The notes under the pieces are model-generated. The model did no database searches, was not told the DNA's origin, and saw nothing but the letters and a program-made list of their open reading frames with translations. Shown here in pieces: positions 1-64,000 of a stretch of 64,000 nucleotides of DNA. Position 1 is the stretch's first letter. Each line of letters begins with the position of its first letter. The position numbers and the translations under genes are program-made. The DNA is from Allacma fusca. Its lineage: Eukaryota > Arthropoda > Collembola > Symphypleona > Sminthuridae. Location of the stretch: the NCBI GenBank assembly GCA_947179485.1, contig OX359248.1:27661378-27725377 (forward strand), read 5' to 3'.

Positions 1-580
1 ACAATCCCGCCAGTGATAACTCCGCCGAAGCAACCCCGATGATTTAATCCCGATCTCAATAGTTTTTAATCCCGCCAACCATAACCCCGCTGACGATATT
101 CCCGAACCAAGTTTTATTGTATTAACTTCAGTAAACAATAATTGTATGCTCCTATTATTTAATAGTATCCATCTCCTTGATAACAAGCTGTGTACTGTTG
201 ACAGACTGGCTGTTTTGATATGTACCTATATTGTGAATTGTGACATGTGTATGTAGCTGCTCCACTACACCATGTTCATATAATAAAAGTGAAGACACAT
301 GCATGCATTGACTTGATGACTGCCGTTCTCGTTGCAGCATTGTAACCAATGAATTTTGCTTCTGCTTGAATTTATGAATGCATAAGTTTATTACTTTTGA
401 TATTGAGTGATAAATTGTTGTATTTTCACGGTTGTTATAGCAACATTAATTTATATTCATTAAATTCTGTTTCATTGTATGGCGGGATTATCTCATTAGT
501 TGTCGGGATTATCGTGAGCGGGATTATATATGTCGGTCAAATTGACAGCGGAATACTGTTCGCGGGAATACCCTATTGGC
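1..580. repeat. Inverted clusters of AATCCCG units (fold-back-like element)
   Basis: The left end (about 1-110) holds several degenerate units starting AATCCCG, each followed by about 10 bases (near 3, 44, 67 and 87). At about 481-580 the complementary CGGGATTA units appear in inverted orientation (near 483, 503, 519 and 562). The AT-rich middle has no convincing coding sequence. Inverted subterminal clusters of short repeats are typical of non-autonomous DNA transposons. The left boundary is cut by the window edge, so terminal repeats and target-site duplications cannot be seen. The element class is inferred. Confidence 0.5.
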
Positions 581-1277
581 ACTTGCAACCGTCAACAATA
601 ATCACTCTTCTATATCGTTCACTTCCACATCTCTGTGCGCATTCAAACTATACCGCGCGACGCTCGCATGAAATAGTCTTACTTTTCTACACCGTTCACT
701 TCCTCATCGCTGTCTGCATCCTGTATAATCAAAATCAATTCCAGAATCCAGATCGTGGTGTGTGTAAACAATTCAAACTATGCGGCATAGCCCAGGTACC
801 ATAGAGTTTATGCGCTACTACTCGATCGGGCCTTCAACGTACTTTCCAAGTTCCCAACTTCCACAGTACTATCTGCTCTAATAATTCCAGACCGACACGT
901 CTCTCTGTGCGTTCATATCTGCCACGAATGTTGTCTGCTATGGAATTCAATTCTGTCTCCATGCATTACAATTGCAATCTATTTACTCTTCGGAGGACTC
1001 TTCGACTGTTCACATACTTCATCTTTCAATCTAATATCGATCTATTACTTTCTGTTCAGTAAACAGCGTACACGAATTTTTCTGCAAGCGGGACACAACA
1101 CGATTTGTTATTTGCGAAACCCATACTTCGGAACATCGTGTTTGAACTGATGAATAGCTCCTTAGGAGCTTACATGTTATTGCGTGTAGTCAAGTATGAA
1201 TGTTATTGAGTAAAGGTTCGAAAACTAAGTCATCTTCATTTGCTTAATTGACAACACGTAGGTCTTCTGATCGGGAT

Positions 1278-1610
1278 GGGACAATTTCGAAACATAAATA
1301 TGGATCCCATATTACTTCGGGACAATTTTGGATCATTAATATTGATCCCGTAATATTTCGGGGCGAAATCGGCACAAATAGTTTTGCCCCGAGTCATTTC
1401 AGGTTAGGATTGGCATAAATATTGTATTCAAAGGATTTCGGGACTTGGAGGAATTTTCTGCCGGATAAAATGTTTTATTTCAAGGATTTCGGGTTGGGAC
1501 GGAATTTTCTGCTGGAGAAGTAGAAACCCAAAAACATTTTATATAAAAAACAAAGCTGCTCTGAATCCCGAAATACCACGGGGACAATATTTGTACCATC
1601 GAATTATCCC
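1278..1610. repeat. 41-bp tandem repeat array with an inverted copy (fold-back structure)
   Basis: Three adjacent 41-bp units lie at 1278-1318, 1319-1359 and 1360-1400. All begin GGG(A/G)C and end in ATTTC or ACTTC. Three more divergent units follow at 1401-1439, 1440-1490 and from 1491. The last two share an internal GGAATTTTCTG-type segment. On the opposite strand 1570-1610 is again exactly 41 bp and matches the same unit. Direct units facing an inverted unit could fold back, as in Foldback-type transposons. The unit carries the same CCCG-rich flavour as the repeats at 1-580, so the two may be related. Confidence 0.6.
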
Positions 1611-1649
1611 GTCCCGAACCGATACCCAGTACCTACAAAAACACTCCAA

Positions 1650-4600
1650 AATGTGATTTATATGTGGCATTTTCTAGAGCTACGTCGGAGAGTGAAGTAA
1701 AAGTGAAAATTGGTGATACCGACCAGCAAAGAATATTAATTGAGGGGAGTAACTCGATATATACTACCGAAGTTTTTTAAGGTTTCTAATGGTTAATTTC
1801 AATGAATTAGCTTCATGCGGGACTAACTCCTAGCCACTATCAACGGGTCAAACGTAGGGCATGTACAGGGCCTGGGTGGGAAGTTTTCCAAGAGCCCTCA
1901 ACCATGATTTTTTGATCTGATGTAATGTAATGTAAACTATTTGAAATGAGTTGTTTTACTCGAATGTAATCCTCTTATACTAAATTACATTGCCCTGCGA
2001 AGCGGGCTACCTTTCTAGTGCTAATTAATATGCAGCTCCTGTTTAGCTGTGCTGTAACGTTTAACTATCGTTTAATAACCTGAAGAAAAATAGGTAAGTA
2101 GTAGGCTCTATCCACATAATATTTACCGAGTAACGCTTCAAATAAAGAATTTGGCAACCCCTAATACCCTTTGTAACGCCCACTTAACGCTATTATTCTA
2201 TATGACCACTGCAACTGAGTACAATTATTTTTTAATAACAATAATAACCTTTTATGAATTAAAATTGCTGTGCAATTCAAAATTCAACCTCTGTAGGTTG
2301 AGACAATAATTTGTACCTGTTTTATTTTATAATATAATTTTACATAATATTCCAAACGGTTTTTGTCTATACAAATATTTTGTACTTTCAAGTATTAAGT
2401 TTCTTGGATCCTGGACGAAATTATTTTCAATGTGTCAGTTTGATATTGACTAATTATTAGACGCTTGGATTTATTATTGTGAGCTTTCTAAGTGGAGAAG
2501 CAACTTGTAATGAAATTTCCGAAGCTATTGGATAATAAATAAAATTTCCTTGAAATGAAAGCATAACACATGAGGGTAGTAGATAGCAACCATCCCCTAT
2601 AATGATTCGTAATGGTGGTGTGGAAGTTGTCGAATAACCACTGACCCATGGATTCGTTACTTTTTATATTAATCTGTCCAAATTTTTGATTTTTTGTCCA
2701 AGTTTTGGTAAAAATTTTTGATTTTGTCAAACTTCTTGGTAAAAATTTTGAAAACCCAAAAATGGCCACCATGCAATTTCACTAACGGTAAAATGGACTG
2801 CTGAGGTGAAAAATTAAAAGCAAAATGGTGTTCATGCAGCGTTCATTCAAATCAATACGGTCTAGGTGCATCGTATGTTTTACTATGTATGTACATATAT
2901 GCATGCGCATAGTTCTTTTTGCTTTTCGTGAAAACTGCATGTAGACCGTTTTACTTTCAGGGTGGCCTGGAGTTCATTTTTCCTTCAGGCGAAAAGTCAT
3001 TGGTCCATTTTTCTTTTCATCGAAACTGCATTTTCTGCCTCTCAGCCGATGATGTGATACACATAGAATACATGGTATAATAGAAATCAAGTAAGTATAT
3101 TAGAATGATTGATCTTATAAAATGGGTTAGGATCAACATTTATATGCGAATATTGGAATGCCCCCAAGGTATAATTAACTTGTAGTAGACAAAAAACTCA
3201 CGACTAGTGAGAGAAGTAATATGTACTGCTTTTACAGTGAAGGTGAAGAGAAAAGGCCTAAAAAGTAACCAACAAACACTCTCATTATCAGCTGGATAAT
3301 GGTACTGTATTATTTTGTGGAAGGAAAGATTATGCAGTAGTATGGGTTTGGTAGTCTTCTGTAGTGATAATTTTCAGCATTGAAGTTAGTATAATGTGCT
3401 ATCAAAATGTGATTATTTGACATCATTAATATGACATTTCAGTTTTCAGAACATTTGTCTTCTACAACCACGTTACAAGAATTGTGAGGATGGACGAACC
3501 CACAAATTGAAGCATTCAATCATAATCCCTCATAATCCTAGTGGAGAGCAGCAGTAAGTAACCTCAATGAGAAAAGTAGAATTACAACTATCGCTACTTA
3601 ACATCCGCTCACTGTTTATGTATGTGGACTGCCTTGGCTCGGAAATCGCCAAATTAATTATAATTTCAGTTAATAGACCTATACCTTATGATCTGTGGGG
3701 TAAAACTTGTATGTTTATCTTACAAAAAAATAAGGCTTTGTCTTCATTCAAATATAACTGACACGTGCGAATTTCCATCTTTGGCTCAGTTTACAGGTGT
3801 ACTCACCTTGTGGGACACACGGAATTAATTATTCTTGAGTACTCTTTCAGATTCCAAAAATCTCCAGCTGTTTAGCAATAAAGGACTGCCACAAAAAATG
3901 TTCAGTTCATAGGGAGTCCCGCATTTTCCAATAATGGGGGAATATTCTGCAATTCATTGTTTTTATTTTAAGAAGTACGTCAGCCATATCTGTAAAATAT
4001 GTATGTTTAATAATATCAAGTTCTGCACATTATAGGGCGTAAAATGGGGCAGCCAGGCAGCTAATTTCCTAAACCAACAATAATTATCCAAAGAAATATA
4101 TAGTACTAAGTGTTAGATTGTACAGATCAACTTCCAAATATGCTCACAATCAGTCTGCAGTGAATCTGCATGACAACCTACAGTGTTATGTAATACCACC
4201 CTAAATTCTATATCTCATATGTTAAAGTCCAATGAAGTAATACTCTGCAAAAATCCTGAGTAATTACTGAACATTGAATTTCCCAAATTACTATACATTT
4301 GTACTAATGTCAGTTTTGATAAAATCACAATGCAAATTGAAATGATATAATAAAAAATGTTACATAGTAAATGTAGACAAATTAAAGGTGCGTTAACCCT
4401 TGTTTGAAGATAAACCTGTGTGGAAGGTATGGCGAAATGGTGAAGTATAGACTACTGCACTGTAGCTTACTGTGTCAGGTTGCAAATGGATTGTTACCTC
4501 ACAATTTTGGTCTCTTCACGTGCCAATCTCGTGAATGTATAATAAAAATTCAATCGAATATTAAGTATTATAGCATTTCTTGAACTACAATGTAGGAATA

Positions 4601-7600
4601 GATAAAAAATAATAATTGTTAAATTCGAGACATTTGGAAAATGAGCCGCCAGTGATGAAACTTGTCTTTGTCATATATACTTATACTTTCGTATACGTAA
4701 GTACGTACTGTAAGTATGTATATACTGCCGGTTTCGCCCTTCACTCTTGGACAATATTGGAGATTGCCTTAATAATTCATTAAGAACACCATTCTTACAG
4801 CTAGGAACTTTGAAGCAACCAACAACGTTACTTTTCTTTTCCGTTTTTTGTCATTGAACCTAAAAATTGAAGTAATTACTTGTCGCCATGACTGTGTTAC
4901 ACTACCAGCTTGTGTATGTGTACATATGTAATTATATGTAGATAAGAAAAAAAGATATCCTCGAAGAAGTTGTCCCACGTATAGATTGACAAATAAATTT
5001 GTTGAAACCATTTCACCTTGATTTAAGAGCCATACTATTTACAGTAAGATCAATTAGTCATATATCCAGGTTCAAAACCAATTTATGATCAAGAAGTATT
5101 TTAATTTGTCAGGGTAAATGAGGGTGGTAAATGATGGTCAGGGAAAATACGGCATTAGATTTACTATCAGAATACATTTCAAGTGATCATTACTCGTAGT
5201 ACAAGTCTTACGAAGGAGAGAGTTTCCTGATGCAATGGGTATTTTTTGTTCCAGGTTTTACAATCTTGAGTAGAAAGTGTTAATTTTATGTATTTCAGTA
5301 AAAGGAGTGTGGTTGTAGACTTAAACTTGCACGTAATGTTCATACACGATGAACAAAAGTATTACACTGACACAAGGAGTCACATTTTTATTCAGTCTGC
5401 ATTGCTCAGCAAAATGTACAAAATCCAATGATTACTGAAATATTGTCTAGGATTGTGAAAGTGCTTATATGTATGCTACATCACATATATCATAGTTGAT
5501 AGTGGCCTATGAGTGTATATACTGTCATCATGGGTGCTCCTACCTGAGATATAGTTTTTACTAGTCACTTAAGTTGGGCAGATTTGATGATTTACAAGAA
5601 CAAGAACCACAACTCTGGTAATGAAAATGTGTTACAGAGGTCAGAAAGTTTTTATATGAAATTGCAGAGTTTATCGCATGTGTCAAAAGAATTTGTAGCG
5701 TCATAACTGCATATCATCTTAAGAGTAATTTATTCTAATACTCGAAAACAAATGTTTAAGAATTATTATAGTTTTTTTGACAGCAATAACTATGTCATAT
5801 TAAACTATTATGATGCTGTGCTCACCCTGAAGAAGATAAAACAATTTTATCGCTTTCATCCAGTCAAATGTTCTCACCTTCAAAGCGTCCTCAACTCTCG
5901 GTAAAGGTTCTGAGTTCAAATGGTAACTGCAAATCATGAAGAAATACGAATTCAAGGGAAATTATAAAATTACCATCGATATATTCCGGACCAGGGCTTC
6001 TATAGTTTCGTAAATGTATTCAATTTCCTATAAACATAGATCATCCAATGGACTTTGGAATTTCAAGAATTTCACAACGTTACCATTATTTTACTTACAC
6101 ATGTGATCAGGCAATAGTAACCATTTTGATGGAGTAAAGTAGCAATTGAAGTGAAATTAATAAAAATTGGATGCATGCAACATGCTAAGATTTTGAATGC
6201 AACAGAATATTTTTATTACACAATGTCAATTGACTACCGAGTGTCATAGCATTTATCTTGAGGGTTCGACCGACATTACGCAAATCCAGGTGAGAACTGC
6301 AAGGAAAAATTGCATTGAAATTCTACTAAAGGTTAAGCTTCCAGAACCTTGCTTAACATTTTTTTAGAACGTTTTCATCTTCCTGTCAAGAAAATAAGAG
6401 ATGTGAGAGAGGTGTAATGCGATTTTTTATGGGGAAAATTTCCAGTATACATCAAAGTAAATAAAATTGTAATAATTTATTTGTAATATACATATACAGC
6501 ATGATATATTTTTTTCACTAACTCGGTCTGTTAAAAAATTACTGATATTTTAAGGGAAGTGCGAAATTGAAAAACTGAATGAAGAAAATTATTAGCATTT
6601 TCACGAAAAGAACGCAAAGGTTACTTGTAAGACAATCTCACAATTAGGTGGTAACGAGCTGCGATTTGATAAAATCCTGGATAATTTGTGCAAAGTAATT
6701 GAGCTTAGATTTATAATGGTGTCTTAATGAGGGTCTCTCACCTGAAAACTTTTTATGATGTCCCCGGTCCCATAAGCGAATTCCCAGCTTCAAATTTTGA
6801 AACTTTTTTGAACGTGTGAAATTCTAGCCCATAGAATGTTTCAAGAGTGGGAGTTTCGTGTTTGACGTTGCGAAAATCGACTGGTAATTTCGTTTAACTT
6901 GACAAAAGGAATTTTCCTATGACACATCATTTAGTTGTCCGTCTTATTCACAAATGGAAAGCCCAAGTATCCTATGTTTATTATTTTAACAACTTCTTAC
7001 TGCTGAAGCCAATTTCCAGCAAGTCACTGAAGTCATTAAACCAATTTGACCAAATTGAATTTCAATGTCGGCTACCTAATCAGGTATCTATTTATGTAGG
7101 GGTTTCCCGTTGCATCGAAAAAATGTGTCTGTCTAAAAAAACCTGATGTTTTCATTATCAGTAAAATATGTGCCATGATGCTACAAATGGAAAATACCAG
7201 TTTGGCATTTCCAGGAAAAAGTACATGTTGTTTGCAGAGTATTATTATCACCTCAACTTGATTTTTCTTGTCTGCTTCATTGATGAGGAGCTTCTAAGAA
7301 TGTAGATTTTTCATAAATGATGTTATGTAAATACTCTTTCCTGCTTCTTTGAATTTGGTCAGAAAATGCATCTTTAATACAGAAATACATACTGTATCTA
7401 TAAAATATACAACAGTACATAATAACTGGTTCAATGCTACTAGAATTGCACAGCTCAATGACCATCCGTGAAATTCAGTTAAAAGGAACAGAAACTGGAT
7501 TCGTCATTTCATACAAAAGCTTCTTGGGAATGAAAAATGGTGACTATTTTATTCGTGGTGTCCTATTTAATAATTATATTTAAACATGCGCAGGTTTAAT

Positions 7601-10204
7601 GTATTTTAGCAAACGTTTCTTACTCACGAACGTGTGTCTCTTTTGTTGTTTGCAAGACCATTGACACTATTATAGTAACTCGTTTGGTCTTTTAAAGGAA
7701 CAATTTATTTGACTCCTACTTACCTTATATCTTACAGATATAAATACTTTTGTATAAACGTTGCTGAAACTTTGATTTTTCCCAATCCTCAATGAAAGGA
7801 CTGATAAAAGCAAGGGGTTGTAATAATTCCGTAAAAGCAATTGAGTTTTTAAATAAAAATTTGCAGACATTGCTCACCCTAATTATTACAAATATTGGAG
7901 TGCAATAACATTTTATTGTGTGATTACAATTTAACAAGTGTAAAAAATATTCACGTCAGTCTAACATAGGAGAAAAGTTTCAGAAAGAATATCCTGCGTC
8001 TAAAAGTTTTTCTTTTAACAGCATTGTTTCCCAATTGTAATGAAATCAATGCTCTCATTAATGCCCTTTCATAAGTACAGGATGGAATCGCACCTCATGT
8101 TGTACGTGCTTTATCTTCTGGGTCTAGCCTATGACGAATCTTCAGCTTCAAATATTTTCACCCCTTTCAGAAAAACTTGGCTTTCAAGGACAGAAGTATT
8201 AAGTAGTAAAAGTAATAATTACATACTGAAGTTTGGAAACCATCCGCTCAAATTTTTAGCAGCATCTTGAGAAAGTCCTTTCAAAACTACTATTTTTGGC
8301 AGATGACCCAAATTGTGGACCATGCTTTGTTACGCTTTCCAGGTTGACTTATATTTATCATTGCATTACTGCCGTAAGTACTGAATCCTTCAGCTCTCCC
8401 GGAATTAGGATCTCTAAAATACTTTTCTAATGTCCCACTACTAGTAGATTTCCATGCCCCTTGAAATCCAACACTTCTATTAATGCCTACATTGGTCAAT
8501 CCCAATGTCGCTACAGTGAAATCTAATAATTTATTCTAAGAGCGTGTTATGGAAATTCTATTTGGACAAATTGCTATTTCAAGAGTATAGAAGGAATTTT
8601 TATTAAAATCAAAGTAATAACTGACCGATCTGTAGATAGGATCCTCCTCTGACAGCAAGATGTCCAACACGAAGTATTTTTCAGCAGTGGAAAATATGTA
8701 AGAATCATTGCAAGAATGCATATGTATGTATGTAAGTACTAGTAGCAAGACCTTCCTCTAAAGCATATTAATTCACTTTATATCTGTAATACCCTCAAAC
8801 TTTGCCAAAACTATAGATGTTCCAGAAACAAAGACTCTGAAAACATATTAGCATATAAGCTAAACAACATATTGAAAACTCCCAAAGCCACTTTTTGTTT
8901 TGGAAATTAATCCAAGGTCACAAAAACAAAGGAGAATTTTAATTTCTAAAAAAACAAATCATGTAATTAATTATACGGTCGTCCTAAATGGCAGGCAACA
9001 GAGGAGGGAATGCATGTCTCTTTTTGCTCCATGCACTCTGTACACCTGTCGAGAATAATTTTCAAGTGAACTACTCAAAGGGAACACAGGCTACTCGTTG
9101 GCCTCTTACAGTTTGTGTTCGAGGTAGAGTAATAATGAGAAGCTACATTTCAATGTAAATATCAATAATAATTACTATGTATAAGTGTTAACTGTCTGGC
9201 TTCGAAATAATTTTAGGAATGGCTCTTAATTACAACAATGAATCTGAATTTTATTTTATAAATATTCAAATAATTGAATAAATTCAATTATTTTTTATGA
9301 AACCTGGGAACATTCAGACATTATTAGGGGGAAATATTAAAGCTGCTTCATTTTTTACACGCTATTATCTGTATTTCCAGGGCTGGGTACGACTGAGAAG
9401 CAAAAAAATGTATACTCTTCTTTTAATACACATACATACATGCATGTAGTGTTAAATAAATAAATGTTTGAATTGAAGTAGCCATTTCGTGTTAATAGCG
9501 TTGGGTGCAAGTAAGCAAAGCACTTGCAAAGTGAGTTACATACTTGACATAACTACTACGTTTCAATCGCATTCCCTGTTTGTTAAAAAAAAGTAAGTTA
9601 CTGCACCACAAAGTTCAAGAACTTGCTGGAGACTCTCGATTGCACAACTTTAATAATTATACATACATACTCGTACATTTCAAGAGGACTCTTACAATTA
9701 GTAGCTGTTCATGATGGGAAGTTCATAACTTGAAAACATTTATTTCCTCCCTTGCGTAGCATTATTATTAGAATAATTTGCATGCCACCCCACTTACCAC
9801 TGCCTTTTGATATTGGATTGAGTAACCTTCCCACCTCAGGAACAATCATAATAATTCAAGACTATAGACCTAGCTTAACAATGCTCATTTGGAAAAGGCA
9901 GGGTTTACGGTTTACATTTGCTGACAATGAGAGATTCACAATCCTTCCCTGAGTCAAGTAAAATGTGAAGCGTACCCATCCTGAGCCTGCAACTCTGATT
10001 GTAAGTTGTTTTTGCCACCCTCAACCACGAGAGAAAAAAAGGTGATGCCAATACTAGCTAATCCAATACCTTTCGATTTCCTTTAGAAACCGGTTCTAAC
10101 ATGTAGGAACTACCCATTGGTGTAACTTAAGGGAAGGTGTCTGTATTAAAATTCTCCGACTCCCCAATTTTTTAACCAACTCACATAAAATTATTTCCCT
10201 TTAG
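1650..10204. other. Gene-poor AT-rich stretch
   Basis: No coding region here could be tied to a known family. Open frames are short and lack codon or splice support. The stretch carries scattered ATGTATGTA/TACATACAT runs (near 2884, 8711 and 9424) and one short - strand frame at 8290-8535 that may be a decayed coding remnant, listed separately. Confidence 0.5.
8290..8535 (-). pseudogene. Possible coding remnant, unidentified
   Basis: On the - strand a frame of about 80 codons stays open from about 8535 to a TAG at 8290. It has a balanced, polar composition rich in Ser, Gly and Asn (for example TNVGINRSVGFQGAW, and SQPGKRNKAW near its end). Just past the stop, the - strand reads LSQDAAKNLSGWFPNFS before further stops, so a longer decayed sequence is possible. 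No splice sites or family could be assigned. It could equally be a chance open frame. Confidence 0.15.
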
Positions 10205-10606
10205 CCATCTTCATACTTTTTGAGTTACGAAGTTCATGAATGTGAAATTGTTTGTAGCGTCTGGCCATACACTCCATGGAATAACAATGAAGTTGTAGTA
10301 AAACAGCTCAAACAGCTGCAAATGAGTTGTGGAGACGTATCCGTGCTTATGGTAATCACAACTTACAATTCTCAAAGCTACCTTCATAAAGTAAGTGAGA
10401 AACATCTGTTTGAAATGTATGCGCATAATAACCTACCTTAACAGAATTACGGCTTCACCATACCAAAACCAACGAGTCAATAGTAAGTAGTCTTGCGTGA
10501 ATTCAAGATATTTCAGCTCCAACCTACGGATATAAGATATAAAGGGTGCTTGTCTCTTTGTCTTGATTCTGGAGGTTACGCTGAACAACTTGTTATCTCT
10601 CATTAG
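10205..10606 (+). CDS. Candidate two-exon coding fragment, unidentified
   Basis: A clean acceptor (TTTCCCTTTAG) precedes a 186-base open block at 10205-10390, which ends at a strong GTAAGTGAG donor. After a 126-base interval, the acceptor at 10511-10516 (TTTCAG) opens a block at 10517-10606 in matching phase 0, ending with TAG. The encoded 91 residues include several cysteines (HECEIVCSVWPYTPW early, YKGCLSLCLDSGGY late). No upstream exon or start codon was found and the protein is not recognised. Splice-site quality and phase continuity are the only support. A chance open frame remains quite possible. Confidence 0.25.
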
Positions 10607-11114
10607 TAGGCGTAAACGTAAACTAAACTCAGAAATAAAAATTCAATGATGTTCATGCATATCTATATTTATATGTAACGGATGCATTCTTGCATTTATG
10701 GCCTAACAAGAGTATAATTACTTAGAAATCGGCTTTAGAGAAATCTGAGCCTATACTGAAACCATGGCATGGTTTGTAACCTAAGGATTTTTTAAATTCA
10801 TGCCAGGGAGTTGTATTTTCTTTAATTTATTGCAACTTGTGCTGTCTTTTGTTGGTGTCTGGATACATGTCGACGTCATTGAAGGGAGCAATATTTTTTT
10901 ATGAGATTATTAATAGTTTCTTCATAGAAAAGGTTTCGTGGTTGTCTCATTCATTTGTCTGACGTCCGGTATTTTTGAAAATTTATGGAAATGCACTGAT
11001 TGTCATAAAACGTTACTTGCAGGGACCTCAATCTCCTCAATATTCTTCTTGTTGTAATACACTCTTGTCAAGTTCTTATATGAAATTAGCAAATCAGCAC
11101 GAATTTTGTGATTT

Positions 11115-11165
11115 GTAAATTTTATAGTGGACCACAGAATATCTTAGATCCACTATAAAATTTAC
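11115..11165. repeat. Perfect 17-bp inverted repeat, 17-base loop
   Basis: The arm at 11115-11131 (GTAAATTTTATAGTGGA) is repeated as its exact reverse complement at 11149-11165, around a 17-base spacer. The RNA would form a stable but AT-rich stem-loop. No flanking feature indicates its role. Confidence 0.7.
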
Positions 11166-13537
11166 GTTTCTTCCCAGGAATTGAATGGTAGTGTGAATAT
11201 ACATATCTATATATAGATGATTATTCTATACAATTTAAACGCGCTGTGTGTACAATGTTGTTTGGGTAATTGTGTAGGATGCATTTGTATGTACATATGT
11301 ATGTATATAAATATAAGCAAGTATCGTAATTTGTTGAAATCCTTCCACGCGTAATTACTATAGGGACGCGATAACAAATGTTTGAAAGTGCGTTAGGTGT
11401 TGTTTACGGAAACTATGACAAAGTTGAGTAGACGACAGTTTTTAAGTGACTACTAGAACTATTTCCCCATCATGAATCAATTGGACGTCAAGATCTAAAA
11501 GCCTCGTTGCCCACATTGTCTTCCTACGGTTATAATGAACTGATTGTGAGAACCACCCTTTGGTGATGAGTTACTAAATGTCCCGTTTACACTCCCCCCC
11601 ATGTGAATATAATAATATCGGCTACGACTAACAAAGAAGCATCTCAAATTTTTCGAAATAGATCTTCGAAAAAAATATAAGTGTAATATCATAAGCTTAT
11701 TTTTAAACGCTAGTAATTATTTTAATAGCCAATGCCTACAGGTAATTTTTTTAAGAAAAGAGGTTGTAGCTCTAGCTTGTGTACTCAATCCCAAATATTC
11801 AGTAATGCCTCTTATCCAACCACGTTATTTGGAACTTTTGCTTCAAGGTCAGCTCCTTATCCATTACTTACTTTACACTTAACTTTCTTAAAAATGCAAT
11901 GGAAATACTGCATTAATTATTTATTACAATCAGTCCTTTTAATGCTGTATTTATGAAATACAATTTGTTTATTTATTCCATATTAATTAGTTTAAGGAAA
12001 CGATTGAATCTTTTATTGTCGAGATTGTCCAGTAGTTGTACAAATCTCTTATGATGTTAAGGCTTCGTGTTATTAGTTAGAGCTAGGACTAACAAGTTCT
12101 TCTGATGAAATGAATATAATCCTTTTGACCATTAATTGTTTCCAATGATTACTGGTATTGAAACCTTATGTTGTACCGTTGCATGGTCGCCACAATTGAT
12201 TTGCTTTACAATGCAACTCACACTCAGCAGTTGGTCTTCCAGAACTGCCACAGTGACCGACATTAGCAAGCAATTAAATATTAAAACACATCTGACACAT
12301 TAGTTTTAATGCAGATGTTACTACTAGTGGAAGTCTGCGAATGCTAACAAATGATGACAGGATAGAGTTGGATTCTCATATGTTAATTTTTAATAATTAA
12401 TATGTAGTTTACATGCATGTACATATGGAGGCAATTTCAAGTATATAGCCTCCGGACTCCTGTCTCAACTCCCCTCAATAGAAGAGTTATAAAACCATTA
12501 AAATTCACTGTTACACACGGAATACAGAAAATCTCTCAAGAATTCAGCTAGTGTGCATAATCCAACTGGATTGAGAAATTTTTCCTAATTTTGCAAATCC
12601 CGTTAATTCTGCAAATTCGCATGTGTTGAAAAAATTCAAATTCATTTGTTTAAATCTTTTAGGACATTATATTTCTTCATGGCCTGACGCTAGGAAGTGT
12701 AAAGCTTAAAATGCTTATTACAACTTCGCAACTCCGATTTCATATCAAGAAATATTACTAATTGCTCATGTTTTTAATAATATGTACATACATATAAAAG
12801 TTTTCGAAATTACTGTCAACAATGAAATTAATGTAATTTTCAGTTTTCACTGCAGTACTTGCCTGTTTTAGAATCTATATTTATGTTTTTGGCTCCCACG
12901 TTTGTTTTGACCCACGTGTTTGATCCGTCAATAGCAAAGTACATAATGAGACTGTGTAAATTGTTATTCCTCTATTATTATAAATATGTTATGAATACGT
13001 TGAAATTTAAACAAACAAATTTGTAGATGTAAATAGGACGGAGCGTTCTGAATCAGATCAATCAAACGGTTATTAAATTCAATTTAATACACGTATGTAA
13101 GTTACTCTGTGTAGGGTTTATATTGGGCATTGTATCAAGCATTGATTGACCTGCTACACGATGAACGTTAGTACACGTGAAATGGATAGTGGAATGATTA
13201 GAACGTTTACTTTTCAAATTAATTGAGACTAATACAGTCGGTCAATAATTGACCTGGTGACTAACCAGAATTATAATTATTATTGATTTCTAGAAAGCAC
13301 GTGAACTTCGTCTTGGTTCCATACCATTCAGCCTCATTTGTGGGTCAACCATCAGGTATTATTTCACTGTGTTCAATAGTGAAGGAACGTCTTGTGAGCC
13401 GTGTATAAAATGATGTCTTATATAAACCAGCACAGTATGCATTAGGAGCATTATATAAAATATTACTTACCACTGAGATTCTACAATTTCGCAATTTCCA
13501 CATGTTATGGAAATAAGCCAACATGCACATTTCAGCT

Positions 13538-13539
13538 CG

Positions 13540-13571
<32 letters not shown>
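13538..13571. repeat. CT/TC microsatellite
   Basis: Near-pure CT dinucleotide repeat with one TTC interruption. A second CT tract lies at about 15427-15455. Confidence 0.9.
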
Positions 13572-15851
13572 ACACCAAAATTAAGATGACATCCAATAGC
13601 AACGTATCATTCTCATATTCCCAAGAAACCTGGCCGACTTGAGATAACATCATATACAATGGATATTATAACCCCCAAAAAAAACTCCACACTTTCCCTT
13701 TTCATCCTTGGCCTTTTAAAACCCAACCAGTCGTCCCCGAATAGACTTTTGCTTTCGTGATAAGTTTCAAATTCAACCCAGTAAGACGATTGGACACTAA
13801 TATAATGGAACTAACATTACAACCCATCCCTCAAATATGAACAAAAAAAAGTGCGTAAAAAGAACAGGATGGAAGTCAACCTCGAATTTAGACAATACAC
13901 TGCCCTGTGTACTGCGGCTAGTGTGGTACCTATTAATATACACCAAATAACGTTATGCCTAAAATCACAAATGTCAGGTCCTCATATTGAATTAAGGTAA
14001 TGGGAGCAAAATACAAAGTCCAAAGGCCCTTTACTCTCCTCTGACTTGACTACAATAATAATAATTATGTAAACTGATCACCGCATATATATTAACGAAA
14101 AAACAACTACACATAAAAATACATAATTACTTACACAGGTTGTGCACTTTGGTGTCACACTCTTGAACAGTGGCAAAATGTCCACTTAATTCTATGTCTC
14201 TGTCCTGTGCCGTCCTGCAGTACCAAGCACCTTTGGATTTACATAGAACCATGACATTCTCGGTGACTGCTGCTCTGAAGGATCATGCAAATTTTATTTG
14301 CTTGCAAATCAGTAAAATATAAATTTCCCCACTGATTCCTACTCAAGCCCATAGGAATTACCTAATTACAAAAGATTTGACAATGCTCCTTAAATACAAT
14401 GGCATTCATAAATTCAAGACCACAAATATACCTATTTATGTGGTACTGTAAACAGATTTGCGTTTTCTTTATCTTCAAAGTCCAACCGTCACAAGTTGAA
14501 CCTAAAGCATTACAATTATGTATGTATGTAAAAAAACAAGTTATGTATACAAAATATGGAAGTCTAGTCCAAACTCTTATTCCATACTTCCTTTGCTTGT
14601 TTCTGTACATTTTCCTTTTGATTTTTAGTAGATAAATAACTCCCAGGCCAAACCTATAACTTGAACTTTGGAAATAAAAAGGGATTTAAAAATTGTCAAA
14701 ATTTTTGTTGTACTTATAAAACTTTCTATTGTAAATAAAACAACCTTGTACTCCATTTCTTCACATTGTAAAATTAAATTGGAAGCCAACTGAACTAATA
14801 AAATGATGCATTTTATTGTTGCAAAGTCTTTATAAGCTGTACAGCAGTAGTAAATCATGTTAAATTGTGGTTACATGCATAATGTATCAAATACATCAGT
14901 ACAAGAGCCCAGCCAGCACACTATGATCAAACAGCCCATCGCTTGGCCGTCTACCTGTTCATCATAATAGACTCAACTAGCACTTGGGGTTGCATAACAT
15001 CTACGTTGTACACTTGAAACGTTAGAATCTCATGTGCTCGTGGGGCTGTAATTTTCTGTAATCGTTATCACAGCAGCACTTAATATTTGAGGCGGTACAC
15101 GAATCTGCACAGTAGTCTCCGTGTGAGATGACTGTCTCTACACACGCTGAGTATCTGCATAAGACAAGAACACGTACCTCTAGCCCCTCATTCATTTTTG
15201 CTGAAAAGTTCGAGGGAATCCCTCTCACGCAAAGGTTATAATTCCCTAAACAATAATAATGATATAGATAAAGTCCCAGTCTACACCGTGAATGTTACGG
15301 TGGATGTTCATTCAAAGTCAGAATTTGACTATCAAAGTTGACAGATGTGGAGGGTGAAGCTCTGGGACCACAGTATTGTTGTTATTGATTCAGGGCTAAT
15401 AGAGGGTTCAACTTCTAGTACTCAGGCCTCTCTCTCTCTCTCTCTGCTTCTCTGTCTCTCAGTGTTTACAGGATACTCATCAAGAAAAAGGTGAATTCCT
15501 CAGCAGAATCATTCAGGTTTGCCCAACACTCTGTTTGATCTCAGTCTGTGTTGGGCCGTCAGCTGAAGTGCACATGAGGAGTTCTGGGTCGCAGCCCCAA
15601 CACCTTGCAGCACCGAGCGTGTATAGCATTCAACTAACAAAGAAAGAAACGTTGAAGAACAAGTCGACACATTACGTTAAAATCGACTCCCTTCAGTTTT
15701 GAATAGTTACAAGTGATCCTGGCTAATAATAATTATATTATTGCCAAAACTGGGACTAAAATTGTCAAAGGAAAGGGAACCAAGTGACTGTGCTCATAAT
15801 TCCTTCGGATTTTTGTTGGACGAAAATTATCAGGTAGAAGAAAAAATCAAA

Positions 15852-15948
15852 ATGTCGTTATCCTTATTCTGTGTCAAGCTGAAGCATCTTGTGAATGATG
15901 CGCTTGGGATTGATTTGCCTGTTTTGGAAACTGTTGCCCACAAAGGAG
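15852..15948 (+). CDS. Candidate first coding exon of the FAAH2-like gene
   Basis: An ATG in a good context (CAAAATGT) opens 32 codons (MSLSLFCVKLKHLV...) and ends at a GGAG|GTGAGG donor in phase 1. This is exactly the phase needed by the FAAH2 exon at 27966, where joining would create a Val codon. The FAAH2 gene needs an upstream exon because the ATG at 27941 sits inside what looks like intron. The implied intron is 12 kb, and intervening exons cannot be excluded. The assignment is inference from phase and composition only. Confidence 0.3.
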
Positions 15949-18900
15949 GTGAGGATTTTATGGTTTTCATTTTTGATATGGTTTTCAAATTTGATTCTCA
16001 ATACTAACCACTACATTTTCTCACCTTTCAAAACTCCTCTGAAGTACATACAAGAAAAATGCATTTCGAGTAGTAATTGCTTCATATCTCTGTGTAGCAC
16101 TAGCACAATGGGTTATTTACTTTTGTCATTAGTGTACTTACAGTTAGCTTCAAAATTTGTGGGAAGAAATGAATGGGGATGCATTTATTTTGTATGGTTT
16201 TCTTTCCCTTTTGGTCCTTGTCCTGCTAATCAGTCAGATCCTGAAAATATAGGATGGGAATATCGGCAATTAAATAGTTTAGCACTTCCAAGATCACCTT
16301 AACCCACAGACATAAAAAAAAATCCTTCTTTTCTCAAATTGAAAGCCCAAATTTTACTACGTAACCAACTCCTTCATGTACCTAAGGTTGGTTATCTTTT
16401 GAGAAATTTACATACGAACTTGACTGAAAAGATTGTGATTTGTTGTGAGGATAATTCTTGAGATTACATACATACTTTCTTTTTATTCAACCTTGAGTTA
16501 CATACGCGACCTATGCCGGCAAAAATCTTAATTTCTTATGTAGTACTATTTTGCTACTAGGATGACGCTATGGCCATTCATTATTTTCTATGCAGTCGTC
16601 TGTACTTTGTACCTCATGCATTTGACGTTTCATTTAAATGAGTATATGTATATAATGTTCTATTGTACCTTGTAAAAACGTGTGAGAGTTCCATAGCGTC
16701 AATACTGTGTGTGTGTTTGTGTCTGTAGTGTTGCTACAACACAGAACTCGCAATATTGGCTCTTACATAAATTAAACGAGTTGTACACACAGGGAAGAAT
16801 GCACAAGCAAATATTTACTCGTAGGAGAAACTCTGTTGAAAAATAAGATGAAGACGTCACCAAAATAAGTTGTGGAGTTTTTGTTTAGTCATCATATACG
16901 TATGACTTACAGTATTTGCAACTTGAGAAATTCTCTGAGTCAATTTACAAGTTTTTCATTGCAACCTTCGGGAAATCAAAATTTGTTGGCGATACTAATT
17001 GAAGTCATACTGAGAATTTCTGGAGTATCAAAGCAATGATCATTATGTTTTTCTTATCACGGAGAACCGGACAAGAAATCCAAACAAATCCCAGTGGCGT
17101 TTCTGCAGCTGATTGCAATCACATAAGCATATAAGTCCTATGGGATTTTTTTCTGGTATTACGTACTTCCTAATAAAAACCGGTAAAACTATTCTTTCAA
17201 TTTCAACCTTCAGTGTTAATAGCTATTGGATTTTGATAGGATGGAGCTAGTAGGAGACGAATTGACGGGAGGTGAACACCGATTATTTTGTCCTGTCGTT
17301 TAATAATAAGACTCATTGTGTACTCACACTCACAATTTATAAAATAATATTATTATCAGTTGTGAGGTAAAAGGGGACAAATAAACTTTTACAGTTTGAA
17401 CATTAGTCTTTAAAAGAAAATAGCAATATTTCATTACTTCAGACTCAAGGGGTTTTCAACAGTTTTTAGATAGCTTGAACACCCATACCAGTGAATTTTC
17501 GATAGGTAAATAATAGTGTTTGAGTTTAGGGCGTCGTGAAAAACGTGCTTGAAAATAACGCTTTGGATATTTCCATTCAAAAAGATAACCCTTCCGCCCG
17601 TGTATTGTCATCTCAGACTTCTGGTTATTATTTCCAACCTCATTCTGTGGTTCGGGCGTATTTGTGTGTGAAACCTCACGTAAGTGTTTGAAGGTAGATT
17701 ATCCTTCCGGCTTATTTTTTTTTTCATACAGTTACTTACTTCATATTGACTGAGAAACTTGAGTGTGGATTTAGCATTGAGACTCATCCATTGTAATATA
17801 ATAATAGCAAGCGCACGATGATGTCCATAAACCATCATCTTGAGTCCACTTCCGTGAATCTTTCCCACAGTAGTTTAATCAGCACGTGCATGCATGAATT
17901 TCGACTCGTCGTTGTATCGAGAATTTCTGCCCGTCGTTATATTATGCTTCAACTCAATTATTCTTCGCAGTACTTGGAGTTTTATTTTTAATCGGCACAT
18001 TAATGAGCCCCTGCATTGTCACCACGTCATTATAGATTACAGAGAATAGCAACAGGCAGGAATTTCATTTAGTCCGTGCTCAAAAGTCACTTATACGGTA
18101 GTACAGACTTGACGAGCATATAGAAAGTCATATTTCTGACAATGCATATAAAATACACTCAGAGCATAACCCCACACCAATACATACACTATTTACTACT
18201 AATTGAAAATCTTTAAGTACGTTTCAAATTTGACCTATATTAGTTTCTAATTTGAATCTGTAAAGAGCAGTGAACGGGAGTTCTGATGAGGACTGTGTAT
18301 AATGTATGTATCTATATATAGCTAACTTGAAAGTTAGTACAAGTACTACTGTAAAAGTAAGTATTGGAGACGCTGCTATATTGTAGTGTACATCTGAATT
18401 TGTTGACTCAAAGGTTCGTTGACATCTTGCCATGCAAAAAAAAAAAAAAATTCGCTTCTTGTCAATTTGTTTCACGATTAATGCCGTACTATTCAAGGCC
18501 TAAGAATACTAAATCCTTTACAAAGATGCTTCATAGCATTAGGGATGTTGTGTATATGTGTTTATATTATTAGTGTCAGGAAACTTTCCTGATTAGAAAG
18601 CATTCCAGCTCTTATGAGTCTCGTCTCTCTACTCCATAGATAGATCCTGTACCCACAAAGGAAGGGAGAACAGATATCTTTCGAGAGAGCAGGGCTGGCT
18701 GCTCAGGGCAGTATGGAAAGGTTCAAACTATCTCCTTCGTATTTCTTTGTCTCAGATTTAGTTCTCAAAAGGGCTATGTCTTATTATGGGAGGAAAAGGT
18801 GCTGAGAAAATCTCAAATTCAATGGCTAAATTAAAATAGAACATTTAGAATGTCTATTGAGTGCGTTCAGTGTTTGGAGTGAAAGAGATGTTGGAAAATG

Positions 18901-20712
18901 TGTGGGTGAGAATATGAACAAGGGAGGTTGACCTCGTGTCAGCTGTAAACTCGGAGCGTGTATGATTGCTGAATTTCCTCTGAGCCAAGTCTCCTCTCTA
19001 CTGTATGATGACTACCTGCATTTTAAGGGTTTTATCTCCTCTTTCACATATGTGTGTGCTCTCCTTCGGGTTTAAAGCTGATTCGGCCTGTATGAGTTTT
19101 ACTCATATGAAGTCTGTGTTTAAAAAAAGGCTACCCCATATATGTACATATATACCCCGTAAGTGTGCATATATGGAGAGGAACAACAACAGACGGGATG
19201 TGTGTATGCAAGGAAATAAAGGCAGATGATATTTGGCCCGAAGTGAACAGCTGTGAGGGTGAACAAAAAACTACACGTGGATGGTGTTGGGGAGCGATGA
19301 CTATCAACAACATACAAAGGCTCTCCCGAGTTGCCATGCAGAGAGTTTCACAAACTTGGTCTGTGGGACGGGTCATCATCAGTCTGGTAGTTGCGTAGTA
19401 ATAGGACGGTTCTGATCCGACACTTACCCGATCTCGAACGATTTAAACCGCGGAACTTGACTTGGAGTGGAACTTTCCCTTCCAGCCTATTTCTCTGGCT
19501 GCAGTTCCTTTCTTTTTTCTAAAAATAACCATTGCAGTGATTTCTAAATTTCAGTGACTATTTTTATATTCCTATATGTGCCATGTATTGACAGTAATTC
19601 TGAAAGTGTGGTACACTAATAATTACCTTGAATTGAAAAAATTATTAGGGCACGATCGTAATCCTCTGAGTGTGTGTGTGTGTGACAAAAATAAAACAAA
19701 TTTTTCATGTTGCCTCAGGAGACGTAAGGATTAAAATGAACTAATGTGTAAACACAAAACAACCCTTATGTAAAGTTGACATTGAAATATTGCGTGCGAT
19801 AAAAGTTGACTGCTCCATACGTACAGTCAAGCTAACCTTATCTCCAGACTTTTTGTCTCTATGTTAAAACGTGTCTTGAGGAATAAAGAACGGAAAATAC
19901 ATTTAAAGAGTAAAATAGTGCTGTAAACAACTCTAGCCGTTTTCCCAAGCAGTGTTTAAAATCACTCTACATTATACAAAATCTAACCGATTGACAACTG
20001 ACACAAGTCTCTGGTGACAGCTGGGATTTTTCCCTGTGAATCAATATTGAAATTTTTTATTATTTATTTTGAAAAATACAACAACATGTCTACCATCCTG
20101 CCGAACATTATCTATGGCATATGCCGACCTTTTGTAATCTCTCCAAAGAAAGGTAACTTTTGAAATACTGAGCAGCTATGTACTGTAATTATTATTATGA
20201 GGGATGAGCTATAGTCATACTCTCTATAACCAAAAGGAAAAGAACGAAATCTAATGTTTGGAAATTATTGCATGCACTTACACATGTAGTAGATATGTCT
20301 GCTTATTCTTAGTGTAAAGAAATGATTTTACAGTGGATTTATATGATATGGGTAACGTGAGCTTGTGTTATAGTTAGAGCACCCACTAAAAATAAAGCGT
20401 TTGTGGGAAGAGTTTTTTAACAACACGTGCTTGGGTTAAGTGTGTACCAGCTCTCAAAAGATATTGATAAGTATAGGAAGTAGTTTCACACTCATCCACG
20501 ACTTTCCATAGAATTTTCACAGGTATTTTAATTTACAATGTTTTAGTCATGATGAGAACAGGACAGGAGGCAAGTAAGGATAAGAGCAGCGGACCTGAGA
20601 ATGGTATGGTTTAAAAAGCAATTACTTGCAACGCTGAAGTCCAAGTCGTTATGTAATGGTTCAGTTCCTTAGTATTCCAAGGCTACAGTATAGCTTCAAA
20701 ACTCACACATTT

Positions 20713-20720
20713 CGTGTGTA

Positions 20721-20779
<59 letters not shown>

Positions 20780-20780
20780 A
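20713..20780. repeat. GT/TG microsatellite
   Basis: An uninterrupted TG run of about 50 bases (about 20725-20774) is flanked by TATG variants. It is likely to be length-polymorphic. Confidence 0.95.
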
Positions 20781-21819
20781 AAGTTTGTTGCTTTTGTCTT
20801 GCTTTCATGCAAACTGTAAACAGTCATGGAGTTGTGACCATTGACCACTGTATCTGTAATTAAATATTCCAAAAGGTATTATGTATCATTTTTGATCCCC
20901 TTGCATTGGCAGGATTTCGGGATTTTTTTGTACACTTTTATGGTAGTGTTTAGTGTCAGAGTCTAACTGAGAGACTGAGGGAGGATGTGGCGGAGGCATG
21001 GAGCTCGTTGGACGTTTTTTATCTTCTCTTATCAGATTGAAATTATTTATCTTACAAAATTATCCTGGTTATTTTATAATAATTTAATATTTAGTTATTC
21101 TAAGATGGATGATTTGTAGGCTGAGTGAGTGCATCGCACTCCTCACGAGAAATCGATTCATGCTTGCGTAACTTCTAGCACACGAGATGAGTTTCCATAA
21201 CACAGAGTTCTGTTATATGGGAAAAGATTTTGTACCTCCTCGCAAAGCTATAAGCCTTTAGAGTTGTTCAAGAATCCACATTAACATTTTGAATTTCTCA
21301 TTGTACAAGCAAGTCATCTAATCAATCCCCACGTAATCGTTCAACAATATGCGAAATCATGCAAGTACAGATATTTACTTGTAACGTATTTAATTCCCTC
21401 TGCTTGGGATGCATACTAGTGACTGGTAAGTGAAGTCACTATAGGATTAAGTAGATGACCGGTTTGCCACAACAGTATAGGTATATACTCTATGAGGCTT
21501 AATTTGTGCAATGGGTGAGCCTGATGGCATATAGGTGTAGTAGTATCAAAAAGTATGAATACGAGGGAAGTTAACCCCTTTTGGGTATGTACAGTTCGTT
21601 TTTTCAGTTTATAATTTTTATAGTTAAGGGAAATTGCCAAATCCTGCTGCACAAATCCTATGATTTTACAAGGAAAAATATCTAGAATGAGGATAACTAT
21701 ACACTACCAGCACCTGCTACAAATTCATGTCAACAAGAGGAGACAAGTCAACGACTTGTATCTCTAATGATAGGCTCTATTGGAAACCTGATGAGTGCGA
21801 TAAGTAATTTAGTTTCCAG

Positions 21820-22098
21820 GTAGAAGTTGATTCAAAGAGTGCAAGTAATTATTTGACAGGAATTGTTAGCGATGTGGCATGTAACGTACCAGGAGATTGC
21901 GACGTTATTATGAAGGAATCGATTGCAATAGAGTCCTGTAAAGTGAATCGTTGTTGGTGCAGTGTAATAGTCAGTCAAGGAATTGCAACTATTGCGATGC
22001 GGAACGCTATGATTTTGCAAAATCTTTCAGGACACTCGTCAAGTCAATCCTTTCCTCTGTTCAACTCCCAACAAGTCAACTCCCTTGTCTGTGAATGA
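21820..22098 (+). CDS. Candidate cysteine-rich (EB-like) exon
   Basis: The frame opens directly after a good acceptor (TTTAGTTTCCAG) and runs 92 codons to TGA. It contains a cysteine pattern C-x5-C-x12-C-x4-C-x-C (ACNVPGDCD ... ESCKVNRCWC). This resembles the EB-module pattern common in arthropod and nematode secreted proteins. If real, the exon probably ends before the stop, as the residues after the cysteines look less protein-like. No signal-peptide exon or second module was found nearby. Confidence 0.25.
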   Translation, partial: VEVDSKSASNYLTGIVSDVACNVPGDCDVIMKESIAIESCKVNRCWCSVIVSQGIATIAMRNAMILQNLSGHSSSQSFPLFNSQQVNSLVCE

Positions 22099-25000
22099 GA
22101 CACTAACTCAAAGGAGTGCACATCAAGAAGCTCAAGTGTGTTAGATTTTTTAATGCTCTGCTTGAAGTAATACAGGATTCAAGTTTTGTAATAATCCTGG
22201 TAACACTTCACACAGGCATACTACTGCATCTGTTTGGACTAAGTGAAGGTTAAGGAAATGTCGAAAATTCATTTAATCATTTAAATTCGGGACAACAACC
22301 CTATACTCTCTAAGTACAATGTGTTCTACAGTCTTGTATATGGAAGAATAAATTATCTTTAACACACGGGAGAACAATCTGGTCAAGACATAATTAATGC
22401 AAACTATTCCGAAAAAAAAATCCCCCCTTTCCTTTTTATTATCCTCTATTGTGATTCAGAGATCAGTGAGGAGCCAATTTGTGCAAAGGATTCGATACAG
22501 TGCATCCGTAATTATTTTAATTACGCAACCCCTTTTGCGTAAGAAAAGATAATGATTTTTGTAATTACAAGGGTTCCCCCTGCAGTAAGGGTTTGTAGTA
22601 ATTATGCAAACATTGGAAGTATTAAAACTAGCAGCGCCCAAGTCCTTGCAAAATTTTCCATATATGTAAGTACTTCCCCAGACTGTGTGAGCCTCGCATC
22701 CCCTTATAGCCTTACGGATTGTATTCATATATGTTTGATACAAACTTGGAAATCTGCTGTCTCTTGCGCAGAAGTTCTATGCACTTAGGTTTGAGATTTA
22801 TTGAGAGTCAAGAAAATGTAAAGTATGTCGAACAGGGAAATGATGACTGTTAATAACCCCTAGGAGCCATTCAGAGCAATGGTAATAGATCACGACTCAG
22901 AAAGAGCTCGTGTTTATTTTTTGATGAAGTCAGTACCGGATGTACAAATACTCCTTAATTACATGATTAATTGACAAATACAGCTTGAGATCCTTCTCCT
23001 ATGCTTATAGTATCTAGTTGTTAATCATTCTAACTGTGAGACTGACTGATGCTCATGTGCTTATAATTTGATTGATGTCCTGATACTACATATCATCTCA
23101 GATGTCAAGCGCTTCATGTATTTCCAATTAAATAAATAACCCCATCTTTGTTGAGGAGACTCGAGACAGAAAATTCCCTATTTGTATGTATGAGGGCAAT
23201 CGGTCAATGGCAAAAGTGTCGAAAGTATGAACGGAATTGGAATAAATTAAGAGTACATATAATATTTTGTATGTATGTATGTAATATGCAGAGTCTCAAA
23301 CACCCAATTTACAATCGTCCGTACAAGCTGCATAACATCTCGGGAGTGCATTATGGTCATAGCTTACGTGAATGAATGAGTTTATGTATGTATGTTGTGA
23401 AGCAAACAAGATACAAACGATTGCTCACAACCTCATTGTACTTTTCACTGCTTAATTTAATTAACGCACGAATTTATGCTGTAGGTAAATGTTACAAGGC
23501 CGCTGGCAGGACAGTCAAAGCAATAATTTTTCCTAAAAGAAAGACTAATGTGCTTAGCTGTAAGTATTTGTTCTCTGTGGAATTATCTGCAGATGTAATC
23601 TTGTCTGAGTATAAAGAACAACATTCGTTGAGTATGTAACAATTAAATTACTAATCGTTCTCATTTTCTTATGTGATGTGACAATCTCGGATAGTGTACT
23701 ATTACTGTATAGTAAGGGGTACAGTATAACTAATTATATTAGTTGGGGGAAATTAGTCAAATTTGTCGTTGATACGCATTCGGGGTATTCATAAAAATGT
23801 CAAGAGTACATTTTTAAGACTATTTTATGTTATATATGATCTACCGCAGGATTGGGGAGTTGTGCTGATAGCGAAAGTAACTGTCTTGACTGTCCTTGCT
23901 TTTACATTTTTCATACATTTTCTGGTGCTTACACACACATTTGGCGTTGCTGATTGTGAGCCTCGTAAGGATCCGCTCCATCTTGGTAATTTCCTATGAG
24001 CTCCTTGTAATACACCTTACTTTACGTGAGGCTTTGTTTTTTGAAATTATTATTTAATTCGTCAAAGATGTGAGAGTGAGGGATTTGAAATAGACTGTAA
24101 AGAATCTACTGTATGTATTGAATGCTTTCTTACTCACACATTGTTATTTACATTATAACTGCTGGGTTTTACCCGTGAGTACTGTGAATGGCCATATGTT
24201 TTTCGTAATCAGGATTTTTTTTTAATCCAACTCAATGTTTCTTGAACCTTCTCTCCCATTCTGTTTGAACCATATTTTTATAATTACACATATATACGAA
24301 AAGCAATTCATTATGGACTTTGCTCATCCGGCTTCGTTTTGAACAACAAAGTTCACATATCAGACTAGCTAGACCCTGGCAAAAATCGTCAATGTAGGAT
24401 GTCAATTAGTTGGCGAAACTGTCTTAATGCATCACGACAACTTTTATACGATAAGCTATAAAAGAGCCGAATGTAATCCAATTAAGCAGACATGACTTCA
24501 AAGTGCCATATATCTTGTATTTATTTCTGAATTGTTTACATTCACATAGTGAAGCGTGGGATGACTGCTTTTCTATGTACCCCTTTGTAAATGTATTGAC
24601 GTCTGCCTTCTCTGATGTGAGAATGAAAGGCATGGAGATGAAAAAAATAGACTTGAAGAACTAGTCAGGTCATCAAGTTCTAGGTTGCTGTTTATAATTA
24701 TGTATTGTGGTTATTACCACATTCGTTCACTTCACGTGTGTCATAAGACCCTAATTTAGCAGATTATGTGAGAAAAAGTTCTTTTGCGGTTGAAGCTACA
24801 TGTACTTTGCTTTTCTTGGTGGAAATATCATACACAGCCTTCCCCGAAGAATTGTTTAGTTGGGAGGTGCGGTGGGAAATTATCAGTTAAATATCTCATT
24901 GTAAATTACACTGTTGATTCTACAGTAATTAAGGATCTAGTACTGGAAGTTAAAGTTAGGCTTATTTCGATTTTATCTTAAGTTAATTCAATGACATTGA

Positions 25001-27965
25001 CACTATGGGTTTTTAAGATAAGTAATATTTAGTAAACTGGAAGCTGCTTTATTTAAACATTTCCCTTCCTCCTGTTTAATTGTACTTACAACGTGTGTGC
25101 ATGCTGACACTTTTGTATTGTATTTAAAAAAAATTTATTTCCAGCATGTTGTATAGCATATAGTAGACTTTTGGTATGGAGCGACAAATAATTACAAAGG
25201 GGGTGGTACTTTTTTGGAGTCAGTTTTGTATTTCTTGAGGGTTGGAGTGATTGTCGAGACAAAGGATTTATATGTAGGTTGAATGTTGGTTGGGACCTTA
25301 TTCTAACTTCTAGCAATATGTATCTTGTAAGTGTTTACTACAAAGCATACTCTGTACTTATAATAATGTTCCTCCAATTTTTTCTCCGGTTTTCCTCAGC
25401 CTTTTTTTGCCTTATGTATGTGGCTTCCTGTATCTTTTTCTCTTTTTCAAGGCATGGCTCACAAACACATTTCTTTGCTGAATGCTGTAGTTTGTGCCTA
25501 CCATATTTTAGTGCGTCTTGGGGGAATGTTTTTTCAAAATGGTTACACGTGTTTAAATTCTTTTAATTTTACAGAAAACAGTATAGCCTTGGTTTAATAT
25601 CATTAAACCGTTTTTTTAGAAAAGTGTAGTCGACAACCGTTTCCAGTGACTCAAATATGACTAGGGGAAATTGATGACAATTTTTCTAGCTGTATCAGTC
25701 GTAATTTTTCTTTAATTGAAATTCTTTCCCGTAATTTATTTTTTCCTTGAAGGACACAGGCCACCTCTATACATTTTGTTTGTGGGAGAGGGAGAGCAGA
25801 GCATGATTTGCACCTCATTTCAAGTTGATTAATGTGTGTACACAAAGAATTACTAGTGATACCTTTCCTGCATCATCTCTCTTTGGTCAACATGCGGAGT
25901 CCCAAAAATAAGCTTTCCTGTATTTCTACACAGGACCTCAAGTTTTTATATTGGCTTTGTCATTCTTTATACCAAGAGTGACTGAAACCAGGAAGCTTTT
26001 TAGGGGCACTAAAAAACTCCAAAAAAGGTGTGCGGATAGATATACGAAGGTCATATTTAAATATCTTCGGAACATAGCCCTCAATATTTTATTTGAAACT
26101 ATAAGTTAGCAAGCAGTTAAATGTATTGTATTTTACAAATTTTATAGTAGCAGTTTGATAAAACAAGAGAGTATATTCTGAAGAAGAAAAGGTTGGTAAT
26201 GTTGGTATACGTATATGGAAAAAGTTGCTAAGTACATGGGTTGGTAGATATTTCAGCATTTACTCAGTGCTGTATATTCACATTTGATGACTAGTAGGAA
26301 AGTAGTTTCCTAGCCAATTGTTGTATGGCTATAAGGAAAGTACTGCAAATTGTACAGCTTGCATGCACACAGAGTCCAAAGTTCAATGAGAGTACTCCGG
26401 GGCAAGTTGTACAAGTATTATTTGGTATGGTTCTGTAAGTATACGATAGTCAGCTTTCATATTGGTGTGTAGAATAGTCACGAAGTCAAATGCCAGTTTG
26501 TAATCCTAGATTTTTTCATTCCTGTTGGTCTGCGTGCAGTATTATTGTTTTGTTCATTGTCAGTGAATTGGGAGGATTTGGTCTCTGGGCCTAGAAGTTG
26601 GACAAACGTCTGATGAAAATTGCCAAGTTGTGTTCCCTTATTTTTCAACATCTCTTTTCCTGCCCAATGAGCCATTTACCCATAACAAACTGGATGTATC
26701 AAGGTAACCCCTCGGTCTCGGAGCAACGCTCGCTTGAGATTAGAGATCCAAACATAAACTGACCGCTGCGCTGCAGCTGCATGTTTTATGCAAAAGTTAA
26801 ATCGTGAGAGTAAATTGTTTTTAAGCATGTTTTCCTCATCCATCGCCCTGTAGTTTCAGGGTTATTCTCGCAATAATAATAATATTGATTTATCTCCACA
26901 CATTAATTCGAAATTTATGCATTTTTTGTATTTTTAATGCAATTTTTGTATGAAAAATTTTAAACCCCTTTTAAGTCCACAATTTTTATAATTACAATAA
27001 TGACCAAGGTACAAAAAGCCAATGCAGAATTAGGGGATTCATTTATGATTTTTGTGAGTATTTTTTGTACAAGAAGGAAGTTACTCTTGCAAGTATTGCG
27101 GGTAGAGAAGACACGCTTGATTTGTTATGTTACACTGGGCTAAACTTTGTGGTCTGGCTAAATTAATCATTATACATACATGGATCCAAGTGCTAAGGAA
27201 TACATACATATTGCAATAGTATTAACAGAAACTTGCACCACTTCTCTGAAGCATCTCCAGTATATCTGTGTCAAACTTGAGGAACAAGGGGATATATCCT
27301 CGCCTTCCCTACTGCCTCAATTCCTGTGTGATTGGGTCGAGTTGAAATATGAACAACGGTAGTTCCTTAGCTGAATCCCGTTTGATGGCTTGATTTCGTA
27401 CTTTTGTTTCCCTTGCATTTCTCTATTGCTTGGCATTGTCAATCAGGATGATACCAGCTCTTGCATTCAATTGCCTACTTGGAAATTCAATAGGTGTCCA
27501 ACGGTGGTTGCCTGATTCGCTGAGGTGGCTCAAACAAGTATTTGTCTTTGAGTCATTGTTGTTTGTCAGATGACCTCAATTTAGCTTTAAGATCCTTCGC
27601 AGTAAGATATCCTGATGCGTTCGAACTTTGCGTTCACACGCAAATGAAGAATTAACATTAAATTCGCTAATAAAGCAAGTTCTTGTAGGCAAACCTTCGT
27701 AATGTTGCATGCATTAAATTCATCAAAATGCACATAAAACTCATTGCCGGTATTTGTGTGGGGTAGTTTTTATGGTGGGATAATCTCAATATGTTAAATT
27801 TGGAAGAAAACCTTGTGGGTCATACATTATTGTCGTCAGAGACTGCGTTCTAACATGTACAGCATCTGCATATTACTCTATGAAATGCCTAAATGAAGTC
27901 CCTTGAAATGTTAATTAATCAGTGTAAATGAATCTTACTAATGAGAAACATTTTCCGTTTCGCAG

Positions 27966-30900
27966 TTATCAGTGCAGCCATTGGGATAATGGTGGCCTCT
28001 GTGCTCCGGATAGCTTACAAAGGCTATGACATCCTAGGAACTGTTCTCATGGCCTTTATGGTGAGGGTCCCTAAAGACAGACAACCTTTACCACCCCTAG
28101 GAGATCGGAAACTATTGCGACTGAGCGCTCAAGACATCGCCCAAAAGGTATTAACATTAATGTCAATGATGAGTTACAACTTTTATTTTATTAATTAATG
28201 CTTGCATATTGCATTACACCCAAATCTTTCCTTGTTTGTAGTTACTACCGTACTGTATTTACTGCCCCAAAAAAAGTTTGTCATGTATGTAAGTATGTAC
28301 ATTGATTTCTGAGTTGATTTTATCTGGCACCACGCAATTTGATAATTTGATAACTTGAGATTATCTTAAATGATTAGTGAAGTAATTCGTATAGTCTCTG
28401 ACGTTAGTTTGGTTTTCCTAATTTCCTAATGAATGAAATCAAGGTAGTCTTATATTGCATATACATATAACAGTAGGGAGCCGGCAGTACGTACGTTAGG
28501 GATGAGGCAATATTTTTCAATGCAATAATTAATGCCTTGTAAGGCTCGCACTCATAATGCTCGTGTCCTGTCGTCCTGTACGCTGCTTCTTCGTGCACTA
28601 ACATTCAGCATGATTTTGGAAATGAGAATAAAAGCCCAATTTTTTCACACCTCTTCCTTCTTCTTGCATGAGATCAGACTGTTCTATTGCGCTGTTTTTG
28701 GGGCTATTTTGTAGCATGATTTCATACATGGTGTTAATAATTTTGAATAGGATATGAATATGCGAATATTTGTATTCCAAATTAATTTTTTTTCGATTTG
28801 TTCAAAAAACAACTAATTTGTTCTAGCTCTCCAGGAAGTATAGCTTAATCTTTTACAGCTTAATTCGCATGACACCTACTTGCTAAAATAGGTTTTTATT
28901 AAATGCCCTTGGTAGTTCATAAATTTGGGATATTTGTCTCCTACTTATAATACCACTTTAGGGTAATTTGTCTTCGAAACTTATACTTAGCTGTATGCAA
29001 AATAACTAATTGCACTAAATAAAAACTAATTGTAAGTACGTCATTTGAAGGGATTTTAACATCAGCCTTGGAGTTATAACTGGCTGTAAACGAAGTTTAT
29101 TTACTAACAGATATTCCTGGAATTATAAAATATCTACATGCGGATGAATAAATTGGTTTGAGGATTTGCCAATCAAAAAAGCTGTATCACAATATTGAAA
29201 CAAAAAAGCTGTAATTTACGGGTTTGCAAGGTAGTTGCAATATTTAAGGGGAGGTTATTGAGGATTATTGAAATACTTTAATATTGGCCGAAGCCAAAGG
29301 ATTAAGCAGAGCAAATCAAAAAGTACGAAGTCATTTTTACGAAGTCATTTTTGTGTTGTTACAATGTTAGGGTGAGTTAATAGGAAAATGAAAGCTGACT
29401 TTACTTGGCGCTGCACGTGGATTCACTCAGAAGGATTTAATGCCAAAAAATACACATGAGTAATTTATTTGCTCATATAGTCATCATATAACGGATAAGC
29501 CCAGCAAGATATGGCGATATGGTATATACAGGCGCAGAATACCTTCAGAATGTGTCAATTGAATGAATGAGCGAAATCTAGTCAAACTACCGCTCAAAAA
29601 ATATTTCTCAATAATGTCCTTGGCTTTTACTTTCATTATCATTACATAACCTCAATACGGCACACTCCTTACTGATTATCCTCGCCAAAAGCTTCAACAT
29701 TGCGTCCCAATTCCGTGAAGGTGCATGCCATTATGATAACATTACCGCTGCACTGCAAGTGACCGCAGAAGTAATTATTATTTTAGAAAATTGAGGTGGT
29801 TTCAGTACAACGACAACAATTATTGTATTATTTTTTGCCGGACGGAATCACATAATTATGGAAATAAGTCAATTGCTGACTCTCCTCATCCAACTTACCT
29901 CACCTTATGGCAGCACTAATGACAATTTTACTATTCCCTTTTTTCTCATCTGATTAGGGGCGGCTCCACTCATCATGTTTTCTTCCTTAATGGTTGTTGT
30001 ATCTATATTTTAAAGAAATAAATTGTTTTTTTTTGAAGATTCGTTCGAAGGAGGTGTCTGCAGAAGAAGTTGTTCGAACCTTTATTGGACGGATTGTGGA
30101 GGTTAATTCGGGGATAAATGCAGTTGTGAATGAGCGATTTGAAATCGCTATCAATGAAGCTAAAAAAGTCGATCATCTGATCCGATCTGGAGAATACACA
30201 GAAGCTGAGCTGGAAGAAAAGTATCCTTTGTTGGGAGTTCCATTTACCATCAAGGATTCCTACTGTGTAGAAGGTAAACAAACATACTTTCATTCAACAA
30301 TCCATGCAGAACCTCTTTGACACGACACACTTTCAAGTTCTGATTTTTAACAAGTCTGCTTTATACAGTCAAAAAAATTTAGAATTATATAGCTTAAAAA
30401 CGTAGTGACTTACATGATGGCTTATATCGTTGGAATTATGTACATATTACTTTTATTGTTTTGCTGAATCCTGATTCCAAGGAAAGTTGTTTTGACTCAC
30501 TTTGCATACCTCTGTCTGTACGGAGGTTATTAAAGAGTATGTATCTATTTGAAAAAGAGTCTTGTTTGCAAATTATAATGTACCAGCATTTTGACAGCAT
30601 TTCCGTGGGAAAATATACTTCAGGAAAGCGTGTCGTTTTTTTTTTCTCTAAAAAATTCATGCCTTTTCAAGTTGAAAAATGTTGACTTTGGATTTCATGG
30701 GATGAGATGTTGAAGTATTTTCTCTTAATTTTATGTTTGCTTTGAAGGTTTGAAACACACTGCCGGCCACTACAAACGCAAGGACTATACTGCTCCAGAA
30801 GATGCTACAGTTGTGACCATGTTGAAAGCAGTTGGTGCAATTCCATTAGGAGTTACCAATGTCTCAGAGCTTTGCATGTGGTGGGAGGCTGTTAATACGG

Positions 30901-33232
30901 TTTATGGTCGCTCGGCTAACCCCTACGATACCCGTCATATTTCAGGTATGTGGTTTACAGTGACAGGATTTTATTATACAAAGAATATAAAGTTTTGTTC
31001 CACAGGACTTAAAACTAGGTATTAAAACTTGTCTGTGTTTTTACAGGCGGATCTTCTGGAGGTGAAGCAGCTTTGCAAGGGGCAGCCGGCTCAGCCTTTG
31101 GAATCGGATCTGACATTGGGGGTTCCATCCGAATGCCTTCATTCTTTTGTGGAGTTTTTGGCCATAAACCAACAACAGGGCTAATTCCTAATGAGGGACA
31201 GGTAAAAAGTAGACAGATGCTGCTGATAGAATGCACGCATATGTTATTATTTAAAGGCTATGAGCACATGCACTGATGGACAGATACTAGCGTAAATAAT
31301 AAGCGTTAACATGACCGTCAATCGTATATACAATAGGTACCGGTCACTCGTGGCAGACTTGCTGAATTTTTAACAACGGGGCCAGTGGCTCGTCATGCTC
31401 ATGACCTTCGTTTCCTGTATGACATCATGCTCGGGGAAAAGGTGAACAAAATGAAGCCCGTTCCAGATTTGAGCCGAGTGCGTTTGTTTTATATGGAAGA
31501 TGACGGTGGAAATCCCATTACTACGCCCATTAGCAGAGACATGAAGGCTGTCATGAAGAAGTCTCTGCAATATTTAGAAAAGAAATACGGTCTCAAACCT
31601 CAGGTTGGTCTTCATATCATTTCTAGATCTGAATTAGCGTAAGATGTCGGACCTGCAGTATTTGTTAAAATCATCCATTATTCTTTCTTTTTGCCTTTTG
31701 TCAACGCAAGGTTTTTTTTTTTATTTGTAAAAACTTCAATGAAAAAAATTTTACTTGCACTTTTTTTTAAATTTTGCTCTACTGCTCGAGGATGACGAGG
31801 ACCAAGACATTGCATTTAATTGCAGTTGGCAAAACAATTCCTAACTTGAGCAACTTGCTCAATAAATTTGTAAAGCTTGCAAAGTTATGTAAGGAAATTG
31901 CTGAATATCTGTCTTGGCGTTATACAGGATTTTAGTGCAGTTTTTATAGCTTAAGTTCTTTGAACTGGGCCTTCTTGCATGATAATTAAACATAAATTAT
32001 TTTTATTTGTAGAATTACAAGCAATAATTGCAAAAGTTTCTAGTTGTTTCTGTTTCACAAAAAATTAATAATTACCGGTCAAGGGGTCAAGATACTTATG
32101 CTAACTTATTAATTTCCTTAATTATTACTGTTTTCAGAAAGCAAATCTGACCAAGTTTTACCACAGTTTGGAAATTTGGGCTCAGGCCATGGCTGGAGCG
32201 GATGTGCCAACCTTTTGCGAAGAGTTGGCTCTTCATAATGGAAAAGTAAGTAAAATAATTTAATTATTTCAGAAATTAATCATGGGATTTATACTGTCTG
32301 GAAAATCCTCGTCTTTAGCATCCTTTGAATATGGAGGACTTGAACTGGTTCTACAAAAAAGAGTCCATTGTATTCACATCCACCGTGAAAACTTGATGAG
32401 ATTTTTCTATTATTACTGAGTTAAGATAGGGAGTGTGTTTTTCGGGGGAAACCGCTTTACGATTATTAAACTCACTATAGCGTGTCCCCTTTGATATCTT
32501 TGTGTAATTTTCGTTACGGTCTTTGTTTTATTGCGTCAATTTAGGTGCATTGGGTGTACCAGATGCGAAATCCAGGCGTGAGATTATATGTTATCTTTGA
32601 TGGACTGTAATCGTAACCTAAATGAGTACTTTGATTTATTTTCAGATAAATCCTTTTGTAGAATTGGTAAAGAAGGCATTCTGGATGTCTCCTCACACTT
32701 TGCCAGCTCTTGTTCTGGGGGTAATTGAAAAACTTGCGTACGCTGGAAGATCTCTACCTCGTCATAAGGAGATGATCGAAATGGGATATTCTCTAGCAAA
32801 AGAACTCCAAGTAAGCGTTTTCTAAGATTTGTTTTGCAAGACTTGGGCATTTTTGAACTTCCGTCGGTCTCTTCTTTCATATTTAAAATATTTTTTAAAT
32901 AGCAAATATTTAAGGCAAATTCGAATGCTTTTAATTTACTTTATTTTTTTCAGGAATTACTTGGAGACGATGGTATAATGCTGTACCATCCATTCCCATA
33001 CACTGCACCTCGTCATCATCGCCCAATGTTCCGTCCAGCGGACTTCGCTTACACTGCCATTTTCAACATTTTAGGAGTTCCAGTAACCCAAGTCCCACTT
33101 GGGCTAGATGCGGATGGTCTTCCTCTAGGAATCCAAGTGGTTGGAGGAATGTTCAGTGACCATCTGTGCTTAAGTATTGCGGAAGAATTGGAAGAAGGAT
33201 TTGGGGGGTGGGTCCCACCGTCGTCCTGCTAA
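27966..33232 (+). CDS. FAAH2: Fatty-acid amide hydrolase 2-like amidase
   Basis: Serine amidase of the amidase-signature family, expected to hydrolyse fatty-acid amides at membranes. Exons: 27966-28147, 30039-30273, 30748-30945, 31047-31201, 31337-31603, 32138-32245, 32646-32810, 32954-33232; all phases agree. The catalytic Lys lies in FTIKDS (AAG at 30252). The GGSSGGEA loop (31047 on) gives the cis-Ser, and [10 protein letters not shown] gives the nucleophile Ser. A hydrophobic segment ([17 protein letters not shown]) in the first exon fits the N-terminal membrane anchor. The C-terminus [15 protein letters not shown]...FGGWV is typical of FAAH2. Using ATG 27941 would give 537 residues, close to human FAAH2. 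However, TTACTAAT followed by TTTTCCGTTTCGCAG at 27936-27965 looks like a branch point and acceptor, so the true start is probably in an upstream exon. No active-site damage is seen. Confidence 0.96.
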
Positions 33233-33250
33233 CAACATAAAATTAATTGT

Positions 33251-33256
33251 AATAAA
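33251..33256 (+). terminator. FAAH2 polyadenylation signal
   Basis: AATAAA lies 19 bases after the FAAH2 stop codon, which would give a very short 3' UTR. Later signals could also be used. Confidence 0.6.
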
Positions 33257-35718
33257 TCTTAACTGTAATAAGGTCAGGGAAATATGAATGTTTTTACCTA
33301 CGCACACATTGTACTGTCATTCAATGAAATGAATATTAGGAACGTACGCACACACACATACATATAACTGTATCAAATTTACTCTTTATTGGGATCATTC
33401 TAATGGGACATGTTAAATGGAAATGGTTGTAGCACTTTGTAGTAGTTGAATTTTTTAAAATACAATGTAATAAGGATAAGGAAGCGTTTGTGTACGCATA
33501 ATAAGAAATGGTCAAAATTGTCCAGAACGTAACTCAGAGCGTGATAATCTTTAGTGAGTAGTAAAGCCTTGCAAAAATGTTCAGTCATTTTTGCTACAAA
33601 AAACTACAACATTCTTGTACATAATCACGTAGCTAGATTGTTTTTACACGTTCTTTTTTTTTACTCTTTGGAATACGGGACACTCTTCAATCAATTTTTA
33701 ACATGACAATACAATTTGACGCGTAGCTATTAGAATGGGAAGGAATGCTAAATAAATGTAAAAGTGTGAAATCCGAGGCGCTTTTTTATCGGGGAAACGT
33801 CCAAAGTTTAACGATAAGTCTTACGAATACCCGTCAGTGCTTTGATTTCACACAATTATAAGAAAATGAATTTTGAAGCTATTATTATAACATAACACCC
33901 CCACAAGTTATAATATTTTGACCAAAGGACTGCAACTACACTTTTGCAGTGCAACATCAAGGCGAAACGTTTTCTGATGGCGAGTGAAAACAATACTACG
34001 TCGGGGATAATTGTTGCACGTGCAAAATTTTACAATGATTCCTACTAGACTTATACAATTATTATTATCGTCATACTAATCACTGCATCTTAGTATTTTT
34101 TTTAGGTACAGCATTTCTTGAGTTAGTTCAGTGGTTATATTGTATCTTCTATGTATGTATATGTACTGTGAAGTAAACAATGCATATGTTTCCAGTTCGA
34201 AAGGTGTTCGATTGGATTTGTATTGAAATCCATTATATAAGGTTGCTTTTAAGGTATACACTGTCTATAAAATCTAAGAGTAATTTAGTAAATATTAAGA
34301 AATTTAATTTTGTTGTTAACTGTGAATTTTTTGTACGGATGCTTTGTACTATTTATTATCTATGGATGCTTTCATTTTTTGTCACAAATACTGTGCGCGT
34401 CTTCCCCCCTCCCCCCATATGTCTTGTTGTTGTAAATGTTGCCATTTTTCTACCTCTCACAGATTTACGTAGTTTTTTTTCTCTCTCTCTTTTCCTCTTC
34501 TATTGTTTAGCATTAAGATCTCATTAAAATCCGGGATCTTGATGGTAAAATATAATAACCTTTTTTGTACCACCGGACATATGGGCGTTTTAATGACTTC
34601 ATCCATATTTTGTGGAATATGTGTTTATGTAAGTTTGGGTCGGAGCATGTCCGTCGAATTGGCGTTGAGTAACTATTGATATTGGGAATTAGCAGAATGC
34701 TTTTGAATTTCAATTGTGTGTACTGTAAAAATTATTGTGAGAAATTGGGGTCTTTAAATAACTTACAGAAATGCGTTTCTGCTGATGTGTGCATGTAATA
34801 CAAAAAGGTATGAGGTCATTAGAACAGTGGTTAGAAATCAGCTATACTTATATTTGATCAAAGTATAATTTACACAATAGGTAGCCTTTTTTTTAGCTTA
34901 GCAACTTTTAGCAAGACATGTATGTATAGCTTCTTGCGCATTTTGTATGAACTCTTTTTAAAATTGGGTAAAATATTTGTACAAATTTTAGTTTTAAGGT
35001 AGGTGTAAGTTTTGGTGCCTCACATTGCGTTGAACTTGTGAGATGAACGAGTGCAAGAAAGTCGCTGTACATGTACTGTTAAAAACTTAATAAGATAGTT
35101 CATGACTCTAAGTGTAGTTGTTTGTGGATCGTTGTGTATTTGTATAAAGCTAATTACTAGTGGAGTTTGTAGATGTTTAGAGTACCTCTAGCGTTTTAGC
35201 CTACTTGCCGCATAATGTCTAGGAGTAGAGTAGTTTTTTTTTGTGTAATTTCACGTATTTATTACATGTGTAAATATATACGCCGGAATAATTTTTGTCG
35301 TTATTTACGCTGCTCTTTATCGCCAACATCTGTACAGCTAATTGTAAGTCATTGTTGCAGTAAAGTACTAGTTTATTTGATTGCGTTGAACTGTGTTCAG
35401 CGATTGGAATGTTGCAAGTACCGGAATTGGCCCTACAAATATACAGCCACCTTACGAATAATTATTCATGACATCTGATGAAATTTCGAAAAACATGTAC
35501 TTATTCTAATACAAACATGTGAATGATCAAATTCTGATAAATAATCAATAAAAAAAAATTATTATAACAACTGATGAATAATTTAAACATTCATGTGTAT
35601 GAATGAGCCTCCTTGCACTGTCTCTTGATTTACATTCCATCTCAAATAAAAATAAATTATTCTATTACATGTAGCAACAAGTGCAATTAAAATTACGATC
35701 ATTTCTTTAACAATAACA
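33257..35718. other. Intergenic region between convergent genes
   Basis: This lies between the 3' ends of FAAH2 (+) and the Gly-rich gene (-). It is AT-rich with T-runs. No supported coding sequence or RNA gene was seen. Confidence 0.6.
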
Positions 35719-35724
35719 TTTATT
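35719..35724 (-). terminator. Polyadenylation signal of the Gly-rich gene
   Basis: AATAAA on the - strand, about 135 bases past the TGA of the Gly/His/Trp-rich gene. Confidence 0.55.
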
Positions 35725-35857
35725 AACAATTTTATAAATTAATCTTTTGTTTTCATGGACTGCAACGCACGTACCATCACCTTTTAAATATAACGTTGGG
35801 TCTGCATACGAAAGTATCACTGTATGAACTTGTTTCATGGCCCTACGTAGGACGCAA

Positions 35858-37649
35858 TCACTTGAAAGGAATAAAAACCTTGTGAATCTTAACAGGTTTT
35901 GCTTCATAATGCTCTTCTGAACTGTCTTCAGCATCTTCCACATCTTCTTCGGAAGATTCCCATGCCTGCTCATCCTCTGCTTCGGCCCAACCTCCTCCTC
36001 CTCCTCCTCCTCCGCCTACCTGTGGTGACTTCCAGCCTCCCTTGTGCTTACGTTTTTTCCCCTTCCCCTTACCCTTGCCCTTACCCTTACCGGAACTTGG
36101 CCAACCTGAGCCTGCGCCTCCTTGTGGAGCCCAATCTGTTCCTTCCCCTCCCTCCGCTGACCATCCTGACCCTTTTGAAGGTCCACCTCCTCCTCCTCCT
36201 TCACCCCAGCCTGAGCTATGCGATGGTCCGCCACCACCTCCTTCACCCCAACCTGACCCTTTTGAAAGTCCGCCTCCGCCTCCTCCTCCTCCCCAGCCTT
36301 CACCTGAGCCTCCGCCTCCACCTCCGCCTCCTTGAGATCCCCAACCCCCTCCTTCGCCTGATCCCCCACCTCCTTGCTGACCCCAACCTCCAGAATTTTC
36401 AGCTGACCAGGGACCTAATTCACACAATAAAATTCCACTACATTATCGTCTGCAAACAGCTTTTGAGAGGATTAAAAATTCACAAATTAATTAGAGCCTG
36501 AACTTAATCAGAAAAATTTTAGTTTGTGTCTCATGTGCTTATTTGATAATTAATACATTGGGATTGCGCTACCTTTGCACTCTCATATACCGAGAAAATT
36601 AAATTGAAAATTTACAATCATTGATATGGTCGACTCAGAGTTTGCACTTATTGTAGGATTTTAAGACGAGTTGAAATTAATTAAAAATTTCAAAATAAAA
36701 GCTCACCTTTTTGCTTGCCGGAGTGTTTCATGTATATATGATTGACTTGGTAGGTTCCATGCCCTCCTCCACCTCCGTGATGGCCTCCGCCTCCGCCTCC
36801 ACCTCCGTGATGGCCTCCACCTCCGCCTCCACCACCATGATGGGCATGTTGGAGTACCGGGTGCTGGAGATCCTGACTGCCTTGATTTTGCTGACTAGTG
36901 CGCTTAGGTTTACCGAATTGGATGATGATACGTTTTGCAGGTATACGGGTGACTTTTTCTTTAGATCCTCCGGCTGAAAAATAAATGTTTAAAATGGCAG
37001 AAATTTTTCCAATATCCGAAATGTATGATAAAAATATATCTATTAAAACTTTCTCTTACTCAAAGAACCACCTTTGCCAGCCAGGTTGTGCCATAAGCTG
37101 CCCTTGCCTGCCTTATTCATTATAAATGACAGAAATTCTTTGCCCGAAACCGAAGGTTGGATACTGATGATTTCTGACACTGGTTGTCCGTGAGAGCTCG
37201 AGTGTCCGCCTCCACCATGACCACCTCCACCATGACCACCTCCGCCATGACCACCTCCACCATGACCACCTCCACCACCTCCTCCTTGTCCCCATCCTGA
37301 CCCTTGAGACGATCCACCGTGTCCACCATGACCACCTCCTCCTCCACCTCCTGGTCCCCATCCTGAACCTCCACCGTGTCCACCTCCGCCATGTCCGCCG
37401 TGACCACCTCCACCTCCACCTCCTTGTCCCCAGCCTGACCCTCCACCGTGTCCACCTCCGCCATGTCCGCCTCCACCGTGACCACCACTCTCGGTGCTAT
37501 CCAGTAAAGCTGCAAGCTAAATAAAAATTATTTTAGCTTTAAAAAATGTAATTTTATTATTCCTGCTTATAATTTTTTAAATTGTAATAATTTTTAAAAA
37601 AATCTCCTACCATAATGCAGGGTATTATTAAATGGAAAAACCGTATCAT
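35858..37649 (-). CDS. Secreted Gly/His/Trp-rich low-complexity protein
   Basis: Four exons on the - strand: 37611-37649, 37060-37516, 36707-36973 and 35858-36414. Phases agree (0, 1, 1) and give 439 residues. Exon 1 is only 13 codons, and with the start of exon 2 it encodes a good signal peptide (MIRFFHLIIPCIMLAALLDS). Residues ~23-121 are GGGGH repeats with three SGWG motifs. Residues ~122-200 form a non-repetitive block (SEIISIQPSVSGKEFLSFIM; KVTRIPAKRIIIQFGKPKR). A second GGH tract follows at ~212-236. Exon 4 has SGWGEGGGGG repeats, a basic GKGKGKGKGKKRKHK stretch, an acidic Glu/Asp/Ser segment, and ends KVFIPFK. The likely role is extracellular structural (cuticle, silk, adhesive or mineral-binding), but this is inferred from composition only. 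His-rich glycine repeats could bind metal. Not recognised as a named family. Confidence 0.85.
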
Positions 37650-40600
37650 TTTAAATTCCTGAGATACGTGGGAATAATCCCAACAAAAGAGCAGGTGTAT
37701 AAAAAATATCTATAAAAATAAACTATGAAGGCCCAGCGGAGAATAAATAGTTGTGAGCCCGCTGAGAATCAAAGAACAACTGCCAGTCAGATCTTCGTTG
37801 GGCTGAATTAATATAAAAATAAGTGTTACCTTGTCTGGGTTGAATTTGGTTCAAAGTTGAACTTTTCTGTTGACAAAATCCATGTGAATCAGGTAAAGTT
37901 TTAAAAGGGTAACCTTACGTTTAGGTAGGTTAATGCAAACATGCGTTTTAGTTTACAGCTAGTATTTCTGGCATCCGAACCTGACAACGAACCGGTTGCA
38001 CAGGTTCATTCATTAAAACTCATGTTTTCATATTGACACAGGCAGTAAGGACACGTTGTCCCATTGTCGTCGTGCTTTCTTTACTTGCCGAATTGCAGAG
38101 GGCACAGAGTCTTTGACATGTTATGACCATTTGAATACTTTACCATACTTTCTCTCCTAGTCTTTAGGTTTCGGTATCCTTCAATTACCAAGTTCTGGTT
38201 TTACATTCTTGCATACAAGCATTCGCGTGTTTCTCAAATTTTAATATTTTCTCAAGCTTAAATTTATAGCCTTTTCCATAAAAAATGACGGCACGATACG
38301 ATTGGGGGAAGTGACATGCTTCAGCTGTAAAAATTTATATGTAAATTAGCATTATTGTGTGAGCAATTATGATCTTACTTGTTCTCATATGGGTAGAAGT
38401 AATTATAGCAGTGAAGACAGTAATAAAAGGGGGAAGTTGAAGACCTATGCTGAGAGCACGACTGGCATACATACATATGTACGTACATGGGGGTCTGTGT
38501 CCAATTTCATGAATTAGAAATAGCCTTAAACCAGTAGGTCATGATTTATTTAAAAATGTTTCCTTGATGACACGACGCACAAATAACAGTTTAACAAAAG
38601 ATTTGAAGTTATTTGAAACACGTTTGGGGATTGTGGAACTTAAATTCCCATTTGTATAAAGTCGTACTTGCCAGGACTATTTTTGAACATCACGAGCTAA
38701 TCTATACAGCTATATCCATGCAGAAATCCGGTTTGGAAATGAGGTAATGTGAATAGCTACGAATCGGAATCAGGTACTTTATTGTCTAAGGTCAATTGGG
38801 AATGCGTTGATTTTTATACAAGCGCTCGGGGTATCATTAAGGAGTTTATCAGACACCTAAAGTCCACCAGGAAAAGACATACCTCATTCTTGAATACTAC
38901 AGTTACCAACAAGAAATTATAAAAAGCATCTTGGAAAATTTTCACATCCTCGTATGGAAATTTATGTCCTATTTTTCCACAATTTTTCTTAGTATTGCCA
39001 ATTTATGTTTCAGCAGAGCCTCATGTAATTCAAAAGGACCATTTTTAAGGGAGAATGTCTTCCACTTTTGCATATAATTGTAGGTTTCACGTTTAGTTAC
39101 ATTATGTACATACATATGAGACCGCTTACATGAGTTATTGTTAGTGAATCTACTAATTTTTTCCGTTTGTGTCCTCATGGTCATTATCATCGTGTTCGTC
39201 TGCAGATGAAGACGAGCAATCAGACTCTCCCTGTTTGGCATCATTAATACAGACAGCATTGAGGTCAAATTTTTCCAAAACCCTCCGTGACAGTCAGAAA
39301 CGCCCTTTTTTAATTGGCAGAACGTCATTTCTAATTACTTTTAGCACTTTTGTCACATTCTTGATTAGGTTTTCGAATTTGATTCTATGTTGACAGCGAA
39401 ATTAATCCTACCAGGCGTTAGTTCCATTAAAATTCTGAATGTTAGTTGTATATTTAGCTTTTTACAGTGACCGCTGCAATTGTGATCCTGTAATAGTTCC
39501 AGTGTAAATTGCGTTGCAAAATATAATTCCCCTGCAACTTACACATGAAAACAGGCGGTTACAATTTTTTTCTATTCTCCCTATTTGTATAGAATTATTT
39601 TGCAGGTTTTTCAAAAATACAAACATTAACGTCTGTCAACAAAAAAGGTAACACCGGTCAATCAAGAAAAGTAAATTTTGATTTTTTTTCGGATTTCCTG
39701 ATACACAATTTTGAGGTCCTTAAAATATTTTTGGAATTTAATTTTGAGGCTTAAGTCTATTACATTTTACGGGCTTTTCAAAACCGTATCCTACAGGTCT
39801 CTGAGTTGGAAATTATGGGTGTGGACAGCCAATGCAATGGACAAAGTTGGAGAAATTCAGTATCAGGAGCGAAAATGTGGAAGATTCGCAGACTGAGGGA
39901 TTTCTGGCATTGCAATTTTTTCCTACAAGTTCTGGTTAATTGGAAATAACTGTAACTTGTAACTTTATTGGGAATCATTAACATCTTATATCATCTGGCT
40001 GGGTCAATCATTGCAGCCGCAGGAGCCAAAGGACGTTACATGAGGTTATTAATTATACTCTTAAGGGAAAAATTATTCGCTTTTGATTCAGCAGAGTTTA
40101 ACGTGAGAACATTTTCCCGGGTATTGATTACACCTTTGGTTTCTTGTTTCACCTTTTTTTAAATGTTTGAATTACTAATTATTGACCTGGCGTTCTATAA
40201 TATACAAAATCTTAATATATAATCATATTCACCAGGGGTGACCAAGATGAAAGCTGGGAGTGCACCGTAAATTTTCCTTTTTTCATATTTTTATGAAATA
40301 GATATAAATACATAGGTATAAATAAACAGTTTCTAATTATTAAACCCAAAAAAGGCATTAACGTTTAGCAGAATTAGTTTCAAAATTTCCTATTATAGAA
40401 ATCTGTCTCTACAAAGTTACATTGTGTCTTTAAGCAGGAATTTCTAAGTTGTTTAAGTTAATTCATATACAGAGTATTTCATATCCATTATCGCCACCTA
40501 GCCTAAATAGGGGACGATGACGCAAAATACGTGATTTCGACATTTTCAAGCACATTGTTTTCCAGATTTTAAATAATTTGTTTCAGTTCATTGAAATAGA

Positions 40601-41869
40601 TCAAGAATTGCGGTCATAATCGTCAAGAACGTGAATCAAATTCGAGATTTTTTTGAAGATTTTAGACATTAGAAATTTTTTTTCCCGGCCAAAATTGTTA
40701 TTACATACATATATTTTGACGCTGCATTACAAGAAATTTTAAAGATTTTCCTGGGAGCTGTCCGACAGGTCCTTACGCCAGGAATTGTAGGTATGAGCCT
40801 CACGATCAGAGAGTAAGGTTGAATACTAATTCATCTTCAGGAGCAAAGATGCGCAAAGGTGAGTTTTTGATCTTGCCATATTTTCATGGACGGTCTGTCA
40901 ATCAGAAAAATATTTTAAACCATTGCGTTTGTACGAAATTTCAAGGAGATTAATTTGAGTCTAACATCATCTTTTCAAGTAAAAAATTGCGGACTCAGGA
41001 ACTCAAACATGAGGCAAGGTTTATAAATTGATTTAAAAGTAATTTTATGTTCTTTATTTCAATCTTGCCTTTTACTTTTGGTTCCTACGGGCGCAATTTT
41101 TTACTCAAGAATGTAATTTCAAGCTCAAATAAATTCCATTGAAAATGTTTACAAACATTACTTTACAATATTTTTCTGAACGACAGACCTTGAGAATATA
41201 GATAAGTGACTTCCGAAACCCTCCGGATCTTACGGGTAATGCCCACAATTCTCAACGTAGAGACCAGTGTCATGGCTCCCTGGAAAGTGCATAAAGTTTG
41301 CATTCAACAAACGTCAAAACTTGAGTAAACAATTTATTTAAAACTTTCCAAATTTTGGCCTTTTCATAAAAATTCCTTATATTTGCTATATTTCCTTGAC
41401 CACTGTCAACTGTATCCATAGTGTCTGAGCTAGCAGTGGGATGAAACAAATTTTGAATAATCAGGAAAAAAGAGCTTCATGAAAATCTCATATTTCCCGT
41501 CATCGACCCTTGTACGGTCTAAAGGGGTGACAACAGATACGAAACACCTTTGCAATTATAGGTACACATATTTATGAGAGTCAAATCGCAGCATTTTCTT
41601 ACCTAAATCTAGATTTCCCCTCCTAATTTATTTAGTTTCTTCTAAAATGCCTTATACAGTACGTACTGTGTTCAAATCTCTTAGGGTTATCTGATATATG
41701 TTGTGCCTTGGATACTTTGAATATATCAGCACCTTAACGCTGAGAGATATCTTCATTAGATAGCTTCATAAATTTCATATTTTGTCCTAAGGATAATTAC
41801 TACTAATTATAATTAATTATTATTGTAGAATCCAATTCCATGTTTTTTTATTGCTGATGAATTCCTCAC
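37650..41869. other. Gene-poor stretch upstream of the Gly-rich gene
   Basis: No supported gene. The first part should contain the promoter of the Gly-rich gene, but no canonical TATA element could be fixed. A - strand frame interrupted by one TGA (39153-39384) is listed separately. Confidence 0.45.
39153..39384 (-). pseudogene. Possible coding remnant with one in-frame TGA
   Basis: After an AG at 39385-39386, the - strand frame reads IKFENLIKNVTKVLKVIR... to a TGA at 39294-39296. It then stays open in the same frame (RRVLEKFDLNAVCINDAKQ, followed by a Ser- and Asp-rich acidic stretch) to TAG at 39153. A further protein-like frame (KNGPFELHEALLKHKLAILR) lies downstream around 38969-39060. 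The family is unknown. It could be a decayed gene, or chance. Confidence 0.2.
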
Positions 41870-42035
41870 AAGCCCCATAATTAAATGAATGAGTGGATAA
41901 ATTTTTCCCTGGCTGAACAAGCATATTCCCAAGGCTTTCAATCTGCTTTAAAGCTTCAATTATATCTATAAAGACCTTTAATAAGGAACATGACTCCTTG
42001 GTTGGTAACCCAGGAGTTCCTGGTTCAGAATTCTT
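41870..42035 (-). CDS. Candidate exon, weakly NRF-6 N-domain-like
   Basis: A good acceptor (ATATCCTTGCAG) precedes 166 open bases that end in an in-phase GCTT|GTGAGG donor. The peptide includes ESCSLLKVFIDIIEALKQIE and later HSFNYGAC. The order Cys, helix with ALK, Gly, then YG-x-C is loosely like the N-terminal domain of nose-resistant-to-fluoxetine (NRF-6) proteins. The typical Trp and the Asp-x-x-Gly-Lys core are absent. No other exon of such a gene was found. The resemblance is weak. Confidence 0.25.
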
Positions 42036-45000
42036 CTGCAAGGATATGACACACGGCCGGTATTGCTATTTCCTTAAATGATTTTATCCTCTGAGAGGAA
42101 GTCCGCTGACGGTTCTGCTCCCTCAGAACCAGAGCCTCATTGAATTCATCCACGAAACAAGGAAGGATTGTGTAACACCGTCAGCGGCGTCAGCTGTATT
42201 ACCTGCAAGTCTACAAAACAGGAAGTTACTACCCGTTCAAAGTTTAAATTGCATCTGTAGACAGACATAAGGTGTACGCAATGATATAACTACTATTACC
42301 ACAGCAAGCTTTATCAAAGCAGCAGTTTTATTTGTTAACCCAAAGGATAGATGGCTGTCTATACGCCTTCTTGATGTATGGTAAACGTTCTCAGACTGAG
42401 TGCATACACATACATACAAATTCAATTACAGGCAATATTGGGGCAGTAATTTCAGTAAATAGCAGTAAGTAATGATTAATTGCGTAGGGAAGGCCTTAAA
42501 CGGTTATGTCTATATAAGGCAGAAAACAATATATAATTTCTTGTTTCATTGAGCCCCATACTCTCCCAAATACATTTGAGCTCGAAAGTATTTCCCATAT
42601 GAAGTAATCCTAAAATACAGCTTTAAGAAACCGTACATGTATCATCAATTCCTCATAATTATTTTTACAGGTCGTGCCCTCGAGGTGGTCTTGCTTTGAG
42701 GTTTGAACTGTACATTCCTAGGGTTGAAGCTTTTTTATGATCTTTTAAGTATTGGTTTCATAGAGAGAGTTAGGTTTCCCTCCGTCGGCCGGTAGCACTC
42801 CAATAAGGGGCAACTTGAGGAACTATAGTTTTTCCAGCATTGAAAGTACTGAAACCTTTTGTGGTGACAGTGATTGGGCTGCATTGAGTAATTTAGTCCA
42901 CACAGAAGTAATTTATTTTGTTTCATATAACTTCCCATCTTTCGAAAGATTCAAAAATTAAGTGAATTGTCATTACTTCAACCTGTTAGTTAATTAATAT
43001 AAAGTCATTTCTCTTGCCCCTTGTTGTATAGTACAATAGTACGAGCTATGTGCCATAATTTTGCAATCGTACATATAATTATTCACAATATATTGTAGGT
43101 AATAATGTCTGACTCTAGATTGCATGGGAAGAAGGAATTTCTCAAACCAACGCTGGCCGGAGGGTTGCTCCGAAATTTACAACCTGTGAAAGTAAATACT
43201 GCATGAGATTGGTGCAATTGATTTCTCTTTATGACCATTGAATGACAATCATTCATACTTGAATTGTCATGGGTAATCAGTGTTTGTAAGTGTGCAAGCC
43301 GACAGCTTATGAATAAAGCAATTCGGGATTAATGAGACGGTGAATGACAAAGCTGGAGAAAAATGGATTATTTCAATTAGTGCTCAATTAGAAAAGAAAA
43401 AATGCTTGTACTGGAAATGTTTACGTTCTACTTAAGGTTGTAGGGTTTCATTTGAATACAATCAATGCACTCAGAGCCAAGCCTTTTCCAAACACAATTA
43501 AGTAACATGCAATAGAAATCAGGTTAGGGGCTCGGAGGAAAGCTGATAATGTATACAAGGTGATCGAAATTGTAATTCCTTCCGATAGTGAGTGATTTAA
43601 TGTAGACTGAACACGCAGAGCTCCTGATTATTACAACCAGATTCACGCCACTTAAGCCTCTTTAGCATGAAATACGAGGTGGATTTGGATGAAATCAAAA
43701 GCAAAAATTTGAAGTATTCATGCAAAAAATGTGATGCCTCGAACTATATAAACTAGATATGGGATAAGAGTATAAAAAAAACTGAACTGGCACAGGCTAA
43801 AGGGCAATTGAACACTCGTATTTGATTACACCATCTGAGCTAACTGATACAGAGCTCAGCGCTTCGTCGTTCCAGTTTCAAGTTTCACTGGTTTTTTGTT
43901 CGGGATTGAATTTTATATTTTACTTCCATGCTTGAGTTAAGTGGAGCTTTAAAAGGTTGATTTCCTTAAAATTCCGGTTTAAAAATGTGAGGAAAAGTTT
44001 CTGTGGAATTTTACATCCTCCCTCACAAACAACTATTGATTCAAATAAACTCCCTTTCCGCTCCATTTGTACTCTTCACTTTCTTTCACGGACGTGCATG
44101 GAATTGGGAATTAGCAATGATTATTTTTGTCTCATCAAGGTATTATATGGGCAGCGATTTTATCATAAACTTTCGGGTACATGTTTATTGTCTACCTCCA
44201 AGGAATAGACAGACGATGGGAACCATATAAGTGAAACCAAACACTCCTGAAAACACAATTTCGTATCAGCTTAGATTTTATTATTCCTTGTGAGTGTTCA
44301 AACTTGCCATAAAATTTCAAAACAATGCAAATGATCCAGCAAAAAAACCAAAGCCCCACTGCTGCAGGATTTACATAGCTCTACACTTCTGAAATAAAGG
44401 ACATATGTAATTACGGCATTAGTCAGTTCACTGTAATATATAGAAAATATGCATACAGCCTCCTGCAAGGCAGGCTGTCATCCGTCCTGCATATGTACAT
44501 ATTTGTGCTCATCGTATTTAATCCCTCGGTAAAGCCACTGATGTTACAACGTCCCTGCCTCAGTTATGACAGCCACGGGTTGATAATTACAAACCAACAC
44601 ATAATGTGCTTTGGAGTTGTATCATCACGTCGGAACATAATTAATATCATTAAATACAAATTGCAACCCTTTCCACACAAATTACTTTCCTTCGCAGCGA
44701 CTTCTTGTATAATGAAGTTTTGCGGTTCACCCCTACCGTTGTTTGGTTGTTGTCAATATGAATCTACACTTGTACGGGTGCTCCGCATAATTCAATCATT
44801 ATGCTATTATTCTGTGCAGGTCCTCCTACATATGTGCCGTCAATTTGTGTACTTACTCTCAGGATAGTAATAACTCACCAGGGCAGTGTGGATACCTCAG
44901 CCTGTCCTTTCATAGATCTCTTTCAACAAGTCCACGTCATGTAGGAGCATAAGACTCTGAATAAACTATAAGTAACAAAACACGCTCCACGCGATAAGTC

Positions 45001-48000
45001 CTTAATCCCCGTAATGTAACATTGCATGCATGTGTGAGACGCAACTCCTAGTAAACACATGGGGTTGGATCATTTTTACCTTTTATGTACCTAAACTTAT
45101 ACTACAGGGAACTGTACCAGCTTCAGTGTACCTTGTAACATGAATATGTCCTGTCCTGCATTTACTAATAGGTACAAGTATAGATACCTACTTCATTTTA
45201 AAGCATGTGTGTAGGGGGGAATAAATGTAGAAATGGTAAATTATACCAAGAACGGAATATTGAGAGAAGAACCATCTCCTCTCCCTTCGACGGTTAAGGT
45301 CTAAACGGTCTTTTTGGAATACAAATCAAGCAAATGCATGTGCTTTCAAATAGTACAGATAGATATGTATCCATGAGGGACAGTACAACAAACCCAGAGG
45401 AATTGTAAGTCTGTGGTTCGGGGGAACCTGTGAGAAGTTGAAAACAAAAACTTAAGCATCAAATAACCTGTCTTTGGGCTGTTTGAGCCAGCACCATTTG
45501 GAGTCTCCATTTGGTAAAACATAGACGTCCCTCGTAGTCAATGTTATTACTTAGTTGGCCGTTGCTGTTTAGACTTTTCTGGAGTCTCTTCCATAATACT
45601 ACTCTCCGTAAGTTCATAACATGGACCCTCAACTCCAACCAAATAATATGGCCTGGGAATACTGACTATTACAGAACAGACCTTACTACCTGTGCTTTGG
45701 CACTTCCACCATCATAAAAAAAACTATACTCACACGTATGTAAGTATGCAGGACTTTTGTCCGTGGAACTCTTATAAAAGCTCATGTGGCCCCCTATATA
45801 ACTATTTAGAATTTTGTACTGTTCAGAGACTCCGTTCACTCTCCATGTATGTTGTCAACATTCACACCTGTCGCTTCTCAAATCACCCTTCTCATGCATA
45901 CTGCATCCTATCTGTACATGCCCAAATAATATCTTCCCTTTTCCCTATATAGACATATATTACATGCTCTCGGAACCACAACAACAATGCTACGCTCTAT
46001 ATACTCACCTGGTCATGCTCAAATGTAAGTAGTACTTGCTCACTCCTGATACATTTACGGGTAAAAAAGAAATCTTGTGATTGGTGCTCTTGATAATTTA
46101 CCATCTCTATCTCATTCACTCACCTAAAGACAGGTAGTTCATTTGAATATCCAAACATAAGCTCCATAGTATCTCCTGTGGTTCTGTCTTTGGTTCTTTA
46201 CCCTCACTCACATTTTTTTTAAAGATACTTTTCCTTAGATACTCCACATATCGGGAATATTTTTATTCCAACGTTCCAATATATACCCTTCAAAACAGTC
46301 CGTCAAAGTACCGACGGACTGCGAGGGACTTTTTCTCATACTCCTTCTTCTTTGCTCTTTTTCCTCCAATTTTTAGTTCGCATTTTTTTTGGGGGTGATG
46401 TTCTCATGGCATGTGAAGGAGCCTCAGCAGTCAACATCACCTTACCAATTTCCCGTGTTCACATAGCCATAGCCATTACCATTGCCATATAGCCATCTAA
46501 GGGTAATTTCTTTTATAATCAGAGTCCTACATAGGCAGTATTAGTATTATTACCATACAAGAAGTTAGTTTTGTAAAAGGGTAGGAAATGCACACAAGTT
46601 GATGCAATAATAAAGCATTTATTCCTGAGTCCTCCAGCTTCGTTCCGTAAATACAAGCAGCAGTGCTCAGACCATAGGGACGTATAATACCTTCTGTGTG
46701 CTTTGTGCTTCACAATATTAATTGTACCATTACCATAACATTGCGGAACAACAGGGACAAGCGCTAATGGTGCACTATTTACTATTCATGTTGTTCCCCA
46801 TCATACGTATACGTACGTGCTGTCAAGTTCAAGCTCCACAGACCATTTAATTTCAAGGTATTTGCATCCATCTATTTTTGGGACGGATCCGTTTAACCTG
46901 TATATATTTAATAATTTAGTGCACGTGAGGTATCTACGGTAGAAGATTGCATGCCCCGTTTTAAATCCTCCCCATAGACAGAATAATAATAATAGTAGCT
47001 CTGTTCCGCATGAATATCAACTTCGCAATAGTTTAAGTAAATGCTGAAAGAGTTGAAAAAAAAATCTAAATGAAAGACAAGGATATAATTAAATTGAACT
47101 CGACTTGCCCGGCCACACGCTAAGCGTACATTCTACTATTGTTCCTGAGCTGTTCCTATATAAACATTTATTTTTATGTGCTTATACTGTATACCCACAA
47201 TTTAAAGATTTTATTGTTAGAGGTGTCCCAATAATGTGTATTTGAAATACATACATATATGAAGGAGTGGGGAAGGCTTAAAAAATTTTAACAAAGTGTT
47301 TTACATCTCATTTCGGGTTCAGTTGGTTTCGAAAGTGTATCTCGTCTATGTGTTTTGTTCCTTTGACTTTTGTTACCATTTATTTACCAGTTCCCAGTAC
47401 CAAATTGGTAATACCAATAATAGCTCTATGAGAGGCTCATTTCAAAGTGTAGTTTCAGATTCCTATCTTGTTGTATGTAATAATCTTGCAATAATAAATT
47501 ATTATTGTTGCTGTGATAAAGTGATGTTGAATTTTTAAAAAAATAATTTGGTAATAGTACAAAAATCCAAGACAATATGTGAAGACAGTTATAAGACACG
47601 TAACTGTTGTATGTGTGTGTTTTGAGAGTGTCGGTTTTTATAGTTGATTGAAAGAGTTGATGGTCGGGGGGTAATAAATATAAGTTATTACTATTGCCCC
47701 CAAATCGTGTGAGTGGGAAGAGTAATAATTTTTTTTGACTCAAGAATTCTGTTTAGGTTGAGTCATAATATATATGTAATAGTGGTTTGGAAATCGTCAT
47801 GGAATGCAGTTGGGAGTCTGTGATGGTTGCGAGAACCTTTTTTGGCTATTTGTGGTGACTTGATTGTTGCGAGGGGTGCAATATTGAGGAACATTACTTT
47901 TAATGAAGCGTGACAATTTAGTTTTTGCTCGTGCTTCTTTCTTCAGAGAGTGTTGAATGTGCTCATCTCATCACTTTTGTGTAATGTGGGCTGTTTGTAT

Positions 48001-48396
48001 ATATAGTTACTGTGAGTGTATCCTGATCCTGTGACTTTTTAACGGTTTACATTCCCCCAGATTATTGACACTTGACCAAAAGGTTCTTCAGTTTTTTTTC
48101 AGTCCTGCCTGTCTGCCGTCGATGTAGAGTATGTATGTATGTTGAGGATTTTGTGGACGAGTGTATTTGCTATGCTGTCAGCGATGAGACTCGACCTTGA
48201 AGATTAGCTTCATCTCATACATGTAGGAATGTAGGGGTGACCAGTAACATTGTTGTTAAATCAAGGGTTATCTTAATGAGTGTTGAGAATTGAGTATGTG
48301 AAGCTGCTTATGTAGTGCAAATATTGTCTTATATGTATGTACGGGAGGGAAAAAAAAGTTGTGAGTGGTACAGTGATTTTTTTGTATTTGTTGCAG
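42036..48396. other. Gene-poor stretch upstream of NKAIN
   Basis: No supported gene. Open frames (for example 44493-44867 on +) lack family resemblance or splice support. It contains nested inverted repeats at 42102-42187 and T/TAT-rich intergenic sequence. Confidence 0.45.
42102..42187. repeat. Nested short inverted repeats in a GC-richer patch
   Basis: CCGCTGACGG near 42103 is mirrored by CCGTCAGCGG near 42178. Between them GGTTCTG and CAGAACC form a 7-bp stem with a 6-base loop. The patch is more GC-rich than its surroundings. Confidence 0.5.
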
Positions 48397-48563
48397 GTTC
48401 TGATGTCTTCGGAAATATTATCTTGAAAGCCCTTGGAATGATGAAATCATGTGAATCGATGATGTGAAGAGATGTGCAGTGACTTCGACAATTTTGAAAT
48501 CTATAGCAGCAGACGTACGGATTTTGTCTTTGTTCGTGAAAGATGTTGATGGAGTGTTAGGAG
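48397..48563 (+). other. Probable 5' UTR exon of NKAIN
   Basis: A 167-base block is bounded by a TTTGTATTTGTTGCAG acceptor and a GAG|GTGAGTT donor. It has no long open frame. Because it has an acceptor it is internal, so the transcription start is further upstream. It could splice to the acceptor at 49222-49231 (TTTCTCTGCAG), which leads into the exon holding the NKAIN start codon. Confidence 0.4.
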
Positions 48564-49300
48564 GTGAGTTCTTCTTGATCTGACTCAGTTAATGCTTTCC
48601 GAAGCTATACTGAACAGTCCAACAGTTGCGATTGCCACTTGTTGGATCTACCTCGAGGGAGTATTTTATTAGTATGGTCAATAGAGGAGTTGGCAGTTAG
48701 CTTTACCAGTTTGAGAAACAGGAATATGAACTGTCTGACAAATGAATTTAGTGGAAGTAAAGTACGTGAGAAAAGTGTACTGTGAGTCAGTCCTGTATAT
48801 CCTGTACAGTTACGAGTTTGCGAATCAAAGGGGTTCGTGTTCATGGATGTGATTCATTATAACTTTTACATGAAAAAACTGGGGAGGTTGGTTTCACTTG
48901 TTGCATATTACTGATCCAAAAAAGTAGTAATTTATAGAAGGTTTAGTTTGGTAAGAATTATTCGGATTCGTGAGTAACTATGTTTGATGGATTCGTTTTG
49001 GAAAAATAAAAGATTGTGACTTAAGTCATAGGTACTTTAAAAGTTGGTACGATGCACATGGTAGGGGTAGGATGTAGGTATTTAGCAATCAGTGACAGGC
49101 ATCAGGCACGATTTGGTGAGCGAGTTTTGTTCTGTGCGGACTTTGTTTTGACAAATTTATTGGATGGTTAGTCGTAAATAGAGCATCTAATCTAAAATCT
49201 ATACATTCGTGCTTTTTGTGTTTCTCTGCAGATCAGTGACTGGTTCAAAGGAATGATAGTTGATAGTGAACTATTATTTGGCCGGTGAGAATAATGGGCG

Positions 49301-51424
49301 ATGGGTTTTTGTACCAGGCGACGGGTATACGTGCTCTTTTTGACTGTAGCTACTATTCAAATTGTGAGTAAATAATTAGTTTGTTTCTTTTTTTAGATGA
49401 TATATTTTAAGTAAATATCGTGTATTTAAATTGTTTTAGCGTATGCATTTACGGGACTTTTGCAAGCCCGGTTGTGTGAGTGTGGACTGATTATTTTGTT
49501 TTCGAATTCTAGATTACTACTGGAGCACGACAAATTTTCGACTTCCTTGGACCACTCTGGTCTCTAATTTTCACCAATTTTCTCAACATAGTATTCACAA
49601 TATTTGGATTTTTCGGTGGATACACAAAAAGGAAACACTATTTGATCAGTGTAAGTTTTAGGAACTTCGTGCAAATTAGGAGCTTGAACAAATGAATGAG
49701 ACTTAATTTTGTCTGTGAAATTTGATGTTTTTATTTTATTTTATAGTATATAGTATGGACAATAGCTTGGATGGGATGGAATCTGCTAATACTGTGCCTT
49801 TACATACCCGTTCCTACCATTGAGCCATTCAAATCGGCAATCCTGAGCTTGGGCACCGGCGGTTTCTCATGGTGGGAGACCCGGGCTCCAGGTTGCACTC
49901 CCGATTGGGCGAGTGAAACTCAACTTTTAGTCACCAATTGTTCTTTAGATCCCAGAGTAGTCGAGTGTCTTCAAGCTGGACTTCAAGTTTATTTAGCGAT
50001 AGTTGGTGTAACTGCAGCATTGTGCATAATTTTATTCCCACATTCAAGAGAAGATGATAAAGACTCTGTTTCTAAAAATGGAGATACAACTGGAAGAGGT
50101 TCGTTTTATTCCATATCCCGAAACGGGACTGCAGGAAGATCAGCTCGGCATAGAGCCGCATTAAATTTACCTGGAACAAGTGCTGAAATGGGAGGAACTA
50201 GTGGTAGTAATGGTGTTCTTGGAACAGTTGATGACCGACTACGTCCAATGACTCCTAGGAGGGTGAAAAGAAGATCTGCTCGGAGTATTCAGTCTCAGAA
50301 ATTTGGGCCACAAGGGCATCCTTCTGATAGTGGTAGGGGTAGTGCTGGTCCTAGTGGAAGTGGAAATAGTGCCAGAAACTCCATACGTAGTAATACTAGT
50401 TCAAGAAGGAATAATGCGAGAAACTCTAAGCGAAAAATGAATCATTTTGTGTCGCCTATTAATAGGCTCATGCAACAGGTGGATTCAGAAACATCACACG
50501 ACGATCATCCACACACCAGTCGTTACCCTATTTCTAAATATCCTATGCGCGACCAGGTGAGTGCAATTTATATTGCAATTCCTAGGAGTTATTAGTTGCT
50601 ATAAGTAATAATTTATTACTTGAAAATATATAGGTGTACATTACTTTTAGGTACTATACAAAACCTTAACTGCGTGATATTTTTTTGTTTTCAGGGTCAT
50701 GTAAATCCTGTTTACTTGGGTCCTCAGAGCCCAAGAAATCCTCCACCTCCTCCACGACCACCATCAGCAAGATCTTCTTACTCTAACTACCATCCGGCGC
50801 GCCTCCCGCCCATGACTGCTGCCATGAGTCCATCGATTAATCCTAATGTTCTTAATTTAAATCAAAATATTTTTACAAATCATGCCTTTGATACTTCCAC
50901 GGAGTACAATAACTCTCAGCTATCAAATAATACTAATAATACTTTCTACGAAGAGGAAATTCAGTTCAATCCCGGACCCAATCATATGCCACCTCCTCCG
51001 ACAAATCCAATGACTGTCCGACAAAGTCTTCAATATAAGCACCATAGCTTCGTCAAGGGTGAAGTAAACATTCATCCTGAACCTTCTAGTAATGCACTTG
51101 CATACCCGTTAGCTCATTCTCCTGTTTCGCAGGTAAATAAAGATTTTTATTTTTATTTTCTAAATGATCGTATAATCTAAATATTGACTCTGAAAATTTA
51201 ACAACTGCACATATTGCAGACCATTTTCTGGCTTAGTAATAAAATAATTTTACTGAAATTTTTCTTAGGAATCTTTTCCAATGTGGGGAGTTGCTCAAGC
51301 TCAAGTGCCTACAGGTAGTACAGCTCATCAGCACAATCATAAACCGTATCATCCAATTAACTCTATTCACCCCCATGGCGGTCACTACAGTCGCCAACCC
51401 ATTAACTCTGAAACAGTGATTTAA
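49301..51424 (+). CDS. NKAIN: Na,K-ATPase-interacting protein (NKAIN), long-tailed
   Basis: Four-pass membrane protein of the NKAIN family, which binds the sodium-pump beta subunit at the plasma membrane, mainly in neurons. Exons: 49301-49363, 49513-49650, 49747-50556, 50695-51132 and 51269-51424; all junctions are phase 0, giving 534 residues. The start MGFCTRRRVYVLFLTVATIQ and the following ARQIFDFLGPLW match the family N-terminus. Membrane segments lie at about 8-24, 36-56, 64-87 and 147-164. The 88-146 loop carries Cys117, Cys132 and Cys141. Vertebrate members are about 200 residues long. Here residues 165-534 form a long, probably cytoplasmic, low-complexity tail rich in Ser, Gly, Arg, Asn, Pro and His. 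The 5' UTR part of the first coding exon probably begins at 49232. Confidence 0.96.
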
Positions 51425-52544
51425 CGGATATTTTGTTTAAAACGTTCTGAAACGAATCGTCGACAATTAACCCGTTATGATTTGCGCTAACATGTTTTCA
51501 TTTGTTTCATTTTATGCTTACTATTAGTAGAGGGGGTATTCAAATTGTATCTCAATCACAGTACACATTCAATAATAGTTTATTTATAGGCATTAGTAAT
51601 TGTTTAAGCAATTGTGATCTCATCGTTGTTTTTAGTTTGTTAATTATTTCGTTTATTTATGTGGTTATTACTATGAGCAGGTTTTATAAAGAGCATAAAC
51701 GAGGTTACTTGTTTAATATTTACTTACGCCTATTTATATGCATTGGAATGTCATTTGCCATTCCGTTGTAACAAAGACTTATTTTTAACTAAGGATTTTT
51801 TTATACATGAAACGCTTGCCTATTATATCCGTTAGCACGATAAGATTGCCGTGAGTATTTGATTGACAAGACATATCGAACCCAAAGACATTTTTTGGAC
51901 TTCATGATAATTTCATCTTGTAATCTGGATAAATATTTGTCCATAGTTATCACAGACACTCCCGTAAATGTCTACTACCTAGTGGTTGTAGACAAATTTA
52001 ACCTTAAAATTCTTTTCTTATTTGAATCTCCTTTAATTTCATGCCAAGTAGTTGTCGTTTGTAGTTCCCAGTGCCAGTACAAATGTTCCAGCAGAGTTAT
52101 TATTACCGTTTCTAGAATAACAGAAAGCCGTGTAAAACGAATTTGATGCCAATAAAGTACTTGTTTTAAGTGTGATCAGTAGACCCAAATTGACGTAATC
52201 AAGGATGCAAAACACTTGAAATGAGGGTTATCCTCATTGAGCAGTTATAACTAACATAAATGAATAATTTTTTACTGTGAAGCTGGGGAGTGCTGGCTTT
52301 CACAATTAATATTAGTGTAGACTTTTTTGTCTTCGTGAAAGGCAAACAATGTTTTACTAGACAGATAATTATTGTACGTATTCATTAAATTCGTAAGGAA
52401 TGTAGTTATCATAATAGCAACTAATTTTAAAGCTAGTTTAAATTGTTAGTTATTATAGATTTTATTGAATAAAAACAAACGTATTCTTGTACTGACTGTT
52501 AAAAATATATAATACTGTAGTTATACTGTTAAATATTGCTGCTA

Positions 52545-52550
52545 AATAAA
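52545..52550 (+). terminator. NKAIN polyadenylation signal
   Basis: AATAAA about 1.1 kb after the NKAIN stop codon. An earlier AATAAA lies near 52468. Either would give a long AT-rich 3' UTR. Confidence 0.5.
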
Positions 52551-53572
52551 GATGTTACGCATAGCAGAGTGGCGTATTTTTGTATGTCAATAAGAATTTA
52601 TTCACAAAATGTAAATTACCAAAGAAAGTTAGCAATAAATTCTTGAGTTACATAATTACACACTACACAGGTCTTACACCTAAAAACATTACATATACGT
52701 ACATACACACAAAATGGTCAAACTAGTATGATCAACAGTCAACATTTAACAATCGTGCCAATCCGTAGTAAGTACATAGATACTTGTCAATAGTGGTGGG
52801 AACTAAAAATATCAACTGACTTTCGCTACAACAGCGTTAATAACCAGTATGTGTCAACGTCTAAAAGACATCGACGATTTCTTAAATGATAGCCCAAAAT
52901 ATGGAGCCACTCAGAATTTTAATAAAGTATCTATAACTACCGTCATCATCAGCGATCTTCGCCGATGCTTTCGTGAAAATTATCGTGTAGTGAAAGTTGT
53001 CAGAACAATATCGAAAAATAATTTGACAAGATTGTATACTATATTCATGCACGTCCCGGTAAAGCGATCAAATTAACTAAAACGAAGTGGTTTACTTTCT
53101 CACTGTGTTTCGAAAAGTCCAAAAATGACGATTTCAAAAAATTATAAGCCACAACTTACAGTAATGCAACAAATTGCTTGTGCGGGAGCCATTACCCGTC
53201 TACATACCAACTAAAACTAACAATGTCCTTCCTGGAAGCCAATATAGGCCTTCCAAAGTTCACGTTAAAGTGACAACGTCAGGGTTCGGTACCACGTTTA
53301 AAGTCGAAACACAGCAGTAATAATAATTATTCTAGTCATCATTTTCCAGTATAATAAGTAAACCCACTCTAAGTATAAATAACGCATGTTCAAGAACATT
53401 AATAATACATTACAAAGCAAGACAGTTAGATAACTAACACCCGACGTAGGTTTAGAGAAAAATATAAATTATGTAATTAGATATTCCTACGAAATACTAT
53501 CCTGACACTGATCTAAACTGAAACGTCAACTAGGAACGTGGAAAATACATACTATGGTTTAGAGAAAGGTCA
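52551..53572. other. Intergenic region between convergent NKAIN and RAD21
   Basis: AT-rich, with no supported coding sequence. The open frame at 52849-53076 (+) has no family resemblance. Confidence 0.55.
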
Positions 53573-53578
53573 TTTATT
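53573..53578 (-). terminator. RAD21 polyadenylation signal
   Basis: AATAAA on the - strand, about 380 bases beyond the RAD21 stop codon. Confidence 0.5.
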
Positions 53579-53955
53579 ATACCATTAGTAGATTATGTGT
53601 TTAGGTTATGTTTACGCGACTGCAAAAACACTACAATTACTATACGATGAAAGTAATGTCAAAATTTAAAATTTTTGGTTCAAATTGTTTTCAAAAATAC
53701 ATACGTAATGGCGCACAGATGGAAACAGAACAGTCATATATAAAAACAGTATATCAGACAGTGTATTATGAAAGCACAATTTTGTATGCAGAGTATATTA
53801 TGATCTCTGTTATTTATATTGATAAAACGCTTCTTTGTTGAAAACTTAAAATAAATATTCTTTTCACCGAAATCTTATACGAAATTCAACCAGGTGACAA
53901 CAAACAAGTGTAGGGTAGTTAACTTTAGCCAATAACAGATTTTTCCATTCTCGTT

Positions 53956-56900
53956 TTACAAAGAAGCACAATCAAATTTCGGCCCTCTCGTCACTCCAAT
54001 GTCATCGTAAGAGCCATTCTGTACCATTTCCACAGCTTGGTATTTTTTCAGGACCAACAGCGTATAAAATTTTTGGGCGACTTGCTTCCGTGTATTCCTT
54101 GATGTACACATGCTTGAAAAGGGAATGGAAGGTTCAACGTCGAGCTTGGATTTGATGATATGGTACATCTGTGCCGCTCGCTTGTTTAGTACACGAGCTT
54201 CAAATTGTTCATACGTCTCGTCCGTGGCTTGTTCTTCCGGCTGGATTTGTAATAATAAAAAGCAATTTCAGCATTAGATCTAACTAGATACTTAGTACTT
54301 AGGTTCGAAAATATTACACTACGAACACAGATTTAAAAACTGAACACTTACAGGTCCCACAGAAGCAGGAAAATCATAATCATCTTGGCCACCCCACGGA
54401 GTCTGCGGCAACACTGACCCTAAGGCAGGGACAGTCGGCTCTACTACATCTGCATTAAGTGTTGCATGAATATTTTGTAACTGATGAGGGTCTTGAGGTC
54501 CATCATACCCCATGTTTTCCATGAGAGTCATATTAATAGAATTCAGGTCATCGGGGACTTTGGATTCCAAAGGAGGAAGTACAATTGAAGCTTCCGCATC
54601 ATTTCCAGCAGCCAGCCCTGAAATATTTGGTGTGGGAGGAAACAGTGAAGAATCCATACCAACGATGCTGATTGGGTCCGGATTATTATTATCATATCCC
54701 ATGTTATTTAGTACTGGAGGTTCATCCAAAACAGCGCTGGTAGAATCGGTTAGACATGGTGGAGGAGGCATTTCCCCTTCTAAGGGTAAAGTTGGTGGCC
54801 CATCTAAACCGTCATTCTGACGAAGTTCTTCCAATGGCTCCTGATTCTTCCTCTTCCTGCCCCTACGACCTTTCGTAGGAGTGGCTGCTCCCTTGGGAGA
54901 AACAGCAGCAGCAGCCTGTACAGAGGGAGGTGCTGGTGTGTGTGGTGGTCCCAGAGCCGGAGGTCCGTCGAATGGGATTGGATCCATGTTTTCATTATTC
55001 AGGACGAATTCTTCATTCTCAGCTGGGCGAGAAGTAAGATGAGCTTGATAATTTCGGGCTATCACTCGAGATGGAATGTGACGGCCTGGTAAAGCAAATA
55101 ATTTTTCCACGCCACCTGTTTCTTTCCAATGCATCAGACGCTTCGTTGGAGGAGCAAGGTCCAAAGTAGTCACAATATCTGAAGTATCAGAGAGTTGAGC
55201 TTTCATTTCTTCTCCCGAGATATTCTTTACTTCATCCACCACCAACTTTCTTTTTCGTTTTCCTCCGGTTCGAACTCCACCTCTGGCCACAGGGGCCTCG
55301 ATTGGAGCTAATGCAAAAGTTTCTTCTTCATTGTGAAGTAAAGTTGTTTGATCCAGGGCATCATTCTGGTCTACTTCATTTGGATTGAAAATATTGTCGT
55401 CAGGTAGCTCATTCTGCATTGGTTTCTCCGCTTGTAAAGGAGTAGGAGGACCACCTGAACTAGCTATGGACGGTGGGCCGCCAAAATCATCATCTGAGTC
55501 AACGTGCATCGGCTCTGGAGCAGTTGAGGGTCCAGGAATCTCGTCAGGAACGGGTTCATGCATAGACGGCTCGTCAAATAAACCACCTTCGAAAAGGCCA
55601 CCCGCTACAAAATAATAAAGCAACCAATATTTTAACAGAACAATTTTGTACTCAATTGAAATTCGACAATCTAGATGAATTATTTCCAAGAATAATTCCA
55701 TTTCTCATTCAAATTACATACCCATAATATCTTGGCCTAAAGGTGCTCCAAATCCATCATCAGGTGGAGGTTGTATAGAGTCCTTATGTCTCGGTCCGTC
55801 TCCAAATGCGCTTGAAGTACTCGGTTCTCCAAATAAACTAGACTGACTCGGCGCAGGGTCTCTCATCAATTCCGGCGTATCTTCATTCATCTCAAAGTCT
55901 CCGAAGCCTTCATCATGATGAGGGAGGTTTAAAGACCCATAGTCTTCCCTCATCGTAATTTCTTCGGCTCTTGACTGGTTCATTGATAGCTGAGCTTGTA
56001 TGTCAACATCACTATAACAGTAAGCATGAATTTGTAATCAACAGAATACTTTAGTTTGCAAAAACTACCTAAGGAATTGAAAACAATTCAGAACCACCCA
56101 GAACAACGTGGGGTTAACTGTTGTCAACTATAATTTTGGCGCTCTTACTACTTGAAACGATGTACCCATAAATCTTTCCAAGAATGCTCTTGAAAAATTA
56201 GTGCAACGACCAAAACCTGCAAAACCCTTTGTTAAATTGAATTCCCTGATAATTTCAGTGAGCACTTTCCTATAATAACAACTGTATTACTGTTTAAAAC
56301 GATTCAAACTTCTACAAGATGCGAAATGTTTTTCTATTATCTTCTAGGCCTAAATCCCTCAGAAGACACTGATTGACAAGTAATTTTGCTCTTCAGAGAA
56401 TATTTTGTTGAGGGTAGCGACAAATAATCCAGGTCACTAGTACACCACGAATTACATCGTATAAAATGACACAACTGTGACACTGACAGAGACAATTCAT
56501 TAGCTTTTCCCAGCTGCAAAATTCGCGGTCTAATAAAAAATACATAAGAAATTAAAAACCCTACTTTACATCCCACTGATAATTATTATTACTACTTTGT
56601 ACTGACTGATAAAGTGGATATTCTTTACAGATAACACTCTTAAATATTAAACATGTTAGAAAAGTGAGCAAAGTGCTAACAACTACTGGTCCTAGTCACT
56701 TAAAATTCTCCACAGTATCAAATAATCAAAAAAAATTCCTGAACATTCATATAACCGTATTGTCGTCCTCTCCGAAGTGACTTACTATGAGTCCTCAATC
56801 TTTTTCAAATCGACGGTACCCTATTCCGACCCCCTATGCTACACAACTTACAATTACAAAACAAACAATCATTGAAATCTTCCAAAAACTAGAACCATCA

Positions 56901-57392
56901 CTCAAAATAATTTTCCTCATTACTTTATATCCGTAATAGCTGTATCAAAGTCATGGAAAACTTCTGGAAGCGTGATAGCATTGACGGCAGCTTCCCTATT
57001 CTCCTCCGGAAGATCGACCATCCCCGGGCGAAAAGCCATTTTAATCTTGACAAAAGCTTCATTACAATCTGCTAGTAAATACTTAGCCTTCCGGGAATAA
57101 ATCCTCACAACCCCCAATAGTAGATGCCCGCTAGTTCTTAAAGCCATTTTGACCTAGAAAGATCAACATAATCCCTCATGAGCATCAAAAATTGACAAAA
57201 TTACTTTTCATTTATGGATTCCCTCATAAATCGAAATTCCCGCCTTACCTTCGGATGTAAAATTCCTTCCACAGACTTTTCAATTGATGTTTCAAAAACA
57301 TGAGCTTTCGTCAATTTCTTGTCCCAATGTGCTGCTAACCAAATCCGGGCCAGTGGCCCTTTTTTGGCCAACACGAAATGCGCGTAAAACAT
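53956..57392 (-). CDS. RAD21: Cohesin kleisin subunit RAD21
   Basis: Kleisin that closes the SMC1-SMC3 ring in sister-chromatid cohesion, loop formation and DNA repair. Exons on the - strand: 57249-57392, 56924-57153, 55722-56011, 54352-55604 and 53956-54240; phases agree, giving 733 residues. Residues 1-~110 are the Rad21/Rec8 N-domain ([40 protein letters not shown]) that binds SMC3. ELMR at 172-175 aligns with the vertebrate separase site EIMR. The central block [20 protein letters not shown], then [12 protein letters not shown], matches the stromal-antigen-binding region. The last exon (640-733) is the winged helix that binds SMC1 ([16 protein letters not shown]). The middle is acidic and Pro-rich, as in other kleisins. 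Intact throughout. Confidence 0.98.
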
Positions 57393-58674
<1,282 letters not shown>

Positions 58675-58729
58675 TGCGATGTGTTATTTGTGTACTATTT
58701 ACCACTAATGAGTACCTATCTGTACCATC

Positions 58730-58740
58730 GGGGGGGGGGG
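58730..58740. repeat. G11 homopolymer
   Basis: Run of eleven G on the + strand in the SOSS-B 3' UTR. It is unusual in this AT-rich window and prone to sequencing or length errors. Confidence 0.8.
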
Positions 58741-58926
58741 CCTGAAGTCCAAGAAACATTTTTTCTGCCAAATATATGTCATGTGTACTCCGTCGTAGTA
58801 ATTCGTCAAAACCATGACTGTATTTTCATGTACGGGTTCAGTTCATCCATCATCTATCCTTTGTAAATGTATGAAGGCGAAATTTCTTTGCCTGTTTTTG
58901 TAAATGAAGTGTGAAATGACTGATTA

Positions 58927-58932
58927 ATTAAA
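58927..58932 (+). terminator. SOSS-B polyadenylation signal (ATTAAA variant)
   Basis: ATTAAA about 250 bases past the stop, followed by T-rich sequence. Confidence 0.45.
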
Positions 58933-60212
58933 GATTTTTCTTTAGAAATGTCTAATATGCACTGTATTCAATTATTTTAGATCTCCTGACTATAATATCT
59001 ACATCATAGGGGAAGGCCCAAAATGGATCAGATGAATTCCCAATTAAAAGGAATAGCTTTATGTTAATATAAATCCAAGCATCCTCCCCAAAAGCAAGCA
59101 CCTTATAATTTTGTACTAAAAGTAAAAATCGGACGAAGTACATTCTAAAACATTTGCTACAAGTAGTCCATTTTGCCACGATTGCCACCGTAAAATCCAC
59201 CAGTCCACTTTGTTTTTAATTTTTAATACACTTGCTAATCTACAAATCTAATGAAACAATGAAGTATATAAAATGAGTTTCATTATGAAACTCATTTTAT
59301 ATACTTCATTGTTACTTGTACCGACAATACAAAAGTCCATTTTACCTCTTAACTCATACACGTGCATTGCCGTTCATATCATGGTTAGTTCTGTCCTCAT
59401 TACTTTTCCAGTAACAATAAGTCTCACGGCAAATATTGAAAATTGGAAGGATAATTATTTATTATTGTTAAATTAAAGTTAACTGGCATCATCAAGGGGG
59501 GTTAAAAAAATGGGACACATAGGCGACTGTAGAAGCTAGAGGCTACAAACAGTGGAAAGGTACCAGCACATGTAAGCATTCTAGCGGCCATCGGAGTATA
59601 CGGAGTAAGTTCCCGCCGTTAGTTTCCTTTGTGAGAAATAGGTTGTGAGCAGGTGGTGCTCAAGTGGGAATTTCTTCATTTGATTGCCTTGGCTCGTTCA
59701 ATCACATACGAGCATTGTACATATAGGAAGCAGTAGCAGCTAAGCAGCTAGCAGGGTTTACGTGCTACAAAAACTTAATAGTCAACTGCTGATGAGAGCA
59801 GGAGCACATATCGTATGCTTCTTATACTCGCTCTTCGTTAATAGCACAGTTCATTGTGATCTTTCGAGAGTTTATACGACTGTTTCTAGTAGACAAACAG
59901 TAGATAAATTAACGATCAAATAATTGTGATCTATTGAAATTTCTTCATTGAATTCTCCCTCAGAAACACCCAATTTCCAGAATTTCCACCGTTTCATCCG
60001 ACCCTTTTTAATCCCTTGAAATTACAAGATCCTTTACCAAATGGACTACTTTAATTTATGAACGTGTCAGGATTTAGTTTGAGAAAAGAAAATAATAAAA
60101 GTAGGCTTCCAGGCCTAAATTAGAAATCAGTGATATACGGATTATCCCGAAACCAGGTTCGAGTTCAAAAGGAATAATTACTGCTGAAGTGGGTCTGTGG
60201 GACTGATACAGA
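58933..60212. other. Intergenic region SOSS-B to UBE2S
   Basis: Holds the perfect 59-bp palindrome at 59255-59313 and then the upstream region of UBE2S. No coding sequence is supported. The open frame starting at 59273 begins inside the palindrome. Confidence 0.6.
59255..59313. repeat. Perfect 59-bp palindrome (29-bp arms, 1-base centre)
   Basis: Bases 59285-59313 are the exact reverse complement of 59255-59283 around a single T at 59284. The arms read AACAATGAAGTATATAAAAT onward. Such a structure would extrude as a cruciform or fold as a long RNA hairpin. It may be a transposon relic, or an artefact of amplification or assembly. Confidence 0.9.
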
Positions 60213-61296
60213 ATGTCATCGTCCTCGGTAATGCGTGCTAAAAATTATGTCGTCATAAATCTTTTTTCCCTGTATTTTTTTTTGTAGAGGTAGGAAATGT
60301 GTTGATTTAATGGATGGAGAGTAAAGGGAATTTTTGTTTGTTTGTAGGTTTCTAATGTGGAAAATCTACCCCCTCATGTATTACGTGGCGTTTCAAAAGA
60401 AACTGTAGCGCTGAGTCAGGAACCTCCAGAAGGTATACAACTGCATCTTAACTATGATGACCTGACAGACATCCAAGCGACTATTAATGGTCCAGGTAAT
60501 AATAATCGACTTTTGAGGTTTTGTTTGACGGAGATGTGTAGTGTGTTTTGTTATTCGGAGGTTCGGGTTCGGTGGTAGGCTGATAGTTGATTAGGAAATT
60601 TAGGAATGCGTACATGTGTGTGTGTGTGTATTGTGGTGTTGATGTTTGTATTGGAGTGATGGGGAGGGATTTTCTTTAGGTAGAGGTGATTTTAATGTTT
60701 CGATTGAATTAATTTTTTTTTGTAGAGGGAACGCCATACGCTGGGGGTGAATTTAAGGTTAAGCTAGTTCTGGGGAAAGATTTTCCTGCTGCACCACCAA
60801 AGGGGTTTTTCCTTACTAAAATATTCCATCCGAACATTGCCACAAGTGGAGAGATATGCGTGAACGCTCTTAAAAAGGACTGGAAACCTGATCTTGGGCT
60901 CAAACATATCCTGTTGGTAAGTAAAATTACTGGGGTATTTTTTAAGATCGGGCTTGAAAATAATTTCAAGTTCAATAATCGAATGTAGAGAGTAATGTGG
61001 TGAAGGAGTTGTTGGGCTTAATACAGTGGTTAGTGAATTCTCGTGATGGTACGTAACGTGGAATTTGATTTGGTGTTTTTTCGTAGGTCATTAAATGTCT
61101 TCTGATTGAGCCGAATCCTGAGTCGGCTTTGAATGAAGAGGCTGGGAAGTTACTTTTGGAAAATTACAATGAGTTTCATCAGAGGGCAGCTCTGATGACG
61201 GAAATTCATGCAAAACCTCAGCCTACTTCGCCACCTTCGATGAAGTTGAAAGCGAAAGTTCGGAAGGATAAAAAGAAGACTTTAAAGAGACTTTGA
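60213..61296 (+). CDS. UBE2S: Ubiquitin-conjugating enzyme E2 S
   Basis: E2 enzyme that extends Lys11-linked ubiquitin chains for the APC/C, driving mitotic exit. Exons: 60213-60227, 60348-60495, 60726-60916 and 61087-61296; phases agree, giving 187 residues. The first coding exon is only five codons (MSSSS). The UBC fold shows [17 protein letters not shown] at the start, [20 protein letters not shown], and [15 protein letters not shown] with HPN at 89-91 and catalytic Cys99. The family signature [16 protein letters not shown] follows. The basic tail ends KKKTLKRL, like the Leu-Arg-Arg-Leu tail of vertebrate UBE2S that docks on the APC/C. The tail is somewhat shorter than in human (222 residues). 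Confidence 0.98.
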
Positions 61297-61310
61297 ACTG
61301 AAGCTGAGCC

Positions 61311-61322
61311 AATAAAAATAAA
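61311..61322 (+). terminator. UBE2S polyadenylation signals
   Basis: Two overlapping-context AATAAA hexamers (61311-61316 and 61317-61322) only 15-21 bases after the stop, suggesting a very short 3' UTR. Confidence 0.5.
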
Positions 61323-62688
61323 TTATTCGAGAAGAAATGACTTTGAAAGACGTGCACCGCAAATATACTTAATAATTAGTCCTACTACTTTTGTCACCAC
61401 AAATTTTATATAGCTTTTTTCCGCGGTTGTATCGCTCGTGTAATAATTCATTCTCCGGCTAGATATGTGGCAAGTATTTGCAAAAAAATCCGCTTCCCAG
61501 TATATTAGCGTTTTACTTGGCGTCAGTAGCTATTTAGACAGATACAACTATTACCAACCAAAACCTAAGACCTTACCCTTGTGTGCCCTTAAACAGTCTG
61601 TATGGCTTAATGTTGTTTTCACATATTAATGTTGTTATCCATTATGAACTGAATAGTTGAATTAATACTCTGGAAACTGCAGTTCATGTGTGGTCTGTTC
61701 TCAAATGGTTAATAATTGATTTTTTTGTATTGGCAGTTAATGTAGAACTACTATAGTTGTACTAGAAGTTTAATTCAGAACAATGGCTGTCATTTAAAAT
61801 TGAGTAATATTGCCGTACACCATATGTGTCCTTTAATTACATATGGGTTTTACCTATTAAATTAGTGAATAATTTAGTCTTCTCAAAACTTTTCTTGAAG
61901 GAAGAAAGTGATTAAATAATGAGGTCTAAAATTCAGATGCTGCTTGCACATATGAATATGCCAATAATATATAATATCAAATATATAACTAACGTTTCTT
62001 CGTATGCAGCTTTTTTCTTTCTCAAGTATCTCAAAGGAATCACTGTACAGTATTTGGTATTTTCGTGCTCTCGATTTGTTTACCACTACATTGTGTAGAC
62101 GTTGAATAAGATCCTGTATGTAATTCATTTTTTATGTTGAGAGTGCTTAAATGTAAGATTTTTCAAATGCTATTTATAGACCCATTAGGAAACATTTGTG
62201 GGCGACTAGTTTTAATCGAACTACAAATTATCTCGAGAAATTCGAAATAGCTTACCTACAATTACAATAAGAGATCGCATAGTATGTGCTGACGTACTTC
62301 AAAAATTCGATGAACGCTAAAAACTAATGTGTGATTGAAACAAATCTTGAAATCTTTTGTATTTCGTTAAAGTTCAAATATGCGTGAACCAAAAACGTTT
62401 ATAGTAGATTATATATAATAATTCGTGAAAACTTGTGAAGTAATTATTGTAACAGTAAGAGAGACAAGTTTTTGGTTACAGACTAACAATCTAATGAGAT
62501 TTACCAAAATCATTGTTCAACCTTACTCTTATTAGTTTCTGGGGATTCGTGGTTTGTATTTTTCGAGTAGATGTGTAAGTAGGTTTCATTTCTTCAATAA
62601 AGAAGGAAAGTGTAATATCAGTGTTGTTTTTTGTTAATATCCAATAATGTTTCTTATTATGTTATTCACTTATTACAATTTAGAAGTT
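61323..62688. other. Intergenic region between convergent UBE2S and CA-like gene
   Basis: AT-rich, with no supported gene or RNA. It includes the 3' flank of the CA-like gene. No canonical - strand AATAAA was found close to its stop. Confidence 0.55.
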
Positions 62689-64000
62689 TCAATCTTCAGT
62701 GTTCAGTCCATTTTCATTATATAAACTAAATACTGAAAACATCAACCCCAGTAGATCCATGTGGTAGTGAGGTTTAATATGAGCCACTGCTCCTGTTTTG
62801 TCACTTTTAGGCCTGTTATCATTTCCGATGAATCTGTGGTTGTATGGGTTGAAGAGGATTTTAGTAGAAGATATTACGCTCCGGTTTAGTCCAAAAGTAC
62901 ACGAAAGCATCTTACCGGGCTCTCGCTCCGACTTTAATGTTGTTAATGCTTCCAGCTAGCAGCAAAATGAAAATATTGTGTATCACTATTTTGATTATAT
63001 GATTTAATTGCACTGTTCAAAAACTTAATTCATATTAACTTGATTCATCGAAATTTTGATGGGAGTGTTAAAAACATAAACTTGAGCCATTGGGAAGCAC
63101 GGTGGTACTGGAAATGTGCCATTCCTGTAGTAATAATATGTACTCTTTTCGGGCAGTAACCAAGTAGGAGAGAAAGGAGTACCAATATTCACGAAAAAAT
63201 CTTCGTCTGTGTCATCCATATCAAAATTCCCAGCTTTATAAGACTTTGCAGCTTTAATCACAGGGTCAAATAGTACATTGTCCCTTTTGCCTTCAGCCTA
63301 AAATGTATTCCGAAAACTATCTTCCAGTCGTTGAAATAAATGTAGGCTTCAGGAGAACGAGCTAACTTTTTCAGTTAATTATACGTGAAAGTTACAGGGA
63401 GAAGCAACTTTAAATATAGGTGTTTACCTCTCCTAACACGCTCACCATGATGATTTGAGTCTGATTGTTTTTCGGTGGCAGATTGTTATCTATACCAATA
63501 TCCCGTGGTTCGGAAATAAATACCATGTTGATCTCCAGCGGAAAACTACATAATCAAAATGTTCTGTTCAAAGTCCTCCTTATAATAATAGTCTAGAATT
63601 CAGTTGTATTCACCGTTTGCCATTCAATTGATGCGAAGTCCTCTCTTTAGCTGCAATTTTGAAGTCACAGAAGGAAATGGAAGCAAAATTGAAATCATAG
63701 GATATAGATGATTGAAAAGGAGGATCGTAGGAATCCAATATTTGAATTAATCCCAGTCTGGGACCTCGAATTTCCACTGACAAATTTAGGAAACATTTTT
63801 ACGCCCGTGTATTCATCCATATATGTAAGTATACATTCTGCTCCATATTCAATCAAAAGACTACGTTTGTATCGTATAAGTATTAATAGAGTATACATAC
63901 AACCATAATAAATATCCGTGGGGTAGCCAAACTGCCAGGGAACGTTTTCCAGACCGTCACGCATTTGAAAAGTAATCGAAGGCTTTTTTTCATCCAGCTC
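62689..64000 (-). CDS. Alpha-carbonic-anhydrase-like protein, zinc site lost (5' partial)
   Basis: Exons on the - strand: 64000-63904 (runs off the window), 63776-63614, 63545-63428, 63297-63040 and 62955-62689. Introns are 68-130 bases and phases agree, giving 300 residues plus stop. Family marks: SHQLNGKRFPLEINMVF (as in SEHT-x-DGKR-x-P-x-E-L-H), RNGTFPVPPC (as in the G-S-L-T-T-P-P-C region), VFNTPIKISMNQLEALTTL, and NDNRPKS near the end. The paired zinc histidines are missing (region reads ASISFCDF, fragment residues 64-71). The third is Asn93, and the Thr199 gatekeeper position is Pro. Glu91 and His81, equivalents of Glu117 and His107, remain. It therefore cannot be a normal CO2 hydratase and is probably a carbonic-anhydrase-related protein. 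The signal peptide and N-terminus lie outside. Junctions 63904/63776 (donor TATG|GTTG) and 63040/62955 (donor GTTAAT) use weak donors. Confidence 0.8.

Follow-up and report, generated by a model that had tools for sequence, protein, structure and literature searches.

A carbonic anhydrase-like gene of Allacma fusca with all three zinc ligands replaced, probably encoding a secreted protein

Near the end of the window (the whole stretch of DNA analysed, 64,000 nucleotides at C12:27661378-27725377, from a genome of 392.7 Mb), a minus-strand gene encodes a carbonic anhydrase (CA) domain in which all three zinc-binding histidines are replaced. What distinguishes it is the loss of most of the catalytic pocket rather than the loss of the three ligands. 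The explanation that we find reasonably likely is that this is probably a working gene whose product is probably a secreted CA-related pseudoenzyme, most likely derived from the secreted CAs of the same genome.

Gene model and carbonic anhydrase domain

Five exons lie within the window, joined by GT-AG introns of 124, 68, 130, and 84 nt, and together they provide 301 codons with no in-frame stop. The earlier note had described a five-exon gene, which is correct for the window, but the full model has eight exons and 416 stop-free codons, three of the exons lying past the window edge. All three were picked by eye, as were their junctions, and the third has a weak donor, GTCAGT. The features of the gene are listed here; exons 4 to 8 are exons 1 to 5 of the earlier note.

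Window-equivalent 65628-65745, 65343-65405, and 65104-65246, minus strand: exons 1, 2, and 3, picked by eye in the flank
63901..64000, minus strand: exon 4, cut by the window edge and running to window-equivalent 64021; donor GTATGT; open frame
63614..63776, minus strand: exon 5, with the position of the HxH strand of active enzymes and then the His107 equivalent; open frame
63667..63681, minus strand: SISFC, probable counterpart of HFHWG
63631..63633, minus strand: His107 equivalent, in TSHQLNGKR, from phmmer and hmmsearch alignments
63428..63545, minus strand: exon 6, FPLEINMVF...VSVLGE; GT-AG; inside the Pfam and PDB matches
63527..63529, minus strand: Asn in place of the third ligand, His119, from phmmer and hmmsearch alignments and reference comparison
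63040..63297, minus strand: exon 7, the best preserved block, LLPEKSTYYYYRNGTFPVPPCFP...ISMNQ
63097..63120, minus strand: GTFPVPPC, counterpart of GSLTTPPC, with Leu198 to Phe, Thr199 to Pro, Thr200 to Val, and Cys203 kept
62689..62955, minus strand: exon 8, with the strand region of the C-terminus followed by an unmatched tail up to the stop codon
62834..62915, minus strand: splice-like pair GTAAG...CAG within exon 8, probably not an intron

The in-window protein matches Pfam PF00194 (Carb_anhydrase) at E=1.7e-14 and 54.5 bits, against a cut-off of 27, over residues 80-226 of 301 and profile positions 96-229 of 254. The full-length protein of 416 aa scores 53.6 bits, and exon 7 exceeds the cut-off by itself (28.8 bits). 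This profile search had been proposed in the earlier note, and its result bears out the claim made there of a CA-like gene. Among solved structures the top match is the CA domain of PTPRG (E=4.7e-10), followed by CA XIV, CA XII, and PTPRZ, and PTPRG is also the best reference, with 37 of 129 aligned residues identical. The second half of the domain is thus homologous to CA, and with a CA domain devoid of ligand histidines the gene belongs, by sequence, among the acatalytic alpha-CAs, or CA-related proteins (CARPs) in the wide sense. The Pfam match leaves out the stretch expected to carry the HxH pair. When exon 4 and the end of exon 3 were compared with their counterparts in three other CA genes of the genome, only 1 of 500 shuffles scored as high for the divergent gene L024, as against 239 for L015b, also divergent, and 315 for L014, an ordinary secreted-type CA.

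The N-terminus of the modelled protein is hydrophobic and signal-like (Kyte-Doolittle maximum 2.09 over 15 residues), and is followed by GPQNW in place of the GPENW-like motif and by TPLNI in place of QSPINI; the protein also contains four N-glycosylation sequons. From the hydrophobic N-terminus we judge that the protein is probably secreted. A Pfam search of the full protein returned the CA domain alone. The CA-like domains of PTPRG and PTPRZ form part of receptor phosphatases, an architecture absent here, the frame stopping about 75 codons past the last conserved helix. Scored by codons against the remaining coding exons in the window, the modelled frame was favoured in what the earlier note numbers exons 1, 2 (its front), 3, and 4, but the score was powerless once amino-acid make-up had been removed. 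The chance probability of an open frame is 0.048 for exon 5 and approximately 0.002-0.005, by shuffling, for the last exon.

In that last exon the frame continues for about 75 residues past the last conserved helix, and the splice-like pair within it offers a second form. The first 37 residues of the read-through form, compared with the last exons of L024, L015b, and L014, were equalled by 9, 9, and 39 of 500 shuffles, whereas the spliced form was equalled by 131, 17, and 223. Pfam and the CA profile both placed the spliced form 1-2 bits above read-through. An intron inside exon 8 is nonetheless unlikely in view of the paralog matches and the openness of the frame, and reading straight through, which appears better supported, is kept with reserve. 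The claim that the C-terminal tail does not look like a standard CA is qualified by these paralog matches; past its first part the tail matched nothing.

Scans by short exact peptide patterns found no relative in viral contigs (125-residue query) or in prokaryote genomes (213-residue query), and Rfam gave no match at gathering scores. A second weak match, at 8133-8249, was judged by eye to be due to chance. Elsewhere in the window, on the plus strand, are a ubiquitin-conjugating enzyme gene at 60348-61296 (Pfam UQ_con, 76.8 bits for one exon), which we take to be UBE2S-like, and an exon of the NKAIN family at 49747-50595 (Pfam, 58.9 bits). On the minus strand, a long open frame at 54319-55704 has no Pfam match and resembles RAD21 cohesin, and glycine-rich frames at 35858-36442 and 37043-37516 with GGHGGGG-type repeats, also without Pfam match, possibly encode structural proteins. 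A palindrome at about 59251-59317, whose arms measure about 33 bases and mismatch at no more than 2 positions, resembles a short inverted-repeat transposon.

Zinc ligands and the catalytic pocket

The alignments agree with the earlier note that the third ligand is Asn (LEINMVF), that Pro occupies the Thr199 position, and that the equivalents of His107 and Glu117 persist. The note was likewise right that every ligand is replaced, as no His occurs where the pair is expected in either of two possible registers; its reading of the pair as SFCD-type sequence holds in that no ligand His is present, but its register is probably wrong. The front of exon 5 scores no better than shuffled sequence: its score was reached by 38 of 500 shuffles against the CA N-terminal profile and by 64, 150, and 248 of 500 against the counterpart exons of L024, L015b, and L014, so the identity of the residues replacing HxH rests on position. 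From the shared phase-1 intron to a Tyr there are 26 residues both in this gene and in the exon of L014 that carries HFHWG, which aligns YVFSQLHFHWG to YDFNFASISFC and makes the replacements His94 to Ser, His96 to Ser, and Trp97 to Phe. Strand alternation is kept in the SISFC register, which gives this gene 3 extra residues ahead of the His107 equivalent. In the MAFFT alignment the pair becomes Ser and Asp, with a one-residue insertion, near the SFCD version. The SISFC register is probably the better of the two, and under both the ligand His would be missing.

It might be argued that the gene model is an artefact, and that true splicing uses other exons which restore the histidines. The N-terminal half goes unrecognised by the profile, and a few bits are gained with other splice combinations: among 266 stop-free alternative models (GT-AG introns, up to three in the stretch, scored against the CA profile), the model of the earlier note ranks 245th, at 41.7 bits against 47.7 for the best. 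However, not one of the 266 has an HxH before the His107 equivalent; exon 5 has no His ahead of that equivalent, and no HxH occurs in the three minus-strand frames of 63600-64000. The modelled junctions moreover sit at conserved intron positions, and Asn119 and Pro199 lie within well-aligned exons. We therefore reject the alternative splice models of the N-terminal half, none having HxH and the score gaps being only a few bits, and consider an artefact of this kind very unlikely.

The changes extend well beyond the ligands. In the well-aligned block Glu106 is replaced by Ser, Tyr194 by Arg, Val207 by Ala, and Trp209 by Val, while His107, Glu117, Gly196, Pro201, Pro202, and Cys203 are kept. When positions inside the alignable block were counted as conserved if 6 or more of the 8 reference CAs agreed, the protein kept 2 of 10 in the pocket against 16 of 25 elsewhere (Fisher two-sided p=0.027, uncorrected). 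The sequences used for CA2, CA9, CA4, and CAH1, four of those references, are provisional, as is the assignment of positions to the pocket. Other acatalytic relatives, each removed from the reference in turn, kept far more of the pocket: 7 of 9 positions in CARP8, 8 of 9 in PTPRG, and 8 of 10 in PTPRZ, with 18 of 20, 17 of 22, and 17 of 21 elsewhere. Pocket and structural positions are thus both eroded in the present protein, the pocket more so, although the statistic is a small one.

By the usual marks of a catalytic alpha-CA, His94, His96, and His119 are all missing, and the gatekeepers Glu106 and Thr199 are Ser and Pro; we infer a protein without catalytic zinc that would not hydrate CO2. 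A still-catalytic enzyme, with altered chemistry or with another metal site built for example from a nearby Cys or Asp, could draw on the Cys and Asp that follow the SIS stretch and on the report that a carboxamide in place of a ligand His in CA II keeps part of the activity (Lesburg et al. 1997, as cited in PMC5437132 and PMC6639325). Nevertheless, the replacement of Glu106, Thr199, Thr200, Tyr194, and Trp209 means that the catalytic network has gone as well as the ligands, and we regard retained catalysis as very unlikely. A non-catalytic scaffold, as the earlier note proposed, would remain the simplest reading of a gene with three ligands gone and an open frame.

Relatives in the genome and the question of decay

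Exon by exon, 42 Pfam CA matches were found in the genome, and 19 CA genes were modelled, a set that is possibly incomplete, with several models cut and the start of L024 uncertain. Fourteen have the His-His-His triplet, and the other five are the present gene, L024 (I-H-Q), L015b (Y-H-E), L017 (H-H-Q), and L020 (Y-R-Q). The last of these (C5:13135398-13142843, plus strand) is a CA10-like gene that has lost all three ligands and kept the gatekeepers; 86 of 207 residues are identical to human CA10. The statement in the earlier note that known CARPs lose only some ligands is accurate for the three tested, CARP VIII (R-H-H), PTPRG (E-H-Q), and PTPRZ (T-H-Q), but fails as a general premise, L020 in the CA10-like line having lost all three.

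The introns offer a further line of comparison. Those of the present gene fall at IYYG/L (phase 1), NGK/RFPL (phase 2), VLGE/ (phase 0), and SMNQ/L (phase 0), the slash marking the junction, and the same 1-2-0-0 pattern (NGHT/, NNQ/RFPL, VFFE/, SxxQ/L) recurs in L024 and in ten His-His-His models, namely L010a, L025, L011, the second of L013, L014, L015a, L016a, L018, L019, and L021, the third intron of L011 being displaced by a modelling slip that leaves its phase unchanged. The flanking phases of exon 5 (1 and 2) thereby agree with His-His-His paralogs and those of exon 6 (2 and 0) with paralogs generally. Two cut models, L012 and the second of L016, have the first three introns of the pattern. 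In contrast, a phase-0 intron falls at FPAE/LQ in L017 and L020 and at YPAE/IHLV in L022 (His-His-His); L023 deviates in its first intron, and the phase-2 intron is missing from L015b. The shared introns would mean descent from the 1-2-0-0 line, separate from the CA10-like genes, and so suggest an origin from the secreted CAs of the same genome and apart from the CARP X-like line, in a comparison of introns among the CA genes modelled in this genome.

The trees were less informative. One of 10 rows gave the gene no placement, and one of 26 rows gave it a branch of 5.13 changes per column with a weak join to L015b (64/87), which we flag as a meeting of long branches. With respect to the CARP X/XI (CA10-like) clade, the gene has introns unlike those of L017 and L020 and is not grouped with them in the tree, although its long-branch placement is unsure. 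The 26-row tree grouped L024 with PTPRG and PTPRZ at 96/99, which either speaks against the shared introns or is an artefact beside them; this placement, with the intron comparison confined to the modelled genes of this genome, weakens the claim of a separate origin.

A genome search with the protein itself, in which three candidates were scored, found no close copy; besides the gene itself, one stretch inside L024 scored E=0.137, with 55% over query residues 179-212, and L015b was absent. L024 (C5:3915767-3918751, plus strand; L024 positions 268-3252) is a divergent CA-like gene with an open frame, long loops, a hydrophobic C-terminal end, and Thr199 kept, and is nearest to the present gene in the last conserved block; the two have four introns and PPCFP...TPIKIS in common and differ in the I-H-Q triplet and kept Thr199 of L024. 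L015b (C12:11971194-11972922, minus strand; L015 positions ~195-1923), also divergent and with an open frame, has an acidic stretch at its N-terminus and closes with a hydrophobic segment, a possible GPI signal. Its GLYPLNPC in place of GSLTTPPC, with Thr199 to Pro, resembles GTFPVPPC, but it differs in its Y-H-E triplet and in having three of those four introns. About 0.56 Mb from the window, at C12:28283779-28368485, lies a cluster of ordinary His-His-His CAs (L010-L014, L025).

Conservation of introns and simulated decay also served as tests of whether the gene is a decaying CA pseudogene, stop-free by luck or because decay is recent. The very long branch (5.13 changes per column), the loss of 9 of 25 structural positions, and the fact that part of exon 5 and the tail are unrecognisable as CA would all suit such decay. 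Against them stands a 416-codon frame open over eight modelled exons, with GT-AG junctions of which four match paralogs in position and phase, and the losses appear concentrated in the pocket. When 5%, 10%, and 20% of sites were changed at random in a simulation (substitutions only, with indels uncounted), 8%, 0.7%, and 0.05% of 2000 copies stayed stop-free, whereas the protein has just 37 of 129 aligned residues in common with PTPRG. The open frame, the kept junctions, and this simulation argue against long-standing decay, and we consider a pseudogene unlikely.

Comparison with known systems and a possible role

The secreted-type alpha-CAs of the same genome (such as L014, L016a, and L019) share the domain, the four introns with their phases, and the Cys203 equivalent with the present gene, but keep His-His-His, Glu106, and Thr199-Thr200. 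The CARP X/XI-like genes (CA10, CA11; here L017 and L020) are likewise acatalytic by sequence, and L020 also lacks every ligand; L017 and L020 differ in having other introns and in keeping Glu106, Tyr194, Thr199, and Trp209. The CA-like domains of PTPRG and PTPRZ similarly lack His94 and His119, but keep His96 and most pocket positions. Red coral CruCA2 is called acatalytic and has the same gatekeeper change of Thr to Pro, but has lost two of three ligand histidines (to Tyr and Arg) and kept one (PMC4981384).

In the literature, CA-RPs are described by the loss of at least one ligand His (PMC4393933), the pattern R/H/Y-H/R-Q/H covers most CARPs (PMC4981384), and a mussel nacrein-like protein has one ligand His (PMC6639325). 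For insects, CARP X-like sequences are described as present in all available genomes (PMC2873310), with two CA10-like genes (PMC4539348), CARP-A and CARP-B being names for the CARP X/XI-like proteins (PMC4539348). No insect CA that has lost all three ligands is described in the literature searched, which came mostly from outside subscription journals, although papers on insect CARP X may describe one. The secreted CARPs of cnidarians are said to have several origins (PMC4981384), and together with the Pro of CruCA2 these repeated origins provide precedents for both features of the present gene. The protein is an extreme variant among well-known inactive CA relatives and not a new kind of protein.

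Under the pseudoenzyme reading, a secreted CA ancestor would have lost its zinc ligands and gatekeepers while retaining an open frame and its introns. The CA fold would be retained, judging by the presence of a number of buried positions, of an equivalent of Cys203, and of an upstream Cys as its candidate partner, and another molecule may be bound by the surface or by the emptied pocket. Where an acatalytic CA protein has an established role, that role is binding: neurexin is the partner of CA10 in the secretory pathway (PMC8024894), and in the CA-like domain of RPTP-zeta a hairpin is needed for binding to contactin-1 (PMC12139414). A binding role is proposed here by analogy, and a secreted binding protein would be the most likely nature of the product. 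A more specific version, in which the product is a lineage-specific secreted protein that came from active secreted enzymes apart from the CA10-like line, had nearly its entire pocket rebuilt to bind a new ligand, and makes up, with L015b and L024, a set of three or more strongly diverged CA-derived binders, strikes us as possible but doubtful.

The gene seemingly keeps the frame of a very well studied enzyme with the pocket mostly replaced, and its genome also has fourteen ordinary copies among those modelled; the demands of a standing CA fold can thereby be compared directly with those of catalysis. Should the protein prove to be expressed and to bind a partner, it would represent a further origin of acatalytic CA proteins, few of which have a known role.
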